In this document: piece after piece, positions 1-64,000 of the stretch | Layout: every line of letters begins with the position of its first letter | How positions within the stretch are numbered: the stretch's first letter is position 1 | Source of the DNA: Quadrisphaera sp. DSM 44207 | GTDB taxonomy: Bacteria; Actinomycetota; Actinomycetes; Actinomycetales; Quadrisphaeraceae | DNA: 64,000 bases | Assembly (NCBI RefSeq): GCF_900101335.1 | Contig: NZ_FNKA01000003.1 | Location: 124,001-188,000 of the forward strand | Direction of reading: 5' to 3' | Translations under genes and position numbers: made by a program | The notes under the pieces: generated by a model | Seen by the model: the letters and a program-made list of their open reading frames with translations, nothing else | What the model was told of the DNA's origin: nothing | Databases searched by the model: none

Positions 1-1218
1 GACGCGGTAGTCCCCGAGGAAGCCGCGGACCCGCACCCGCCCCTCGGCGTCCGTGCGCAGCGTCGTCGGAGGGAGCCACCACTCGCCCCGGACCAGCCCG
101 CGCAGCGCGTCGTAGGACGGCTTGGGCGTGCCGTCGGCGCGCACGAGGCCGATCGGCGCTCCGAGCCAGGCGCCCTCGTCGGTCAGGCCCCAGTACGTGA
201 TCGCCTGCACGGACGGGTGGGAGAGCAGGGTGCGGTAGTGCCGCACCACCTCCTCGGCCTGCCGCTCCTCGCCCTCGGGCGTCGAGGGCCAGGAGGGGAT
301 CCGGTAGTCGTTGAGGTCCTCGACCTCCGGCGGCATCAGGTGCCCGGAGACCAGGCTGCTCTCGGTGAAGTGGATGGGCAGGCCGTACCGGGAGAACCGC
401 TCGAGGACCCGCAGCGTCTTCTCCTCGCCCCAGTAGCCCTGGTGCATGTGGCTCTGCAGGCCGAGCGCGTCGACCTGCACGCCCGCCTCGAGCACGCCCT
501 CGATCAAGCACTCGTAGGCGGTGGACGTGTCGAAGTCGTTGAGCAGCAGGGTGGCGCGCGGGTTGGTGGCGCGCGCCTCCTCGAACGCCGTCCGGATGGT
601 GGCGATCCGCCCGCGCTCGCGGCACAGGCGGGTGATGCCGTTGGTGCGCTCCTCGTTGGCGAAGACGGGCATGATGACGACCTCGTTGATGGCGTCCCAG
701 GTGTCGACCACGCCCGCGAAGTCGCCCACCTCGCGCCGGACGCGGGCGCGCACCGCCGCCTCGACCTCGTCCGTGGGCAGCTCGCGCAGCCAGTCCGCGG
801 TCACGGTGTGCCACACGAGCGGGTGGCCCTTGAGCCGCACGCCCCGCTCGGCGAACCACCGCGCGGTGCGCAGCAGGCGCGCGGTGTCCGGCCGGCCGCG
901 CTCCGGCTCGAAGCCGCCCCAGTAGAAGGGCAGCGTCGCGGTGTCGAAGAGGCCGACGTACAGCTCCGCCAGCCGCTGCCCGAGCGAGGGCGGGGCGCCG
1001 CCGAACGGGCTGTCGGGGTCGGCCTCGGTCTCGCCGTTCGCGTAGCCGATGAAGTCGAAGCCGATGTTGCCGAACGCGATCGCGTGGCGGGTCTGCTCGA
1101 CGACGACGTCGGCGTCCGCCAGCACCCGCCCGTCGGGGCCGGTGACGGTGACGGCGGCCTGCGCGGTGCGGTGGCCCAGCTGCGGGTCCGGGGCCGGCGA
1201 GCGGTGCTGCGGGGACAT
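1..1218 (-). CDS. GH10 endo-1,4-beta-xylanase, intracellular, C-terminus cut by window edge
   Basis: Hydrolyses internal beta-1,4 bonds of xylan or xylo-oligosaccharides. Translating the minus strand from the ATG at 1218 gives 406 residues with GH10 signatures: KGHPLVWH, the acid/base region DAINEV, and the nucleophile region FTESSL, followed by TYWGLTD. The protein starts MSPQHRSP and has no signal peptide, so it probably acts in the cytoplasm on imported oligosaccharides, unlike the secreted GH10 at 8960-10153. It lies 79 bp downstream of a LacI gene on the same strand and could be cotranscribed with it. The reading frame runs off position 1, so the C-terminus is not visible. Confidence 0.9.
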   Translation of the reverse strand, partial: MSPQHRSPAPDPQLGHRTAQAAVTVTGPDGRVLADADVVVEQTRHAIAFGNIGFDFIGYANGETEADPDSPFGGAPPSLGQRLAELYVGLFDTATLPFYWGGFEPERGRPDTARLLRTARWFAERGVRLKGHPLVWHTVTADWLRELPTDEVEAAVRARVRREVGDFAGVVDTWDAINEVVIMPVFANEERTNGITRLCRERGRIATIRTAFEEARATNPRATLLLNDFDTSTAYECLIEGVLEAGVQVDALGLQSHMHQGYWGEEKTLRVLERFSRYGLPIHFTESSLVSGHLMPPEVEDLNDYRIPSWPSTPEGEERQAEEVVRHYRTLLSHPSVQAITYWGLTDEGAWLGAPIGLVRADGTPKPSYDALRGLVRGEWWLPPTTLRTDAEGRVRVRGFLGDYRV

Positions 1219-1297
1219 GGTCCTCCCTGGTCGTGGGGCGTCAGGACGTCTGGACTGCGGGGCCGACGGGCTGCGCGACGCGGGCCGACGGGCGGTG

Positions 1298-2329
1298 CTA
1301 GGGGGCGCGGGTGGACCCGCGCACGACGAGCTCGGTGGGCAGCCGCACGTGCGTGCCGCCGTCCCCGCGCCCGTCGAGGAGACCGACCAGCAGGCGCACG
1401 GCCTCGGCGCCCATCTCCTGCAGGGGCTGGCGCACCGTGGTCAGCGGCGGGGTGGTCAGGGCGGACTCGGGGACGTCGTCGAAGCCGACCACCGACAGGT
1501 CCTGCGGCACCGACAGCCCGAGCTCGACGGCGACCTCCATCGTCCCGATCGCGGACAGGTCGTTGGCGGCGAAGATCGCGGTGGGGCGCTCGGGCAGCGT
1601 CAGCAGCTCGCGCGCGGGGCCGGCCGCGAGCTCGCGCCGGTACTCCGCGACCCGGACGAGGGCGGGGTCGACCTCGACGCCGGCCGCGCGCAGCGCGGTG
1701 CGGTACCCCTCCTCCCGCAGCCGGGCCGACTCCAGGTCCGGGCGCCCGCCCAGGAAGGCGATCCGGCGGTGGCCGAGCCGCAGGAGGTGCTCGGTGGCCC
1801 GCAGCGCCCCGGTGAGGTTGTCGGCGTCGACGGTGGGCGTGTCGGCCGGGCCGGCGTGCGGGTCGACGGCGATGACGGGCACGGACCCCCCGGTGGCCAC
1901 CACGGTCGGCGTGACGAGGATCGCGCCGTCGACCAGGGTGCCGCCCAGGCGGGAGAGGGACCGGCGCTCCCAGCCCGCCTGCCCGGCGCGGCCGCCGCCG
2001 GAGTAGGCGAGGAGCTCGTACCCGGTGCCGGCGATGGCGCGCGAGACGCCCTTGAGGATCTCGGTGCTGAACGGCTCGAAGTCCGCGACGAGGATCCCGA
2101 GGACGTTGGTGCGGTGGCTGCGCAGGCTGCGCGCGACCAGGCTGGACTCGTAACCGAGCTCCTCGATGACGCGCTGCACGTGCGCGGTCGTGCGAGCGGC
2201 CACCCCGTAGCGCCCGTTGACGACCTTCGAGACCGTCGCGACGGAGACGCCGGCCTCGCGCGCGACGTCGGTGATGGTCACGCGCTGGACATCGGGAGGC
2301 GTCGTCGCCGGCTCGCGCAGATCGGTCAC
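1298..2329 (-). CDS. LacI-family regulator of the xylan/ABC operon
   Basis: Sugar-responsive DNA-binding repressor of 343 residues. The N-terminal helix-turn-helix is VTITDVAREAGVSVATVSKV, followed by the hinge and a periplasmic-binding-protein-like sensor domain ending in the common LacI motif TTVRQPLQEMG. The GTG at 2329 was chosen because it sits just ahead of the HTH (VTDLREP). The gene is divergent from the ABC transporter operon, and a LacI-like palindrome lies in the shared intergenic region, so control of the importer and GH3 gene, and autoregulation, is a reasonable inference. The true effector (xylobiose, cellobiose or other) cannot be read from sequence. Confidence 0.92.
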   Translation of the reverse strand: MTDLREPATTPPDVQRVTITDVAREAGVSVATVSKVVNGRYGVAARTTAHVQRVIEELGYESSLVARSLRSHRTNVLGILVADFEPFSTEILKGVSRAIAGTGYELLAYSGGGRAGQAGWERRSLSRLGGTLVDGAILVTPTVVATGGSVPVIAVDPHAGPADTPTVDADNLTGALRATEHLLRLGHRRIAFLGGRPDLESARLREEGYRTALRAAGVEVDPALVRVAEYRRELAAGPARELLTLPERPTAIFAANDLSAIGTMEVAVELGLSVPQDLSVVGFDDVPESALTTPPLTTVRQPLQEMGAEAVRLLVGLLDGRGDGGTHVRLPTELVVRGSTRAP

Positions 2330-2353
2330 GGGCCGACCGTATCGCTGCGAAAA

Positions 2354-2367
2354 CGTTATCGACAACG
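2354..2367. promoter_or_regulatory. Probable LacI-type operator
   Basis: CGTTATCGACAACG is a 14-bp imperfect palindrome (mismatch at one symmetric pair only) with the central CG step typical of LacI-family operators. It lies 25 bp upstream of the lacI start and 71 bp upstream of the substrate-binding protein start, so one site could control both directions. Confidence 0.6.
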
Positions 2368-2437
2368 ATTGACATCGCGGCGAGCGGGTTGGCATCCTCG
2401 CCGCGTTCACCAGTCGACGACGACAAGGACACTGGAC

Positions 2438-3724
2438 ATGGCGAGGAATCGAGCCCTCTCCGCCGTCGCGGTCTTCGCGACCGCGTCCGTGCTGGCCGCC
2501 TGCGGCGGCGGCTCCGAGAGCGAGTCCGGCGGGGGCAGCGGGACCACCCTGACGTGGTGGCACAACTCCAACAGCGACCCGGGCAAGGGCTACTACGAGC
2601 AGGTGGCCGCGGACTTCGAGGCGCAGAACCCGGGCGTGACCGTGGAGATCAGCGCCCTGGCGCACGAGGACATGCTCACCCGCCTCGACGCCGCGTTCCA
2701 GACCGGCGACACCCCCGACGTCTTCATGGAGCGCGGCGGCGGCGAGCTCGCCGACCACGTCGAGGCCGGCCTGGTCAAGGACCTCTCCGAGGACGCCGCC
2801 GAGACGGTCGAGAAGCTCGGCCCCGTCGTCGAGGGCTGGCAGGTGGAGGGCCAGACCTACGCGCTGCCGTTCTCCGTCGGCGTGGTCGGCTTCTGGTACA
2901 ACAAGGACCTCTTCGCCCAGGCGGGCATCACCCAGCCGCCCACGACCGTGGACGAGCTCGTCGCCGCGACCGACGCCCTCAAGGCTGCGGGCATCCAGCC
3001 GATCTCCGTGGGCGCCGGCGACAAGTGGCCCGCCGCCCACTACTGGTACTACACCGCGCTGCGCGAGTGCGGCCAGGACGTGCTGGAGGAGGTCGAGACC
3101 TCCCTGGACTTCTCCGACCCCTGCTTCGTCGAGGCCGGCGAGGAGCTCGAGGCGTTCATCGCCACGGAGCCGTTCAACGAGGGCTTCCTGGCCACCGCGG
3201 CCCAGACCGGCCCCACCAGCGCCTCCGGCCTGCTCGCGACCGGGCAGGTCGCCATGGAGCTGGCCGGTCACTGGGAGCCCGGCGTCATGCAGGGCCTGAC
3301 CGAGGACAACCAGGGCCTGGGCGAGAAGACCGGCTGGTTCCCGTTCCCGGCGATCGAGGGCGGCGCCGGCGACCCGGCCGCCGCGCTCGGCGGCGGCGAC
3401 GCGTGGGCGTGCTCGGCGGAGGCCCCGCCGGAGTGCGCGGCCTTCGTGGACCACCTCCTCAGCGACGATGTGCAGACCGGGTTCGCCGAGCGGGACATGG
3501 GCCTGCCGACGAACCCCGCCGCGACCGGGGCGGTCGCCAACCCGGCGCTCGCGGAGCTGATCTCCTTCCGCGACTCGGCGCCCTACGTGCAGCTGTACTT
3601 CGACACCGCGTTCGGCGAGAACGTCGGCGGCGCCATGAACGACGCGATCGCCCTGATGTTCGCCGGCCAGGCGAGCCCGCAGGACGTCGTCGACGCGACC
3701 CAGGCCGCGGCCGACAGCGAGTGA
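2438..3724 (+). CDS. ABC transporter sugar-binding lipoprotein
   Basis: Family 1 extracellular solute-binding protein of 428 residues that captures oligosaccharides outside the cell and delivers them to the two permeases that follow. A lipoprotein signal is visible: a hydrophobic stretch, then VLAAC with the lipidated Cys at residue 22, then a Gly/Ser linker. The mature domain begins TTLTWWHNSNSDPGKGYY and contains TGDTPDVFMERGGGEL, YALPFSVGVVGFWYNKDLF and GQVAMELAGHW, all typical of the family. It is the first gene of an operon with permeases at 3741 and 4772 and a GH3 enzyme at 5716. No ATPase is encoded here; such importers often share a genome-wide MsiK-type ATPase. Xylo-oligosaccharide specificity is inferred from neighbours. 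Confidence 0.93.
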   Translation: MARNRALSAVAVFATASVLAACGGGSESESGGGSGTTLTWWHNSNSDPGKGYYEQVAADFEAQNPGVTVEISALAHEDMLTRLDAAFQTGDTPDVFMERGGGELADHVEAGLVKDLSEDAAETVEKLGPVVEGWQVEGQTYALPFSVGVVGFWYNKDLFAQAGITQPPTTVDELVAATDALKAAGIQPISVGAGDKWPAAHYWYYTALRECGQDVLEEVETSLDFSDPCFVEAGEELEAFIATEPFNEGFLATAAQTGPTSASGLLATGQVAMELAGHWEPGVMQGLTEDNQGLGEKTGWFPFPAIEGGAGDPAAALGGGDAWACSAEAPPECAAFVDHLLSDDVQTGFAERDMGLPTNPAATGAVANPALAELISFRDSAPYVQLYFDTAFGENVGGAMNDAIALMFAGQASPQDVVDATQAAADSE

Positions 3725-3740
3725 CGGGGAGGCGAACGAC

Positions 3741-4775
3741 GTGACAGCACGCGCGACGAGCGCGGACGTCGCTGCCACCCTCCGCGATCCCGCGCGTGCC
3801 GCCGACCGGGCTCCGGCCCGGTCGGCGGCACGCCCCGCGAGCGGCCCGCAGCGGCGCGCTCCGCTCTCCCCGGCGTGGCGCAAGCGCCTGGAGATCGCCT
3901 TCTTCGTGGCACCGGCGCTGGCGCTGCTCGCCGTCTTCGTGGTGGTGCCGGTGCTGCAGGCCGTGCGCTACTCGACGTACTCGTGGAACGGCCTGGGCCC
4001 GCTGGACGACTTCGTGGGGCTCGAGAACTACGCCACCGCCCTGCGCGACCAGGTGTTCACCGACGCCGTGGTGCACAACCTGGTCATCATCGTCCTGTCC
4101 ATCGCCGTCCAGCTGCCGCTGGGCCTGGCCATCGCCCTGCTCCTCAACCGGGAGATCCGGGGCCGCTCGGCGCTGCGCGTCATCATCTTCGTGCCCTACG
4201 TCCTGGCCGAGGTCGTGGCCGGCGTGGTGTGGGTGCTGCTGCTGCAGCCGGGCGGCCTGGTCGACGCCGTCGTCGACGGCGTGGGCCTGGGCGGGCTGAC
4301 GCAGCTGTGGCTGGGCGACCCGGAGATCGCGCTCTACACCGTGATGGTCGTCCTGACCTGGAAGTACCTCGGCCTGGCGGTCCTGCTCTTCCTCGCCGGC
4401 CTGCAGGGGGTGCCGGAGGACCTGTACGAGGCCGCGCAGCTCGACGGCGCCAGCTGGTGGCAGGTGCAGCGCCGGGTCACCATCCCGCTGCTCGGGCCGA
4501 CCATCCGCACCTGGGGCTTCCTGTCCATGATCGGGTCGCTGCAGCTGTTCGACATGGTGTGGATCCTCACCGGCGGCGGCCCGGCGAACTCGACCATGAC
4601 GATGGCGACCTACCTCATCAACCAGGGCACCGACCGGAGCCTGTACGGCTACGCCTCCGCGGTGGCCGTGGTCCTGTTCGGCATCTCGCTGGTGCTGGCG
4701 GTCGTCTACCAGTTCTTCGTCCTCCGCCGTGACAACGAGGACGCCCCTCGACCGCGGAAGGCGGCCGCGCGATGA
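3741..4775 (+). CDS. ABC sugar transporter permease (MalF/LacF-like)
   Basis: Inner-membrane permease of 344 residues. A long Ala/Arg/Pro-rich cytoplasmic N-terminus (about 45 residues) precedes the first membrane helix (IAFFVAPALALLAVFVVVPV). The cytoplasmic EAA loop that docks on the ATPase is visible as EAAQLDGASWWQVQRRVTIP. The GTG start lies 16 bp after the lipoprotein gene. The stop overlaps the next permease by the ATGA type, indicating translational coupling. It forms a heterodimeric channel with the product of 4772-5662. Confidence 0.93.
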   Translation: MTARATSADVAATLRDPARAADRAPARSAARPASGPQRRAPLSPAWRKRLEIAFFVAPALALLAVFVVVPVLQAVRYSTYSWNGLGPLDDFVGLENYATALRDQVFTDAVVHNLVIIVLSIAVQLPLGLAIALLLNREIRGRSALRVIIFVPYVLAEVVAGVVWVLLLQPGGLVDAVVDGVGLGGLTQLWLGDPEIALYTVMVVLTWKYLGLAVLLFLAGLQGVPEDLYEAAQLDGASWWQVQRRVTIPLLGPTIRTWGFLSMIGSLQLFDMVWILTGGGPANSTMTMATYLINQGTDRSLYGYASAVAVVLFGISLVLAVVYQFFVLRRDNEDAPRPRKAAAR

Positions 4776-5662
4776 GCGCCCCCACCACGACGCCGGCGCC
4801 GGGCCGGCCCGTGCTCCTGGAGTCCCCGCGCCGCCGGCGCAGGACCTTCGCCGGCGGCGGCCCGGTCGTCTACGCGTGCGCGCTGCTCGTGGTCGTCGCC
4901 ACGCTGGCGCCGGTGGTCTACGCGTTCCTGGGCGGCTTCCGCTCCAACGCGCAGCTGGCCGCGGAGCCCGTGGGCCTGCCGGACCCGTGGGTCACGTCCA
5001 ACTACGTCAACGTCGTGACCTCGGCGAGCTTCTGGCGCTACACGCTGAACTCGACGGTGATCGCCCTGCTCACCACGGCGATCACGGCCGTGTTCGGGAT
5101 CATGGCGGCGTACCCGCTGGCCCGGTACCGGTTCAGGGGCCGCGAGGCGCTCGCGATGGTCTTCACCCTCGGCCTGCTCTTCCCGCTGACCGTGGCGATC
5201 ATCCCGCTGTTCCTCATGATCCGGGACCTGGACCTGACGAACTCGGTCTGGGGCGTGGCGCTGCCGCAGGCGGCGTTCGCGCTGCCCCTGACCGTCGTCA
5301 TCCTGCGCCCGTTCCTCATGGCGCTGCCCAAGGAGCTGGAGGAGGCGGCCATGCTCGACGGCACCTCCCGCATCGGCTTCTTCTGGCGGATCCTGCTGCC
5401 GCTGTCGGGCCCCGGCCTCGTCACGGTCGGCGTGCTGGCCTTCGTGGCCTCGTGGAACTCCTACCTGCTGCCGCTGCTCATCCTCGCCGACCCCGCGTCG
5501 CAGACGCTGCCGCTGGGCGTGGCGAGCTTCTCAAGCCAGTACGCCCAGGACACGGCCGGCGTGCTGGCCTTCACCTCGCTGGCGATGATCCCGGCCCTGG
5601 TCTTCTTCCTCGCCATGGAGAAGCGGATCGTCAACGGCCTGCAGGGCGCCGTCAAGGGCTGA
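4772..5662 (+). CDS. ABC sugar transporter permease (MalG-like)
   Basis: Second permease subunit, 296 residues. An N-terminal Pro/Arg-rich tail precedes helix 1 (VVYACALLVVVATLAPVVYA). The EAA loop is EEAAMLDGTSRIGFFWRILL. The C-terminus ends with EKRIVNGLQGAVKG, the usual MalG-type ending. It starts inside the last codon of the upstream permease (ATGA overlap), so the pair should be made in equal amounts. Confidence 0.93.
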   Translation: MSAPTTTPAPGRPVLLESPRRRRRTFAGGGPVVYACALLVVVATLAPVVYAFLGGFRSNAQLAAEPVGLPDPWVTSNYVNVVTSASFWRYTLNSTVIALLTTAITAVFGIMAAYPLARYRFRGREALAMVFTLGLLFPLTVAIIPLFLMIRDLDLTNSVWGVALPQAAFALPLTVVILRPFLMALPKELEEAAMLDGTSRIGFFWRILLPLSGPGLVTVGVLAFVASWNSYLLPLLILADPASQTLPLGVASFSSQYAQDTAGVLAFTSLAMIPALVFFLAMEKRIVNGLQGAVKG

Positions 5663-5715
5663 GCCCCGCGCTCCCGCGGCCGCCGGTCGCGGGAGACCAC
5701 CTCCGGAAGGACCCC

Positions 5716-8064
5716 ATGAGCACCGACCTGTCCCCGTCCACCGGCCTGCGCCGCCCCGAGGGCGCCACGGCACGGGTGGAGGAGCTGCTGGCGTCGATGA
5801 CGCTGGAGGAGAAGCTGGCCCAGCTGGTCGGGCTGTGGGAGGGCCGCGGCGGCGACGGCGAGGGCGGTGACGTCGCGCCGATGCAGGACGCGATGCAGTC
5901 CGAGGACGCCGAGTTCGAGGCGTTCGCCGCACGGGGGCTCGGCCAGCTGACCCGGCCCTTCGGCACCGCCCCGGTCGACCCGGTCGAGGGCGCGCGCCGG
6001 CTGGCGGCCAAGCAGCGGTGGCTGACGCAGAACACGCGCCTCGGCGTCCCCGCGCTCGTGCACGAGGAGTGCCTGACCGGGCTGGCCGCGTGGCGGGCGA
6101 CCACGTTCCCCGCGCCGCTGACCTGGGGCGCGAGCTTCCACCCCGAGCTGGTGGAGCGCGTGGGCGCCGCCATCGGCGCCTCGATGGCCTCCCTGGGCGT
6201 CCACCAGGGCCTCGCTCCCGTGCTGGACGTCGTCCGCGACGCCCGCTGGGGCCGGGTGGAGGAGTGCATCTCCGAGGACCCGTACGTCGTCGGCACCGTG
6301 GCCACCGCCTACGTGCGCGGCGTGCAGTCCACCGGGGTGGTGGCCACGCTCAAGCACTTCGTCGGGTACTCGAACTCCCGCGCGGGCCGCAACCTCGCTC
6401 CCGTGCACGCCGGCCCCCGCGAGGTGGCCGACGTGCTGATGCTCCCGTTCGAGATGGCCGTGCTCGACGGCGGCGTGGACTCGGTGATGAACTCCTACGC
6501 CGAGGTCGACGGCCTGCCCGTCGCCGCCGACGCCTCGCTGCTCACGGGCGTCCTGCGCGAGCGCTGGGGCTTCACGGGCACCGTCGTCGCGGACTACTTC
6601 TCCGTCGCGTTCTTGCAGACCCTGCACGGGGTGGCCGCCGACCTCGGGGACGCCGCGTCGCAGGCGATCAGCGCCGGCATCGACGTCGAGCTGCCCACCG
6701 GCACGGCGTACCTGGAGCCCCTGGCCGAGCAGGTGCGCTCCGGGCAGCTGCCCGAGGAGGTCGTGGACCGGGCGCTGCGCCGGGTGCTGGAGCAGAAGGC
6801 CCGCCTCGGGCTGCTGGACGCCGCCTTCGACCCCGACGCCGTGGGGCCGATCGACCTCGACCCGCCGGAGCACCGGGAGCTGGCCCGCGTCCTCGCCGAG
6901 GAGGGCGTGGTGCTGCTGAGCAACGACGCCACCCTGCCGCTCGGCACCGGGGCGCAGGGGCCGACCGGACGGGTCGCTGTCGTCGGGCCGAACGCCGACG
7001 ACAGCTCCGCCCTGTTCGGGTGCTACAGCTTCGCCAACCACGTGCTCGCGCAGCACCCGGGCGTGGAGCTGGGCCTGCGGGCCCCCACCGTCCTGGAGGC
7101 GCTGCGGGCCGAGCTGCCGTCCGCGCAGGTGGAGCACGTGCGCGGCTGCGACGTGGACACCGACGACACCAGCGGCCTCGAGGCCGCCGTGGCGGCCGCC
7201 CGCGGGGCCGACCTGTGCGTCGCGGTGGTCGGCGACCGGGCCGGCCTGTTCGGCCGCGGCACCTCCGGCGAGGGCTGCGACGCCGACGACCTGGACCTGC
7301 CCGGCGTGCAGCGCCAGCTGGTGGAGGCCCTGCTGGAGACCGGCACCCCCGTGGTGCTGGTGCTGCTCACCGGGCGCCCCTACGCCGTGGACTGGGCGCT
7401 GGCGCGCTGCGCCGCGGTCGTGCAGGCGTTCTTCCCCGGCCAGGAGGGCGCCGGGGCGATCGCGGGGGTGCTCTCCGGGCGGGTCAACCCCTCCGGCCGG
7501 CTGCCGGTCAGCCTGCCCCGCTCCGTGGGAGCCCAGCCGTACAGCTACCTGCACCCTCGGCTCGGCGGGGCCAGCTCGGTGAGCAACCTCGACACCGCGC
7601 CGGTGCTCCCGTTCGGGCACGGGCTGTCCTACACGACCTTCGAGCACACCGACCTGCGCGTCGCGGACGCCGAGGTGCCCACCGACGGGTCGATCCGGGT
7701 CTCGGTGCGGGTGGCGAACACCGGCGAGCGCGCCGGGGCGGACGTCGTCCAGCTGTACGCCACCGACCCCGTGGCGTCGGTCACCCGCCCCGTGGTGCAG
7801 CTGCTCGGCTACGCGCGCGTGCCCCTGGAGGCGGGGCAGAGCGCGCAGGTCGCCTTCGACGTGCCGACGACGCGGCTGGCGTTCTCCGACCGCCGCACGG
7901 TGCGCGTGGTCGAGCCCGGGACGATCGAGCTGGCGATCGGCACGTCCTGCCAGGACCCCGTGCTCGAGGCCGGCGTCGAGCTCGTCGGCCCCGTGCACGA
8001 GGTCACGACGGCGGACCGCCGCCTCGTCGACGTCACCGTGCTGCCCGACGCCCCGCAGCGGTGA
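5716..8064 (+). CDS. GH3 glycoside hydrolase (beta-xylosidase/beta-glucosidase type)
   Basis: Exo-acting glycosidase of 782 residues that would release monosaccharides from imported oligosaccharides. The N-terminal TIM-barrel contains LVHEECLTG, TLKHFVGYS and the nucleophile Asp at about residue 293 in TVVADYFSV (ADY rather than the commoner SDW). The second alpha/beta domain begins near VLLSNDATLPL, and a C-terminal fibronectin-III-like domain (VRVANTGERAGADVVQLY) follows. There is no signal peptide, so it acts in the cytoplasm. A gap of 53 bp separates it from the permeases. Context favours xylo-oligosaccharides, but GH3 specificity cannot be read from these motifs alone. Confidence 0.9.
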   Translation: MSTDLSPSTGLRRPEGATARVEELLASMTLEEKLAQLVGLWEGRGGDGEGGDVAPMQDAMQSEDAEFEAFAARGLGQLTRPFGTAPVDPVEGARRLAAKQRWLTQNTRLGVPALVHEECLTGLAAWRATTFPAPLTWGASFHPELVERVGAAIGASMASLGVHQGLAPVLDVVRDARWGRVEECISEDPYVVGTVATAYVRGVQSTGVVATLKHFVGYSNSRAGRNLAPVHAGPREVADVLMLPFEMAVLDGGVDSVMNSYAEVDGLPVAADASLLTGVLRERWGFTGTVVADYFSVAFLQTLHGVAADLGDAASQAISAGIDVELPTGTAYLEPLAEQVRSGQLPEEVVDRALRRVLEQKARLGLLDAAFDPDAVGPIDLDPPEHRELARVLAEEGVVLLSNDATLPLGTGAQGPTGRVAVVGPNADDSSALFGCYSFANHVLAQHPGVELGLRAPTVLEALRAELPSAQVEHVRGCDVDTDDTSGLEAAVAAARGADLCVAVVGDRAGLFGRGTSGEGCDADDLDLPGVQRQLVEALLETGTPVVLVLLTGRPYAVDWALARCAAVVQAFFPGQEGAGAIAGVLSGRVNPSGRLPVSLPRSVGAQPYSYLHPRLGGASSVSNLDTAPVLPFGHGLSYTTFEHTDLRVADAEVPTDGSIRVSVRVANTGERAGADVVQLYATDPVASVTRPVVQLLGYARVPLEAGQSAQVAFDVPTTRLAFSDRRTVRVVEPGTIELAIGTSCQDPVLEAGVELVGPVHEVTTADRRLVDVTVLPDAPQR

Positions 8065-8105
8065 CCGCCGCTGCGCCCCGGTGCTGACGCCTCGCGCGGC
8101 AGCGC

Positions 8106-8150
8106 GCACGAGAGGGGCCCGACGCCGAGCGCGTCGGGCCCCTCTCGTGC
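8106..8150. terminator. Bidirectional hairpin terminator
   Basis: A perfect 19-bp stem (8106-8124 with 8132-8150) and a 7-base loop lie between the convergent GH3 and CE4 genes. There is no long U-tract on either side, as is common in high-GC actinobacteria. Confidence 0.8.
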
Positions 8151-8163
8151 TGCGGGCTGCGGG

Positions 8164-8958
8164 TCAGCCGCGGCGCGCGGGCTTGGTGAAGCGCCAGCCC
8201 TCGGCCTTCAGCTCCGGGACGACGCGGGCGACGGCCTCGACCGTGCCGGCGCGGAAGGACTGCGGCTGACCCGCCTCGTCGTAGACGACGGGACCGTCGT
8301 GCAGCAGGACGACGCCGCCGGGGTTGGCCCGGATCCGCTCCTCCAGGCGCTGGGCGAGCACGTCGGCGTCCTGGGTCTCCCAGTCCTCGATGGTGACCGC
8401 CCAGCCCAGGGGCTGCATGCCCAGGTCGGCGGCGACCTGCGGGCTGTGCTCGCCCCAGGCGCCGTAGGGGGCGCGGAAGTACGGGATCCGCGCACCGGGC
8501 ACGACCTCGCGGATCAGGGCGCTGGTCGCCTCGAGGTCCGCGCGCACCTCCTCCTCCGTGAAGGCCTGGTCCGGCGTCCACCCGGCGAGATTGTCGTGGT
8601 GCATGGTGTGGTTGCACAGGGTGTGGCCCGCCGCGGCGATCTGCCGGACGACGTCGGGGTGGCGCTCGACGTACTCGCCCCAGAGGCAGAACACCGCCTT
8701 GACCCGGTTCTCCCGCAGCACCTGCAGCAGGCGCGGGGTGTCGACGGGGTTCGGGCCGTCGTCGAAGGTCAGGGCGGCGACGTTCCCCTGGTGCTCGGCG
8801 GTGGTGACGATCTCGGCGGTCGCCTTCCCGCCCTGGCCCGGACCGGCGCCGGAACCGGCGCCGGCGGCCTGGGCGGGAGCGGTCGCGCCGAGCACGGCCG
8901 CGCCGAAGAGGAGGGGCGCCGCCAGGCGGCGCAGCGCGCGGGTGCGGCGGGTCGCCAC
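8164..8958 (-). CDS. Secreted CE4 polysaccharide deacetylase
   Basis: Metal-dependent deacetylase of 264 residues with a Sec signal peptide (Arg-rich start, LAAPLLFGAAVLGATAPAQA). The NodB-homology motifs are present: TFDDGP at residues 64-69 (catalytic base and metal ligand), HTMHH (metal-binding His pair), FRAPYG, and GGVVLLHDG near the end. Its gene starts one base after the stop of the secreted GH10 xylanase on the same strand, so the two are almost certainly one transcript. That context suggests an acetylxylan esterase rather than a peptidoglycan or chitin deacetylase, but the family alone does not settle it. Confidence 0.88.
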   Translation of the reverse strand: MATRRTRALRRLAAPLLFGAAVLGATAPAQAAGAGSGAGPGQGGKATAEIVTTAEHQGNVAALTFDDGPNPVDTPRLLQVLRENRVKAVFCLWGEYVERHPDVVRQIAAAGHTLCNHTMHHDNLAGWTPDQAFTEEEVRADLEATSALIREVVPGARIPYFRAPYGAWGEHSPQVAADLGMQPLGWAVTIEDWETQDADVLAQRLEERIRANPGGVVLLHDGPVVYDEAGQPQSFRAGTVEAVARVVPELKAEGWRFTKPARRG

Positions 8959-8959
8959 G

Positions 8960-10153
8960 TCAGCCCTCCTCGCCGCTCGCCTGCGCGAGCGTCTCGTGCA
9001 GCGCGTAGTAGGCGGGCTTGCGCTCGTAGTCCTCGAACATCACGGTCGCCGCCCCCTGACCGGGCGAGAAGCTCGGGACCCACGAGTACTTGTCGGTGAA
9101 GCCCCAGATGGTGAACGAGTTGCAGTCCTCGACCGAGAGGCAGGCCTCGAGGACGCCCTGGTAGGTGTCCGCCTGCTCGGCCAGCTGCTCCGCCGTGGGC
9201 ACGCCGCTCTCGGGGAGGGTGAACCGGACGTCCAGCTCGGTGACCGCGGTCTCCAGACCCAGGTCGTCGAAGCGCTGCATGTTCGCCTCGAGCGACGCCG
9301 GGAACGGGTACTGCAGGTCCAGGTGGGCCTGGAAGGCGAAGCCGTGCAGCGGCACGCCCTCGGCGAGCAGCTCCTTCGCGAGCTCGTAGTACGCGGTGCT
9401 CTTGGTGTTCACGTCCTCGACGGCGTAGTCGTTGAGGAAGAGCTTCGCCTCGGGGTCGGCCTCGTGGGCCCAGCGGAAGGCCTTGCCGATGATCTCCGGG
9501 CCCAGCCGCTCGATGAAGATGTTGGACGCCGCGAGCTCGGGGTCGTCCCGCAGCCGCACGCCGCCCGCGTCCCACGTGTCGGCGAAGATCTCGTTGGCGA
9601 CGTCCCACTGCTGGATGCGGCCCTTGTAGCGCCCGACCACCGTCTGGATGTGGTCCTTGAGGATGGCCTCGAGCTCGGCGTCGGTGTGGTCGCCCTCGGT
9701 CACCCACGCCGGCAGCTGGCTGTGCCACAGCAGGGTGTGCCCCCGCACGACCTGGCCGTTCGCCTGCGCGTTGGCCACGATGGCGTCGGCAGCGGCGAAG
9801 TCGTAGACGCCCTCCTCGGGGTGGATGAAGTCCCACTTCATCTGGTTCTCCGGGGAGACCGAGTTGAACTCCGCGTTGAGGATCTTGCGGTACTGCTTGT
9901 CGTAGGTGAACGGGTCGGGGTAGCCCGCGGTCAGGTGGTGGCCGCCGCCGGCCGCCGCCGTGCCGATGACGAGGTCGTCCGGGGCGACCGTGCGCAGGCC
10001 GTTCTTCTTCGCCTGGCCGTAGGAGGCGTCCTCCTGCGCCTTCGCGGGCGGCGCCGCCGTCGCGGGCGCCGCCGCCGTGGCGAGCAGCAGGGGCAGCAGA
10101 CCCGCCGCCACCGCGCTCCGCGCGACCTTCGAGTGGGACCTGGATGAGCGCAT
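8960..10153 (-). CDS. Secreted GH10 endo-1,4-beta-xylanase
   Basis: Extracellular xylanase of 397 residues. A signal peptide (Arg/Ser-rich start, AAGLLPLLLATAAAPATA) precedes a single GH10 barrel with GHTLLWHSQLP, acid/base WDVANEIF and nucleophile VTELDVRF, and the late TIWGFTDKYSW. There is no carbohydrate-binding module. The product attacks polymeric xylan; the CE4 gene directly behind it would remove acetyl groups that block the enzyme. The gene is divergent from the LacI gene at 10357, with TTTCCGG-rich candidate operator sequences between them. Confidence 0.94.
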   Translation of the reverse strand: MRSSRSHSKVARSAVAAGLLPLLLATAAAPATAAPPAKAQEDASYGQAKKNGLRTVAPDDLVIGTAAAGGGHHLTAGYPDPFTYDKQYRKILNAEFNSVSPENQMKWDFIHPEEGVYDFAAADAIVANAQANGQVVRGHTLLWHSQLPAWVTEGDHTDAELEAILKDHIQTVVGRYKGRIQQWDVANEIFADTWDAGGVRLRDDPELAASNIFIERLGPEIIGKAFRWAHEADPEAKLFLNDYAVEDVNTKSTAYYELAKELLAEGVPLHGFAFQAHLDLQYPFPASLEANMQRFDDLGLETAVTELDVRFTLPESGVPTAEQLAEQADTYQGVLEACLSVEDCNSFTIWGFTDKYSWVPSFSPGQGAATVMFEDYERKPAYYALHETLAQASGEEG

Positions 10154-10180
10154 CTCTCGCCTTTCGTCGGCTCCGTCGCC

Positions 10181-10201
10181 GTTTCCGGTAGTTTCCGGAA
10201 C
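10181..10201. promoter_or_regulatory. Candidate LacI operator between xylanase and regulator
   Basis: Two direct copies of GTTTCCGG (10181-10188 and 10191-10198); the second extends into the palindrome TTCCGGAA. The site lies 28 bp upstream of the secreted GH10 start and about 155 bp upstream of the divergent LacI gene. It differs in sequence from the site at 2354, consistent with two regulators of different specificity. Confidence 0.45.
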
Positions 10202-10356
10202 AGGTGACGAAGAGGTTACGAAGCGTGCCCGGAGAGCGTCAAGGGGTCCCGGCGCCGCGGACGGCGCCGCAAGCGGGGCAGCGGACGGCGCCGCAGGTGG
10301 CGCCGCCGTCCGGCGGGGCGCGGGCCGTAGGCTGGCGGCCCGACGAGGAGGAGCCC

Positions 10357-11385
10357 GTGCCCCACACCGAGGACCGCACTGACGGTCGCACGGTCACGAT
10401 CGCGGCCATCGCCGCGGAGGCCGGGGTGTCCGTGCCCACCGTCTCCCGGGTGCTCAACGGCCGCTCGGACGTCGCCCCGCGCACCCGCGAGCGGGTCGAG
10501 CAGCTGCTGCGCGACTCCGGCTACCAGCGCCGCGGCGGCCGCCCGCCCGGGCGGGCGGGGCTGATCGACCTGGTCTTCAACGACCTCGACAGCCCGTGGG
10601 CGGTGGAGATCATCCGCGGTGTCGAGGACGCCGCGCACGCGCTCGGCGTCGGCACCGTCGTCTCCGCCATCCACCGCCGCGCCAGCGCCACCCGCGCGTG
10701 GCTGGACAACCTCGGCGCCCGCGCCAGCGACGGGGCCGTCCTCGTCACGACCGACCTGGACCCGGCCCTGCGCTCGGAGCTGCGGCGGCTGCAGGTGCCC
10801 GCCGTCGTCATCGACCCCGCCGGCGTCCCCGACCTCGACGTGCCGACCATCGGCGCGACCAACTGGGCCGGCGGGGTCAGCGCCACGGAGCACCTGGCCT
10901 CGCTCGGACACCGGCGCGTCGCCTTCGTCGCCGGGCGGCCCTCCCTGTGGTGCAGCCGCGCGCGCCTGGACGGCTACCGCGCCGGGCTGGCCGCCGCGGG
11001 CCTGCCCTTCGACCCCGCGCTCGTGGCCGAGGGGGACTTCGACTACGAGTCCGGCTCCCGCGCCGGGGCGCGCCTGCTCGAGCTGGCGCAGCCCCCCACG
11101 GCCGTCTTCGCGGCCAGCGACCAGATGGCGCTCGGGGTCTACGAGGCCGTGCGCCGCGCCGGGCTGCGGGTGCCGCAGGACGTCAGCGTGGTCGGGTTCG
11201 ACGACCTGCCCGAGGCCCGCTGGTCCTCCCCGCCGCTGACGACGGTGCGCCAGCCGCTGGCGGAGATGGGCATGCTCGCGGCGCGCACGGTGCTGCGGCT
11301 GGTGCACGGCGAGCGCGTGGAGAGCCCGCGGGTGGAGATGGCCACCGAGCTCGTCGTCCGCGACAGCTCCACAGCCCCGCGGTGA
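10357..11385 (+). CDS. LacI-family regulator (second)
   Basis: Repressor of 342 residues with HTH TIAAIAAEAGVSVPTVSRVL and a sugar-binding domain ending TTVRQPLAEMGM. GTG 10357 was chosen because it follows a strong ribosome site (GAGGAGGAG) and places the HTH about 15 residues in; the open frame extends further upstream but without a ribosome site. It is divergent from the secreted xylanase/deacetylase operon and 40 bp ahead of a polyol dehydrogenase, so it probably controls both. The LacI at 1298-2329 is a clear paralogue with a different recognition helix. Confidence 0.9.
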   Translation: MPHTEDRTDGRTVTIAAIAAEAGVSVPTVSRVLNGRSDVAPRTRERVEQLLRDSGYQRRGGRPPGRAGLIDLVFNDLDSPWAVEIIRGVEDAAHALGVGTVVSAIHRRASATRAWLDNLGARASDGAVLVTTDLDPALRSELRRLQVPAVVIDPAGVPDLDVPTIGATNWAGGVSATEHLASLGHRRVAFVAGRPSLWCSRARLDGYRAGLAAAGLPFDPALVAEGDFDYESGSRAGARLLELAQPPTAVFAASDQMALGVYEAVRRAGLRVPQDVSVVGFDDLPEARWSSPPLTTVRQPLAEMGMLAARTVLRLVHGERVESPRVEMATELVVRDSSTAPR

Positions 11386-11425
11386 CGGGCCCGGGGACGC
11401 AGGCGAACGGCGGAGGAGGACCTCG

Positions 11426-12490
11426 ATGAGCAGCAGCGCGCAGGCCGGGACGGCGGGAGCGGGCACGCAGCGGGTGGCGGTGCTGGACGCGCCGGGCTCG
11501 ATCGTCCTGGAGCGGCGCCCGGTGCCGGCGCCCGGGCCGGGGCAGGTGGCCGTGCGGGTCGCGGCGGTCGGCATCTGCGGTTCGGACGTGCACTACTTCG
11601 AGCACGGGCGGATCGGCGACTACGTCGTCGAGGGGCCGCTCGTGCTCGGGCACGAGGCCTCCGGCACGGTGACCGCCGCCGGGGAGGGCGTGGACGCCTC
11701 GCTGGTGGGGCGCCGCGTGGCGATCGAGCCGCAGACCACCTGCGGGCGCTGCGAGCAGTGCCGCCAGGGCCGCTACAACCTGTGCCCGCACGTCGTCTTC
11801 TTCGCGACCCCGCCCGTGGACGGCGCCTTCACCGAGGAGGTCGTCGTCGACGCCGTCCAGGTGCACCCGGTGCCGGACGCGCTCTCCGACGAGGAGGCCG
11901 CGCTCGTGGAGCCGCTCGCGGTGGCGGTGCACGCGTGCCGCAAGGCGCCGGTGCGCCCCGGCGCGCGGGTGCTCGTCAGCGGCGCGGGCCCCGTCGGGCT
12001 GCTGTGCCTGCAGGTGGCGCTCGCGCACGGGGCGAGCGAGGTCGTCGTCACCGACGTCAACGCGCACCGGCTCTCGGTCGCCCGCGAGCTCGGCGCCACC
12101 GGCGTGGTGGACGTGACCGGCGCGAGCGCGCAGGAGCCGGCCGGGCCGCAGGAGGCGCTGTTCGACGTCGTCCTGGAGTGCAGCGGGTTCCCGAGCGCGA
12201 CGCTGTGGTGCCTGCGCCGCACGGCCCCGGCCGGCACGATCGTGCTCATCGGCATGGGGGCGCCGGTGCCGCTGCCCGTCGACCAGCTGCAGGCCCGCGA
12301 GATCACGCTCACCGGGGTCTTCCGCTACCGGCACGTCTACCCGACGGCGATCGAGCTGGCGGCGTCGGGGAAGGTGCGGCTCGCCCCGCTGGTGACCTCC
12401 CACCACGGCCTGGACGACGTGGAGGGCGCCCTGCGCAAGGGCCGCACCGACCCGCGCTCGCTGAAGGCCGTCGTCCACCCCGGTCGCTGA
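11426..12490 (+). CDS. Zinc-dependent polyol dehydrogenase (sorbitol/xylitol DH type)
   Basis: Medium-chain NAD(P)-dependent dehydrogenase of 354 residues that interconverts sugar alcohols and ketoses. Catalytic zinc ligands are in GICGSDVHYFEHG and LGHEASG. The structural zinc loop CGRCEQCRQGRYNLC and the Rossmann motif VSGAGPVGLL are intact. Similarity in layout is to sorbitol, L-iditol and xylitol dehydrogenases. It follows the LacI gene by 40 bp, and in a xylan locus a xylitol/xylulose role is plausible but inferred. Confidence 0.85.
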   Translation: MSSSAQAGTAGAGTQRVAVLDAPGSIVLERRPVPAPGPGQVAVRVAAVGICGSDVHYFEHGRIGDYVVEGPLVLGHEASGTVTAAGEGVDASLVGRRVAIEPQTTCGRCEQCRQGRYNLCPHVVFFATPPVDGAFTEEVVVDAVQVHPVPDALSDEEAALVEPLAVAVHACRKAPVRPGARVLVSGAGPVGLLCLQVALAHGASEVVVTDVNAHRLSVARELGATGVVDVTGASAQEPAGPQEALFDVVLECSGFPSATLWCLRRTAPAGTIVLIGMGAPVPLPVDQLQAREITLTGVFRYRHVYPTAIELAASGKVRLAPLVTSHHGLDDVEGALRKGRTDPRSLKAVVHPGR

Positions 12491-12499
12491 GGGATCAGT

Positions 12500-12555
12500 C
12501 CTTCGCGGTGATCTTGCACGTCCGGTCGCCCGGACGTGCAAGATCACCGCGAAGG
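12500..12555. repeat. Palindromic element copy 1 (perfect hairpin between convergent genes)
   Basis: Perfect inverted repeat: a 26-bp stem (12500-12525 with 12530-12555) around loop TCGC, with core GTGATCTTGCACGTCCGG. It lies between the convergent polyol dehydrogenase and HtrA genes and can serve as a terminator for both. It is flanked by an 11-bp direct repeat GGATCAGTCCT (12492-12502 and 12563-12573). The core recurs at 43134-43195 and, decayed, at 24583-24642. Confidence 0.85.
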
Positions 12556-12565
12556 AGGGGCTGGA

Positions 12566-13906
12566 TCAGTCCTCGGCGGGGCGCGTGCCCAGGGTCACCG
12601 GCACCTCGAGGCTCCCGCCGTCGCGCACGACGGTCAGCACGACCTCGGTGCCGGGGGCCTCGGCGCGCACGCGGGCGGTCAGGGACTCCGCACCGGAGAC
12701 GCCCTCGCCGTCCACCGCGACGACCGCGTCGCCGTCCTGCAGGCCCGCCTCCTCGGCGGGGGTGCCGTCGACGACCTGCGAGACCTCGGCGGCCTGGCGC
12801 GTGGCGCCGTCCGCGCTCGCCGTGGCGTCGCCGAGCTGGACGCCGAGCCACGCGTGGTCGGCGGCGCCGTCGGCGATGAGCTCGCTCGCGATGCGGGACG
12901 CCTCGTCGCCGGGGATGGCGAAGCCGAGCCCGACGGAGCCGCCCGTGCTGGAGGCGATCGAGGAGTTGATGCCGATCACCTGGCCCGCGGCGTCCACGAG
13001 CGGGCCGCCGGAGTTGCCGGGGTTGATGGCGGCGTCGGTCTGGATGGCGTTGGTCACCACCGGCTCCGTCTGCGACGGGGTCTGCCCGGAGCGGTCGAAC
13101 GGGTCGGTGCTCGAGGTCTCCGCCTGCGTGGTCACCGGGCGGTCGAGCGCGGAGACGATGCCCGTGGTCACGGTGTCGGACAGGCCCAGGGGGTTGCCGA
13201 GCGCCATCACCTGCTGCCCGACGACGACCTGCTCCGAGTCGCCGAAGGTGGCGGGCACGAGGTCGTCGGGAGCGTCCTCGACCTGCAGCACGGCCAGGTC
13301 GGTGGACGGGTCGGTGCCGACGACCGAGGCCGAGTGCACGCGCCCGTCGGAGAGGACGATCCGGATCTCGGCGTCGCTGCCCGCGGCCGTCGCGACGTGG
13401 TTGTTGGTCAGCACCCGGCCCTCGGCGTCCAGGACGACGCCGGTGCCCTCGCCACCGGTGGCGCCGTCGGAGACCTGGATGGTGACGACGCTGGGCGCCA
13501 CGGTCTCGGCCAGCGAGGCCCAGTCGACGGCCTCGGTGAGCGGCACGGAGGCCGTCGAGCCGCCCGCGGTCGACCCCGTCGCGGCGGCGGCGCTGGTGCC
13601 GGCGGCGCCGTCGTCCTGCAGCGCGGTGACGGCCGCGGCCGCACCGCCGCCGGCGAGCACGGCCGCCAGGCCCGCGGCGACGAGCACGCCGGCCCAGCCC
13701 GGGCCCCGGCGCCGGCCGCCGCCGCTCCCGCCGGGGCCCTGCGGGCCGCCGGCGTAGGGGCCACCGGGCTGGGGGGTGCCCTGCTGGAGGGCGCCGGGCT
13801 GGGGGGCGCCCGTCTGACCGACCCAGCCCGCGCCGGGAGGCGACCAGGCGTGGGGCGGCTGCTGCGGGGCCGGGGGGGCGGTGTGCGAGCCGTGGAGCTG
13901 GGTCAT
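12566..13906 (-). CDS. HtrA/DegP-type membrane-anchored serine protease
   Basis: Envelope quality-control protease of 446 residues. A Pro/Gly/Gln-rich cytoplasmic tail of about 70 residues is followed by one membrane helix (residues about 72-95), a trypsin-like domain with His170 (TNNHVATAA), Asp203 (STDLAVLQV) and Ser299 (NPGNSGGPL), and a single C-terminal PDZ domain (about 345-440, LQDGDAVVAVDGEGV). The ATG at 13906 has a GGAAGG ribosome site. The gene stands alone and converges on the polyol dehydrogenase through the hairpin at 12500. Confidence 0.93.
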   Translation of the reverse strand: MTQLHGSHTAPPAPQQPPHAWSPPGAGWVGQTGAPQPGALQQGTPQPGGPYAGGPQGPGGSGGGRRRGPGWAGVLVAAGLAAVLAGGGAAAAVTALQDDGAAGTSAAAATGSTAGGSTASVPLTEAVDWASLAETVAPSVVTIQVSDGATGGEGTGVVLDAEGRVLTNNHVATAAGSDAEIRIVLSDGRVHSASVVGTDPSTDLAVLQVEDAPDDLVPATFGDSEQVVVGQQVMALGNPLGLSDTVTTGIVSALDRPVTTQAETSSTDPFDRSGQTPSQTEPVVTNAIQTDAAINPGNSGGPLVDAAGQVIGINSSIASSTGGSVGLGFAIPGDEASRIASELIADGAADHAWLGVQLGDATASADGATRQAAEVSQVVDGTPAEEAGLQDGDAVVAVDGEGVSGAESLTARVRAEAPGTEVVLTVVRDGGSLEVPVTLGTRPAED

Positions 13907-14045
13907 GGCGGCGACCTTCCGAGCAGGAGGGCGGGTCTTCGGTGTCCCTAGTCGAGCGCCCGCGGCTGGGGCCCTGCTCGGCGCCGGCTGTGCGTTCCCT
14001 GGGAGCCGCTTCCGCGGGCCGGACGGAGAGGGCCACGCTGGGGGC

Positions 14046-15608
14046 GTGGACCGTCGCGAAGGCCCCGCCGGGCGGGACGAAGCTGGTGCGGGGCCGGTGG
14101 TGATCGGCGTCGACATCGGCACGACGAGCACGAAGGCGGTGGCCTTCGACGCGGCGGGGCGGCTGCTCGCCGCGCACTCGGCCGGGTACCCGCTGGAGGA
14201 GCCGCACCCGGGCCACGCCGTCCAGGACCCGCAGCTGGTGCTGCGGGCCGTGCTGGACGCCGTCCGCGCCGCCGTCGCCGAGGTGGGGGCGGCGCGGGTG
14301 GCCGGGCTGTCGTTCAGCGCGGCCATGCACGCCCTGGTCGGGCTCTCCCCGACGGGCGAGCCGCTGACGCCGCTCGTCACGTGGGCCGACACCCGCGCCG
14401 GCCGGCAGGCCGAGCGGCTGCGCGCGAGCACGGGCGGCCTGGCGCTGCACCGGCGCACCGGCACCCCGCTGCACCCGATGTCGCCCCTGGCCAAGCTCGT
14501 GTGGTTCTCCGAGCAGGAGCCGAAGCTGTGCGAGCGGGTGGGGTTCTGGGTCGGGATCAAGGAGCTCGTGCTCTGGCGCCTGTGCGGCGCGCTCGTGGTG
14601 GACCACTCGGTGGCCTCGGCGACCGGCCTGATGGACCTGGAGGCGCTGGCCTGGGACGGCGAGGCCCTCGCCCTGGCCGGGGTGCTGGCCGACCAGCTGC
14701 CCGAGCTGGTGCCCACGACGCACGTCCTGCCGGGCCTGACGCCCGAGGGCGCCGCCGCGACCGGGCTGCCGCAGCGCACTCCCGTGGTGGTCGGCGCCAG
14801 CGACGGGCCGCTGGCCAACCTCGGCCTCGGGGCCGTGCGCCCGGGCGTGGCGGCGTGCTCGATCGGCACGAGCGGCGCGCTGCGCGTCGTCGTCGACCGG
14901 CCGGCCGTGGACCCCCTGGGCCGGGTGTTCTGCTACGCCCTCACGCCGGGGCGGTGGGTCGTCGGCGGGGCTGTCAACAACGGCGGGGTCGTGCTGCAGT
15001 GGGCCGGCGACGCCCTCGCGCCGGACCTGGGGGAGGGGGCGGAGGAGGAGCTGCTGGCCCTCGCCGCCCGCGCGCCGGCCGGCTCCGGAGGGCTGGTGAT
15101 GCTGCCGTACCTGCTCGGCGAGCGGGCGCCGCACTGGAGCTCGCTGCCCCGCGGCGCCTACGTCGGCCTGACCCGGGCGCACCGGCGCGAGCACCTGGTG
15201 CGGGCGGCGGTCGAGGGGGTGTGCCTGCAGCTGGCGCTGGTGCTGCACTCGATGCGCTCGGCGGGCCTCCAGGTGCGCGAGCTGCGCGCCACGGGCGGCT
15301 TCGCGCGCAGCCCGTGGTGGCGGCAGCTGCTGGCCGACGCCCTGGGGATGGAGGTGCGGTTCGCGCGCGGCCACGAGGGCTCCGGGTTCGGCGCGGCGCT
15401 GCTCGGCATGGAGGCCCTCGGCCTCGTCGGCTCGATCGACGTGGCGGCCGACCTGGTCCGGACGGGCGAGACCGCGCGCCCGCACCCGGCGGACTCGGCC
15501 GTCTACGCCTCGCTGCTGCCGGTGTTCGGCGAGCTGTACGACGCGCTCGCGCCGACCTACGCGTCGCTGCGCCGGCTCGCGCCGTCCCTGCCCGTCGACC
15601 TGCGCTGA
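14046..15608 (+). CDS. gntK: FGGY-family carbohydrate kinase, gluconokinase type
   Basis: ATP-dependent sugar-acid kinase of about 520 residues. The first FGGY lobe starts IGVDIGTTSTKAVAFD and contains GLSFSAAMHAL, VTWADTRA, GTPLHPMSPLAK and DHSVASATGLMD, which match gluconokinases better than xylulokinases. The second lobe carries IGTSGALR and ATGGFARS. It would phosphorylate gluconate to 6-phosphogluconate. The start is uncertain: GTG 14046 (G-rich run just upstream) or GTG 14097 immediately before the first strand. The open frame continues upstream but overlaps the divergent htrA gene and is not credible. A role in pentose use cannot be excluded given the nearby xylan genes. Confidence 0.82.
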   Translation: MDRREGPAGRDEAGAGPVVIGVDIGTTSTKAVAFDAAGRLLAAHSAGYPLEEPHPGHAVQDPQLVLRAVLDAVRAAVAEVGAARVAGLSFSAAMHALVGLSPTGEPLTPLVTWADTRAGRQAERLRASTGGLALHRRTGTPLHPMSPLAKLVWFSEQEPKLCERVGFWVGIKELVLWRLCGALVVDHSVASATGLMDLEALAWDGEALALAGVLADQLPELVPTTHVLPGLTPEGAAATGLPQRTPVVVGASDGPLANLGLGAVRPGVAACSIGTSGALRVVVDRPAVDPLGRVFCYALTPGRWVVGGAVNNGGVVLQWAGDALAPDLGEGAEEELLALAARAPAGSGGLVMLPYLLGERAPHWSSLPRGAYVGLTRAHRREHLVRAAVEGVCLQLALVLHSMRSAGLQVRELRATGGFARSPWWRQLLADALGMEVRFARGHEGSGFGAALLGMEALGLVGSIDVAADLVRTGETARPHPADSAVYASLLPVFGELYDALAPTYASLRRLAPSLPVDLR

Positions 15609-15670
15609 CTCCGCGGGTGCTGCGCCGGCCCGCGGGTGCGCCCGACCGCGCGGGCGAGGATCCTGCGGGC

Positions 15671-16057
15671 ATGGACCTGACCTGCCCGAAGTGCCACGGC
15701 TCGATGCGCAGCTACGAGCGCAACGGCGTCACCGTCGACCAGTGCACCGAGTGCCGCGGCATCTTCCTCGACCGCGGTGAGCTGGAGCGCCTCGTCGACG
15801 CGGAGAACCGCTGGCACGAGCACGAGCCGTCCTCCGCGCAGGGCGCGGCCGGGTACGCGCAGGGGTCCTCGGGGCACGGGGCGTCGGGGCACGGCGGCGC
15901 GGCGGCCGGGGGGCTGGGCGCGGTGGTCGGCGAGGTGCTGCGCCAGGCGGGCACGCGCTCGTCCGGCTCGGGCCACGGCAGCTCCAGCGGGTACGGGCAG
16001 AGCGGGTACGGGCAGTCCAGGCGCAAGAAGTCCTTCCTGGACGAGCTGTTCGGCTGA
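15671..16057 (+). CDS. Zinc-ribbon (zf-TFIIB) small protein
   Basis: Protein of 128 residues. The N-terminal zf-TFIIB ribbon has four metal-ligand cysteines, CPKCHGSM and CTECRGIFLDRGELERL. A Gly/Ser/His-rich linker and the basic C-terminal patch SRRKKSFLDELFG follow. Proteins of this build are common in actinobacteria; their role is unknown, and metal binding is the only property the sequence supports. Confidence 0.85.
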   Translation: MDLTCPKCHGSMRSYERNGVTVDQCTECRGIFLDRGELERLVDAENRWHEHEPSSAQGAAGYAQGSSGHGASGHGGAAAGGLGAVVGEVLRQAGTRSSGSGHGSSSGYGQSGYGQSRRKKSFLDELFG

Positions 16058-16092
16058 CCGCCGGCGGCTGCCCGCTTCTCGCCGTCCCTCAC

Positions 16093-16194
16093 CGCCCGTC
16101 GTCGTCGATCATGGGGGTGCGGCGTCCTGCGGCGGCGTGTCGGCGCGCGCAGGCCCATGGGGACGTGCGCCGGACGCGCTGAGCCCCATGGCGG
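16093..16194. repeat. 102-bp inverted repeat, left arm
   Basis: Left arm of a long inverted repeat whose mate is 17293-17394. 97 of 102 positions pair when the right arm is reverse-complemented, with no gaps. It lies just beyond the 3' end of the nuclease-like gene at 16214. No clear target-site duplication is visible outside the arms. Confidence 0.9.
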
Positions 16195-16213
16195 CGGACG
16201 CTGCCCGGCGTCG

Positions 16214-17170
16214 TCACAGCGCTGCGCGCACCATCGTCGGGATGCGCAGCGGGGACGTCGTGTCGGCCCACGTGCACCGCAGGACGTCGTAGCCGAGCGC
16301 CACCAGGGCGTTGGCGCGCCACCGGTCGCGGTGCACCGCCTCGGGCAGGTCGTGGGGGCCGCGGCCGTCCGCCTCGAGCAGCAGCGGCAGGGCGCCGGGC
16401 CGGGTGCGCCGGCGGAACACCATGTCGGCGCGGGCGACGAGGTGGCCGCGCTCGTCGCGGACCTCCACCTGCAGGTCGTCCGGAGCGAGGTCGTCCTCGA
16501 TGCAGCGCAGCCGTGCGCGGCTCTCCAGGGGCGACTCCGCCCGCGGGTCGGCGAGCGCCCACAGGTCCGCCGCGCGCCGGCAGCCGGGACGTCGCCGCGA
16601 GCCGTCCGCCGCGCGGAGCAGCCCGGCGCGGTCGACCAGCCCCCTGCGCAGCGCGGAGTCGAGGACGGCGAGGGCGTCCGGCCGCTCCAGCCGCGGCACG
16701 AGGTCGGCGAGGGTGCGCACGACGCCCGTGGCCGGGATGCCACCCAGGTCGACGACGTCCCCGGCCCCGAGCAGGAAGGCGTGCGGCTCGAGGAACCGGC
16801 GCCGCGCCTTCTCGGCGCCCCGCTGCACGACCACCTGCACGGCTCCGCGGCGCGGCACGCCGTCCACGCCGTGGAGCACCGCGGCGCTGCCCAGGCCGAT
16901 CACCGCACCCGGCACGGCCATCGACGCCGCTCGCGCCCAGGACCTCGCCAGGTCACGGCCCGCGCGCAGCGGATCGGTGAGGTAGGCGCCCCGCAGGGGG
17001 ACGGTCCACTCGCCCTGCGCGACCAGGGACCTCACCACGTGCGGCGCGACGCCCGCCGCCCGCGCCTGTGCCGCCGTGACGACGGCGTCCTGCTCCGCGG
17101 CCAGCGCGGCGAGGGCGGCCGGGACCTGCGGGGGATGGCTCGGCGGGAGCAGCAGGAGCGGAGCGGGCAC
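16214..17170 (-). CDS. AbiEi/DUF559-type protein with Vsr-like nuclease fold, bracketed by inverted repeats
   Basis: About 318 residues from GTG 17170; an upstream ATG at 17299 would give 361 residues and begin inside the right inverted repeat. The N-terminal part (LAALAAEQDAVVTAAQARAAGV, then WTVPLRGAYLTDP) resembles the winged-helix domain of AbiEi-type antitoxins. The C-terminal part (ESPLESRARLRCIEDD, ARADMVFRR, LLLEADGRG, HRDRWRANALVALGYDVLR) matches the DUF559/very-short-patch-repair endonuclease fold, with candidate acidic residues in RADMVF and LEADG. Such genes are multicopy in actinobacteria and of unknown function. No partner toxin gene is adjacent. The gene sits alone between two arms of a 102-bp inverted repeat, suggesting movement or duplication as a unit. 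Confidence 0.75.
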   Translation of the reverse strand: MPAPLLLLPPSHPPQVPAALAALAAEQDAVVTAAQARAAGVAPHVVRSLVAQGEWTVPLRGAYLTDPLRAGRDLARSWARAASMAVPGAVIGLGSAAVLHGVDGVPRRGAVQVVVQRGAEKARRRFLEPHAFLLGAGDVVDLGGIPATGVVRTLADLVPRLERPDALAVLDSALRRGLVDRAGLLRAADGSRRRPGCRRAADLWALADPRAESPLESRARLRCIEDDLAPDDLQVEVRDERGHLVARADMVFRRRTRPGALPLLLEADGRGPHDLPEAVHRDRWRANALVALGYDVLRCTWADTTSPLRIPTMVRAAL

Positions 17171-17292
17171 GCCGGCAGCCTGGGGCCGCGCGGGCGCCTG
17201 CGGAGGTGCCCGCGCAGCGCCTGTGGACGGCGGGGCTGTACCGGCGCCTGTGGGCGGACGGGGGACGGGCCGCGGCCGACGCTGCGGCTGCA

Positions 17293-17394
17293 CCGCCATG
17301 GGGCTCAGCGCGTCCAGCGCACGTCCCCGTGGGCCTGCGCGCGCCGACACGCCGCCGCAGGGCCCCGCAACCCCATGATCGACGACGACGGGCG
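17293..17394. repeat. 102-bp inverted repeat, right arm
   Basis: Mate of 16093-16194 in opposite orientation, equal length, five mismatches. Its inner edge (ccgccatg) contains the possible upstream start codon (ATG at 17299) of the enclosed gene, so the arm may also carry the promoter. Confidence 0.9.
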
Positions 17395-17450
17395 GCGAGC
17401 GGGCGGGGCCGTGCAGGTGGCAGGAGGGTCCCGCGCGCCGGGGGCAGGGG

Positions 17451-19106
17451 CTAGAGGTCCGCCGAGCCGGCCAGGACGTCGTCCGCGTCGACGATGCGGT
17501 ACGCGTAGCCCTGCTCGGCCAGGAAGCGCTGCCGGTGCGCCGCGAAGTCCTGGTCGAGGGTGTCGCGCGCGACCACGGTGTAGAAGCGGGCGGTGCGGCC
17601 GTCGGACTTCGGGCGCAGCACGCGGCCGAGGCGCTGGGCCTCCTCCTGGCGCGAGCCGAAGGAGCCGGAGACCTGCACCGCCACCGACGCCTCGGGCAGG
17701 TCGATGGAGAAGTTCGCGACCTTCGAGACCACGAGCACCGGCAGCTCGCCCGCGCGGAACGCCGCGAACAGCCGCTGGCGCTCCGCCACCGTCGTCTCAC
17801 CGGTGATCACGGGCGCGTCCAGGCGCGAGCCGAGGTCGGCGAGCTGGTCGAGGTACTGGCCGATGACGAGCACCTGCTGCCCGGCGTGCGCGGCGACGAC
17901 CTGCTCGACGACGCGCGACTTCGACTCCGACGTCGAGCACAGGCGGTAGCGCTCCTCCGGCTCGGCGGTCGCGTACAGCAGCCGCTCGGAGTCCGGCAGC
18001 GTCACGCGCACCTCGACGCAGTCGGCGGGCGCGATCCAGCCCTGCGCCTCGATGTCCTTCCACGGCGCGTCGTAGCGCTTGGGCCCGATCAGGGAGAACA
18101 CCTCGCCCTCGCGCCCGTCCTCGCGCACCAGGGTGGCGGTCAGGCCGAGGCGGCGGCGGGCCTGCAGGTCGGCCGTCATCCGGAAGATCGGGGCGGGCAG
18201 CAGGTGCACCTCGTCGTAGACGATCAGGCCCCAGTCGCGGGCGTCGAACAGCTCCAGGTGCGGGTACGCGCCCTTCCGCTTCGTCGTCACCACCTGGTAG
18301 GTCGCGATGGTGACGGGGCGGACCTCCTTGCGGGAACCGGAGTACTCCCCGATCTCGTCCTCCGTCAGCGACGTGCGGCGCAGCAGCTCCTCGCGCCACT
18401 GCCGCGCGCTGACGGTGTTCGTGACGAGGATCAGCGTCGTCGCCCTCGCCCGCGCCATCGCCCCGGCCCCGACGATCGTCTTGCCCGCACCGCAGGGCAG
18501 GACGACGACCCCGGAGCCGCCGTGCCAGAACCCCTCGACGGCCTCGGCCTGGTACGGGCGCATCGCCCACCCGTCCTCGACCAGGTCGATCGGGTGCGCC
18601 TCGCCGTCCACGTGGCCGGCGAGGTCCTCGGCGGGCCAGCCGAGCTTGAGCAGCACCTGCTTCAGCGTGCCGCGCTCGGAGGGGTGGACGACGACCGCCT
18701 CGGCGCCGAGGCGCGCGCCGACCAGGGGCGCGACCTTCTTCGAGCGCAGCACCTCCTCGAGCACCGGGACGTCGAGGGCGTGCAGCACCAGCCCGTGCGC
18801 CGGGTGCTTGAGCAGCTGCAGGCGCCCGTAGCGGTCCATGGTGTCCGCGACGTCGACGAGCAGCGCGTGCGGCACCGGGTAGCGCGAGTGCTCCAGCAGC
18901 GCGTCGACGACCTGCTCGGCGTCGTGCCCGGCGGCGCGCGCGTTCCACAGGCCCAGCGGGGTGACCCGGTAGGTGTGGACGTGCTCGGGCGCCCGCTCGA
19001 GCTCGGCGAACGGGGCGATCGCCTTGCGCGCCGCGGCCGCCGCGGGGTGGTCGACCTCCAGCAGCAGCGTCTTGTCGCTCTGGACGATCAGCGGGCCGTC
19101 GCTCAC
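17451..19106 (-). CDS. XPB/Rad25-type DNA helicase
   Basis: Superfamily 2 3'-5' helicase of 551 residues. A damage-recognition-like N-terminal region (DGPLIVQSDKTLLLEVDHP) precedes the helicase core: Walker A LPCGAGKTIVGAGAM, DEVH box IVYDEVHLLPAP, motif III GLTATLVREDG, and the C-terminal RecA fold with motif VI EAQRLGRVLRPK. Bacterial XPB homologues act in repair or recombination. The GTG at 19106 was chosen as it begins the conserved N-terminus; the frame extends only 17 codons further. It is the last gene of a minus-strand group with the DUF4190-like and Helicase_C_3 genes. Confidence 0.93.
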   Translation of the reverse strand: MSDGPLIVQSDKTLLLEVDHPAAAAARKAIAPFAELERAPEHVHTYRVTPLGLWNARAAGHDAEQVVDALLEHSRYPVPHALLVDVADTMDRYGRLQLLKHPAHGLVLHALDVPVLEEVLRSKKVAPLVGARLGAEAVVVHPSERGTLKQVLLKLGWPAEDLAGHVDGEAHPIDLVEDGWAMRPYQAEAVEGFWHGGSGVVVLPCGAGKTIVGAGAMARARATTLILVTNTVSARQWREELLRRTSLTEDEIGEYSGSRKEVRPVTIATYQVVTTKRKGAYPHLELFDARDWGLIVYDEVHLLPAPIFRMTADLQARRRLGLTATLVREDGREGEVFSLIGPKRYDAPWKDIEAQGWIAPADCVEVRVTLPDSERLLYATAEPEERYRLCSTSESKSRVVEQVVAAHAGQQVLVIGQYLDQLADLGSRLDAPVITGETTVAERQRLFAAFRAGELPVLVVSKVANFSIDLPEASVAVQVSGSFGSRQEEAQRLGRVLRPKSDGRTARFYTVVARDTLDQDFAAHRQRFLAEQGYAYRIVDADDVLAGSADL

Positions 19107-19182
19107 GGGACTCCTCACGGGTGGGCGCCGGCGGGCAGGAGCCGGCTGCGGGTGCAACGGCGCGCACGGCGCAGGGCTTCCC

Positions 19183-19857
19183 TCAGACGAGACCGCCCGG
19201 CGCGTCGAGCCAGGCCAGCGGGAAGGCCGCGGAGATCCCCGCCGCGGTGCCCTGGGCTCCGAGGGTGACGAGGAGCACGACGCCCACGACGACCAGCACG
19301 ACGGAGAGCGCGGCCACGACGGCGTAGACGATCCAGCCGATGCGGGTCAGGCGGCGGGCGCCCTCGCGGTCCTGGCCGGCCCGCACCAGGGCGAGGATCG
19401 CCAGGACCAGCGGCGCGACGCCGGCGAGGAACAGGAACCCGCTGATCACCGACAGGCCGCTGACCACCAGCAGCACGACGGTGGACGCCGGCACGCCCTC
19501 TCCGCCACCGGGACCGCCGGTGTACGGGCCACCGGTGTAAGGGGTGCCGGTGTACGGGCCGCCGGTGTACGGGGTGCCGGTGGAGGAGCCGCCGGCGGAG
19601 GACGCCGGGACCGCCGCCGGACGGCCGGCGTGCGGCTGCTGCGCCTGCTCGCCCTGCTGGGCCCACGGGCCGCGGTACTGCCCGCCGCCGTAGCGGTCGT
19701 CCTGCGGCGCCGCGCCCTGCGGCGCCGCACCCTGGGACGTCCCGCCCTGCGACGGCCCGCCCCGGGACGGCCCGCCCTGCGGCGTCCCGGCGTCCCGCTG
19801 CTCACCGGACGGCGGGCCCCACGGGTAGCCCGAGGGGTCCTGCGACGGGTGGCTCAT
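19183..19857 (-). CDS. DUF4190-like membrane protein with low-complexity N-terminus
   Basis: Protein of 224 residues. The first about 125 residues are Gly/Pro/Gln/Ser-rich with near-tandem TGGPYTG and QGAAPQG repeats and no fold. Then come two membrane helices (VVLLVVSGLSVISGFLFLAG and IVYAVVAALSVVLVVVGVVLL) separated by a short basic loop, as in DUF4190 proteins. Function is unknown. Its position between two helicase-related genes is probably incidental. Confidence 0.75.
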   Translation of the reverse strand: MSHPSQDPSGYPWGPPSGEQRDAGTPQGGPSRGGPSQGGTSQGAAPQGAAPQDDRYGGGQYRGPWAQQGEQAQQPHAGRPAAVPASSAGGSSTGTPYTGGPYTGTPYTGGPYTGGPGGGEGVPASTVVLLVVSGLSVISGFLFLAGVAPLVLAILALVRAGQDREGARRLTRIGWIVYAVVAALSVVLVVVGVVLLVTLGAQGTAAGISAAFPLAWLDAPGGLV

Positions 19858-19912
19858 CGGTCCTCTCCCTCCTGCGGCGGTGCCGCAGCGCTGGGCAGCA
19901 CGCTACCGGCGC

Positions 19913-22339
19913 TCAGGCCGGCGCGACGCCCGTGACGCGGTGCACCGACATGGTGCGCACCTGACCGGACGCGGCGTCCAGGGCCGTGACCATGCCGCCC
20001 TCGACGGTGACCGGCTCGACCAGGCGCACGCTCGTGCGCCCCGTGCGGTCGGTCAGGCCCACCCACAGCGACCGGTGCGAGGCGGCCGCCTCCCGCAGCG
20101 CCTCCAGGGCCACCGCGGGCTCGGTCGCCGCGAGCACCGGCGGACCGCCGCGGCCCCCGCCGTCTCGCGCGGACCGGCCGCTGCCGCCGTCCCGGCCGCC
20201 GGCGCCCCCGCGCCCGGCGCCGGCCGGCTCGTCCCCGGCGTCGCCGGCCCGCAGGGCGCGCACGACGGCGTCGACGAGCGTCGGCAGCGCCGCGGGCGGC
20301 TCCCCGGTGACCGGGCGCGGCCGCTCGCGCGGCGGCGAGCGGTGCTCGCGGGGACGGCGCAGCACCAGGTCGGCGTCCGCGCCCTCGACCGCCGGGGCCA
20401 GCCCCATCGCCCGCAGCGCCTCCAGCACGGCGGGAGGGTCGGCCTGCGCCGCCGCCACGGTGGGCGCGAGGAGGCGCAGCCGCAGCGGCGCCGCGCGCCG
20501 GTCGGCGACCACCTCCGCCAGCTGCGCCTCGTCGTCGCTGCGCAGGTACGAGCCCGCCACGCCGACCCGCACGCGCCCGTGGCGGCGCGCGACGTCGGCC
20601 ACGAGGTACTCCAGCGGCTGCGGCACCGGCGTGGAGGAGTGCGCGGCGAGGAAGGCCAGGACGTCCGCGGCGCCGCGCCCGGCGTCCAGGGCCCGGCGCA
20701 CCGAGGCCGGTGTGAAGCGGTAGACCGTGGCGCCGCCGCGGCTGTCGACGTCCGCGACCAGCGCCATCTGCGCGGCGAGCGCGGGCACGAGGGGCCCGGG
20801 GGCCACGGCGGTCAGGTCCGCCTGCAGCAGCACCGCCTCGACCGGCGCCGGCAGCACGGCCGCGAGCGCCGCGGCCGCGGCGTCGGCGTCCTCGGCGACG
20901 ACGTGCCGGCCCGCGGTCGACAGCGCGCCCGCGCCCGTGACCCCCAGCCACGCCGCCTCGCGCAGGGTCCAGCCGACCAGGCGCCCCGCCAGGGCCCCGG
21001 CCCGCCGCGGCGCGCGCCAGCGCACCCGAGCGGCCAGCCCCTCGGCGTCCGCGGCCGCGCCCGGCGGCAGCTGCGCCAGCTCGTCCAGGACGACCCGGCG
21101 CACCAGCGGGGCGGAGGTGCGGTCCAGGTCGTCGGCCAGCGCGGTGCGCGCGACGCCGCGGGCGTCCTTCTCCCCGACCAGGGCCGGCACGCGGGAGGTG
21201 CGCAGCCAGCTGCTCGCGAGCAGTCCCCACCGCTGCGGCACCTCCTGCGCGCGCCAGTCGTCGAAGGCGGGCGTCGGCGCCCAGGCGGCGTCGGCCTCGC
21301 CGTCGTCGGCGGCCAGCCCGGCGAAGCGGGCGAGCTCGACGACGAAGGCCGCCTGCTCGGCGTCCACCTCGAGGCGGTCGGCGACGCGGCGCAGCTCGCG
21401 CACCCCCAGCCCGCCGGCGCGCAGCACCGGCGGCGGGGCGGCGCTCCAGCCCTGCAGCAGCTCCTCGACCAGGCGCACCGCCTCGGCGGCGGCGCCGGCG
21501 GCCGTGCCGTCGACGAGGTCGGGGCGCCGGGACGTCGTCGCCAGCGGCGGCGGCTCGTCGTCCAGGCCCGCCAGCACGCGCCCGCCGCGCAGCGCCACGG
21601 CGACCTCGCGCGGCAGCACCACGGAGCTCGGGCCCGCGGCCGCGAGCAGGCCGCGGGCGAGCAGCCACTCCAGCGGCGTGCTCGCCCGCGCGGTGCTCAC
21701 CGGGCGCTCGGCGTGCTCGACGGCGCCGGTCGGCGGGCCCCACGCGAGCCGGTCCAGCAGCTCGCGCGCGGCCGGCGGCGCGTCGGCGAGCAGCCGCTCG
21801 AGCCGCTGCGGGTCGCCGAGCAGGGCGGCGACGGCGTCCAGGTCGGCCACCGGGTCGCCGCTGGGCTCGAGCCCGAGGTCGGCGGCGAGGGCCGCGACGC
21901 GGGCGGGGGAGCGGGTGCCGAGCGCGTCGCGCAGCGGCGGGCCGAGCCCGGCGGGCGCCGGCCCCAGCACGTCCGGAACGGCGCGCACCACGTGCAGCGC
22001 CCGCTCACCGCCCCACACCAGCGCGCGCACCCGCAGGTCCTCCACGACGCGCCGGACGGCGGGCAGCGGCGCGTCGCAGGCGCGCGCCAGGTCGGCCAGG
22101 GGCACCGGCTCGGGCAGCGCCGCGAGCGCCTGCAGCACCTGCAGCGCCGGCGTCGGCAGCCGGTCCAGGGCCCGCTGCACGCTGACCCGGGTGCTCGCCC
22201 GGGCGGCCAGGGAGGCGGTGTCCGCCGGCACGGGCGTCGCCAGGTCGGGGCGGGAGCGCAGCAGCGCGCCGAGCGCGGCGTCGTCCCGCGAGCGCAGGTC
22301 CTCGGCCAGCGACCGGGGGGAGGAGGTGCGGGCGGGCAT
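19913..22339 (-). CDS. Helicase-associated (Helicase_C_3) domain protein
   Basis: Large protein of 808 residues found in actinobacteria close to XPB helicase genes. The N-terminal half is helical with winged-helix-like stretches (LAEDLRSRDDAALGALLRSR). The second half contains the Helicase_C_3 region around VEAVLLQADLTAVAPG, SSTPVPQPLEYLVADVARRHG and LRSDDEAQLAEVV. It has no Walker A or DEAD box, so it is not itself a helicase. A disordered Gly/Arg-rich insert (about residues 715-745) precedes a C-terminal WYL-like beta segment. A structural partnership with the XPB-like protein is inferred from the conserved neighbourhood. Confidence 0.82.
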   Translation of the reverse strand: MPARTSSPRSLAEDLRSRDDAALGALLRSRPDLATPVPADTASLAARASTRVSVQRALDRLPTPALQVLQALAALPEPVPLADLARACDAPLPAVRRVVEDLRVRALVWGGERALHVVRAVPDVLGPAPAGLGPPLRDALGTRSPARVAALAADLGLEPSGDPVADLDAVAALLGDPQRLERLLADAPPAARELLDRLAWGPPTGAVEHAERPVSTARASTPLEWLLARGLLAAAGPSSVVLPREVAVALRGGRVLAGLDDEPPPLATTSRRPDLVDGTAAGAAAEAVRLVEELLQGWSAAPPPVLRAGGLGVRELRRVADRLEVDAEQAAFVVELARFAGLAADDGEADAAWAPTPAFDDWRAQEVPQRWGLLASSWLRTSRVPALVGEKDARGVARTALADDLDRTSAPLVRRVVLDELAQLPPGAAADAEGLAARVRWRAPRRAGALAGRLVGWTLREAAWLGVTGAGALSTAGRHVVAEDADAAAAALAAVLPAPVEAVLLQADLTAVAPGPLVPALAAQMALVADVDSRGGATVYRFTPASVRRALDAGRGAADVLAFLAAHSSTPVPQPLEYLVADVARRHGRVRVGVAGSYLRSDDEAQLAEVVADRRAAPLRLRLLAPTVAAAQADPPAVLEALRAMGLAPAVEGADADLVLRRPREHRSPPRERPRPVTGEPPAALPTLVDAVVRALRAGDAGDEPAGAGRGGAGGRDGGSGRSARDGGGRGGPPVLAATEPAVALEALREAAASHRSLWVGLTDRTGRTSVRLVEPVTVEGGMVTALDAASGQVRTMSVHRVTGVAPA

Positions 22340-22386
22340 CCGCTCCACGGTACGCGCGCCCGCGCGGCGGGCTAGCGTGACCGGCC

Positions 22387-22569
22387 GTGCGCATCGGGAT
22401 CGTGCTCCTGCCCCAGCCCCGCTGGCGCGAGGACGCCGTCGCTCGCGCCGCCGAGGCGGGGTCCACGGAGGTCGTCGCGCACCGGCCGCGCGCCCGGGGC
22501 GTCTGCGCGGGGGACGAGGCGGCGCTCGAGGAGGTCGCCGCGCGCCCGCCGCAGCTGAGGGCCCTGTGA
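22387..22569 (+). CDS. 60-residue ORF, possible remnant of a luciferase-like oxidoreductase
   Basis: Starts with GTG and reads VRIGIVLLPQPRWREDAVAR, which resembles the first strand of F420-dependent luciferase-like monooxygenases (which begin MRIGIVxLPxxRW). The rest of that roughly 280-residue family is missing and the tail is not recognisable. Its stop overlaps the HAD phosphatase start by the GTGA type, so it may be kept as a translation-coupling leader or be a decayed N-terminus. Confidence that a stable protein is made is low. Confidence 0.4.
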   Translation: MRIGIVLLPQPRWREDAVARAAEAGSTEVVAHRPRARGVCAGDEAALEEVAARPPQLRAL

Positions 22570-23267
22570 GCGGGGCCGGAGCCGCGCCGGCGCCGGACGG
22601 CGCCCCGGCGGCGCGCGTGCCCGTCGTCGGCTTCGACCTGGACATGACCCTCGTCGACTCCTCGACGCGCATCGGCACCTGCCTGGCGGCGGCGCTGGCG
22701 GCGCAGGGGGTGGCGGTCACGCCCGCGCAGGTGTGGCCGACCATCGGCGTCCCGCTCGAGGTCGCGCTGCGGCAGCTGGCGCCCGGCGCGGGCGAGGCCG
22801 TGCGCGCCGCCGTGGCCGCCGACTACCGGGCCCGCCACGACGCGCCCTCGGCGCCGCCGGTGCCGGCCCTGCCCGGCGCGGCCGACGCGCTGGCCGCCGT
22901 GCGCGCCGCCGGCGGGCGCACGCTCGTGGTCTCCGCGAAGGTCGATCGGGCTGTCGCCCTGGTGCTGGCGGAGGCCGGCCTGGCGCACCTGGTGGACGTC
23001 GTCGTCGGCGGCCGCTTCGCCGAGGCGAAGGGCGAGGTGCTCGTGCGGCTGGGCGCCACGGCGTACGTCGGGGACCACCCGGGGGACGTCGTCGCCGCCC
23101 GCACGGCGGGGGTCGAGCAGGTGGCGGTGCTGACCGGCCCGGTGCCCGAGGCGCAGCTGCGCGCCGCGGGCGCGACCACGGTGCTGGCCGACCTGACCGC
23201 GCTGCCGGGCTGGCTGGAGGGCCACACGGCGCGGCTGCGGGAAGGTGCGGTGGGCGACGGGCGTTGA
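22566..23267 (+). CDS. HAD-superfamily phosphatase (phosphoglycolate phosphatase-like)
   Basis: Hydrolase of 233 residues. Motif I is VVGFDLDMTLVDS with nucleophile and general-acid Asp; motif II Ser is in TLVVSAK; motif III Lys/Asp is in AKGEVLVRL and AYVGDHPGDVVAARTAG. The helical cap between motifs I and II is the subfamily IA type used by phosphoglycolate and sugar phosphatases. GTG 22566 overlaps the stop of the small upstream ORF. The substrate is not determined by sequence. Confidence 0.85.
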   Translation: MSGAGAAPAPDGAPAARVPVVGFDLDMTLVDSSTRIGTCLAAALAAQGVAVTPAQVWPTIGVPLEVALRQLAPGAGEAVRAAVAADYRARHDAPSAPPVPALPGAADALAAVRAAGGRTLVVSAKVDRAVALVLAEAGLAHLVDVVVGGRFAEAKGEVLVRLGATAYVGDHPGDVVAARTAGVEQVAVLTGPVPEAQLRAAGATTVLADLTALPGWLEGHTARLREGAVGDGR

Positions 23268-23345
23268 CCCCAGCGGATACCCTGGCGCGCCGCGCCCGCC
23301 CGCGCACCGGCGCAGCCGCCCGCGCGCTGGCGCACCGGTCCCGCC

Positions 23346-23382
23346 AGCACTCCGCAGCAGCACTCCGCAGCAGCACTCCGCA
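23346..23382. repeat. Short tandem repeat in the cold-shock gene leader
   Basis: Almost three copies of a 13-base unit (CACTCCGCAGCAG) lie 43-79 bases ahead of the cold-shock gene start. It may belong to the untranslated leader; cold-shock leaders are often structured, but no specific thermosensor fold could be assigned. Confidence 0.6.
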
Positions 23383-23424
23383 CGAGCTCGACGAGCTCCG
23401 AGACGAAGGTCCTGAGGTCCTCCC

Positions 23425-23808
23425 GTGCCCACTGGCAAGGTCAAGTGGTTCGACGCCGAGCGCGGCTTCGGCTTCCTCGCCACCGACGACGGTGAGGAGG
23501 TGTTCCTGCACGCCTCGGCGCTGCCGCCGGGCACCTCGACGGTCAAGCAGGGCGCGCGCCTGGAGTTCGGCGTCGCCGACGGCCGCAAGGGCAAGCAGGC
23601 GCTGTCGGTGCGCCTGCTCGAGCCCTCGCACTCCGTGGTGGCCGCACACCGCAAGGACCCGGAGGACATGGTCCGCATCGTCGAGGACCTGATCAAGGTG
23701 CTCGAGGGCCTCTCCGGCCAGCTGCGCCGGGGCCGCTACCCCGACCGCTCCGCCACGGGCAAGGTCGCGGCCGTGCTCCGCAAGGTCGCCGACGACCTGG
23801 AGGGCTGA
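23425..23808 (+). CDS. Cold-shock domain protein, long actinobacterial type
   Basis: Protein of 127 residues. The N-terminal OB-fold cold-shock domain carries both RNP motifs (GKVKWFDAERGFGFL and EEVFLHASAL). A helical extension of about 60 residues (KDPEDMVRIVEDLIKVLEGL) that short CspA proteins lack follows. It binds single-stranded RNA or DNA. It is followed after 3 bases by a DUF3027 gene, a pairing common in actinobacteria. Confidence 0.9.
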   Translation: MPTGKVKWFDAERGFGFLATDDGEEVFLHASALPPGTSTVKQGARLEFGVADGRKGKQALSVRLLEPSHSVVAAHRKDPEDMVRIVEDLIKVLEGLSGQLRRGRYPDRSATGKVAAVLRKVADDLEG

Positions 23809-23811
23809 CCC

Positions 23812-24573
23812 GTGCCCGCCACGCGCGCCCGCCGTCCCGTCCTGGACGCCGTCTGCGCGGCCGCCGTCGACCTCGCGCTGGCCGCGGCGCAGGAGGTCGC
23901 GGGCCCCGGCCAGGTCGGGGACCACCTCGGCGCCACGGCCGACGGCGACCGCGTGGTCACGCACCGCTTCGCGTGCACCGCGCCGGGCTACCGCGGCTGG
24001 GTCTGGTCGGTCGTCGTCGCGCGCGCTCCGCGCGCCCGGGCGGCGACCGTCTCGGAGACCGCGCTGCTGCCCGCGGACGACGCCGTCCTCGCGCCCGCGT
24101 GGCTGCCGTGGAGCGAGCGGCTGCGCCCGGGCGACGTCGGGCCCACCGACGTCCTGCCGCGCATCGAGGACGACCCGCGCCTGGAGCCCGGCTACTCGGC
24201 CACCGGGGACGAGGACGTCGACGCCGTCGCCCTGTGGGAGCTCGGGCTGGGGCGTCCGCGGGTGCTCTCGTGGGTGGGGCGCAGCGAGGCCGCGACCCGC
24301 TGGTACGAGGGCGGCTCCGGCCCGGAGGCGGAGAGCGCCCGGGCCGCCGCGGCGCCCTGCACCACCTGCGGCTTCTTCGTGCCGCTGGCGGGCAGCCTGC
24401 GGCAGGTGTTCGGGGTGTGCGCCAACGAGTGGTCCCCGGACGACGGCCGCGTCGTCAGCCGCGACCACGGCTGCGGCGCGCACAGCGAGACCGACGCGCG
24501 CGCGGAGCCGGAGCCGCTGCCCCGCCCGATCCTCGACGAGACCGGCTACGAGCCGGTCCGCGTGCGCGACTGA
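23812..24573 (+). CDS. DUF3027 family protein
   Basis: Protein of 253 residues. It contains the DUF3027 core with YRGWVWSVVVARAPR, LPWSERLRPGDVGP, and a zinc-knuckle-like CTTCGFFVPL followed by FGVCANEWSPDDGRVVS and HGCGAHSE. The cysteines suggest metal binding. It starts 3 bases after the cold-shock gene and is very likely cotranscribed. Its function is unknown. Confidence 0.85.
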   Translation: MPATRARRPVLDAVCAAAVDLALAAAQEVAGPGQVGDHLGATADGDRVVTHRFACTAPGYRGWVWSVVVARAPRARAATVSETALLPADDAVLAPAWLPWSERLRPGDVGPTDVLPRIEDDPRLEPGYSATGDEDVDAVALWELGLGRPRVLSWVGRSEAATRWYEGGSGPEAESARAAAAPCTTCGFFVPLAGSLRQVFGVCANEWSPDDGRVVSRDHGCGAHSETDARAEPEPLPRPILDETGYEPVRVRD

Positions 24574-24582
24574 GCCCCCGCC

Positions 24583-24642
24583 TCTCGTGGTGGTCGCGCG
24601 CGTCCGGACCGGGCGGTCCTGGAGTGCATGATCACCGCGGGG
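24583..24642. repeat. Palindromic element copy 3 (decayed)
   Basis: A 60-bp degenerate palindrome that aligns with the perfect element at 43134-43195: CTCGTGGTG on the left, GTCCGGACCG and GGCGGTCC in the centre, TGCA and GATCACC on the right. A 2-bp central deletion and about a dozen substitutions break the stem. Its last base is the G of the GTG start of the sacsin-like gene, so the element supplies that gene's entire ribosome-binding region. Confidence 0.6.
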
Positions 24643-27600
24643 TGACGGGCGGCGGGGACGACCCGTTCGGCACCGCGGCGCTGCGGGCGGCGGTGCTCGC
24701 CGCGTGGACGGCGAACCCGGACCGGTTCCGCGAGGACGCCAACGCCGAGGAGGACCTCGCGCTCGGCGCCTATCGCGAGCGCGTCGTCGTCGAGCTGGCG
24801 CAGAACGCCGCGGACGCCGCGGCCCGCGCGGGCGCACCGGGCCGGCTGCTGCTGCGGCTGGCTCCCGGGCCGGGTGGCGCGGTGCTGCTCGCCGCCAACA
24901 CCGGCGCGGCCCTGGACGCCGCCGGGGTGCGGGCGCTGGCGTCGCTGCGGGCCTCCGCCAAGCGGGACGACGCCGCCGCGGCGGGCCGCTTCGGGGTCGG
25001 GTTCGCCGCGGTGCGCTCCGTCACCGACGAGCCGGCCGTGCTGACCGCGGCAGGCCCCGGCGTGCGCTTCTCGCGGTCGGCGACGGCCGCGGCGCTGGCG
25101 CGGGCCGCGCCAGGAGCGCCCGAGCTGGCCGCCGAGGTCGCGCGCCGCGGCGGCGCCGTGCCGGTGCTGCGGCTGCCGTGGCCGGCGTCCGCCGGTGCGC
25201 CCCCCGTCGCGCCGGGTGGCCTCGTGCCGGGCGGCTGGGACATCCCGGGCGGCTGGGACATCCCGGGCGGCTGGGACATCCCGGGCGGCTGGGACACCGC
25301 CGTGGTGCTGCCGCTGCGCGACGAGGCCGCGGCCGCCGCGGTGGAGCGCCAGCTCGCCGGCCTCGACGACGCCCTGCTCCTGGCGCTGCCCGCCCTCGCC
25401 GAGGTGGTCGTCGAGCGCCCCGGCGCGCCCGCGCGGCGCCTGGCCGACGCCGGTGGGCGCTGGCACCTGCTGCGCCGCACCGGCGCCTTCCCGGACGGCG
25501 CGCTGGCCGGCCGGCCCGTCGAGGAGCGGCAGCGGCTCGCCCGCACCGGCTGGTCGCTGACCTGGGCCCTGCCGCGCGGGCGCGCGGACCTGCCCCCCGG
25601 CGTCGAGCCGGTCGTGCACGCGCCCACCCCGACGGGCGAGCCGCTGCCGTGGCCGGCCCTCCTCGTCGCCTCCCTGCCGCTCGACCCCGGCCGCCGCGCC
25701 GTGGCCGCCGGGCCCGCGACCGACGTGGTGCTGGCGCAGGCCGCCCGCGCCTACGCCGACCTGCTCGCCGGGCGGGCCGCGGCGGGCGAGGACGCGCTGC
25801 CCCTCGTGCCCACGGGCCTGCCCGCCGGGCCCGTGGACGCCGCGCTGCGGGAGGCGGTGCTCGCCCGGCTGCCCGGCGCGCCGGTGCTGCGCTCCGCCGA
25901 GGACGGCGCGCCGGTGCGCCCGCGCGACGCCGTCGTCCTCGACGGCCCCCTGGCCGACGACCCCGCGGCCCTGGCGGCGCTCGGCCCGCTCGTCGCCGGC
26001 CTGGTGGCGGCGCCGCGCTCCGGGCGCGCGGCGCTGCGGGCCCTCGGCGTGCGCGAGCTGCTCCTCGCCGACCTCGTCGACGCGCTGCCCCCGCCGCCCG
26101 ACGCCGCCGCGTGGCTCGTGCGGGCCGCCGCCTTCGAGGCCGCCGCCGCCGACCCGAGCGCGCGCGAGCAGCTGGGCGCCCTCCCGGTGCCGCTGGCCGA
26201 CGGGCGCACGGCCCGCGGCGCGCGCGGCCTGCTGCTGCCCGCCCCGGCATGCCCGCCGGCGGCCGTGGCCGTGCTGGCGCGGCGGGGGCTGCCCGCCGTC
26301 GCGGGTGCGGTGGCCGCCGACCCCCGCGCCGCCGCCCTGCTCGAGCGGCTGGGCGCCCGCCCCGCCGGCCCGCGCGCGCTCCTGGCGCACCCCGCGGTCG
26401 CCGCGGCGCTCGCGGCGGACGCCGACGAGGACGAGGAGGCGCTGCAGGAGGCGTTCGAGGACCCGGCCCGGGCCGTCGACGAGGAGGCGGCGGAGCGAGG
26501 CGGCACCGGCGAGCTCGCGGACGCCGTCCTGGCCCTCGTGGCCGTGGCCGTCGCGGACGGGGACCTGCGGGCCGGGGACCTGCCGGCGCTGGCGGACCTG
26601 GAGCTGCCCGGGGCCTCGGGGGAGCACCTGCCCGCCGCCGGGCTCGTGCTGCCCGGCTCGCCCGCCGCCGACCTGCTCGACCCCGACGAGGTCGACGTCG
26701 TCGCGCCCGCGCTGCTGCGGCGGGAGGGCCCGGCGGTGCTCGAGGCGGTGGGCGTGGCGCGCTCCCTGGCGCTGGTGCGCGCCCAGGACGTCGACCCCGA
26801 CGACCCGCCCGACGTCCTCGCCGACCTCGACGGCGCGCACGCCTGGCTCGAGGAGCTGGCGACCACCGCGCGGCGCGCCGGCGCCCCCGGGGCGCGGGCG
26901 GCGGAGGTCGTCGCCGTCCGCGACCTCGACCTGGTGCGCGAGGACCGGCGGGAGGCGCTGCTGGCCGCCGTGCGCGCCGACCCCGCCCTGCGCGAGGCCG
27001 TCGTCGCGCCCGTGGTGCTCGCCGGCCCCACCGGCGCGAGCGCGACGGGTCCCGGGCACGCCGCCTGGTGGCTGCGCCACCGCCTGGGCCTGGCCGGCCG
27101 GCCCGCGCCCGCGGCCCCGCCGGGCCTGGCCGCCCTCCTCGGCCCGGCGCCGCCGGCCGCGCGCGACCTCGACCCCGAGCTGGCCTCGGCGCTCGGGCTC
27201 GTCGCGGCGTGGGAGCAGGTGCCGCCCGCCGCCTGGCAGCGCCTCCTGGACGCCCTGGCGGACGGGCGCCGCGCCCTGCCCGCGGTGACGGACCTGCTCG
27301 CCCTGTGGCGGGCCCTCGCCGACGCCGCCGACGACGTCGCGCCGCTGCTCGAGCCGCCGGCGCGGGTGGCGGCGCTCGGCCCGGACGGCGCACCCGCCCT
27401 CGCCGACGCCGACGACGCGCTCGTGGTGGACGCCCCGATGTGGCTGCAGCGCACCGACCTCGGCGCCCGCCTCGTGCCCGGCGCCGCGCGGGCGGAGGCG
27501 CTCGCCGACGTCCTCGAGCTCGACCTCGCCTCCGAGCGGGCGCCCGGGCGCGTCGCCGGGCGCGGGTCGGTCGAGCCCGTCGCGCCGGCCGTGCTCGCGG

Positions 27601-27842
27601 CCGCTCCCGGGGCGCCGGCGACGTGGCGCGCCCACGACGAGCTGCGCGTGGACGGCGTCGCTGCGCACTGGTGGGTGCACGGCGCCGGCCCGGACGCCGT
27701 CGTGCACGCGGCGACGGCGGCGGGCCTGGCGCGCGGGCTGGCGCAGGCGGCGGGGACGTGGTCGCGGCGCTGGCTGGTGGAGGCGCTGCTGGGCGGAGCG
27801 GCGGCCGAGGGGGTCCTCGTCGAGGACGCCGCCGAGAGCTAG
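24642..27842 (+). CDS. Sacsin N-terminal ATPase-like (GHKL) large protein
   Basis: Protein of 1066 residues. The first about 230 residues form a GHKL/Hsp90-type ATP-binding domain: VVELAQNAADAAARAG (N-box with Asn and Asp), LLAANTGAALD, and GRFGVGFAAVRSV (G-box), as in the sacsin N-terminal repeat. The remainder is a long Ala/Leu/Asp-rich region with no recognisable domain. At residues about 196-219 it carries four PGGWD units encoded by an 18-bp tandem repeat. GTG 24642 places the ATPase domain near the N-terminus. Function in bacteria is unknown; some relatives sit in defence or chaperone contexts, but here the neighbours are housekeeping genes. Confidence 0.82.
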   Translation: MTGGGDDPFGTAALRAAVLAAWTANPDRFREDANAEEDLALGAYRERVVVELAQNAADAAARAGAPGRLLLRLAPGPGGAVLLAANTGAALDAAGVRALASLRASAKRDDAAAAGRFGVGFAAVRSVTDEPAVLTAAGPGVRFSRSATAAALARAAPGAPELAAEVARRGGAVPVLRLPWPASAGAPPVAPGGLVPGGWDIPGGWDIPGGWDIPGGWDTAVVLPLRDEAAAAAVERQLAGLDDALLLALPALAEVVVERPGAPARRLADAGGRWHLLRRTGAFPDGALAGRPVEERQRLARTGWSLTWALPRGRADLPPGVEPVVHAPTPTGEPLPWPALLVASLPLDPGRRAVAAGPATDVVLAQAARAYADLLAGRAAAGEDALPLVPTGLPAGPVDAALREAVLARLPGAPVLRSAEDGAPVRPRDAVVLDGPLADDPAALAALGPLVAGLVAAPRSGRAALRALGVRELLLADLVDALPPPPDAAAWLVRAAAFEAAAADPSAREQLGALPVPLADGRTARGARGLLLPAPACPPAAVAVLARRGLPAVAGAVAADPRAAALLERLGARPAGPRALLAHPAVAAALAADADEDEEALQEAFEDPARAVDEEAAERGGTGELADAVLALVAVAVADGDLRAGDLPALADLELPGASGEHLPAAGLVLPGSPAADLLDPDEVDVVAPALLRREGPAVLEAVGVARSLALVRAQDVDPDDPPDVLADLDGAHAWLEELATTARRAGAPGARAAEVVAVRDLDLVREDRREALLAAVRADPALREAVVAPVVLAGPTGASATGPGHAAWWLRHRLGLAGRPAPAAPPGLAALLGPAPPAARDLDPELASALGLVAAWEQVPPAAWQRLLDALADGRRALPAVTDLLALWRALADAADDVAPLLEPPARVAALGPDGAPALADADDALVVDAPMWLQRTDLGARLVPGAARAEALADVLELDLASERAPGRVAGRGSVEPVAPAVLAAAPGAPATWRAHDELRVDGVAAHWWVHGAGPDAVVHAATAAGLARGLAQAAGTWSRRWLVEALLGGAAAEGVLVEDAAES
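25227..25298 (+). repeat. In-frame 18-bp tandem repeat (PGGWDI x4)
   Basis: Four head-to-tail copies of an 18-bp unit encode PGGWDI three times and then PGGWDT inside the sacsin-like gene. Units are identical except for one base in the last, pointing to recent slippage or unequal crossing-over. Confidence 0.95.
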
Positions 27843-28087
27843 CGGCGCAGGCCGCGCCGCTTCAGGCCCTCGCGCCGCTGCAGGTGCGCCAGCCCGGCCA
27901 GGCCCAGCAGCGCGCCGGCCACGCACACCTCCAGCCACCAGCCGGTGCCCTGGGCCGCCAGGCGGTCGCGGGCCACGACGCAGGCCACGGCGAGCACCGC
28001 CCACACGAGCGTGCCCACCACCACCGCCCGGCGGTCGTCGGTCGCGAGCGGCTCCGGGTCGGGGCGCCGCTCGGCCGGGGGCACCAT
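27839..28087 (-). CDS. DUF2530 small membrane protein
   Basis: Protein of 82 residues from ATG 28087 (a GTG at 28105 would add six). PEPLATDDRRAVVVGTLVWAVLAVACVV is followed by a second helix (EVCVAGALLGLAGLAHL) and a basic tail RREGLKRRGLRR. It matches the two-helix DUF2530 family of actinobacteria; function unknown. Its stop codon overlaps the stop of the convergent sacsin-like gene in the shared tetranucleotide CTAG. Confidence 0.75.
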   Translation of the reverse strand: MVPPAERRPDPEPLATDDRRAVVVGTLVWAVLAVACVVARDRLAAQGTGWWLEVCVAGALLGLAGLAHLQRREGLKRRGLRR

Positions 28088-28175
28088 CAGCCACACGGCG
28101 CCCACCCTACGGTCGCGCGGCGCAGGGGCGCCCGGGCGCGCCACGGGAGCGGGCGGGAACACCAGCGCTCCCGGA

Positions 28176-28196
28176 GTCGTTAGCACGAGTAATGAC
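28176..28196. promoter_or_regulatory. Probable MarR operator overlapping the start codon
   Basis: GTCGTTA-N7-TAATGAC, an inverted repeat with 6 of 7 pairs matching, covers the ATG at 28192. MarR proteins usually bind such 7+7 palindromes, so binding here would block transcription or initiation and give autorepression of the marR-MFS operon. Confidence 0.6.
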
Positions 28197-28671
28197 TTCT
28201 GCTCCCGCGCCCGCCCCTGCCCCCGTCACCTCCGCCGTCCCCGCCTCCCGCTGCCGCCCCGCGCCGCTGGCGGCCGAGCTGCGCGTCGCCGTCCTGCGCG
28301 CCGCGCGCCGGCTGCGCCGCGAGCGCAGCAGCGAGGAGATCACCGACGGGCAGCACTCCGTGCTCGCGGCCCTCGACCGCGGCGGCCCCGCCACCCCCCG
28401 CGCCCTCGCCGACTCCGAGCGCGTGCAGCCGCCGTCCATGACCCGAACCCTCAACGCCCTCGCCGAGGCCGGCCTCGTCGTGCGCACCGACCACCCCGAC
28501 GACCGGCGGCAGGTGCTCGTCGCCCTCACCGACGCCGGCGCCCGGCACGTGAGGGAGACCCGCCGGCGCCGCGACGCGTGGCTGGCGGCGCGGCTGGCCG
28601 AGCTCGCGCCCGCCGACCGCGAGGTGCTCGCGCGCGCCGTGGTGCTGCTGCAGGGACTGGCGTCCCGATGA
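28192..28671 (+). CDS. MarR-family transcriptional regulator
   Basis: Winged-helix repressor of 159 residues. The DNA-binding core is ITDGQHSVLAALDRGGPATPRALADSERVQPPSMTRTLNALAEAGLV (given by its landmarks TPRALA and SMTRTLNAL), with the wing HPDDRRQVLVALTDAG. It is translationally coupled (ATGA overlap) to an MFS exporter, the usual arrangement for an efflux pump under substrate-relieved repression. The palindrome over its own start codon supports autoregulation. Confidence 0.9.
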   Translation: MTSAPAPAPAPVTSAVPASRCRPAPLAAELRVAVLRAARRLRRERSSEEITDGQHSVLAALDRGGPATPRALADSERVQPPSMTRTLNALAEAGLVVRTDHPDDRRQVLVALTDAGARHVRETRRRRDAWLAARLAELAPADREVLARAVVLLQGLASR

Positions 28672-30224
28672 GCGCCGGCAGCACGGCCGCAGCCGCGCTC
28701 ACCTCCGCGTTCGGCCCGGTGTTCCGCTCCCTGGGCGTGCGCAACTACCGCATCTGGGCCACCGGCGCGATCGTCTCCAACGTCGGCGTCTGGATGCAGC
28801 GCGTCGCCCAGGACTGGCTGGTGCTCACCGAGCTCACGGACGAGTCCGCCGTCGCCCTCGGCATCACCACCGCCCTGCAGTTCGGGCCGATCCTGCTGCT
28901 CGGCCCGCTCGCGGGGCTGGTCGCCGACCGCCTGCCGCAGCGCGGGCTGCTCATGGCCACCCAGCTGCTCTCGGGCCTGTGGGCGCTGCTGCTCGGCCTG
29001 CTGGTGATCGGCGGGCACGCGCAGCTGTGGCAGGTGTACGTGCTCGCGGGCCTGCTCGGCGCCACCTCGGCCTTCGACGGGCCGGTGCGCCAGACGTTCG
29101 TCGCCTCGATGGTGCCGCCGGCGCAGCTGGCGAACGCCGTGGGGCTCAACAGCGCCTCGTTCAACGCGGCGCGCCTCGTCGGCCCCGGCGTCGCCGGCCT
29201 GATGATCGCCGCGTTCGGCACCGGCCCGGTCTTCCTCGCCAACGCCGCCTCCTTCGGCGCGACCTTCGCCGCGCTGCTGGCCCTGCGCACCCGCGAGCTG
29301 CACCCGCTGCCGCGCGCTCCGCGGGGCCGGGGCGCCACGCGCGAGGGCTTCGCCTACGTGCGCGGGCGGCCGGACATCCTGCTGATCCTCGTCGTCGTCG
29401 GCCTCGTCGGGGCCTTCGGCATGAACTTCCAGATGACGACGGCCCTCATGGCGCGCGTGGAGTTCGGCCGCGGCGCCACCGAGTACGGCCTGCTCGGCTC
29501 GGTGATGGCGATCGGGTCGCTGTCCGGCGCCCTGCTGGCCGCCCGGCGCGAGCGCCCGCGCCTGCGCCTGGTCGTCGGCGCCGCCGTCGCGTTCGGCGTC
29601 TCGGCCCTGGTGGCCTCGGCCATGCCGACGTACGAGCTGTTCGCCGTCGCCCTCGTGCCGGTCGGCCTCTCGGCGCTGACCCTCATGACGGCCGCCAACG
29701 CCACGGTGCAGACGACGACCGAGCCGGCCCTGCGCGGGCGCGTCATGGCGGTGTACATGGCCGTCTTCGCCGGCACCGCGCCGATCGGGGCGCCGCTGGT
29801 CGGCTGGGTCGGGGAGGTCGCCGGCCCGCGCTGGTCGATCGCCGTCGGCGGCGTCGCGGCGCTGCTCGCCGCGGCCGTGGTGGTCGCCGTCGTCGCCCGC
29901 CGCCAGGAGATCACCGTGCACGCCTCCGTGCACGCGCGCCCGCACCTGCAGCTGGAGCTCACCGACCTCGGGACCGAGCGCCCCGACGTGTCCCGCTCCG
30001 CCCCTCCTGCCGCACTTGTTCGGGAGAGTGCGGGGGACGGCGTCCCGGCGGTCGCACCTTCTCGGGAGAGTGCAGGGGACGGCGCCCCGGCGCCCGCGCG
30101 CGGACCGGTGGCGGACCCGCCGCGCCCGGCGGCCGCCCGGTCGGGCGGGGAGCGCCGTCCGGGAGCGCGGCCGGCCGCCCGGGCGCCCGGCGAGCGCCGC
30201 CGCAGCGGCGCGAGGGTGGGCTGA
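28668..30224 (+). CDS. MFS exporter (EntS-like drug/siderophore efflux)
   Basis: Membrane exporter of 518 residues. The family start FRSLGVRNYRIWATGAIVSNVGVWMQRVAQDWLV, represented by NYRIWATG and VGVWMQRVAQDWLV, and the loop LAGLVADRLPQRGLL are typical of the EntS/MFS_3 group. About 12 helices end near residue 410. A hydrophilic C-terminal tail of about 100 residues, rich in Pro/Ala/Arg and carrying two copies of RESAGDG, is unusual. It is coregulated with the MarR gene upstream. Confidence 0.9.
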   Translation: MSAGSTAAAALTSAFGPVFRSLGVRNYRIWATGAIVSNVGVWMQRVAQDWLVLTELTDESAVALGITTALQFGPILLLGPLAGLVADRLPQRGLLMATQLLSGLWALLLGLLVIGGHAQLWQVYVLAGLLGATSAFDGPVRQTFVASMVPPAQLANAVGLNSASFNAARLVGPGVAGLMIAAFGTGPVFLANAASFGATFAALLALRTRELHPLPRAPRGRGATREGFAYVRGRPDILLILVVVGLVGAFGMNFQMTTALMARVEFGRGATEYGLLGSVMAIGSLSGALLAARRERPRLRLVVGAAVAFGVSALVASAMPTYELFAVALVPVGLSALTLMTAANATVQTTTEPALRGRVMAVYMAVFAGTAPIGAPLVGWVGEVAGPRWSIAVGGVAALLAAAVVVAVVARRQEITVHASVHARPHLQLELTDLGTERPDVSRSAPPAALVRESAGDGVPAVAPSRESAGDGAPAPARGPVADPPRPAAARSGGERRPGARPAARAPGERRRSGARVG

Positions 30225-30227
30225 GCC

Positions 30228-31451
30228 GTGCCGACCACCGACCTCGCGACCGCGCTGGAGCAGGTGCGCGCCCTCCTGCTGGACGGCGAGCGCCTGGTCC
30301 GTGCCGTGGGCACCGGCCGCCGCCGCGGCTGCGAGCCGCCGGCGGTGGACCGGGTGGAGCTGCGCCCGGTCGACCTGCGCGCCGGCCGCCACCTGCAGGC
30401 CGTGCACCGCACCGGGCCGGCCGTGCGCACGCACAACCACGACGCCGCGGCGGCGCCCGCCGCGGTGGACGCGCTGCTGGCGCTGCCGTTCGGCAACTGG
30501 CACGTGGAGACCGCCGACGAGGTGCTGCAGCTGCGCGTGACCAAGCGCGGCCAGGCGCAGGTGCACCGGGCGGCCACCAGCCGCCGCGACGTCTCCGCCG
30601 GTCCGCGCGCCCACGACCGCGCCCGGGCCCGCCTGCTCGACCCGGGCGACCCGCTGTTCGCCGTCCTGGGCGCCGACGCCGACAAGCGCCGCCAGGTCGA
30701 CGCCTTCCTGCGCCAGCTGGCCCCCGCCGTCCGCGACGGGCTGCCCGCCGCACCCGACGCCGACGCCCCGCTGCGCGCCGTCGACCTCGGCTGCGGCAAC
30801 GCCTACCTGACCTTCGCCGCCCACCGCTGGCTCGCCGAGCAGCCGCGCGGCGCCCGCACCGTCGGGGTCGAGCTGCGCGAGGACCTCGTCGCCCGCAGCG
30901 CCGGGCGCGCCGGCGAGGCCGGCCTGGCGGGGCTGTCCTTCACCGCCGGCACCATCGCGGACGCCGACCCGGTGCCCGACCTCGGCGGCGCCCCGGACGT
31001 CGTCCTCGCCCTGCACGCCTGCGACACCGCCACCGACGACGCCCTGGCGCGCGCGGTGCGCTGGGGCGCGCCCGTGGTGCTCGCGGCGCCGTGCTGCCAC
31101 CACGACGTGCAGCAGCAGATCGGCACGGGCACCTCCGGCGCGCCGGAGCCGTACGCGGCGCTGGTGCGGCACGCGATCCTGCGCGAGCGCTTCGCCGACG
31201 TGCTCACCGACGCCCTGCGCGCGCAGGTGCTGCGCCTGCTCGGCTACCGCGTGGACGTCGTCGAGTTCGTCGACTCCCGGCACACGCCGCGCAACGCGCT
31301 GCTGCGCGCGGTGCGCACCGGCGCCCCGCCGACGCCCGCGCTGGTGGCCGAGCACCGGGAGCTGACGCGGGCGTGGGGCGTCGTCCCGGCCCTGGCCGAG
31401 CGCCTGCGCCCCGAGCTGGACGCCGCGCTGGCCGCCGTCCCCGCCGCCTGA
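30228..31451 (+). CDS. SAM-dependent methyltransferase (Methyltransf_32 type)
   Basis: Protein of 407 residues. The N-terminal region is not recognised. The SAM-binding core is RAVDLGCGNAYLTFAAHRWL, followed by VVLALHACDTATDDAL and VLAAPCCHHDVQQQI, which are marks of the Methyltransf_32 (METTL25/RRNAD1-like) family. The substrate is unknown; related proteins have been discussed as RNA methyltransferases. GTG 30228 lies 3 bases after the MFS stop, so it may be part of that operon. Confidence 0.85.
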   Translation: MPTTDLATALEQVRALLLDGERLVRAVGTGRRRGCEPPAVDRVELRPVDLRAGRHLQAVHRTGPAVRTHNHDAAAAPAAVDALLALPFGNWHVETADEVLQLRVTKRGQAQVHRAATSRRDVSAGPRAHDRARARLLDPGDPLFAVLGADADKRRQVDAFLRQLAPAVRDGLPAAPDADAPLRAVDLGCGNAYLTFAAHRWLAEQPRGARTVGVELREDLVARSAGRAGEAGLAGLSFTAGTIADADPVPDLGGAPDVVLALHACDTATDDALARAVRWGAPVVLAAPCCHHDVQQQIGTGTSGAPEPYAALVRHAILRERFADVLTDALRAQVLRLLGYRVDVVEFVDSRHTPRNALLRAVRTGAPPTPALVAEHRELTRAWGVVPALAERLRPELDAALAAVPAA

Positions 31452-31464
31452 GGCGCCCCCTCTC

Positions 31465-31530
31465 GACCGCAATAGGGCGCACGACAGCGGTCCTGGGCGC
31501 CGTAGGACCGCAATCGGGCGCACGACAGCG
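31465..31530. repeat. 25-bp direct repeat pair
   Basis: Two copies of a 25-base sequence (31465-31489 and 31506-31530) differ at one position and are spaced 41 bp apart start to start. Core: GGGCGCACGACAGCG. They flank a hairpin in the gap between the methyltransferase and the ABC exporter. Confidence 0.85.
31487..31511 (+). terminator. Hairpin after methyltransferase gene
   Basis: GCGGTCCT (31487-31494) pairs perfectly with AGGACCGC (31504-31511) across a 9-base loop, 36 bp after the methyltransferase stop. Probable terminator without a U-tract. Confidence 0.5.
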
Positions 31531-31658
31531 ATGAGCCAGGTGCGGCACCGGGCGCGGCGAAAACCGGGGGCGGGACGTCGGTGCCCGGCGCTAGCGTCGG
31601 CCCTCCCCCGCCCAGGACCACACCGCCGCGGCGATCCCGCGGCGCGGACAGGAGTGCC

Positions 31659-34600
31659 GTGCGCGCTGCGCCGCTGACCTGGCGCCGGCTCGCCGGACGC
31701 CCGAGCGCGCTCGCCGTCGCCGCGGCCGCGGTCGCCGCCGTCGGCGAGACCCTCGCCACGGTCGTCGCCGGCCGCCTCGCCGACGCCCCCACCCCCGACC
31801 TGCTCGCGGCCCTGGCCGTGCTGCTGCTGGGCGCGACCCTGCTCGACACCGCCGGGCGCACCGCGTTCTCCGGCGTCGTCGGCCGCGCCGAGGGCCGCCT
31901 GCGCACCGACCTGGTGCGCGCCGCGCTGCGCCAGCCCCTGCCGGTGCTGGAGGAGCAGGCGGTCGGGGAGGTCCTCGACCGCGTGGACGACGACCCCCGC
32001 CAGGTCGGGGAGCTGCTGCGGCGCACCGGCTGGGAGCTCGGCCGCTCGGTGCTGCGCTCGGTGCTGGCGTGGGTGGTGGCGGGGCTGACCTGGTGGCCGG
32101 CGTGGTTCGCCTTCCCCCTCGTGGCGTTCGCGGCGGTGGCGGTCTCCCGGCGCCTGGCGCGGGTCGTCGCCGAGCGCAAGCTCGCCGAGGAGGCCGCCTG
32201 GTCCGACCACTCGGCCCAGCTGGAGGAGGCCGTGGCCGGGCGCGACGACGTGCGCTCCTCGCTCGGCCAGCCGCACGTCGTCCGCACCTACGCCCGCCAG
32301 GCCGCCGAGGTGCTGCGCCGGGTGCAGGCCACCGCCCGCGCCTCGACCGCCGTGAGCCTGCGCACCGGGCTCGTCGTGCACGCGATGCTGGCCGCGCTCG
32401 CGGTGGCCGGCGTGGGGCTGGTCAGCGGCGGCCGCCTCGGCACGGCCGAGCTGGTGACCCTGTGGCTGCTGGTCACCGCCTTCGCGGGGCAGCTGAGCCA
32501 GGTCACGAACCACCTGCCGGAGCTGCAGGCGGGCCTCGGGGCGCTCGCCCGCATCCGGTCCCTGCTGTCCGCGCCGCAGGAGCCGGACGGCGGCGCCCCG
32601 GTGCCGCCCGGGCCCGCGGACGTCGAGGTGCGGCACCTGACGTTCGCCTACCCGGGCGGCTTCGCGCTCTCCGACGTCGACCTGCTCGTGCCGGCGGGGG
32701 CGACGTGCGCGCTGGTCGGGCGCACCGGGGCGGGCAAGTCCACGCTCGCCAAGCTGCTCTCGCGCGCGGTCGAGCCGCCGCCGGGCACGGTCTTCGTCGG
32801 CGGGCAGGACGTCACCGCGACCGCGGTGGACGACCTGCGCCGCACGGTCGGCGTCGTCACCCAGCGCACGGAGCTGCTCGCGGCGACGCTGGAGGAGAAC
32901 ATCACCCTGTTCGCCGACGTCCCGCCCGGCGCCGTGCAGGACGCGGTCGAGGCGCTCGGCCTTCCCGACTGGGTCGCCTCCCTGCCGCACGGCCTGGCCA
33001 CCCGGCTCGGCACGGGGGGCACGACGCTGTCGGCGGGGGAGGAGCAGCTGGTCGCCTTCGCCCGGCTGCTCGTGCGGGACGTCGCGGTCGTCGTCCTCGA
33101 CGAGGCCACCGCGCGGATGGACCCGCAGACGGAGGCGCTCGTCACCGGCGCCGCCGAGCGCCTGCTCGCCGGGCGCACCGGCGTCGTCGTCGCGCACCGG
33201 CTGTCGACGACGCGCCGCGCGGACTCCGTCGCGGTGCTCGAGCGCGGCCGCGTGGTGCAGTCCGGGCCGCGCGAGGAGCTCGCCGCCGCACCCGGCCCCT
33301 TCGCCGAGCTGCTGCGCGCGGCCGGGCACGCCCCGCCGGCCCCCGCCGCGGGGCGGGCGCTGTCGGTGCGCGCCGAGCGGCGCGCCCTGCCGCCCGCGCC
33401 GCCGGTGCGGCCCCCGGGCCTGGCCCGCACGGTCGTGCGGCTGATCGCCGTGCACCCGCAGTGGGGGCTGCTCGGGGCGCTGTGCTTCCTCGGCGTGTCG
33501 CTGCTGAGCGCCTACGGCGCCGTGACCGGGTACCTGTGGGGCCGCGTGGTCGGCGGGCTCGAGGCCGGGCGCGCCCCGTGGAGCACCGCGGGCCTGCTGG
33601 CCGCCGCGGTGCTCACCGCGCCGCTGCTGCTCGCCGTGGCGTTCCGCACCTACTTCCCGTGGTGGTCGGCGGTCACGCTGCGGCTGCGCCTGGGCGTGCT
33701 GCGCGGGCAGACGATGCAGCGGCGCCTGGCGCGCACCCCGCCCGGGGAGGTCGCCGCCCGCGCCCTGGACACCGACCGCCTCGTCGTCTACGTCGACCGC
33801 TGGGTGGACGTCACCATCGGCGTCCTCGTCGTGGTCGCCACCGCGGTCGCCGGCCAGAGCCTGCTGGCCGGTGCCGTGGTCGGCGGCGTGCTGGTGCTCT
33901 CGGCGCTGGTGTCCGTGGCCGGCGCGCCGCTGGCCGGGTCCTCCGCCCGCGAGGCCGGCGACGAGCGGGCCCGCTTCGGGCGCTCCCTGGTCTCGGCGCT
34001 GGACGCCGCGCGCACCGTGAAGCTGGCGGCCGCGACGTCCGCCGTGCTCGCGCACCTGGCGGCGGTCGACGCGCGCCGGGTCGCGGCGTCCGTGCGCGAG
34101 TTCCGGGTGCGGACCCTGCTGGAGGGCGTGCCGAACCTGCTCGTGCGGACCGGCGTGGTCGCGGCGTGGGCCGCCCACCTGACCGGGGTGTGGGACCTTC
34201 CGACGACCCTGCTCGTGACGACCGCGGTCAGCGGGTCGGACTGGTTCGGCACGGTCGCCGGCGCCGCCATCACCGAGGCCCCCGTGGCGCGGCGGTGGCT
34301 GCAGGCGTCCTCGGAGCTGGCCGGCGGCACCGACCTGGTGGCGCCGCCGGACGGCGTCGACCTCGTCACCGGCGCGGCGCCGTCCCCGCCGCTCACCGGG
34401 CGCGTGCCGCTGGAGCGCCTGGTGCTGGAGCGCGTGACCGCCGTCCACGACGACGGCACCGTCGGGGTCGCGGACGTCGACCTGAGCGTCGACGCCGGCG
34501 AGCTGGTGCTGCTCGTCGGGCGCGTCGGGTCGGGCAAGTCGAGCCTGCTGGCGGCGCTGGCCGGGCTGGTGGACCACGAGGGCTCGATCCGGTGGAACGA

Positions 34601-35090
34601 GCTCGAGGTCGAGGACCCGCAGCTGTTCCTGCGCCCCGGCCAGGTCGCCTGGGTCGGGCAGGTGCCGCGCGTGCTGTCGGGCTCCTTCGTCGACAACATC
34701 GCCCTCGACCACGACCGCGCCGTGCAGGCCGCCGTCGAGGACGCGCGGCTGGGCCGCGACGTGGAGGAGGCCGGCGGCCACGGCGCCCTGGTGGGCCACC
34801 GCGGGGTGCGGCTGTCCGGCGGGCAGGTGCAGCGCGTCGCCCTCGCCCGGGCCCTGGCCACGGACGCCGAGCTGATCGTCGCCGACGACGTCTCCTCCGC
34901 CCTCGACGCGCGCACCGAGATCGAGCTGTGGGAGGCGCTGCGCCACCGCGGCGCCACCGTCGTCGGCGCCAGCTCCAAGCGCTCGGCCCTGGCGCGCGCC
35001 GACTGCGTCGTCGTCCTCGACGAGGGGCGGGTCGCCGCGACCGGGCGCTGGGAGGACCTCGCCCCGGCCTGGGGCCACCTGGCCGGCTGA
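31659..35090 (+). CDS. Fused double ABC exporter (TMD-NBD-TMD-NBD)
   Basis: Single polypeptide of 1143 residues containing two full ABC exporter halves. First NBD: Walker A GRTGAGKST, degenerate signature LSAGEEQLV, Walker B VVVLDEAT with catalytic Glu. Second NBD: Walker A GRVGSGKSS, canonical LSGGQVQR, Walker B LIVADDVSS, where Asp replaces the catalytic Glu. The two sites are therefore asymmetric, as in heterodimeric exporters such as TmrAB or TM287/288: the composite site using NBD1's Glu with NBD2's signature should hydrolyse ATP and the other is degenerate. GTG 31659 was chosen for the AGGAG 5 bases upstream. The cargo is unknown. Confidence 0.93.
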   Translation: MRAAPLTWRRLAGRPSALAVAAAAVAAVGETLATVVAGRLADAPTPDLLAALAVLLLGATLLDTAGRTAFSGVVGRAEGRLRTDLVRAALRQPLPVLEEQAVGEVLDRVDDDPRQVGELLRRTGWELGRSVLRSVLAWVVAGLTWWPAWFAFPLVAFAAVAVSRRLARVVAERKLAEEAAWSDHSAQLEEAVAGRDDVRSSLGQPHVVRTYARQAAEVLRRVQATARASTAVSLRTGLVVHAMLAALAVAGVGLVSGGRLGTAELVTLWLLVTAFAGQLSQVTNHLPELQAGLGALARIRSLLSAPQEPDGGAPVPPGPADVEVRHLTFAYPGGFALSDVDLLVPAGATCALVGRTGAGKSTLAKLLSRAVEPPPGTVFVGGQDVTATAVDDLRRTVGVVTQRTELLAATLEENITLFADVPPGAVQDAVEALGLPDWVASLPHGLATRLGTGGTTLSAGEEQLVAFARLLVRDVAVVVLDEATARMDPQTEALVTGAAERLLAGRTGVVVAHRLSTTRRADSVAVLERGRVVQSGPREELAAAPGPFAELLRAAGHAPPAPAAGRALSVRAERRALPPAPPVRPPGLARTVVRLIAVHPQWGLLGALCFLGVSLLSAYGAVTGYLWGRVVGGLEAGRAPWSTAGLLAAAVLTAPLLLAVAFRTYFPWWSAVTLRLRLGVLRGQTMQRRLARTPPGEVAARALDTDRLVVYVDRWVDVTIGVLVVVATAVAGQSLLAGAVVGGVLVLSALVSVAGAPLAGSSAREAGDERARFGRSLVSALDAARTVKLAAATSAVLAHLAAVDARRVAASVREFRVRTLLEGVPNLLVRTGVVAAWAAHLTGVWDLPTTLLVTTAVSGSDWFGTVAGAAITEAPVARRWLQASSELAGGTDLVAPPDGVDLVTGAAPSPPLTGRVPLERLVLERVTAVHDDGTVGVADVDLSVDAGELVLLVGRVGSGKSSLLAALAGLVDHEGSIRWNELEVEDPQLFLRPGQVAWVGQVPRVLSGSFVDNIALDHDRAVQAAVEDARLGRDVEEAGGHGALVGHRGVRLSGGQVQRVALARALATDAELIVADDVSSALDARTEIELWEALRHRGATVVGASSKRSALARADCVVVLDEGRVAATGRWEDLAPAWGHLAG

Positions 35091-35101
35091 CCCGCAGGGG
35101 G

Positions 35102-37022
<1,921 letters not shown>

Positions 37023-37046
37023 CGCGCCGTCCGCCTCGGCCCTGTG

Positions 37047-38477
37047 TCAGGACGAGGACGTGCTCGGGGTCGCCGTGGTGCTGACGCCGGCGCCGCTGGA
37101 CGACGCGGCGCCCCGCGCGTGGCGGCGCAGCCGCTCGACGAGGTCGGCGCGGGCCGGGGCGGGAGCCCCCTCCGCGTCGGCGCCGGGTCGCCAGCCGCGG
37201 GCGAGCAGGTCCTGCACGCGCGGCGCCGCGGTCAGCAGCGCCTGCGGCGCGTCGACCATGTGCATGTGGCGCAGGACGGTCCGCGCGATCACCGGATCCG
37301 CGCCGGCCGCGGCCAGGACCGCCAGCCGGGGCAGCTGCCCCGGCGGGACGGAGGCCAGGAGGGCCGGGCCGGCGGGCCGCCCGGCGATCCCCGCCCGCCA
37401 CACGGCGGTGCGCGAGCGGTCGAGCTCGCAGCCGTCCTCGAACCACTCCCGCAGCTCCCCGCGCTCCCACGCGTCGGTGGCCTCCCGCCAGGAGCGGGCG
37501 TCGCCGGGGTCGGCCGCCACCGCGGAGGCCAGGCGCAGCGCCGAGGCCACGGCCAGCGCCGTCCCGCGCCCGAAGTGGGGGTTCGTGGTGCACACGACGT
37601 CCCCCACCCGGTGCAGGCCGAGCGGGGCGTCCTCGCGCAGCACCCGGTGGGTGTTGCGCAGCCCGCCCATGACCCGGACCGCGGAGATCGGCTCGGCCTG
37701 CTGGGGAGCGATCCACTCGAGCGCCATCGGCACCGCGGCCAGCGCCGCGTCGAAGACCTCGCCGTGGCGGGCCTGCGCCAGCTCGTCGTCCTCGGGCAGG
37801 CGGGCCAGGGCCGCGGTGAACGTGCCGGCGTCGTGGGGGAAGACGAGGACGGCGTACCCGTCGCTCTCGGCCACGGCGATGATCCTCCGGTTGGCCCGGG
37901 GCGCGCAGGCGCCCGGGCGCAGCCGGTAGCGGCGGGAGGCGTAGACCTCGTTCGAGGGCTCGTCGACCTCGTCGCCGACCAGGTCCTCGGTCAGCCGCCC
38001 GCGCCGGCCCCCCGCGTCCACGACGAGCCGCGCCGGCAGCACGTCCCCGGTGCGCAGCCGCAGGCCCGTCACCCGCCCGCCGGAGCGCACCACCGCGGCG
38101 GCGCTCCCGGCCACCCGGCCCACGCGGGGCTCGGCCGCGAGCACCTCCCGCAGCACCCGCTCCAGGGTGCTGCGCCGGCACCAGGCCGCCCTCACGGGTC
38201 CGGGCAGCGGCACCGGGACGGCCCCGGCCGCCGACAGCGCGTCGAGGACGTCGGGCAGCTCGCGCTGCAGCTCGGCGAAGAGCCGGGCGAGGAAGGCGTG
38301 CGGGTGGTGGAACTGCGCCACGCCGCTGCGCTCCCACGCCTCGACGTCCCCGCCCTGCGGCGGCCCCGAGGCGTCCCGCTCGACCACGGTGACCGACCAC
38401 CCCTGACGGGCCAGGCCCAGGGCGGCGGTGGTCCCGCCCGGTCCGCTCCCGACGACCACGGCCTGCTGCTGCGCCAT
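37047..38477 (-). CDS. FAD-dependent monooxygenase-like flavoprotein
   Basis: Protein of 476 residues from ATG 38477. The FAD-binding fold shows GxGxxG as VVVGSGPGGTTAALGLARQGW, then RLVVDAGGRRG and a later GDVVCTTNPHFGRGTALAVASAL. The layout resembles squalene-epoxidase- or geranylgeranyl-reductase-like oxidoreductases of the p-hydroxybenzoate hydroxylase group. No substrate can be named. The gene is convergent with pdxH and has a 487-bp unassigned region upstream. Confidence 0.8.
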   Translation of the reverse strand: MAQQQAVVVGSGPGGTTAALGLARQGWSVTVVERDASGPPQGGDVEAWERSGVAQFHHPHAFLARLFAELQRELPDVLDALSAAGAVPVPLPGPVRAAWCRRSTLERVLREVLAAEPRVGRVAGSAAAVVRSGGRVTGLRLRTGDVLPARLVVDAGGRRGRLTEDLVGDEVDEPSNEVYASRRYRLRPGACAPRANRRIIAVAESDGYAVLVFPHDAGTFTAALARLPEDDELAQARHGEVFDAALAAVPMALEWIAPQQAEPISAVRVMGGLRNTHRVLREDAPLGLHRVGDVVCTTNPHFGRGTALAVASALRLASAVAADPGDARSWREATDAWERGELREWFEDGCELDRSRTAVWRAGIAGRPAGPALLASVPPGQLPRLAVLAAAGADPVIARTVLRHMHMVDAPQALLTAAPRVQDLLARGWRPGADAEGAPAPARADLVERLRRHARGAASSSGAGVSTTATPSTSSS

Positions 38478-38964
38478 CTCGCCCCCGCTCCTCGCGGCCG
38501 GTGGCCCTCCCGCCACCGGGCGCGACCATGATCCCGAGGAGGAGGGCCGAGGGACACCCCCGCGGGGGCAGAGGGGACCAAGGACCCGGTGCGCCGTCGC
38601 CGTCACGCCGTGGGCGAAAAGCCGTGGACCGGCTCCGCGCCGCGACGTACCCTCGATGCACACGGGAGAGGAGGTGGTCCGAACAGTGTGTGATTCTCGG
38701 ACTCGTGAGGTGACTGCCCGCTAGCCGATCCGGCAGCGAGAGCCACCCGGACGGCCAGTGAATCCCTGGCAGTCACCGGCGCCCGCGGGAGTCGCGCCCT
38801 CGTCCAGCGCGACGCCCCCTCTGCGGAGGGGAGCCCGCGGGCGTTCCCGTGCCCGCACGCCCTCCCGAGCGCACTCCGCCGGCGAAGCGCACTCCAGGAG
38901 GCCCCTCGCGCTGCACTCCGCCCGCGACGTGCAGCGCGAGGAGCGCAGGACGGCGGACGGCGCC
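38478..38964. other. 487-bp intergenic region
   Basis: No convincing gene. It holds the promoter side of the flavoprotein gene (left), a possible 22-codon plus-strand frame beginning ATG 38656 (MHTGEEVV...), for which I see no function, and the photolyase 3' hairpin at 38904. GCACTCC recurs several times in 38880-38920. Confidence 0.5.
38904..38941 (-). terminator. Hairpin downstream of photolyase
   Basis: CCTCGCGCTGCAC (38904-38916) pairs perfectly with GTGCAGCGCGAGG (38929-38941), 12-base loop, 23 bp past the photolyase stop. Confidence 0.65.
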
Positions 38965-40329
38965 TCAGTCCTTGACGGCCTGGTAGCGGGCGAGGGCCTC
39001 CGCCCGCTCGGCCGCGTGGTCGACGATCCGCTGCGGGTACCCGTGCGCGTACCCGTCGGGCGCGGCCCACGGCTCGTGCACCGCCGCCCCGGCCAGGTGG
39101 CGCAGCTCGGGCACGTAGCGGCGCACGTACTCGCCGTCCGGGTCGGACTTCTCCCCCTGGGTGACGGGGTTGAAGACCCGGAAGTACGGCGCGGAGTCCG
39201 TGCCCGTGCCGGCCACCCACTGCCACCCGAGCTGGTTGCTCGCCAGGTCGCCGTCGCGCAGCCAGTGCATGAAGTACCGCGCCCCGACCCGCCAGTGCAC
39301 GTGCAGGTCCTTGACGAGGAAGCTGGCCGCCACCATGCGGGCCCGGTTGTGCACCCACGCCTCGGCGCGCAGCTGCCGCATCGCGGCGTCGACGAACGGG
39401 TAGCCCGTGCGGCCCTCCTCCCACGCCGCCACCTCGCGCGCGGCCTCGGCCTCGCTCGCGAACCGCATCGCGTCCATGCGGGGGCGCAGGGAGCGGCGCG
39501 CGGCGTCCGGGCGGTGCCACAGCACGTCGGCGTTGAACTCGCGCCACGCCAGCTCGCGGCGGTAGGCCTGCGCGCCCGGCGATCGGGGGTCGGGGGCCGC
39601 GTCGAGGTCGGCCAGCAGCGTGCGCGGGTGGACCTCCCCGTACTTCAGGTGCGCCGACAGCTGGGAGCTGCCGGCGACGTCCGGGCGGTCGCGCGCGTCG
39701 CCGTAGCCGGCCACCGAGCCCGAGAACGCGCGCCAGCGCTCCAGCGCCGCCGCCTCGCCGACGGGCGGCAGCACGATCCCCTGCAGGTCCGGGTCGGGGG
39801 GGACGTCCTCGCCGGGCACCGACAGCCAGCGCACGCCCTGCGGGCGCGGGGCGGGAGCGGGCCGGCCGTGCTCCTCCCAGGCGCGGGAGAAGGGCGTGTA
39901 GACGCTGAACGGCGTCCCGCTGCTGGTCAGCAGCGTGCCGGGACCGACGGCGTAGGGCGTGCCGGTGCGCACCAGCCGCCGGCCGGCGGCGGACAGCGCG
40001 GCGTCGACGCGCTCGTCGCGGGCGCGCCCGTGCGGCCCGGTGTCCGCGGTGACGTGCACCTCCTGCGCGCCGACCTCCTCCGCGACGGCCGGGACGACGC
40101 GCGCCGGGTCGCCCGAGCGCACCACCAGCGCCCCGCCGAGGGACTCGCGCAGCGCCCTCAGCGACCGGAACAGCCACGCGGTGCGCGGCGCCCCGGCGGG
40201 GTCGAGCAGCGCCGGGTCGAGGACGAACAGCGCCAGGACGCCGTCCCCGCCGGCCCGCGCGGCGGCGAGCAGGGCGGGGTGGTCGCCCAGGCGCAGGTCG
40301 CGGCGGAACCACAGCACGGTCGGCGGCAC
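38965..40329 (-). CDS. phrB: Deoxyribodipyrimidine photolyase
   Basis: Light-driven repair enzyme of 454 residues that splits cyclobutane pyrimidine dimers. The N-terminal antenna domain starts PTVLWFRRDLRLGDHPAL. The FAD domain contains WREFNADVLWHRPD, GRTGYPFVDAAMRQL, WVHNRARMVAASFLVKDL, and the Trp-rich NQLGWQWVAGTGTDSAPYFRVFNP. This is the class I CPD-photolyase pattern. It is divergent from the IdeR gene across 93 bp. Confidence 0.94.
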   Translation of the reverse strand: MPPTVLWFRRDLRLGDHPALLAAARAGGDGVLALFVLDPALLDPAGAPRTAWLFRSLRALRESLGGALVVRSGDPARVVPAVAEEVGAQEVHVTADTGPHGRARDERVDAALSAAGRRLVRTGTPYAVGPGTLLTSSGTPFSVYTPFSRAWEEHGRPAPAPRPQGVRWLSVPGEDVPPDPDLQGIVLPPVGEAAALERWRAFSGSVAGYGDARDRPDVAGSSQLSAHLKYGEVHPRTLLADLDAAPDPRSPGAQAYRRELAWREFNADVLWHRPDAARRSLRPRMDAMRFASEAEAAREVAAWEEGRTGYPFVDAAMRQLRAEAWVHNRARMVAASFLVKDLHVHWRVGARYFMHWLRDGDLASNQLGWQWVAGTGTDSAPYFRVFNPVTQGEKSDPDGEYVRRYVPELRHLAGAAVHEPWAAPDGYAHGYPQRIVDHAAERAEALARYQAVKD

Positions 40330-40422
40330 CTGCGAAGGCTAGTCCTCGGTGCCGACGGCGGCCCGTCGCAATACGGTGTCGACAGGGTCCACCACCCCGG
40401 CACGAGGGAGAGGACGGCGGTC

Positions 40423-41148
40423 GTGAGCGACCTCATCGACACCACGGAGATGTACCTGCGGACGATCTACGAGCTCGAGGAGGAGGGCGTCGTGCCGCTG
40501 CGGGCGCGCATCGCCCAGCGGCTCGGGCAGTCGGGGCCGACGGTCTCCCAGACCGTGGCGCGCATGGAGCGCGCGGGCCTGCTCGTCGTCAGCGGCGACC
40601 GCCACCTGGAGCTGACCGAGGACGGGCGCAGCAAGGCGACGCGGGTGATGCGCAAGCACCGCCTCGCCGAGCGCCTGCTCACCGACCTCATCGGCCTGGA
40701 GTGGGAGTACGTGCACGAGGAGGCGTGCCGCTGGGAGCACGTGATGAGCGAGCGCGTCGAGCGGCGCATCGTGGCGCTGCTGGACCACCCCGTCGAGTCC
40801 CCCTACGGCAACCCGATCCCGGGCCTGGGGGAGATCGGGGAGGAGGCCGAGGTCGAGGACTTCCGCGCCGGCCTGGTCCCCTTGACCCAGGCGGCGACCA
40901 CCGAGCCGCAGGAGGTGCGGGTGCGGCGCCTGGGCGAGCCCGCGCAGACCGACCCGGCGTCGATGGCCCGCCTGGCGCACGTGGGGCTGCGCCCGGGGCG
41001 CAGCGTGCGCGTGCACCGCCCCGAGCGGGGGGCGGTGGTCGTCAGCTCCCTGGACGGCGGCGGCTCGCTGGAGCTGGCGGACGAGGTGGCTGCTCACGTG
41101 TTCGTCATCAACGGCTCCGGAGCGTCACAGCCCTCCCACGACATGTGA
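40423..41148 (+). CDS. ideR: DtxR/IdeR iron-dependent repressor
   Basis: Metal-activated repressor of 241 residues with an N-terminal winged helix (LGQSGPTVSQTVARMERAGL), a dimerisation/metal domain and a C-terminal SH3-like domain. Counting from GTG 40423, the ligands fall at the canonical DtxR numbers: M10, C102, E105, H106 (primary site) and H79, E83, H98 (ancillary site). This fixes the start and argues for a genuine Fe(II) regulator of iron uptake and storage rather than a Mn-specific relative. GGGAGAGG precedes the start. Confidence 0.94.
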   Translation: MSDLIDTTEMYLRTIYELEEEGVVPLRARIAQRLGQSGPTVSQTVARMERAGLLVVSGDRHLELTEDGRSKATRVMRKHRLAERLLTDLIGLEWEYVHEEACRWEHVMSERVERRIVALLDHPVESPYGNPIPGLGEIGEEAEVEDFRAGLVPLTQAATTEPQEVRVRRLGEPAQTDPASMARLAHVGLRPGRSVRVHRPERGAVVVSSLDGGGSLELADEVAAHVFVINGSGASQPSHDM

Positions 41149-41159
41149 TGCAGATCACG
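41144..41159. promoter_or_regulatory. Crp-like (cAMP receptor protein) binding site
   Basis: TGTGATGCAGATCACG fits TGTGA-N6-TCACA with one mismatch at the end. It overlaps the ideR stop codon and lies about 67 bp upstream of the inferred transcription start of the nlpC gene, a class I activator position. Confidence 0.6.
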
Positions 41160-41180
41160 TTTCATCGGGCCTGTGTCTGT

Positions 41181-41211
41181 TTGCTGGTTCGGGGTCGGGC
41201 TCCGTTAGTGT
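41181..41211 (+). promoter_or_regulatory. Promoter of the riboswitch-nlpC unit
   Basis: TTGCTG (41181-41186) and TTAGTG/TAGTGT (41205-41211) with an 18-19 bp spacer resemble a housekeeping sigma promoter. Transcription would start near 41219, just ahead of the riboswitch. Confidence 0.5.
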
Positions 41212-41251
41212 CGGCGACGTCTTCGGGCCCCTCCTCCGGAGACGCTCTGCC

Positions 41252-41432
41252 GGACGCCTAGCCCTGCCGCCGGCGAGAGGCCGATCGACACCGCCGGCAG
41301 GGGCGGGGGACCCACTTCCGGGGCTCCACAGGCGGAGCTCCTCGGGGTGAAGCGCGCAGCACGGCCGCTCGGCGGCCGGGACGGCGCCGGGCGCGACCCC
41401 GCCCGAACCCGACAGCTCACCTCGCAGGCGAC
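41252..41432 (+). promoter_or_regulatory. c-di-AMP (ydaO/yuaA) riboswitch
   Basis: The 300-bp leader of the NlpC/P60 gene carries the conserved blocks of the ydaO aptamer: GCCTAGCCCTGCCG near the 5' end, GGGGGACCCA in the middle, CTCGGGGTGAAGC, and the 3' block ACCCGACAGCTCACCTCG followed by CAGGCGA. CCCTGCCG pairs perfectly with the later CGGCAGGG. In actinobacteria this class commonly sits before cell-wall hydrolase genes and turns them off when c-di-AMP is high. Boundaries are approximate. Confidence 0.88.
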
Positions 41433-41449
41433 TGGAGAGGTCTGACCAC

Positions 41450-42403
41450 GTGACGACTCGGACGCTCGGCCGGCACCGCGCTGCGGTCCGCCCGAAGACC
41501 CCCCTCACCACCATCGGTGAGGCGGTGTCCGCCAACGCGACGAACGTGAGCCGCCGCTCCGCCGTCCTGGCCGCCTCCTCCGGGCTGCTGGTGACGATGG
41601 GGCTGCCGGCCGCGGGAGCCACCGTCTTCGAGGCGTCCGCACCCGCCGCCGCGGGGACGACGCAGCAGCTGGCCGCCGTGCCCGCCGCGCCGCCGGCCCC
41701 GCCCGCGCCCGCCGCGCCGATCAGCGTCCCCGCCGACGCGCAGGTCAGCCTCGCCCTGAGCGCCGTGACCACCGTCGACACCGCGCAGTTCGAGGCCCAG
41801 CAGGCCGCGGAGCGGGCCGAGCGCGAGGCCGCCGAGGCCCGCGCCTCCCGCGCCGCCGAGCGCGAGGCGCGGCGCCAGGCCGAGCAGGAGGCCGCGCGGG
41901 AGGCGGAGCGCGAGTCCGAGCGCGAGGCCGCCGCCTCCGGCGAGCGCGCCGCCGCGCAGACCGCGAGCCGCAGCAGCCGCTCCTCGCAGGCGCCCGCGGA
42001 GGAGCCCGAGGACGACGGCGCCGAGACCGTCGCCGCGGTGACCGGCGCCGGCGCGGGTGCCGGCGCCGCCGTCGACCTCGCCAAGCGCTACATCGGCACG
42101 CCGTACCGCTACGGCGGCACCACGCCGGCCGGCTTCGACTGCTCCGGCTTCATCCAGTACGTCTACGGCCAGCTCGGCGTCTCCCTGCCGCGCACGGCCT
42201 CCGCGCAGCAGGCCGCCGGCACGCGCGTGTCCGCCGCCGCGGCGCGCCCGGGCGACATCGTCTCCTTCACCGGCTCCGGCGGCGTCTACCACAACGGCAT
42301 CTACGTCGGCGGCGGCATGATGATCGACTCCCCGCGCAGCGGCAAGAGCATCGACGTCCGCTCCATCTGGTCCTCGGACGTCACGTTCACCCGCGTCGGC
42401 TGA
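41450..42403 (+). CDS. Secreted NlpC/P60 peptidoglycan hydrolase
   Basis: Cell-wall endopeptidase of 317 residues. An N-terminal signal-like helix (AVLAASSGLLVTMGLPAAGA, residues 38-57), a Pro/Ala linker, then a charged Ala/Glu/Arg coiled coil (about 113-165) lead into the C-terminal NlpC/P60 domain with Cys231 (FDCSGF) and His281 (VYHNGIYVGG). It cuts peptide stems of peptidoglycan. Its long leader carries a Crp-like site and a c-di-AMP riboswitch, the same control logic reported for rpfA-type genes in streptomycetes. Confidence 0.92.
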   Translation: MTTRTLGRHRAAVRPKTPLTTIGEAVSANATNVSRRSAVLAASSGLLVTMGLPAAGATVFEASAPAAAGTTQQLAAVPAAPPAPPAPAAPISVPADAQVSLALSAVTTVDTAQFEAQQAAERAEREAAEARASRAAEREARRQAEQEAAREAERESEREAAASGERAAAQTASRSSRSSQAPAEEPEDDGAETVAAVTGAGAGAGAAVDLAKRYIGTPYRYGGTTPAGFDCSGFIQYVYGQLGVSLPRTASAQQAAGTRVSAAAARPGDIVSFTGSGGVYHNGIYVGGGMMIDSPRSGKSIDVRSIWSSDVTFTRVG

Positions 42404-42540
42404 CGGCGCCGCGGGAACGGGGATGATCGCCGGCTCCCGCGCGTCGTACGCTCTGCCCGTGGTCGTGCCACCCTCGCCAGCCCCTCGCGGGGGTGGTCCC
42501 GGCGCGCATGCCGGGGCCCCGAGCCGGCCCTCCCCAGCAC

Positions 42541-42582
42541 CGCCGACAGGCGCCGTCCCGCCCGGGACGGCGCCTGTCGGCG
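42541..42582 (+). terminator. Strong hairpin after nlpC gene
   Basis: Perfect 20-bp stem (42541-42560 with 42563-42582) lying between the NlpC/P60 and HNH genes, 138 bp after the former's stop and 31 bp before the latter's start. Confidence 0.7.
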
Positions 42583-42613
42583 TCCCGGGCCCGGCGCGGG
42601 GGAGGAGGGCGCC

Positions 42614-43117
42614 GTGCGCACCCTGGTGCTGAACGCCGGCTACGAGCCGCTGGCCGTGGTGCCGCTGCGCCGCGCGATCGTGCTCGTGCTCACCGACAAG
42701 GCCAGCGTGCTCGTCGCCGAGGACCTGCCGGTGACCTCCCCCGGCGGCGAGGTGCCCCGCCCGGCGGTGATCGTGCTGACCCGGTACGTGCGCGTGCCGT
42801 TCGGGCGCGCGGTGCCCGTCTCGCGCCGCGGGGTGCTGCGCCGCGACGGCTCCCGCTGCGCCTACTGCGCCCGCAGCGCCAGCACGGTCGACCACGTGCT
42901 GCCGCGCAGCCGCGGCGGCACCGACACCTGGGAGAACCTCGTCGCCTGCTGCCTGCGCTGCAACGGCGCCAAGGGCGACCGGACGCCGGAGGAGATGGGC
43001 TGGTCGCTGCGCCACCGCCCGCGCACGCCCCGCGGCGCGGCGTGGCTGCTGCGCGGCGCCGAGCACTCCAGCCCGCTGTGGCTGGACTACCTGCCCGAGG
43101 TCCCGGACGCCGCCTGA
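42614..43117 (+). CDS. HNH endonuclease
   Basis: Protein of 167 residues. A beta-rich N-terminal part (MRTLVLNAGYEPLAVVPLRRAI, shown by TLVLNAGYEPL) common to a widespread actinobacterial HNH family is followed by the zinc-bound HNH motif CAYCARSASTVDHVLPRSRG and CLRCNGAKGDRTPEEMG. Members are chromosomally conserved, non-phage; substrate and role are unknown. It converges on ligD-pol across the palindrome at 43134. Confidence 0.88.
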   Translation: MRTLVLNAGYEPLAVVPLRRAIVLVLTDKASVLVAEDLPVTSPGGEVPRPAVIVLTRYVRVPFGRAVPVSRRGVLRRDGSRCAYCARSASTVDHVLPRSRGGTDTWENLVACCLRCNGAKGDRTPEEMGWSLRHRPRTPRGAAWLLRGAEHSSPLWLDYLPEVPDAA

Positions 43118-43133
43118 CCCGCCCACCCCGTCA

Positions 43134-43195
43134 CCTCGTGGTGATCTTGCAGGTCCGGACCGCCGGCGGTCCGGACCTGCAAGATCACCACGAGG
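43134..43195. repeat. Palindromic element copy 2 (perfect 62-bp palindrome)
   Basis: 31 bases (43134-43164) followed directly by their exact reverse complement (43165-43195). The core GTGATCTTGCAGGTCCGG matches copy 1 at 12500 except for one base. An outer inverted repeat TGACCCGCCC (43115-43124) / GGGCGGGTCA (43199-43208) includes the stop codons of both convergent genes. Probable bidirectional terminator. Confidence 0.9.
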
Positions 43196-43205
43196 AGCGG
43201 GCGGG

Positions 43206-44171
43206 TCAGCGCTCCGGCAGGCGCGGGCCCGGCGGGGAGCCCGGCCGCAGGGCGGCGGCCAGCAGGTCGCCGTCCGCGGCCAGTCGGGCGACGACCTCGT
43301 CCAGCTCCAGCTGCACCAGGTGCTCGCCCAGCTCCGACCAGCGCCGCGGGGCGGCCGCGGTGGGGCGCTCGCGCCCGCGCGGGGAGTACGGCGTGACGGT
43401 GGTCTTGGCGGCCGAGTTCTGGCTCCAGTCCAGCAGCACCCGCCCGGGCCGCAGCGCCTTCGTCATGACGGCGGTCACCAGGCGCGGGTGGTCGCGCGCC
43501 AGGCCCTGCGCCAGGCGCCGCGCGTAGGCGGAGACGACCGCGGCCTCCTGCCGGCCGGAGACGGGGGCGTACAGCTGCAGGCCCCTGCCGCCGCTCGTGA
43601 CGGGCACGGCCTGCAGCCCGTCGTCCCCGAGGCGCTCGGCCACCAGCAGCGCGAGCGTCGAGCACTCCGCCAGCCCCGCGCCCGGGCCGGGGTCGAGGTC
43701 GACGACGAGCCGGTCGGGGCAGCGGACGGCGCCGCGCGGCCCCACCCGCCACTGCGGCGTGTGCAGCTCCAGGGCCGCGAGGTTCGCCGCCCACACCAGC
43801 CCGGCGACGTCCTCGAGCACCGGCTGCACGAGCACCTCGCGCGAGCTCGCCGAGCCCGCGGCGGCGGCGCGCGAGCCGGACGTCGGCAGGCGCACGGTGC
43901 GCAGCCACGGCGGCGCCCCGGCGGGCGCGTTCTTCTCGTAGAAGCCCTGCGGGGAGCTCGCCCCGTGCGGCCAGCGGACGCGCGTGACCGGCCGCCCGGC
44001 CAGCTGGGCCAGCAGGGGCTCGGAGACCGCGACCAGGTACTGCACGAGCTCGGCCTTCGTGGTGCCGCTCGCGGGCCAGAGCACCTTCTCCAGCGACGTC
44101 AGCCGCAGCCGGCGCCCGCCGACGTCCACGACCTGCGCCGTGCCCGCGGACGGGCCCGCGGACGGCGTCAC
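43206..44171 (-). CDS. LigD-type polymerase/primase
   Basis: Stand-alone NHEJ polymerase of 321 residues. The LigD_pol fold has LTSLEKVLWP, PQGFYEKNAP, the metal-binding DLVVDLDPGPGAG-type motif (seen as RLVVDLDPGPGA), VTSGGRGLQLYAPV and the conserved WSQNSAAKTTVTPYSPRGRE. It fills or extends ends during Ku-dependent double-strand break repair. GTG 44171 overlaps the stop of the upstream ligase gene (GTGA), so the two are coupled. Confidence 0.92.
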   Translation of the reverse strand: MTPSAGPSAGTAQVVDVGGRRLRLTSLEKVLWPASGTTKAELVQYLVAVSEPLLAQLAGRPVTRVRWPHGASSPQGFYEKNAPAGAPPWLRTVRLPTSGSRAAAAGSASSREVLVQPVLEDVAGLVWAANLAALELHTPQWRVGPRGAVRCPDRLVVDLDPGPGAGLAECSTLALLVAERLGDDGLQAVPVTSGGRGLQLYAPVSGRQEAAVVSAYARRLAQGLARDHPRLVTAVMTKALRPGRVLLDWSQNSAAKTTVTPYSPRGRERPTAAAPRRWSELGEHLVQLELDEVVARLAADGDLLAAALRPGSPPGPRLPER

Positions 44172-45136
44172 GGCGAGGCGGCGCGGGCGACGGCGTCCGG
44201 ACCGGCGTCCAGGCGCAGTCCGCGGTAGGACGGCTGGCGCAGCCGCCCGCCCGTCGTCCAGCCGAGGTGGCGCACCTCCACCGCCAGGGTGGGGTGGACC
44301 CACGTGGCGCCCGCGGCGTCGATGCGCGGCACCGCCGCCGCGAACGGGGAGGCGTTGGTGCGCAGCGGCCCCAGCAGCCGGCCCAGGTCGGTCGCGGCCG
44401 CCCCGGCCACCCCGCTGCCGACGCGGCCGAGGTAGCGCAGCGCCCCCGTGGCGTCGGGGGCGCCCACGAGCAGGGAGCCCACCCGCGACGTCGTCCCGAC
44501 CTCCGGGCGCCACCCGCCGATGACGCAGGTGCGCGAGAGCCGGTGCGCCTGCTTCACCCACGCCGGCGCGCGCCGTCCGGGGGCGTAGGCGGAGGAGCGG
44601 CGCTTGGCGACCACGCCCTCCAGGCCCTGCTCGGCCGTGGCCGCCAGCAGCGCGGCGCCGTCGTCGTGCCAGGAGGAGACCTGCAGGGGCCCGTAGCGGC
44701 CGCAGCCGAGGTCCAGCTGCTCCAGGGCCGCGCGCCGCGCCTCCAGGGGGCGGCGCGTGAGGTCGGCGCCGTACAGGCGCAGGACGTCGAAGACGACGTA
44801 CGCCACCGGCACCGCGCCCGCCAGCGCGCGGGCGCGGGCCGCGTCGCGCACGTGCAGGCGCTCCTGCAGCACGGGGAAGGACGGCCGCCCCTGCGCGTCG
44901 AGCGCCACGACCTCGCCGTCGAGCAGGACGTCGGGCAGGTCCGCGAGGCCGGTGAGCTCGGGGAAGGCGACCGTGGTGTCGCGCTCGGTGCGCGACGTCA
45001 GGCGCACCGAGCCCTCGCCGGCGTCGGCGAGCACGCGCATGCCGTCCCACTTCACCTCGTGCACCCACTCGGGGCCGGACGGCAGCGCCCCGCCGGGCGG
45101 CAGCGGGGAGGCGAGCATGGGGCGCACGGGCGCCAT
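44168..45136 (-). CDS. ATP-dependent DNA ligase, LigD ligase type
   Basis: Ligase of 322 residues from ATG 45136; the frame could start further upstream, but MAPVRPMLA is the usual N-terminus. The adenylation lysine lies in HEVKWDGMRVLAD; other nucleotidyltransferase motifs are DVLLDGEVVALD, YVVFDVLRLYG, EGVVAKRRSS and WVKQAHRL. A C-terminal OB-fold follows (VGSLLVGA...RYLGRVGSG). No LigD 3'-phosphoesterase domain is encoded in this gene or in the adjacent polymerase. Divergent from ku. Confidence 0.93.
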   Translation of the reverse strand: MAPVRPMLASPLPPGGALPSGPEWVHEVKWDGMRVLADAGEGSVRLTSRTERDTTVAFPELTGLADLPDVLLDGEVVALDAQGRPSFPVLQERLHVRDAARARALAGAVPVAYVVFDVLRLYGADLTRRPLEARRAALEQLDLGCGRYGPLQVSSWHDDGAALLAATAEQGLEGVVAKRRSSAYAPGRRAPAWVKQAHRLSRTCVIGGWRPEVGTTSRVGSLLVGAPDATGALRYLGRVGSGVAGAAATDLGRLLGPLRTNASPFAAAVPRIDAAGATWVHPTLAVEVRHLGWTTGGRLRQPSYRGLRLDAGPDAVARAASP

Positions 45137-45344
45137 CCTGGGCCCGCCGGCGCGCCGGGTGCCGCGCGCGGCGCGGGGCGCCACCCCCTCGGGGGACGCC
45201 GCCGCGCGCGCGACCATCCGATCGGCCCAGCCAGCGTCGCAGCAGGTCGGCCGCGGCTGCTGCTCGTCACACGGACGGCGCAGGACGGGTGGTTCCGCGT
45301 CCCTCCGGCTGTGCACCCTGCGCGGAGCAGGAGGGGAGGCGTCG

Positions 45345-46463
45345 ATGAGAGCGATCTGGAAGGGCGCGGTGTCCTTCGGGCTGGTCAGCGTGCCGGTCCG
45401 CGTCTACGCCGCCACCGGCGAGAAGGACGTCCGCTTCCACCAGGTGCACGCCGTGGACGGCGGCCGCGTGCGCTACCAGCGGGTGTGCAGCGCGGACGGC
45501 GAGGAGGTGCCCTACGCGGAGATCGCCAAGGGGTACGAGACGCCGGACGGGGAGCTGGTCGTCCTGACCGACGAGGACCTGGCGCGGCTGCCGCTGACCA
45601 GCGGCCGCGAGATCGAGGTCGTGGAGTTCGTGCCCGCCGACCAGGTGGACCCGATCCTCTTCGCCAAATGCTACTACCTCGAGCCGGACCGCGCCGCGGC
45701 CAAGCCGTACGCGCTGCTGCGGGAGGCGCTGACCTCCACCGAGCGCGTGGCCGTGGTGAAGGTCGCGCTGCGCCAGCGCGAGACCCTCGCCGTGCTCCGG
45801 GTCCGGGGCAGGGTCATCTGCCTGCAGACCGTGCTGTGGCCCGACGAGGTGCGCGAGCCCGACTTCGACGTCCTCGACGCCGACGTCGCCCTGCGCCCGC
45901 AGGAGCTCGCCGTGGCCGCCTCGCTCGTGGAGTCCCTCACCGCCGACTTCGACCCCTCCACCTTCACCGACGGCTACACGCAGGCCCTCACCGAGCTGAT
46001 CGAGGCGAAGGTCTCCCGCGGGCAGGTGCAGCGCCCGGCGCCCGCGGCCGAGGGCGCCGGCGGCGACGGCCAGGTGGTCGACCTGCTCGAGGCCCTGCAG
46101 CGCAGCGTCGAGCGGGCCCGCGCCGGCCGCGCGGCCGCGGAGCCGGCGGACGCACCGGCCCAGGAGCCGGTGCAGGAGCCGGTGCAGGCGCCGGCCCGCC
46201 GGACGGCGTCGCGCCGTCCGGTCGCGGCGGCGAGGTCCGCGCCGCCGGACGCGCCGGTCGTCACCGCGCCGAGGCCCAGGACGGCGAAGGCCCCGGCGGC
46301 GAGGTCCGCGGCGCCGGAGTCCGCGGCGAAGGCCCCGGCGGCGAAGGTCCCGGCAGCGAAGGCCCCGGTGCCGAAGTCGTCGAAGTCCGCGGCGCCGGAG
46401 TCCGCGGCGAAGGCTCCCGCGGTCGAGGCTCCCGCGAGGCGGAGCACCCGCCGGAGCGCCTGA
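45345..46463 (+). CDS. ku: Ku end-binding protein
   Basis: NHEJ protein of 372 residues. The Ku core begins MRAIWKGAVSFGLVSVPVRVY and includes VRYQRVCSADGEEVPY and PILFAKCYYLEPD (residues 1-255). An unusually long C-terminal tail of about 110 residues made of Lys/Ala/Pro repeats (KAPAAK, SAAPESAAKAPA) follows; basic tails of bacterial Ku bind DNA and help threading. GGAGGGGAGG precedes ATG 45345. Divergent from the ligase/polymerase pair, completing a compact NHEJ locus. Confidence 0.95.
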   Translation: MRAIWKGAVSFGLVSVPVRVYAATGEKDVRFHQVHAVDGGRVRYQRVCSADGEEVPYAEIAKGYETPDGELVVLTDEDLARLPLTSGREIEVVEFVPADQVDPILFAKCYYLEPDRAAAKPYALLREALTSTERVAVVKVALRQRETLAVLRVRGRVICLQTVLWPDEVREPDFDVLDADVALRPQELAVAASLVESLTADFDPSTFTDGYTQALTELIEAKVSRGQVQRPAPAAEGAGGDGQVVDLLEALQRSVERARAGRAAAEPADAPAQEPVQEPVQAPARRTASRRPVAAARSAPPDAPVVTAPRPRTAKAPAARSAAPESAAKAPAAKVPAAKAPVPKSSKSAAPESAAKAPAVEAPARRSTRRSA

Positions 46464-46550
46464 GCCCGTGCCCGCGAGACGCCGGGGCGGGTGGTGCGCC
46501 GGCGTCGGCGCAGGTGAGGATGCGCGGGTGGACGTCCGCAGGAGCAGCCG

Positions 46551-47705
46551 GTGACCCGAATCGTGTCCGTCGCCCCCGTGGTGCCCGAGCGGCGCCACGA
46601 GCAGGCCGAGATCACCGCGATGCTGCTGGACCTCGTCGCGGGCGAGCACCCGCTGGCGCCCGACCGCCGGGCCCTCATGGAGCGGCTGCACCGCAACTGC
46701 GGGGTCCGCGCGCGCCACCTGGCGCTGCCGCTGGAGCGCTACGCCGAGCTCGACGGCTTCACCGGCGCCAACGACGCCTTCCTCGAGGTCGGCGTGCAGC
46801 TGGGGACGCGCGCCGTGCGCGAGGCGCTGGAGCGGGTCGGGCTGGCCCCGGAGGACGTCGACGTCGTCCTGTCCACCACCGTCACCGGCGTCGCGGCGCC
46901 CTCCCTGGAGGCGCGGATGGTCGCCCCCCTGGGGCTGCGGCCCGACGTCAAGCGCATCCCGGTCTTCGGCCTCGGCTGCGTCGCCGGCGCGGCCGGCGTC
47001 GCCCGCCTGCACGACCACCTGGTCGGGCACCCCGACGACGTCGCGGTCCTGCTCAGCGTGGAGCTGTGCTCCCTGACGGTGCAGCGCGACGACGCCTCCA
47101 CGGCCAACCTCGTGGCCTCGGGCCTGTTCGGGGACGGCGCGGCCGCCGTCGTCCTGCTCGGGGAGCGCCGCGCGGCCGCGCTCGGGCTGCCCGGGCCGCA
47201 GGTCGTCACCTCCCGCAGCCGCTTCTACCCCGACACCGCCGACGTCATGGGCTGGGACGTCGGCGGCAGCGGCTTCCGCATCGTGCTGTCGAAGTCGGTG
47301 GCGGACGTCGTCGAGGACCACCTGGCCGACGACCTCAAGGGCTTCCTCGCCGCGGCGGACCTGGACCGCGCGGACGTGGCCCGCTGGGTGGCCCACCCGG
47401 GCGGCCCGAAGGTGCTCGAGGCGGTGCAGCGCACCCTGGAGCTGCCGGCCGGGGCGCTGCGGCACTCGTGGGAGTCCCTGGCCGCCACGGGCAACCTGTC
47501 GTCCTCCTCGGTGCTGCACGTGCTGGCCGCGACCCTGGCCGACCCGCCGCCGCCCGCCGGCTCGCACGGGGTGCTGCTGGCGATGGGGCCGGGCTTCTGC
47601 GCGGAGCTGGTGCTGCTGCGCTGGGACGAGCGGGCGGTGCGCGCCACGGCGGGCGCAGGGGCGGGCACGACGGCGGGCGCGGGCGCGGGGGCGGGCGCGG
47701 CGTGA
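46551..47705 (+). CDS. Type III polyketide synthase
   Basis: Chalcone-synthase-fold enzyme of 384 residues that condenses malonyl units onto an acyl starter. The catalytic triad is Cys143 (FGLGCVAGAAG), His282 (VAHPGGPK) and Asn315 (TGNLSSSS). The C-terminal 25 residues are Ala/Gly-rich. GTG 46551 has a GGAG ribosome site. GTGA overlaps link it to an ICMT-like methyltransferase and a flavoprotein, the same three functions as the Streptomyces griseus srsABC operon for alkylresorcinol-derived phenolic lipids; the product here is inferred on that basis. Confidence 0.93.
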   Translation: MTRIVSVAPVVPERRHEQAEITAMLLDLVAGEHPLAPDRRALMERLHRNCGVRARHLALPLERYAELDGFTGANDAFLEVGVQLGTRAVREALERVGLAPEDVDVVLSTTVTGVAAPSLEARMVAPLGLRPDVKRIPVFGLGCVAGAAGVARLHDHLVGHPDDVAVLLSVELCSLTVQRDDASTANLVASGLFGDGAAAVVLLGERRAAALGLPGPQVVTSRSRFYPDTADVMGWDVGGSGFRIVLSKSVADVVEDHLADDLKGFLAAADLDRADVARWVAHPGGPKVLEAVQRTLELPAGALRHSWESLAATGNLSSSSVLHVLAATLADPPPPAGSHGVLLAMGPGFCAELVLLRWDERAVRATAGAGAGTTAGAGAGAGAA

Positions 47706-48253
47706 GCAGCGCCGGCTGGTACGCCGTCCTGCTCGCGCTGGTCGCGGCCCAGCGGCTCCTCGAGGTGCACCTGACCCGCCGCAACCTGCGCTGGGCGCGG
47801 GCGCGCGGCGGCGTCGAGGCCGGGCGGGGCCACTTCCCGGCCATGGCCGCCCTGCACACCGCGTTCCTGCTCGCGTGCCTGGCGGAGGTGCTCCTCCTCG
47901 ACCGCCCCTTCCTGCCCGCCCTGGGGTGGTCGATGGTGGCCGTGCTCGTGCTCACCCAGGCCGTGCGGGTGTGGTGCATCCGCACCCTCGGCCCGCGCTG
48001 GAGCGCCCGCGTCGTCGTCGTGCCGGGCCTGCCGCTGGTGCAGGGCGGCCCGTACCGGTGGCTGCGCCACCCCAACTACGTCGTCGTGGCGGTCGAGCTG
48101 CTCGCCCTGCCGCTGGTGCACACCGCGTGGCTGACGGCCGTGGTCTTCAGCGCCGCCGACGCCGTCCTGCTGCTGCGCTACCGGATCCCCGCGGAGGAGG
48201 CGGCCCTGCGGGCGGCGGCACGGGCGCCGGGCGCGCCGCCCGCCGCCGCGTGA
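47702..48253 (+). CDS. ICMT-family membrane methyltransferase
   Basis: Membrane protein of 183 residues with about four hydrophobic helices and the ICMT SAM-binding signature GPYRWLRHPNYVVVAVELLALP near its C-terminus (key part PYRWLRHPNY). In srs-type operons this enzyme O-methylates the phenolic lipid ring. Its GTG overlaps the PKS stop and its stop overlaps the next start. Confidence 0.88.
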   Translation: MSSAGWYAVLLALVAAQRLLEVHLTRRNLRWARARGGVEAGRGHFPAMAALHTAFLLACLAEVLLLDRPFLPALGWSMVAVLVLTQAVRVWCIRTLGPRWSARVVVVPGLPLVQGGPYRWLRHPNYVVVAVELLALPLVHTAWLTAVVFSAADAVLLLRYRIPAEEAALRAAARAPGAPPAAA

Positions 48254-49353
48254 GCGCGCTGGCGGGCGCCGGGCTGGACGCCGACCTCCTCGTCGTCGGC
48301 GGAGGGCCCGTGGGCCTGGCCGCGGCGATCGAGGCGAGCGCGGCGGGCCTGGAGGTGCTCGTCGTCGAGCCGCGGCCGGCCCCGGTGGACAAGGCGTGCG
48401 GCGAGGGCCTGATGCCGGGCGCCCTGGCCGCCGTGCGCCGCCTCGGCGTGGACCCCGCGGGCGCCGACCTGACCGGCATCACCTACGTCGCCCCCGACGG
48501 GCGCACGCGCGCGGAGCACGCCTTCCGCACCGGGCCCGGGCGCGGGGTGCGCCGCACGGAGCTGCAGGCGCGCCTGGCCGAGCAGGCGGCGTCGGTGGGG
48601 GTGGCCACGGTGCCCGGGCGGGTGCGCGACCTCCTCCAGGACGGCGCGCGGGCGCGGCTGGTGCTCGAGGGCGAGGGCCCGGCCTCCCTGACGGCGCGGT
48701 GGGTCCTCGGCTGCGACGGCCTGCACTCGAGCGTGCGGCGCCTGGCGGGCCTGGACGCCGGCAGCGACGGGCGCCGCTACGGCGTGCGCCGGCACGCCGC
48801 GCTCGCGCCCTGGACGTCGCAGGTGGAGGTGCACTGGGGCCGCTCGGTGGAGGCCTACGTCACCCCCGTCGGGCCCGGGGAGGTGGGGGTCGCGGTCGAG
48901 GGGCCGCGCGGCACCGGGTTCGAGTCCGCCCTCGCGCAGCTGCCGGCCCTCGCGCCCCGCCTGGCGGGGGCGGCGTGGACGACGCCCGCGCGCGGCGCCG
49001 GCCCGCTGCGCCAGCGCGTGCGGGCGCGCACGGCCGGCCGCGTGCTGCTGGCGGGCGACGCCGCCGGGTACGTCGACGCGCTGACGGGGGAGGGGCTGCG
49101 CGTCGGGCTCGCGGCCGCGCGCGCGGCGGTCGAGGCGCTCGCGGCGGCGGACCGCGCCCCCTCGCCGTCCGCGCAGGCGGCGGCGGTCGCGGCGTACGAG
49201 CGGGACTGGCGGGCGCTCAGCCGTGACTACCGGACGGTGACCACCGGGCTGGTGGCGGCCACCCGCCTGCCCGCCGTCCGCCGCCGGCTGGTGCCGGTGG
49301 CCGCGGCCGTGCCGGGCCTGTTCGGCGCCGCCGTCGAGCAGCTGGCCCGCTGA
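48250..49353 (+). CDS. FAD-dependent hydroxylase/oxidoreductase of the phenolic-lipid operon
   Basis: Flavoprotein of 367 residues. FAD-binding GxGxxG is VVGGGPVGLAAAIEASAAG; the second FAD motif is GRVLLAGDAAGYVDALTGEGL; the middle contains LGCDGLHSSVRRLAG. The GEGL ending resembles geranylgeranyl-reductase-like proteins as well as aromatic hydroxylases. By analogy with SrsC it would hydroxylate the methylated resorcinol lipid, giving quinone-type products. Last gene of the coupled trio. Confidence 0.86.
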   Translation: MSALAGAGLDADLLVVGGGPVGLAAAIEASAAGLEVLVVEPRPAPVDKACGEGLMPGALAAVRRLGVDPAGADLTGITYVAPDGRTRAEHAFRTGPGRGVRRTELQARLAEQAASVGVATVPGRVRDLLQDGARARLVLEGEGPASLTARWVLGCDGLHSSVRRLAGLDAGSDGRRYGVRRHAALAPWTSQVEVHWGRSVEAYVTPVGPGEVGVAVEGPRGTGFESALAQLPALAPRLAGAAWTTPARGAGPLRQRVRARTAGRVLLAGDAAGYVDALTGEGLRVGLAAARAAVEALAAADRAPSPSAQAAAVAAYERDWRALSRDYRTVTTGLVAATRLPAVRRRLVPVAAAVPGLFGAAVEQLAR

Positions 49354-49492
49354 GCGCGCGGGCGCGGCAGGGCCGGCGCGGCAGGCCCGCGCCGTGCGGC
49401 TGGCAGGGCCGTGCCACATCCGGGTGGCAGGTCGTCACAGTTGGGTGACGACGCGTTTGCGCGGCGTTCGGCCAGGGGATGCACCGTGCGTG

Positions 49493-49624
49493 ATGTGGTT
49501 GACCCTCGCCCTGCCGCTGCTGACCCTGCCGGCGCTCATGGCGTTCACCCGCTGGGAGCAGCGCGTCATGAGCGGTCCCGTCACCGTGCGTCCGCGCGGC
49601 ACCGGGGCCCCCGCGCGGGAGTGA
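49493..49624 (+). CDS. Small single-helix membrane peptide
   Basis: 43 residues: MWLTLALPLLTLPALMAFTRWEQ then a basic, Pro/Arg-rich tail. One membrane helix followed by charged residues. Codon use is normal for the chromosome. I do not recognise a family; it could be spurious. Confidence 0.4.
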   Translation: MWLTLALPLLTLPALMAFTRWEQRVMSGPVTVRPRGTGAPARE

Positions 49625-49683
49625 GCGCGCGCGGTCCGCGGGAGGCGGTCCAGGCCGCGCCCGCCACGGCCTAGCCTGCCCGG

Positions 49684-50802
49684 GTGCGCGAGACCGGCCA
49701 CGCCGACCCCCGCCCGGCCCCGGACCGCCAGCCGCGGCCCGCGGACGTCCGCCGCTGGCGCCGGTACCTGGCGGACGAGCGGGCCGAGGCCGCCGTCTAC
49801 CGCGACCTCGCCCAGCGCCGCACGGGGGAGGAGCGCGAGATCCTGCTGGCGCTCGCGGACGCCGAGGGGCGCCACCAGGCCCACTGGGAGCAGCTGCTCG
49901 GCGTCCACGTCGGCATGCCGCAGCGGGGGGACCTGCGCACCCGTTTGCTCGGCGTCCTCGCCCGCCGCTTCGGGTCGGTGTTCGTGCTGGCGCTCGCCCA
50001 GCGCGCGGAGGCCCGCTCGCCCTACAGCCGGGACGCCGACGCCTCCCCGGCGATGGCGGCCGACGAGCGGATCCACGGCGAGGTCCTGCGGGGCCTGGCC
50101 GCGCGCGGGCGCAACCGGCTCTCGGGCACCTTCCGCGCCGCCGTGTTCGGGGCCAACGACGGCCTGGTCAGCAACCTCGCGCTCGTGCTCGGCATCAGCG
50201 CCAGCGGCGCGCCGGCGCGCACCGTCCTGCTCACCGGCCTGGCCGGGCTGCTGGCCGGCGCGCTGTCCATGGGGGCCGGGGAGTACGTGTCCGTGCGCTC
50301 CCAGCGCGAGCTGCTCGAGGCGTCCACCCCCGACCCGGAGGCGAGCACCGCCCTGCCGCACCTCGACGTCGACGCCAACGAGCTGACGCTCGTGTACCGG
50401 GCGCGGGGGATGGCGGCGCAGGAGGCCGCCGCCCGCGCGCGCGAGGTGCTCGCCGGCCTGGGCAGCGACCGCCCGCCGGCCGCCCCCGTCGGGGCCGCGC
50501 CCGACCAGGACCCCCACGAGGCCGTCGGCACGGGGTGGGGCGCCGCGGCCTCCAGCTTCGCCTTCTTCGCCTCCGGGGCCGTGGTGCCCGTGCTGCCGCA
50601 CCTGCTGGGGCTGACGGGCACGGCGGCCCTGGTCACCGCGTGCGTGCTCGTGGGCCTGGCGCTGATGACCACCGGCGCCGTCGTCGGCCTGCTCTCGGGC
50701 GCCCCGCCGCTGCGCCGCGCCCTGCGCCAGCTCGCCATCGGCTTCGGCGCGGCGGCCGTGACGTACCTGCTCGGCCTGGCGTTCGGCACCACCGCGGCCT
50801 GA
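49684..50802 (+). CDS. VIT1/CCC1-family transporter with ferritin-like N-terminal domain
   Basis: Protein of 372 residues. The N-terminal about 130 residues form a helical rubrerythrin/ferritin-like domain (RRYLADERAEAAVYRDLA, then EGRHQAHWEQLL) with Glu/His residues suited to metal binding. The C-terminal VIT1 domain has five membrane helices, with AVFGANDGLVSNLALVLG and GALSMGAGEYVSVRSQREL as hallmarks. Such fusions are thought to move Fe(II) or Mn(II). Monocistronic; GTG start. Confidence 0.9.
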   Translation: MRETGHADPRPAPDRQPRPADVRRWRRYLADERAEAAVYRDLAQRRTGEEREILLALADAEGRHQAHWEQLLGVHVGMPQRGDLRTRLLGVLARRFGSVFVLALAQRAEARSPYSRDADASPAMAADERIHGEVLRGLAARGRNRLSGTFRAAVFGANDGLVSNLALVLGISASGAPARTVLLTGLAGLLAGALSMGAGEYVSVRSQRELLEASTPDPEASTALPHLDVDANELTLVYRARGMAAQEAAARAREVLAGLGSDRPPAAPVGAAPDQDPHEAVGTGWGAAASSFAFFASGAVVPVLPHLLGLTGTAALVTACVLVGLALMTTGAVVGLLSGAPPLRRALRQLAIGFGAAAVTYLLGLAFGTTAA

Positions 50803-50927
50803 GCGGGCCGCGCGCGCCCGGGCGAGCGCGCGGGCGCCGCAGCAGGCGTTCTCGCGGCGCCGACGGGGTAGGGGACGGGTGCAGAGCCGGGCCCCGCGCC
50901 CGGCGCCCGCCACGACGAGGAGGCACC

Positions 50928-51842
50928 ATGGCGACGAAGGTCGAGAAGTCCATCCAGGTGGACGTGCCCGTGCGCACCGCGTACGACCAGTGGACGCAGT
51001 TCGAGGAGTTCCCCAACTTCATGAGCGGCGTCCAGGAGGTGCGCCAGCTCGACGAGCGCACGACCCACTGGGTCGCCGAGATCGGCGGCGTCAAGCGCGA
51101 GTGGGACGCCGCGATCCTCGAGCAGGTGCCCGACACGAAGGTCGCGTGGGCGGCCACCAGCGGCTCGACCAACGCGGGCGCCGTCTACTTCGCGCCCGTC
51201 GGGCCGAGCGCGACGGTGGTGCGCCTGTCGCTGGAGTACGAGCCGGAGGGCCTCGTCGAGAAGGCCGGTGACGCTCTCGGCGTCATCGGGCGCCGCGCGG
51301 AGTCGGACCTGGAGCGGTTCAAGTCCTTCATCGAGAGCCGCGGCTCGGCCACGGGCTCGTGGCGCGGCTCGGTGGACGACGGCACGGTGGTGGGCACGCC
51401 GGGCGTGGAGTCCGCGGCCGCCTCCCGCGGGGACAGCGGCAGCGCGGGCGTCTCGGCGGGCGCGGCGGTGGCCGGTGCCGCCGTGGTGGCCGGCGTGGCC
51501 GCTGCCGGCGTGGCGGCGATCAAGGCCCTGCGGGGCGGCTCGGACGACGCGGACGAGGGCGAGCGGGCGCCGGCCTCGGTGACGGGGCTGCCGCAGGACG
51601 CCGCCACGGGCCGCGGGCAGGTCGCGCCGCCGGTCGCGACGGGCGAGGCGGCCCCGGCCGCGGTCAGCCCCGCCGTCAGCCCCGCCGTCAGCCCCGCCGC
51701 CGCGGAGGCCGGCCTGGCCGGCACGCCCGTCCTGGACACGCCCGGAGACACCCCGGGACCGGACGACGACGCCCTCGCCCCGGACGAGGTGCTCACGAAC
51801 AACGACCTCCGAGCCACCGACGGGCAGGGCCGCCCCCTGTGA
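50928..51842 (+). CDS. SRPBCC (START-like) domain protein
   Basis: Protein of 304 residues. Residues 1-145 form a polyketide-cyclase/START-like fold (KSIQVDVPVRTAYDQWTQFEEFPNFMSGV, shown by VRTAYDQWTQFEEFPNFM). A long Ala/Gly/Ser/Pro tail follows, with a hydrophobic stretch and three SPAV repeats. Related proteins are common stress-associated genes in actinobacteria; the ligand is unknown. The start has an AGGAGG ribosome site. Confidence 0.85.
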   Translation: MATKVEKSIQVDVPVRTAYDQWTQFEEFPNFMSGVQEVRQLDERTTHWVAEIGGVKREWDAAILEQVPDTKVAWAATSGSTNAGAVYFAPVGPSATVVRLSLEYEPEGLVEKAGDALGVIGRRAESDLERFKSFIESRGSATGSWRGSVDDGTVVGTPGVESAAASRGDSGSAGVSAGAAVAGAAVVAGVAAAGVAAIKALRGGSDDADEGERAPASVTGLPQDAATGRGQVAPPVATGEAAPAAVSPAVSPAVSPAAAEAGLAGTPVLDTPGDTPGPDDDALAPDEVLTNNDLRATDGQGRPL

Positions 51843-51879
51843 GCCGGCCGGGGTGAGCCGCCGGGGTGAGCCGCGCAGG

Positions 51880-52532
51880 CGCACCCCGGCGTCGCTCCAG
51901 TGCGCGACGAGCAGGGTGGCGTCGTCCTGCAGCCGCCCGCCGCGGTGCGCCTCGACGGCGCGCGCGACGCGGCGCAGGGTCTCGGGGGCCGGCTGCCCGG
52001 CGGCCGCGCCGCGCTGGAGCAGGTCGACCAGCCGGTCGACCCCGAAGGGCACCCCGGGCGCGTCGCGCGCCCCGGTGACGCCGTCGGTGTGCAGGACCAG
52101 CCAGTCGTCCGGTTCCAGCGCCTCCTCGCCGACGGCCAGCTCCACCGGGTCGACGCCGAAGGGCGTGCGGCGGCCCCCGGGGAGGGCCTTGACGACCCGG
52201 CCCCCGTGCAGCACGAGCGGGGCCGGGTGGGCGGCGCTGACGTAGCGCAGGCGCCCGGTGTCCAGGTCCAGGGCGGCCAGCACGCCGGTCGCCGTCGCCC
52301 CGCCGCAGGCGGTCCCCAGCGCGTCGTCCACGGCGGAGGCCTGCCCGTGCAGGCTGCGCCCCGCCCGCCGGGCGGCGCGGCAGGCGCTGACGGCCGCGGC
52401 GGCGACCAGCCCGGCGTCCGCGCCGGCCTCCCCGGCGTCGACGACGGCCAGGAACGCCTCGGTCTCGGACAGCGCGTGGTCGAAGAGGTCCCCGTGCACG
52501 TCCTCGGCCGCGTCGAGCACCCCTGAGACCAC
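51880..52532 (-). pseudogene. Truncated SpoIIE-type PP2C phosphatase
   Basis: The minus-strand frame reads VSGVLDAAEDVHGDLFDHAL, then FLAVVDAGEAGADAGLVAAA, VSAAHPAPLVLHGG, PFGVDPVELAVGEEALEP, DDWLVLHTDGVTGARD and DDATLLVAHW: a nearly complete SpoIIE phosphatase domain with metal-binding Asp residues. Everything that should precede it (sensor domains and the LLP-type entry motif) is missing, and no stop codon occurs at the expected end; the frame runs on antisense through the SRPBCC gene. The upstream boundary lies within 50 bp of an IS5-type remnant, suggesting that an insertion or deletion removed the front half. Confidence 0.65.
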
Positions 52533-52578
52533 GTGCCGGGCCCGAGCAGGGAGCGACCTGAATCCGGGACGCTCCGAC

Positions 52579-52773
52579 CGCTGGCGCCTGGGCTTCCGCG
52601 ATGGACGGTCACCCGCCCTTGACTGAGGCCGCTACCGAGGACGTGACGTCAGCGAGCGAGCCTTCAACCGGCTCGAGCAGCTCCGCACCCTGATCACCCG
52701 CTACGCCGAGCGCGCCGCCCACTACCGAGCCACCGTCCTCCTCGTCAGCCTCATCGTGTGGCTCCGCACCTGA
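52579..52773 (+). pseudogene. IS5-family transposase C-terminal remnant
   Basis: The frame reads RWRLGFRDGRSPALD, then TGA, then GRYRGRDVSERAFNRLEQLR and RYAERAAHYRATVLLVSLIVWLRT before a normal TGA. The conserved IS5/IS1182-type ending (GGRP.. YRGRNVVERxFNRLKQxR..ATRYD..A.xYRA) is recognisable, but the DDE core is absent and an in-frame stop sits at 52624-52626. Dead fragment marking the edge of the low-GC patch. Confidence 0.7.
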
Positions 52774-52997
52774 TCCGCAGGACGAGCCCTAGGAGTCCGG
52801 CGACGTATCAGACTCTGCCCTTTGATCCAGCTATTAGCGTACCGAAATCAAAAAGTCAACTCTTACGGGCTTTGCTGCGTTCGAGCTAGGTTGCTTGAGC
52901 TCCCCTATGGCGCGAGTAGCACGGACAGCGGAGCCGCTCTGGTCAACGATGACCGAGAGCGTTCGTGCGCGTTCGAAACCACCCAGGAGGTAGGCGA

Positions 52998-53525
52998 ATG
53001 AATCTTTCGGTCGTGCGAAGAGCATTGGGCGCTGGGGCAGCGGTCGCTGTCACGCTCTCAGCTGCAGCTGTTGTAGCCCCCGCGGCCGAGGCGTACAGCT
53101 TCACGGGTTGTCGATGGGCTTCAGCCAACGTCCTGTACAACAACCAAGCTCCGGGTGTGAGTGCCACAGCCTTCGCGAACGGTGTATCACAGTGGTCGTC
53201 CCGGACTGATGTGAACCTGAGCTCGAACGTCAGCTCGGCGACCTTCTTCCTGATCCGCAACAACAACGGCGCGAACGGTTACGACGGGTACGCCAACTGG
53301 GAGTGCAGCAACGGCACGACCCTCCGCTCGACGGCGTCGATCAACGGTTACTACACCGATGGTTACTCGGCCACTCGCAGGCAAGCGGTGGCTACACATG
53401 AGATCGGCCATGGACTCGGGCTCAACCACTCCTCGAGCAACGCGATCATGTACTCGTCACCTGGGTCGCTCAGCTTCTACACCTTGCAGTCCGATGACGT
53501 GAACGGAATGAATGCTCGTTACTAG
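52998..53525 (+). CDS. Secreted matrixin-like zinc metalloprotease
   Basis: Protein of 175 residues. A signal peptide (ALGAGAAVAVTLSAAAVVAPAAEA) precedes a compact domain with the full metzincin zinc motif HEIGHGLGLNH at residues 134-144 and a Met-turn NAIMYSS (Met151), as in M10-type matrixins. There is no propeptide cysteine switch. It has a strong AGGAGG ribosome site. Base composition and codon use (many GTT, GCT, AAC codons) are far less GC-rich than flanking genes, arguing for acquisition by transfer. Confidence 0.88.
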   Translation: MNLSVVRRALGAGAAVAVTLSAAAVVAPAAEAYSFTGCRWASANVLYNNQAPGVSATAFANGVSQWSSRTDVNLSSNVSSATFFLIRNNNGANGYDGYANWECSNGTTLRSTASINGYYTDGYSATRRQAVATHEIGHGLGLNHSSSNAIMYSSPGSLSFYTLQSDDVNGMNARY

Positions 53526-53560
53526 TCCATTCGTCTGCAACACTTGTTCGGGAGTCCATC

Positions 53561-54244
53561 ATGATGAAAATCGGGGCTGGCATGAACAGTCGTTTCACGC
53601 GTGTGATCGGAGCGCTGAGCTCTGCTGTACTGGCCAGCACGCTGACTGGATGCTCAGCGAGTTCCGGTACGACGTCAGCTACGCCTGTTCCAGAGGAGCA
53701 AGTCTTGCGAGGCATCGACGCTTCGAGGCATACGTACTACTCATCCCTCCCGGCACTGCTCAAGGACACGAGTGTGGTCGTAGTCGGCACCGCGGTCAGC
53801 CAGTCCGTCGAGCCAGGTGGATCTGGACCGGCCGCTGCCGTTCCCCCCTACACGATCACGAGCTTGAAAGTTGATAGTGTGATCGAGCAGTCTCGGACCG
53901 GTCTTCCGCGGTTGCCTGAGTCTGCTGTTGAGGCGGGTACCACGGTAGATGTGAAGCAGCTCGGAGATCCCGGCATGGTCGAGGTTCCCGCTCCACTGCT
54001 CCGAACCGGAAGCACCTACCTGCTCTTCTTGCACCCCACTGAGGACGGAAGGGCGTACAACGTTCCGACCTTCTACGTGACAGGCGCTTCGGCAGGCATC
54101 TACAGCGCGGCAGACGCCCTGAACAGTGCTGAACCAGCCGTTGGGGGCAAGAAGGACGGCACCTTCACTCGCGTCGGCAAGGATGCCGATAAGATCCCCG
54201 GTCGCCTCATGACCTCCGGCACCGAGCTCACGGCGACCGGGTAG
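53561..54244 (+). CDS. Hypothetical lipoprotein
   Basis: Protein of 227 residues (or 220 from ATG 53582). A lipoprotein signal SSAVLASTLTGCSASS with lipobox Cys near residue 31 is followed by a Ser/Thr linker and a soluble domain of unknown fold (VVVGTAVSQSVEP, TITSLKVDSVIEQ, GSTYLLFLHPTEDG). The pattern resembles small beta-barrel lipoproteins of unknown role. It lies 35 bp after the matrixin-like gene with the same unusual composition, so they probably arrived together. Confidence 0.75.
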   Translation: MMKIGAGMNSRFTRVIGALSSAVLASTLTGCSASSGTTSATPVPEEQVLRGIDASRHTYYSSLPALLKDTSVVVVGTAVSQSVEPGGSGPAAAVPPYTITSLKVDSVIEQSRTGLPRLPESAVEAGTTVDVKQLGDPGMVEVPAPLLRTGSTYLLFLHPTEDGRAYNVPTFYVTGASAGIYSAADALNSAEPAVGGKKDGTFTRVGKDADKIPGRLMTSGTELTATG

Positions 54245-54251
54245 CCCTTGG

Positions 54252-54281
54252 CCACCCTCAGCGCAGACAAGCCGAGGGTGG
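54252..54281 (+). terminator. Hairpin after lipoprotein gene
   Basis: CCACCCTC (54252-54259) pairs with GAGGGTGG (54274-54281) across 14 bases, 7 bp after the stop. Confidence 0.55.
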
Positions 54282-54350
54282 AGGTTCCGCACCCGATCAC
54301 CTCGCACGACGTACGTGGCAGGAGCCGTTCACGGTCGCCGAAGCAGACGT

Positions 54351-54395
54351 GCGCGGTTGCGTCGGCATCCGAGTCGGATGCCGACGCAACCGCGC
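54351..54395. repeat. Perfect 45-bp palindrome
   Basis: A 22-base arm (54351-54372), a single central G, and its exact complement (54374-54395), between the lipoprotein and the convergent DMT exporter. Its sequence (core TTGCGTCGGCATCCGA) is unrelated to the other palindromic family. Likely bidirectional terminator. Confidence 0.8.
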
Positions 54396-54419
54396 TGTTC
54401 AAGCACATCATCCCTGGAG

Positions 54420-55349
54420 CTATCGGTGTGGTGCGTCCAGCCGCACGCGCACCGCGGCGCCGGCGCACAGGACGACGACCAGGCCGCCGACGACGGTCGC
54501 CCGCGTCAGCTGCTCACCCAGCAGCAGGCCGGCCCAGACCAGGGACAGCACGGGCTGGACGAGCTGGACCTGGCTCACCTGCGCCATGGGCCCGAGGGCG
54601 AGGCCGCGGTACCAGGCGAAGAAGCCCAGGAACATGCTGACGACCCCCAGGTAGGCGAACGCCGCCCACTGCACGGGCGTGCCCGACGGCGGCCGCTGCG
54701 CTCCGGCTCCGAGCGCCAGGAGGAGCATCAGGGGCGCGCACAGCACCAGGGCCCAGGAGATCGTCTGCCAGGCGCCCAGCTCGCGCGCCAGCAGGCCGCC
54801 CTCGGCGTAGCCGACCGCCGCGGCCACGACGGCGCCGAACAGCAGCAGGTCGCCCGCCCGCAGGGATCCCGGGCCGCCGTCCTGGACCGAGGCGAACCCC
54901 ACGGCCGCGACCGCGCCCGCGCCGGCCGCGATCCAGAACGCGCGCGGCGGGTGCTCGGAACCGCGCAGGACCGCCGTCGTCGCCGTCGCCGCGGGCAGCA
55001 GGGCGATGACGACGGCGCCGTGGCTGGCGGGGACGGTCGTGAGCGCGAACGAGGTCAGCAGCGGAAAGCCGACGACGACCCCGCCGCCCACCACGGCCAG
55101 GCGCGCCCACTGCCGGCCGCGGGGCAGCCGCTGGCGCGTCAGGGCCAGGGCGGCCGCGGCCAGGCCGGCCGCGACCACCGCCCGGCCGGCCCCGATGAAC
55201 AGCGGCGACAGGCCCGCGACGGCCACCCGGGTGAACGGCACGGTGAAGGAGAACGCCGCTACTCCGAGCAGGCCCCACCGCAGCCCCGAGGCCCGGGTTC
55301 GCGGTACCGCTCGGGCCAGCCGGGGAGTAGCGCTACTGTGTTCCGTCAT
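54420..55349 (-). CDS. DMT/EamA-family exporter
   Basis: Membrane protein of 309 residues with about ten helices in two EamA repeats: WGLLGVAAFSFTVPFTRVAVAGLSP at the start of the first and YAEGGLLARELG then PVLSLVWAGLLLGEQLT in the second. Such proteins export amino acids or metabolites. Its ATG overlaps the ATG of a divergent MocR regulator, which probably controls it. Confidence 0.9.
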   Translation of the reverse strand: MTEHSSATPRLARAVPRTRASGLRWGLLGVAAFSFTVPFTRVAVAGLSPLFIGAGRAVVAAGLAAAALALTRQRLPRGRQWARLAVVGGGVVVGFPLLTSFALTTVPASHGAVVIALLPAATATTAVLRGSEHPPRAFWIAAGAGAVAAVGFASVQDGGPGSLRAGDLLLFGAVVAAAVGYAEGGLLARELGAWQTISWALVLCAPLMLLLALGAGAQRPPSGTPVQWAAFAYLGVVSMFLGFFAWYRGLALGPMAQVSQVQLVQPVLSLVWAGLLLGEQLTRATVVGGLVVVLCAGAAVRVRLDAPHR

Positions 55350-55362
55350 GTCCGACGGTAGC
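55326..55362. promoter_or_regulatory. Divergent leaderless promoters with overlapping start codons
   Basis: The tetranucleotide CATG (55347-55350) contains both start codons. GCTACTGT (55332-55339) and ACGGTAGC (55355-55362) form an inverted repeat around it; each contains a -10-like hexamer (TACTGT for the plus gene, TACCGT for the minus gene) at the right distance for transcription to start at the ATG. A perfect palindrome AGTAGCGCTACT (55326-55337) overlaps one arm and could be the MocR operator. Neither gene has a ribosome-binding site. Confidence 0.55.
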
Positions 55363-56760
55363 AGCGCCCGGCTCGCCGGCGTGCTGCGGACGTGGATCGC
55401 CACCGCCCCGCCCGGAGCGCGCCTGCCCTCCACCCGGGCCCTGGTCGCCCAGCACCGCGCCAGCCCGGGAACGGTGCAGCAGGCCCTGCGCGCCCTGAGC
55501 ACCCAGGGCCTGGTCGAGAGCCGTCCGGGCGTCGGGACCTTCGTGCGCGCCGTCCGCACCGCGCGGCCCCCGGACTACGGGTGGCAGACCGCGGCCCTCG
55601 GCTCTCCCCGTGCGCGCGTCCGGACGGTCCCTCCCGCCCTGCGCAGCGCCGCGAACGACGTCGTCGCGCTGCACGCCGGCTACCCCGACCGGGAGCTGCT
55701 GCCCGAGCGCCTGGTGCGCTCGGCCCTCGCGCGGGCGGCCCGCGGGGAGCCCGCCCTCTCGCGCGCTCCTGCCGCGGGGCTGCCCGAGCTGCAGTCCTGG
55801 TTCGCGCACGAGCTCGGCGCCTCGGCCCCCGTCGGCACCACCCCGCCGGCGCCCGGCGACACCGTCGTGCTGCCGGGCAGCCAGAGCGGGCTGAGCTCCG
55901 TCTTCCGCGCCCTCGTGCCCGGCGGTGGGCCCCTGCTCCTGGAGTCCCCGACGTACTGGGGCGCCATCTCGGCCGCGGCCCAGGCCGGCGTCCGCGTGGT
56001 GCCCGTGCCCACCGGCCCCGACGGCCCGGACCCGGAGGAGCTGGCGCGGGCCTTCGAGGAGACCGGCGCCCGCGTCCTCTACGCGCAGCCGAACTACGCG
56101 AACCCCACCGGGGCGCAGTGGTCGTCCCGGGTCGCGCAGCAGGTGCTGGACGTCGTCCGCTCCCGCGGCGCGTTCCTCGTCGAGGACGACTGGGCGCACG
56201 ACTTCGGCATCACCACCACGGCCGCGCCCCTGGCCGCCCGGGACGACGGCGGGCACGTGGTCTACCTGCGCTCCCTCACCAAGAGCGTCTCCCCGGCCCT
56301 GCGCGTCGCCGCCGTCATCGCCCGCGGACCGGCGCGCGAGCGCGTCCTGGCCGACCGCGGGGCGGAGTCGATGTACGTCAGCGGCCTGCTCCAGGCCGCG
56401 GCGCTCGACGTCGTCACCCAGCCCGCCTGGCGCACGCACCTGCGCGGCGTGCGCGAGCAGCTGCGCGCGCGCCGCGACCTGCTCCTCGCCAGCCTGCGCG
56501 AGCACGCCCCCGACGCGCACGTCGAGCACGTGCCGGCGGGCGGGCTGAACCTGTGGGCGCGCCTGCCCGACGGCACCGACGTCGAGCAGCTGGTCCACGA
56601 GTGCGAGCGCTCCGGGGTGCTCCTCGCGCCCGGGACCGAGTGGTTCCCCGCCGAGCCCGCGGCGCCCTTCGTGCGGCTCAACTACGCCGGGCCGGACCCG
56701 GGGGCCTTCCCGGCGGGCGCGCGCGTGCTGGGAGAGGCGCTCGAGCGCGTCCGCCGCTAG
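55348..56760 (+). CDS. MocR-type (GntR-aminotransferase) regulator
   Basis: Regulator of 470 residues. The N-terminal GntR winged helix (GARLPSTRALVAQHRASPGTVQQALRALS, shown by LPSTRALVAQH) is fused to a fold-type I aminotransferase domain with YAQPNYANPTG, VEDDWAHDFG and the PLP-lysine in YLRSLTKSVSPALRV. MocR proteins sense PLP-linked metabolites. Head-to-head with a DMT exporter, a very common pairing in which the regulator controls the exporter. Confidence 0.93.
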   Translation: MSDGSSARLAGVLRTWIATAPPGARLPSTRALVAQHRASPGTVQQALRALSTQGLVESRPGVGTFVRAVRTARPPDYGWQTAALGSPRARVRTVPPALRSAANDVVALHAGYPDRELLPERLVRSALARAARGEPALSRAPAAGLPELQSWFAHELGASAPVGTTPPAPGDTVVLPGSQSGLSSVFRALVPGGGPLLLESPTYWGAISAAAQAGVRVVPVPTGPDGPDPEELARAFEETGARVLYAQPNYANPTGAQWSSRVAQQVLDVVRSRGAFLVEDDWAHDFGITTTAAPLAARDDGGHVVYLRSLTKSVSPALRVAAVIARGPARERVLADRGAESMYVSGLLQAAALDVVTQPAWRTHLRGVREQLRARRDLLLASLREHAPDAHVEHVPAGGLNLWARLPDGTDVEQLVHECERSGVLLAPGTEWFPAEPAAPFVRLNYAGPDPGAFPAGARVLGEALERVRR

Positions 56761-57191
56761 CGACGGCTCCGAGCAGCGCGGCTGCGGCGCACGAGGACCG
56801 CCACCTGCGGCACTGCGCTGATCGGCGGAGATGGGCATCTAGGGAGCTCGCCGCTCACGAGCTGGAGGCGAAGGCGTGATGCAGCAGCCCGCGGGCCGTG
56901 ACCGCGCTGCACACCGCGTCATGAGGCACGAGACGCCCTGGGGGACCAGCGGTGCCACTAGAGGCCGGGTGCCAGGAGGGCGAGGACCAGTGCCTCCACC
57001 GGATCGGGCGAGACTCGGTGCTCGGCGATGATGGCATCGATCACCACTCCGGGGGACCGGGGATGCGTCAGGATCGGCGATGGCGGCGTGGTCGGCCGCT
57101 TGGTCCCATCGGGCCAGCGCCGTGCCCGCCGGGCTGACCCGCGCGGTCTCGTGCAGGTCCGGGCGGTCGGCGACCCGGTGGCGAGGCTCCC
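56761..57191. other. 431-bp region without intact gene
   Basis: Stops occur in all frames. A minus-strand stretch near 56960-57050 (reading VVIDAIIAEHRVSPDPVEAL) looks like a leftover of a coding sequence I cannot name. It leads directly into the metN remnant. Confidence 0.4.
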
Positions 57192-57640
57192 GTCACCGCA
57201 GTGGACGACGTCTCGCTCACCGTCGCGCGCGGCGAGGTGCTCGCCGTCATCGGCTGCTCGGGGGCCGGGAGTCCGCGCTCGTGCGGCTCGTCAACGCCCT
57301 CGAGGCTCCGACGTCCGGCAGCATGCGGGTGGCGGGGGAGGACCTGACGCGCCTCGACGAGAAGGGGCTGCGGCGGGCCCGCGCCGGGATCGGGATGTCG
57401 GCGTCGTCGTCGGTGAGGGTCTGGAACCGCTGGTGCTGGGCTGCACCTCATCGTCGTCGGGATCATCGACATGTCGGCGCAGGCGGGCCTGGTCGGCGGC
57501 GGCGGCCTGGCCGACCAGCCATCCAGTACGGCTCGCAGCGCTACGTCGGGGGCGTGGTCCACGCCAGCCTCGCGGCGATCGTCGTCGTGGGGCAGCTCGT
57601 GGGCAACCGCCTGGCACGCGCTGCTGACCCGACCTCATCG
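57192..57640 (+). pseudogene. Decayed metN-metI methionine importer fusion remnant
   Basis: From 57201 the plus strand reads VDDVSLTVARGEVLAVIGCSGAG, the MetN ATPase start, but one base is missing at about 57270 in the Walker A codons (GKS). In the shifted frame it continues ALVRLVNALEAPTSGSMRV, LTRLDEKGLRRARAGIGM and stops resembling MetN near 57390. From 57447 it reads LIVVGIIDMSAQAGLVGGGG, the end of the MetI permease, with a second one-base deletion at about 57519, then IQYGSQRY and QLVGNRLARAAD. Most of metN and metI is deleted. The remnant cannot make a transporter. Confidence 0.8.
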
Positions 57641-57715
57641 GCCGCTCCCGTGTGCCCGCCCGGCCCTAGGAGCTGCGGGGTCGCCGGGTACCGCGCTCGG
57701 TGTCGACGCTCGGTG

Positions 57716-58702
57716 TCAACCCCGCAGCGTCTGGCCCGGGAGCACGCCGTAGGCGGCGCGGTAGGCGGTGGCGAAGCGGCCGGGGTTGGCGAAGCCCCAC
57801 CGCGCGGCGATCGCGGCGACGGTGTCCCCGCGGGTCGGGTCCGCGCGCTGCAGGTCTTCTCGCGCGAGCTCGAGCCGTACGCGACGCAGGTACCCCAGGG
57901 GTGTCGTGCCGAGGTGCTGGCGGAAGCCGTACTGCAGGGCGCGGACGCTGGTGCCCGCAGCCGCCGCGATCTCGCTCAGCTGCAGCGGCAGGTGGGCGTG
58001 GGCGTCGATGTGCGCGACCGCGCGGCGCAGCGTCGCCGGCGCGGTGGTGCCCGGGCCCGGCAGGTGCTGGCGCGTCATCGTCGAGTTGGGGAAGGTGTGC
58101 AGTGCAGCGGTGGCGACGGTGCGGGCCATCTCCTCGGCGAGCAGGGGCGAGTTCAGCGGTGACTGAGCGTCCATCAGGGCGCCGCTGACGAGACCGACCA
58201 GGGAGCGCCAGTAGCGGTGCATCGACGCCGAGACCGGCGTGGTGCCGTGGAAGCGCACCGCGGCGGCGGGCACCCCCGCCGCCTCCTCGGCGACCCGGGC
58301 GATCCGCTCGGCCGGGACCCGCAGGGTGGTCACGTCGAAGTGCTGCGTGGCGTACTCGACCGGCGTGTGCAGGGGGTAGAACGCGACGTCACCGCGGGAC
58401 GCGAGCGTGTCGCCGGTCCGGCTGCCGACCTGGATGCTGCCGGCGTGGACGAGGAAGAACACGTAGTCGTCGAACCCGTCGGGGACGGTGCCGTCGAAGT
58501 CGATGGAGGTGCGCACCCGGTCCGCAGCGATGACCGGGGTGTCGTTCGTCAGCGCCGAGAACCGCGCGCCGTTCCTGATCGGCGCGAACCGTGCCCTGCC
58601 GTCGACGTACATCTGCCGGATGAAGTCGGTGATCTCGACGTCGTCGGCGGAGGAGAACGACGACCGCTGAACCAGGGCGGGCTGTGTCTGCGGTGTGGGC
58701 AC
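57716..58702 (-). CDS. AraC-family transcriptional regulator
   Basis: Regulator of 328 residues. The N-terminal AraC_binding_2-like sensor (DGRARFAPIRNGARF, DDYVFFLVHAGS, GDVAFYPLHTPVEY) precedes a C-terminal double HTH (LQLSEIAAAAGTSVRALQYGFRQHLGTTPLGYLRRVRL, shown by AAGTSVRALQYGFRQHLG, and AAIAARWGFANPGRFATAYR). GTG 58702 follows AGGAGG at 5 bases. The effector and targets are unknown; the neighbours are remnants, so it may be an orphan of the accessory region. Confidence 0.9.
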   Translation of the reverse strand: MPTPQTQPALVQRSSFSSADDVEITDFIRQMYVDGRARFAPIRNGARFSALTNDTPVIAADRVRTSIDFDGTVPDGFDDYVFFLVHAGSIQVGSRTGDTLASRGDVAFYPLHTPVEYATQHFDVTTLRVPAERIARVAEEAAGVPAAAVRFHGTTPVSASMHRYWRSLVGLVSGALMDAQSPLNSPLLAEEMARTVATAALHTFPNSTMTRQHLPGPGTTAPATLRRAVAHIDAHAHLPLQLSEIAAAAGTSVRALQYGFRQHLGTTPLGYLRRVRLELAREDLQRADPTRGDTVAAIAARWGFANPGRFATAYRAAYGVLPGQTLRG

Positions 58703-58953
58703 TTCGCCTCCTGAGATGCGGACGAGCGGGGGGGCCTGCCCACGCGGAAGACTATTCGCGCAGCCGGAGGCCGCCAGACGAAGCCTCGTGCGGCGACGGG
58801 TGTCCATCGGGACGTCGGTGCGGGAGGGTCGGGCCACGTCCAGGTCGAGCCCGGACTCCACCGAGGACGAGAGCCCGGGCGGGTTGAGCAGCCAGCCCTC
58901 CCGGGCACCCAGCCCCCCGGGCGCCCGGGCCCCGGAGGTCGACGCGGTGGCGG

Positions 58954-58995
58954 TGCCCCCGGCCAGGTTCGAACTGGCGACACACGGTTCAGGAA
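58954..58995 (-). other. 3' fragment of tRNA-Arg(CCU), probable attachment-site scar
   Basis: The reverse complement reads from anticodon loop TTCCTGA through ACCGTGTGTCGCCAG, the T-loop TTCGAAC with perfect stem GCCAG/CTGGC, and acceptor strand CGGGGGC plus discriminator A. The 5' half (D-arm, 5' acceptor, 5' anticodon stem) is absent. Such 3' tRNA halves are left where integrases recombine into tRNA genes, and tRNA-Arg(CCU) is a known target in actinomycetes. By that geometry the mobile DNA would lie at higher coordinates. Confidence 0.65.
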
Positions 58996-59336
58996 GGCGG
59001 TACGGGCTAGCGGCGCTAGGCGGCGAACCGCCTCTGACCTGCGACGATGCCTGCATCGAGGATCTTCTTGTGACCCCTGGCGACTACAGCGCTGCGGACT
59101 GATTGCGGACAACAGCAGGAAGGTTCTCGCCGCTGCAGGGTGCGATGCCCAGGGCAGGGCTTGTGGTCGGTATCTGGCTGCTTGGGAGCGTCTACCGGGA
59201 CTGCTGCAGTTGGGTTGACGGGCAGCCCCGCCGGCGCAGGTCGGGATCCTCTTCGCTGGCCAGCGGGCCGTCGCAGCGGTTGTTGGCCGTCGGCCTGTCG
59301 AAGACTGTGGGGCGCGGGTGTCGGCGCGTCGTTGCG
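58996..59336. other. 341-bp region without clear gene
   Basis: Contains an imperfect GCTAGCGGCGCTAGGCGGC repeat next to the tRNA scar. No ORF with recognisable protein features or a ribosome site. Confidence 0.4.
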
Positions 59337-59816
59337 TCAGTGGTGGAGGGTGCGGCGTTGCTCGTACAGCAAGCGGGCCTCGTCGATCAGGACCAGGACG
59401 GTGGCGGCGATCAGGGCGAGCTGGTCGGCGGAGGCGGTGATCTTGAGTTGGCGGCCGTCGCCGTTGCCGGCGGTGACGTCCTGGGGGTCGAGCAGCGTGA
59501 CGGTGGCCCATTTGACCGCTTCGGTGCCAGTCGAGCCGAGCGAAGGCGACGTGGTGGCGGCATTCGAGGGATGTGTTGACCTTGTGCGTACCACCTGTCG
59601 GGCGTTGCACGTGGTCCTCAACACCACTTTGACGCTGCCCAGCCCGGAAGCTGAGCCGTTCGGCACAGCGATGGCCTTGCAGAAGTACGAGCAAGGGCAC
59701 CTGGTGCCGTCGTGGCCTACGGGGTCGTACTTCACCTCCGGCACTTCATTCGAGTGCGAGTCGCAGCTGAGCCGAGATGACTCATCCCTGCTGGCGCGGG
59801 AAGAACTGCCTGCCAC
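59337..59816 (-). CDS. Hypothetical protein, uncertain
   Basis: Open frame of 159 residues. The last about 60 residues (VKWATVTLLDPQDVTAGNGD, LKITASADQLALIAATVLVLIDEARLLYEQRR) have protein-like composition with a predicted terminal helix; the N-terminal part looks less real, so the true start may be internal. No family recognised and no mobile-element gene adjacent. Confidence 0.35.
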   Translation of the reverse strand: MAGSSSRASRDESSRLSCDSHSNEVPEVKYDPVGHDGTRCPCSYFCKAIAVPNGSASGLGSVKVVLRTTCNARQVVRTRSTHPSNAATTSPSLGSTGTEAVKWATVTLLDPQDVTAGNGDGRQLKITASADQLALIAATVLVLIDEARLLYEQRRTLHH

Positions 59817-61119
59817 GGTCTGGCGAACCGGATGCGGGCCACGGACTCGGGCGGTTGTGGTCTTGGGCCCGGGCCCACGGCGGCGAACTGGGCCGGGCCA
59901 CCGGCGCGGTCGCCGGCGCTAGGCCGTCGGGCAACGGTCGGCGTTGAGGGTCCGGATCAGGCATGGGGCGACACTTCCTTCCCGGAGGCGACGCTGACCG
60001 GGCGGCCTTGCCCAGACCCTTGCCCGACCGTGCGACACCACGGGGCTCGACCCGAGTCCAGCACCCGACAGCGGTGCGAGGCGGTGAGGTGCCGCACAGG
60101 AAGACGGGACCAACGCCAGCTGCGGCCCGGTCGAGACCGCGCCGGCCGCGGCACTCCCACGACCGCGCGAGCCGCACGCGACGGGCACACCCACGAGGTC
60201 CGCCCGGAAGGGACGCGGCATCGACCCGGCCGTCACAGGCCCGTTGGCCGCTGACGGCCTCACCGGTGGCGCATGGAGCCTCCCGGCTTCACCGCCCTGC
60301 CAGGGCGACGGCGCGTGCCGGCGTCCAGACCGTGTGGCGCCCGCGGCGCCGCAGGTCGCCGTCCTGACCGCCCGCCAGCGGCCAGGACGGCGGCGTCTGC
60401 GAAGCAGACGCACACCTCGCTCCGCCCTCCTGCCGAGAGCGGGCAAGAGCCACGCCCGGTGCATGCTGCGAGTCCTCCACGCCTTGAGGAGGGTGGCCGG
60501 CCTCCGGTCCTCGGCAGTGGCAGTGGCGGTGCGCTCGCGACGCGCTGCCCCGGGAGGGCGCCCGCTGTCGTCACGGGTTCACCGTGTTCGCAGTCGCCGG
60601 GCGGGCAGCACCGCGTCAGAGGAGCGGCTGAACCTGTACCGGGTGGTGACGGGCAGAGCCGACTCGAGGATCTTGGCAGCTCAGTGGCGAGGTGCAGTGT
60701 CGGCTGGCCCGCCCGGTACAGCGCCATGCCCGGTCCGTCACCACGGCGTTCCCAGTCCTCCCCCGCCCGTCGCACCGGAAGGACGCCCCGTCCCCAGCCT
60801 TCGGCACGAGGCGCCATCAACGGGGTCACGTGCTGCGTCACCTGGCCGTGGTGCTGCTGTGGCATTCATGTCCATTCATGGAAGAAGCGGGCGACAGCTG
60901 CACGGCTGGTCCCCATGACAGCGGAGGCCATGGCAGGCGTCCATGCGCCATGACCACCCCTACCCGAGCGAGTCAACCGGAGTCTGGGCAGTCCCGAGGC
61001 CCGTAGCCATGGCGCAGGGGACGCGGTGATCCGCGCCGCACCAACCGCTGTCGGCAATGGCTCCACAGCGGATCCTCCTCTGCGAAGGGCCTTGGGCGTC
61101 GAGTCGGCGGCGTCGGTGT
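59817..61119. other. 1.3-kb ORF-poor region
   Basis: Many overlapping open frames on both strands, none with recognisable motifs, good ribosome sites or consistent codon bias. On the minus strand near 60866-60960 a short stretch reads MASAVMGTSRAAVARFF, HTH-like but isolated. Best described as decayed accessory DNA. Confidence 0.5.
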
Positions 61120-63084
61120 CTACGCCCGCTGGCTGTGGGTGTCGATGCCGACGAGGGCGAAGACCTGCTGGGCCACGGTGCCGGGGCTGCTGGCGAGGTG
61201 GGTGTCGACGCCGGCGAGGCGGGCCTGATCGAGCCGGCGGCGGATGGCGTGCAAGGCGGCGCTGGAAAGCACGGTGACCTGCTCGAGGTCCACGGTCAGG
61301 GGTGGGGCGCCGGGGGTGACACCGAGGGAGAGTTCGGCGTCGAGCTCGAGGATGTTGGACGCGTCGACCGGTCCGCGGACGGTGAGGATGGAGCGATCGG
61401 CGCGGTGTTCGGTGAAGGCGTCGAAGACTTCGCGAGCGGTGCGGGGGGCTTGTGGGCCGGCCCCGTGAGAGATCTTCCACGGCTGGAACCGGACGGTGAC
61501 GGTGGTGCCCTCGGGGGTGTGGTCGAGCTGCATGCGGTCGGTGAGGTGCTGGACGATGGCGAGCCCGAGCCCGCGGCCGGTGGTGGGCTGCGGCGGGGGG
61601 CGCCAGCGTCCCCGGTCAGTGACCGTCAAGGTGACCACCCCGCGCTCGTCGAGGTGGGCGTCGACGGCGACGTGACCGGAGCCATCGCCGGTGTGGGTGC
61701 TCGGGCCGGCGTCGGCGTAAGCGTGCTCGACGGCGTTGTCGACCAGCTCGGTGACGATCTCGTCGAGCCGGTCGAGGGCGTGCTCGGCGACCCGCTCGGC
61801 GCCCAGCCATCGGCGCACCTCCGCGCGGACCCGGGGGATGTCGGCTCGGGTGGTCTCAGCGGCCAGGTGCAGGTCCGGCAGCGGTGCGGTGGGCTGCAGG
61901 GCGAGGAGGGTGATGTCGTCCGTCGACCCGGTGACGCGGGTCAGACGCTCCAGGGTCTGCACCGTCACCCGGTCGACCGCCGCGGGCAGCGTGAACACCG
62001 GCATGAGCCGGTCAGCGGCGGCCGCGGCGGCGACCTGGGCGAGCTCGGCCGTGCCGGCCATCGCGCTGGTCCCGGGCCGCTCGATGATCCCGTCGGTGTA
62101 GAGCAGCACGAGTTCCCCGGGTGATAGCACGGCGGTGGAGGTGGTGCGCTCGGCGTCCTCCCCGAGCGGCGGGGCGGGGACGGGGTCGAGGTACCGGCTG
62201 CCCCTGTCGCCGTCACCGTCGATGACGAGTGGTGGTGAGTGCCCGGCGGTGCAGTACTCGAGGGACCGCTCACCGGGGCGCAAGTGGAGCACGCAGATCG
62301 TCGCAGAGCGGGCCTCGGGCACGACCTCGACGAAGCGGTCGAGTGCGCGGACGACGTCGGCCGGGCTCGCCCCTGCGTGCAGGCGCTCCAGGGCCACAGC
62401 GCGCAGCTGCGCCATCACCGCCGAGGCGCCCACCCCGTGCCCGACGACGTCACCCACCACCGCGGCCACCACTCCGCTCGGGCGGGGCAGGACGTCGTAC
62501 CAGTCCCCGCCGGCGGCCTGCTCCTCTCCGCCGACGACATAGCTGGCCGCCACCTCCACGGAGGGCAGCACCGGCAGCCGGGTCGGCAACAGCGCGCGCT
62601 GCACCTCCTCGATCACGTCGGTGGCGCGCCGGTACCGCCGGCCCAGCTCGGCCGCCGCCGCGGCGTCGGCCTCCTGCTGGCGGACGGTGGCCGTGACGTC
62701 ACGGCCGACGCCGACGACGCCGACGATCGCACCGTGCCGGTCCCGGAACGGGCTGACCTCGAAGTCCAGGACGATCTCCTGCTGGTGCCCGTGCGGCGTG
62801 GCCACGCCCAGGCGCATCCGGTGGAACAGCGCCTGCTCGCCCACGTAGGCGCGGTCGAAGATGCCGATGATCCCCTGGTCCTCGCTGCCGCCGAGGAAGT
62901 CCGCGGCGCGCATGCCGACGGGGTTGAACCCGCCCAAGACTTGGAGGAACTCGGCGTTGAGGGCCGCAGCCCGGTGCTCGGGACCCTCGTAGACGATCAC
63001 GTACCAGGGCAGCTGGTGCAGAACCGCAGAGCGCACACGGTCACTGCCGACGCCGTCATCGACAGGCAGCTCAGACTCGTCCAC
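61120..63084 (-). CDS. PAS-SpoIIE phosphatase-HATPase-STAS signalling protein
   Basis: Multi-domain regulator of 654 residues: a PAS sensor (about 20-135, ending VVGVGRDVTATV), a short coiled linker, a SpoIIE/PP2C phosphatase (about 160-375: EVQRALLP, AGGDWYDVLP, VVGDVVGHGVGASAVMAQLR, TDDITLLAL), an RsbW-like HATPase (about 390-530: EIVTELVDNAVEHAY, GRGLGLAIV), and a STAS domain (about 545-650: ILTVRGPVDASN, VLSSAALHAI). It combines anti-anti-sigma phosphatase, anti-sigma kinase and antagonist-like modules in one chain, so it likely controls a stress sigma factor. Start ATG 63084. Confidence 0.93.
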   Translation of the reverse strand: MDESELPVDDGVGSDRVRSAVLHQLPWYVIVYEGPEHRAAALNAEFLQVLGGFNPVGMRAADFLGGSEDQGIIGIFDRAYVGEQALFHRMRLGVATPHGHQQEIVLDFEVSPFRDRHGAIVGVVGVGRDVTATVRQQEADAAAAAELGRRYRRATDVIEEVQRALLPTRLPVLPSVEVAASYVVGGEEQAAGGDWYDVLPRPSGVVAAVVGDVVGHGVGASAVMAQLRAVALERLHAGASPADVVRALDRFVEVVPEARSATICVLHLRPGERSLEYCTAGHSPPLVIDGDGDRGSRYLDPVPAPPLGEDAERTTSTAVLSPGELVLLYTDGIIERPGTSAMAGTAELAQVAAAAAADRLMPVFTLPAAVDRVTVQTLERLTRVTGSTDDITLLALQPTAPLPDLHLAAETTRADIPRVRAEVRRWLGAERVAEHALDRLDEIVTELVDNAVEHAYADAGPSTHTGDGSGHVAVDAHLDERGVVTLTVTDRGRWRPPPQPTTGRGLGLAIVQHLTDRMQLDHTPEGTTVTVRFQPWKISHGAGPQAPRTAREVFDAFTEHRADRSILTVRGPVDASNILELDAELSLGVTPGAPPLTVDLEQVTVLSSAALHAIRRRLDQARLAGVDTHLASSPGTVAQQVFALVGIDTHSQRA

Positions 63085-63389
63085 TCAGCTCCCCGTCCTG
63101 TCCGATGTCGTCACCGCACGCACGCCCGGAGCGCAGGCCTCCGCCGCGTCCGGTCGCTGCCAAGGCTCCCCCGCCGGCGCGCGCGCTTCACGAGGTCGTT
63201 CTACCTGGTGATGGCACACCGAGCATCCGCCGGGTCGTCAGCTCCAGTTGCGGGCGCTGACGCGACCACCGCGCTTCCCGTTACCGCGCGGTCGCCGTAC
63301 TCTCCATCCGAGCACTCACCAGACCTGCTGCCCACGCGCGCCGCCGCCGGCCGTGGTGGTGGCAGGGGTCGACTCCCAGGACGGCGGCG
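63085..63389. other. 305-bp divergent intergenic region
   Basis: Lies between two divergent signalling genes and should hold both promoters. I could not assign -35/-10 pairs with confidence. Confidence 0.4.
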
Positions 63390-64000
63390 CATGGCCGAAG
63401 ACGAGCCCACCCCATCGGGACGCAGCACCGCAGGTCCGGAGCCCATGCGGGGGCACCGACTCAGCACGGAGGAGCCCCCCGACGCCACCTCCTCCGGCGA
63501 CGGGGGCGGTGAGCGATCGCTGACGGAGCCATCCCGAGCCTGGGCGGAACTCGCCCGGATCCCGCTGAGCGACCTGACCCTCACCCAAGTCATGCAGCGC
63601 GTCGCGGAGCTGGCCCGGGCCACCATTCCCGGCGCCGATGACGTCTCCGTCACCCTCATCAAGGACGGCAGGCCCGCCAGCGTGGCCTTCACCGGTGACC
63701 TCGCCGTGCACCTCGACGAGCGCCAGTACGAGCGCGGCTTCGGCCCGTGCACCGATGCCGCCACCGCCGGCACGCTGATCAGCATCGCCGACGTGGGCGA
63801 CGACGACCGCTACCCCGACTACAACCGTGCCGCCGCCAGGGCCGGGGTCCGCTCCTCCCTGTCGGTGGGCATGCCCGTGCCCCAGCGCACCGTCGGCGGC
63901 ATGAACCTCTACAGCCGCACCGCAGGCGTCTTCGACGACGCCGCGGTCGAAGCCGCGCAGGTCTTCGTCGACTACGCCGCCGTCGCCCTGATCAACGCGG
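63390..64000 (+). CDS. GAF-domain protein, possibly GAF-ANTAR, cut by window end
   Basis: From ATG 63390, 203 residues are visible. After a disordered Ser/Pro/Glu-rich start, a GAF domain begins near SRAWAELARIPLSDLTLTQV and includes IPGADDVSVTLIKDG, YERGFGPCTDAATAG, LISIADVGDDDRYPDY and RSSLSVGMPVP, then GGMNLYSRTAGVFDD. In actinobacteria this GAF type is usually followed by a C-terminal ANTAR RNA-binding domain, which would lie past the window. Divergent from the PAS-SpoIIE gene. Confidence 0.85.

Follow-up and report, generated by a model that had tools for sequence, protein, structure and literature searches.

The window analysed here is a 64,000-nucleotide stretch of the genome of the actinobacterium Quadrisphaera sp. 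DSM 44207 (contig NZ_FNKA01000003.1, positions 124,001 to 188,000). Within it, a nuclease-like gene, P0001, lies between two long inverted arms, and this cassette is in turn placed between two flanking genes. The features of the locus, in window coordinates, are as follows:

15608 to 16057, plus strand: flanking gene for a zf-TFIIB-type protein (start approximate), outside the cassette
16088 to 16194, plus strand: left arm, a copy of the cognate repeat, made of a palindrome-derived unit (CGTCGATCATGGGGT..GCGGCGTGTCG..CCCCATG) and a trailing half unit
16214 to 17299, minus strand: P0001, AbiEi_4 winged helix plus Vsr-like PD-(D/E)XK nuclease (MTES_1575/DUF559), 361 codons from the ATG at 17299, stop codon at 16214-16216, likelier start at the GTG at 17170
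17220 to 17229, no strand assigned: CCTGTGGACG, a copy of the upstream motif CCTGTGGAYRAC, which precedes 68% of the homologous genes and 8% of control genes
17293 to 17399, minus strand: right arm, the inverted copy of the left arm's repeat
17451 to 19157, minus strand: flanking gene for an XPB-type helicase, outside the cassette

Each arm is 107 nt long, the two are 94% complementary, and 1098 nt lie between them. The first-pass annotation, made from the letters of the window alone, had described inverted arms of 102 bp, and the inner 102 nt indeed differ at only five positions (97/102); it had also placed exactly one gene between them, and P0001, on the minus strand, is the only one there. 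A local alignment of one arm with the other spans 114 columns with a score of 185, whereas 2850 random pairs of 300-bp segments from the same window reach a maximum of 56; the arms are real and far above chance. As single hairpins they fold poorly (z of -0.1 and -1.7), and an Rfam search gave nothing above threshold. Copies without a gene do exist in the 3.2-Mb window genome: one, with 82% identity, is located at C1:100314-100405, its neighbours being a YaaA-like gene and a hydrolase gene, and two further, more divergent palindromic relatives are found at C4:73202-73278, a clean hairpin (z of -4.6), and at C4:57270. The centre GGCGTGTCG is common to the window arms and both C4 palindromes, and the trailing half unit of the arms is also present in the C1 copy. 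Because the arms carry this half unit and fold poorly alone, we read them as a partly decayed, enlarged 1.5-unit version of the cognate palindrome. It had been suggested that a transcript across the cassette would close into a giant stem-loop; this reading is not needed, because in other lineages each flank forms its own hairpin, and the single arms of the window would be decayed ones. As a candidate for a shared feature, the literal pattern TCGATCATGRGGT..ACCYCATGATCGA was searched in 395 genomes of the class and matched in only one other genome, where tblastn with P0001 found no nuclease gene near the copies; therefore, the exact sequence is not what is shared.

The product of P0001 had been read as an AbiEi-like winged helix joined to a Vsr-type nuclease fold, and profile searches agree, with E 1.7e-6 for AbiEi_4 and E 1e-4 for REase_MTES_1575 (below the Pfam cut-off for the latter). 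Pfam gave these two domains only, with no Y1_Tnp domain in P0001; an NCBIfam search gave nothing, PADLOC labels the N-terminal part AbiEi, and the AlphaFold model (pLDDT 39) is too poor to use. Among 39 homologs, AbiEi_4 is matched in 31, MTES_1575 in 23 (best E 2.9e-8), and DUF559 in two, and the family profile reaches the endonuclease-like protein of PDB 3hrl with E 0.005. In the alignment of these homologs, E269, D302, E319, and D321 are invariant, as would be expected of a working PD-(D/E)XK nuclease, the activity of which is predicted here. The nuclease domain family and the catalytic-type residues are shared with the Vsr/DUF559/MTES_1575 endonucleases (PMC3710099, PMC12907096; PDB 3hrl), whereas the known members act in mismatch repair or defence, and no cognate repeats are described for them (PMC3710099, PMC12907096). 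The N-terminal winged helix is of the type found in the AbiE type IV toxin-antitoxin system; in contrast, the C-terminus here is a nuclease domain, and no AbiEii nucleotidyltransferase toxin gene adjoins P0001, whose neighbours are the XPB helicase and zf-TFIIB genes.

A possible start codon had been noted at the edge of one arm. The ATG at 17299 does lie at the inner edge of the right arm, but it is probably not the true start of P0001: the first 43 or so codons from it are of low complexity and include the CCTGTGGAC motif, which is located upstream of the gene in homologs, so that the GTG at 17170 is the likelier start and the arm would lie fully outside the gene. The view that such genes are multicopy was borne out, with four further relatives of P0001 in the window genome. 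The closest of these paralogs (L067:3284-4277; G000 C1:565283-566322), with 56-61% identity, is seemingly frameshifted near residue 288; it has no arms, and the fragment CGACACGCCGCGCCG follows its stop codon. A search of 50,697 phage and 72,556 plasmid records at E 1e-5 found no member of the family, which is therefore a chromosomal resident; a protein-pattern search of genome contigs gave no confirmed match.

Is this arrangement a peculiarity of one genome? Homologs were gathered by protein similarity to P0001 only, with nothing else selected on, which gave 94 loci in 47 actinobacterial genomes, with twelve bacterial families represented. The upstream flank of each gene was compared with its downstream flank, within about 350 bp, a score of at least 40 being taken as a match; the controls were 242 genes, called by a simple codon-position rule, from 20-kb chunks (n = 20) of 20 of the same genomes. 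Matching repeats were present on both sides at 59 of the 94 loci (63%) and at one of the 242 control genes (0.4%), mismatched flank pairs also matched at 0.4%, and the excess has a Fisher p of about 6e-33 at score 50. At the standard threshold, 37% of the homologs have no matched flanks; with 650-bp flanks, 77% match and 23% do not, the control rate of 0.4% being that of the flanks of about 350 bp. About half of the flank repeats are palindromic, with lengths of 50-75 bp, as compared with 1% of control segments (median palindrome scores of 40 and 18, respectively). The remaining ones consist of short motifs, CGTGATCATGCA among them, which are repeated in arrays and mostly run in opposite directions on the two flanks. 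In other words, the architecture is a general one, a nuclease gene bracketed by two copies of a repeat private to it. The first-pass annotation had proposed a search for other nuclease genes with the same arms: the layout recurs, as just described, whereas the arm DNA itself was found in none of 58 relatives, because the arms turn over between genera. Arms present only here and fixed in all relatives were not found, nor are the arms fragments of an unrelated duplicated gene; they belong to the nuclease gene.

The repeats are specific to the nuclease. In 35 pairs of repeat-bearing loci from the same genome, the repeats of the two loci are unrelated in 34 and common in one. The repeats of the TGATC type occur at 13 loci from several bacterial families and are clustered on the nuclease tree, where the type changes only three times against a mean of 12 in shuffles (0/500 as low), near-relatives adding to this clustering. 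Some of the genomes that bear them also contain nuclease genes with other repeats. The type of repeat is therefore tied to the nuclease and not to the host. Unrelated repeats have taken the place of both flank repeats at some conserved sites (L134/L164, with one neighbour matched, and L126 and L127 versus L128).

The nuclease gene can also be turned around in place. When flanks were compared by tblastx, 20 clusters of sites with both neighbours conserved were recognised, and in five of them the gene is flipped. In the pair L180/L182, flank identity is 91-94% and the switch of orientation lies inside the arms, and the pair L126/L127 behaves likewise. Some relatives resemble the window's site without matching it: in G029, G045, and G439, a small gene intervenes next to XPB, and G005 and G010 have only the XPB side in common with it; for this reason, none of the five was scored as a two-sided inversion with respect to the window. 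A proposed look for empty sites was fruitful, as the XPB and zf-TFIIB genes directly adjoin each other in three relatives (G004, G009, and G011). In the window, 51 and 30 bp of intergenic DNA are left outside the arm-gene-arm unit, roughly as much as the empty gap of the relatives contains. A homing endonuclease gene would interrupt its own recognition site, which empty alleles would carry intact; here, no arm-like copy was recognised by eye at the empty sites, and the nuclease gene itself lies between two repeat copies. Judged from these sequences, the difference between empty and filled sites may be a gain or a loss alike.

Could ordinary recombination account for all of this? On such an explanation, the palindromes are common intergenic hairpins, for example terminators, beside which the gene has been inserted, RecA flips the gene and homogenises the copies, and the nuclease takes no part in this. 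Inversion requires no more than inverted arms, the likeness of the arms could also be plain RecA work, the empty XPB/zf-TFIIB sites of relatives have hairpins, and cassettes and solo copies are found mostly in convergent, terminator-rich gaps (the neighbours of the cassettes are convergent in 45 cases and divergent in three, against 69 and 59 for controls). This explanation is nevertheless unlikely, as it leaves unexplained why one protein family shows matched flanks at 63% against 0.4%, why each paralog has private repeats, and why the repeat type tracks the protein tree.

Palindromes without a gene are dispersed in five other genomes as well. Six genomes were searched with concatenated elements as queries, and the copy counts are lower bounds. 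Seven palindrome families in five genomes have at least 5-14 copies each, two of them around the nuclease gene and 3-11 elsewhere, whereas an eighth, that of locus L161 of Isoptericola AK164, consists of its two gene-flanking copies only. In Isoptericola AK164 (G053, NZ_CP119106.1), there are at least 13 copies of one palindrome, and in another genome, G019, there are two palindrome families, each with its own nuclease gene. Of 52 solo copies analysed, a simple gene call places 41 in intergenic DNA and 21 between convergent neighbours, and no homologous nuclease gene lies within 2 kb of any of them. The stems are 21-26 bp long. In alignments of 15 and 12 copies, 97.9% and 97.7% of the pair cells are paired, and changes on both sides of the stem affect eight and six pairs, with 20 double-sided changes in each alignment; this covariation exceeds that of all 500 shuffles, which ignore kinship, and of all slid controls. 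It is noteworthy that one solo copy is orthologously placed in G053 and G019 (L301/L314), yet carries the stem sequence of its own genome in each, which suggests that the palindrome copies of one genome evolve in concert.

Three alternatives to a role of the nuclease have to be weighed, of which recombination has been treated above. Another is that the repeats are operators through which an AbiEi-type winged helix regulates its own gene, while the downstream copies would serve as terminators or insulators. Autorepression is known for the AbiEi antitoxin, and the N-terminal AbiEi_4 domain fits such a role. Copies of the repeats are, however, also present downstream of the gene and alone at distant sites without a gene, and their stems are long. 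Moreover, the short motif CCTGTGGAYRAC / CCTGTGGA is a better operator or promoter candidate than the palindrome repeat: upstream of the homologs L121-L209, it occurs in both orientations, for the most part between about -60 and -90, and it was not found downstream of the nuclease genes, being confined to the upstream side. The motif resembles the DnaA box of actinobacteria (TTGTCCACA), from which it differs at one position. We regard regulation as a distinctly unlikely explanation of the repeats.

The third alternative treats the arms as terminal inverted repeats: the unit would resemble a MITE or a TIRtron, would depend for its movement on a transposase gene located elsewhere, and would have the nuclease as its cargo. 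An empty site from which the whole arm-gene-arm unit is missing, and the existence of gene-less copies, would fit such a non-autonomous transposon, and so would an insert of 1.63 kb in Isoptericola AK164 (L308:1954-3696), which lies between two palindrome copies where the relative L316 has one; it contains small unrelated ORFs and looks like an insertion with palindrome duplication. This possibility is very unlikely in view of the different repeat of each nuclease lineage, the occurrence of one repeat type across bacterial families, in step with the nuclease and not with the host, and the long retention of orthologous sites. No target-site duplication was recognised by eye, and there is no transposase between the arms.

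The closest known counterparts are the REPtrons of the REP/RAYT type and the TIRtrons, in which a single chromosomal gene of low mobility likewise lies between gene-specific palindromic or inverted repeats that also occur as dispersed, mostly extragenic, gene-less copies (PMC3733652, PMC8266576). A palindrome-flanked gene with dispersed copies, the mark of a REPtron, is found here as well, in the window as the arms and their three divergent gene-less relatives. The enzyme of REPtrons is a Y1 HUH tyrosine transposase (PMC3733652, PMC8266576), whereas here it is an AbiEi winged helix with a PD-(D/E)XK (Vsr-like) nuclease. In addition, the palindromes here exceed those of REPtrons in length (50-75 bp), have a low copy number (about 5-14 seen), and are private to each paralog; the gene flips in place; and by inspection the repeats share no GTAG foot like the tag of REPtron palindromes. 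The CGTC-tagged REPs are palindromic repeats reported to lack a dedicated transposase (PMC3733652), but they belong to other lineages, have CGTC as an unpaired tag where here it is part of the stem in some lineages only, and have no reported link to a DUF559 gene. Neither actinobacteria nor DUF559 is mentioned in the account of REPtrons (PMC3733652), and in the open-access literature, which our search covered, we found no paper that joins DUF559 or these nucleases to such repeats; the gene-plus-repeat system is apparently undescribed.

Taken together, the findings are best read as a system that resembles a REPtron but has at its core an unrelated PD-(D/E)XK nuclease, which would act on its own palindromes, the window being one locus of a gene-plus-repeat system widespread in actinobacteria; we give this reading a probability of roughly 0.6. 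Counting against it, some repeats are arrays of short motifs and not hairpins, the copy numbers are low, 37% of the homologs are unmatched, and the window's own arms fold poorly.

Such a system would work as follows. The winged helix and the nuclease would recognise the cognate palindrome, as a duplex or an extruded hairpin, which would then be nicked or cut. Repair, with another copy as the template, would homogenise the palindromes and flip the gene between its arms, and would occasionally seed a copy in a new intergenic gap. Repetitive extragenic palindromes would thus be made and spread without a transposase, with specificity co-evolving by nuclease clade, a proposal whose chances we put a little short of even. 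The first-pass annotation had also envisaged transposition of the gene unit, or a nuclease that recognises and copies its own flanks, and both of these are hypotheses.

If the REPtron-like reading is true, a function could be given to a gene family that is among the commonest unexplained ones in actinobacteria and whose members are often labelled AbiEi antitoxin or DUF559 endonuclease; actinobacteria would possess REP-like elements and a dedicated enzyme of their own, and the REP/RAYT lifestyle would have arisen again from an unrelated nuclease. Because several nuclease-palindrome pairs without common repeats occur per genome, recognition and cross-talk are directly testable, and orthogonal palindrome-specific nucleases could follow.

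Three minor observations concern palindromes at other sites. In an uncultured Prevotellaceae (RUG414), of an unrelated phylum, L239:1307-1358 exactly matches the Isoptericola-type palindrome pattern, with no related nuclease gene in 8 kb, and this match may reflect chance, transfer, or misbinning. In another actinobacterium, G248, there are perfect intergenic palindromes TCGATCATGAGGTTG..CAACCTCATGATCGA (L118, L119, and L120), and a search within 1.5 kb of them found no homologous nuclease gene; their half-site is common to the C4 element of the window genome. Finally, the empty XPB/zf-TFIIB gap (L248 and L249) is a terminator-like hairpin with CGTGATCATGGGCG or a variant of it, and the same motif also builds the repeat arrays of the nuclease loci L192, L198, and L200.
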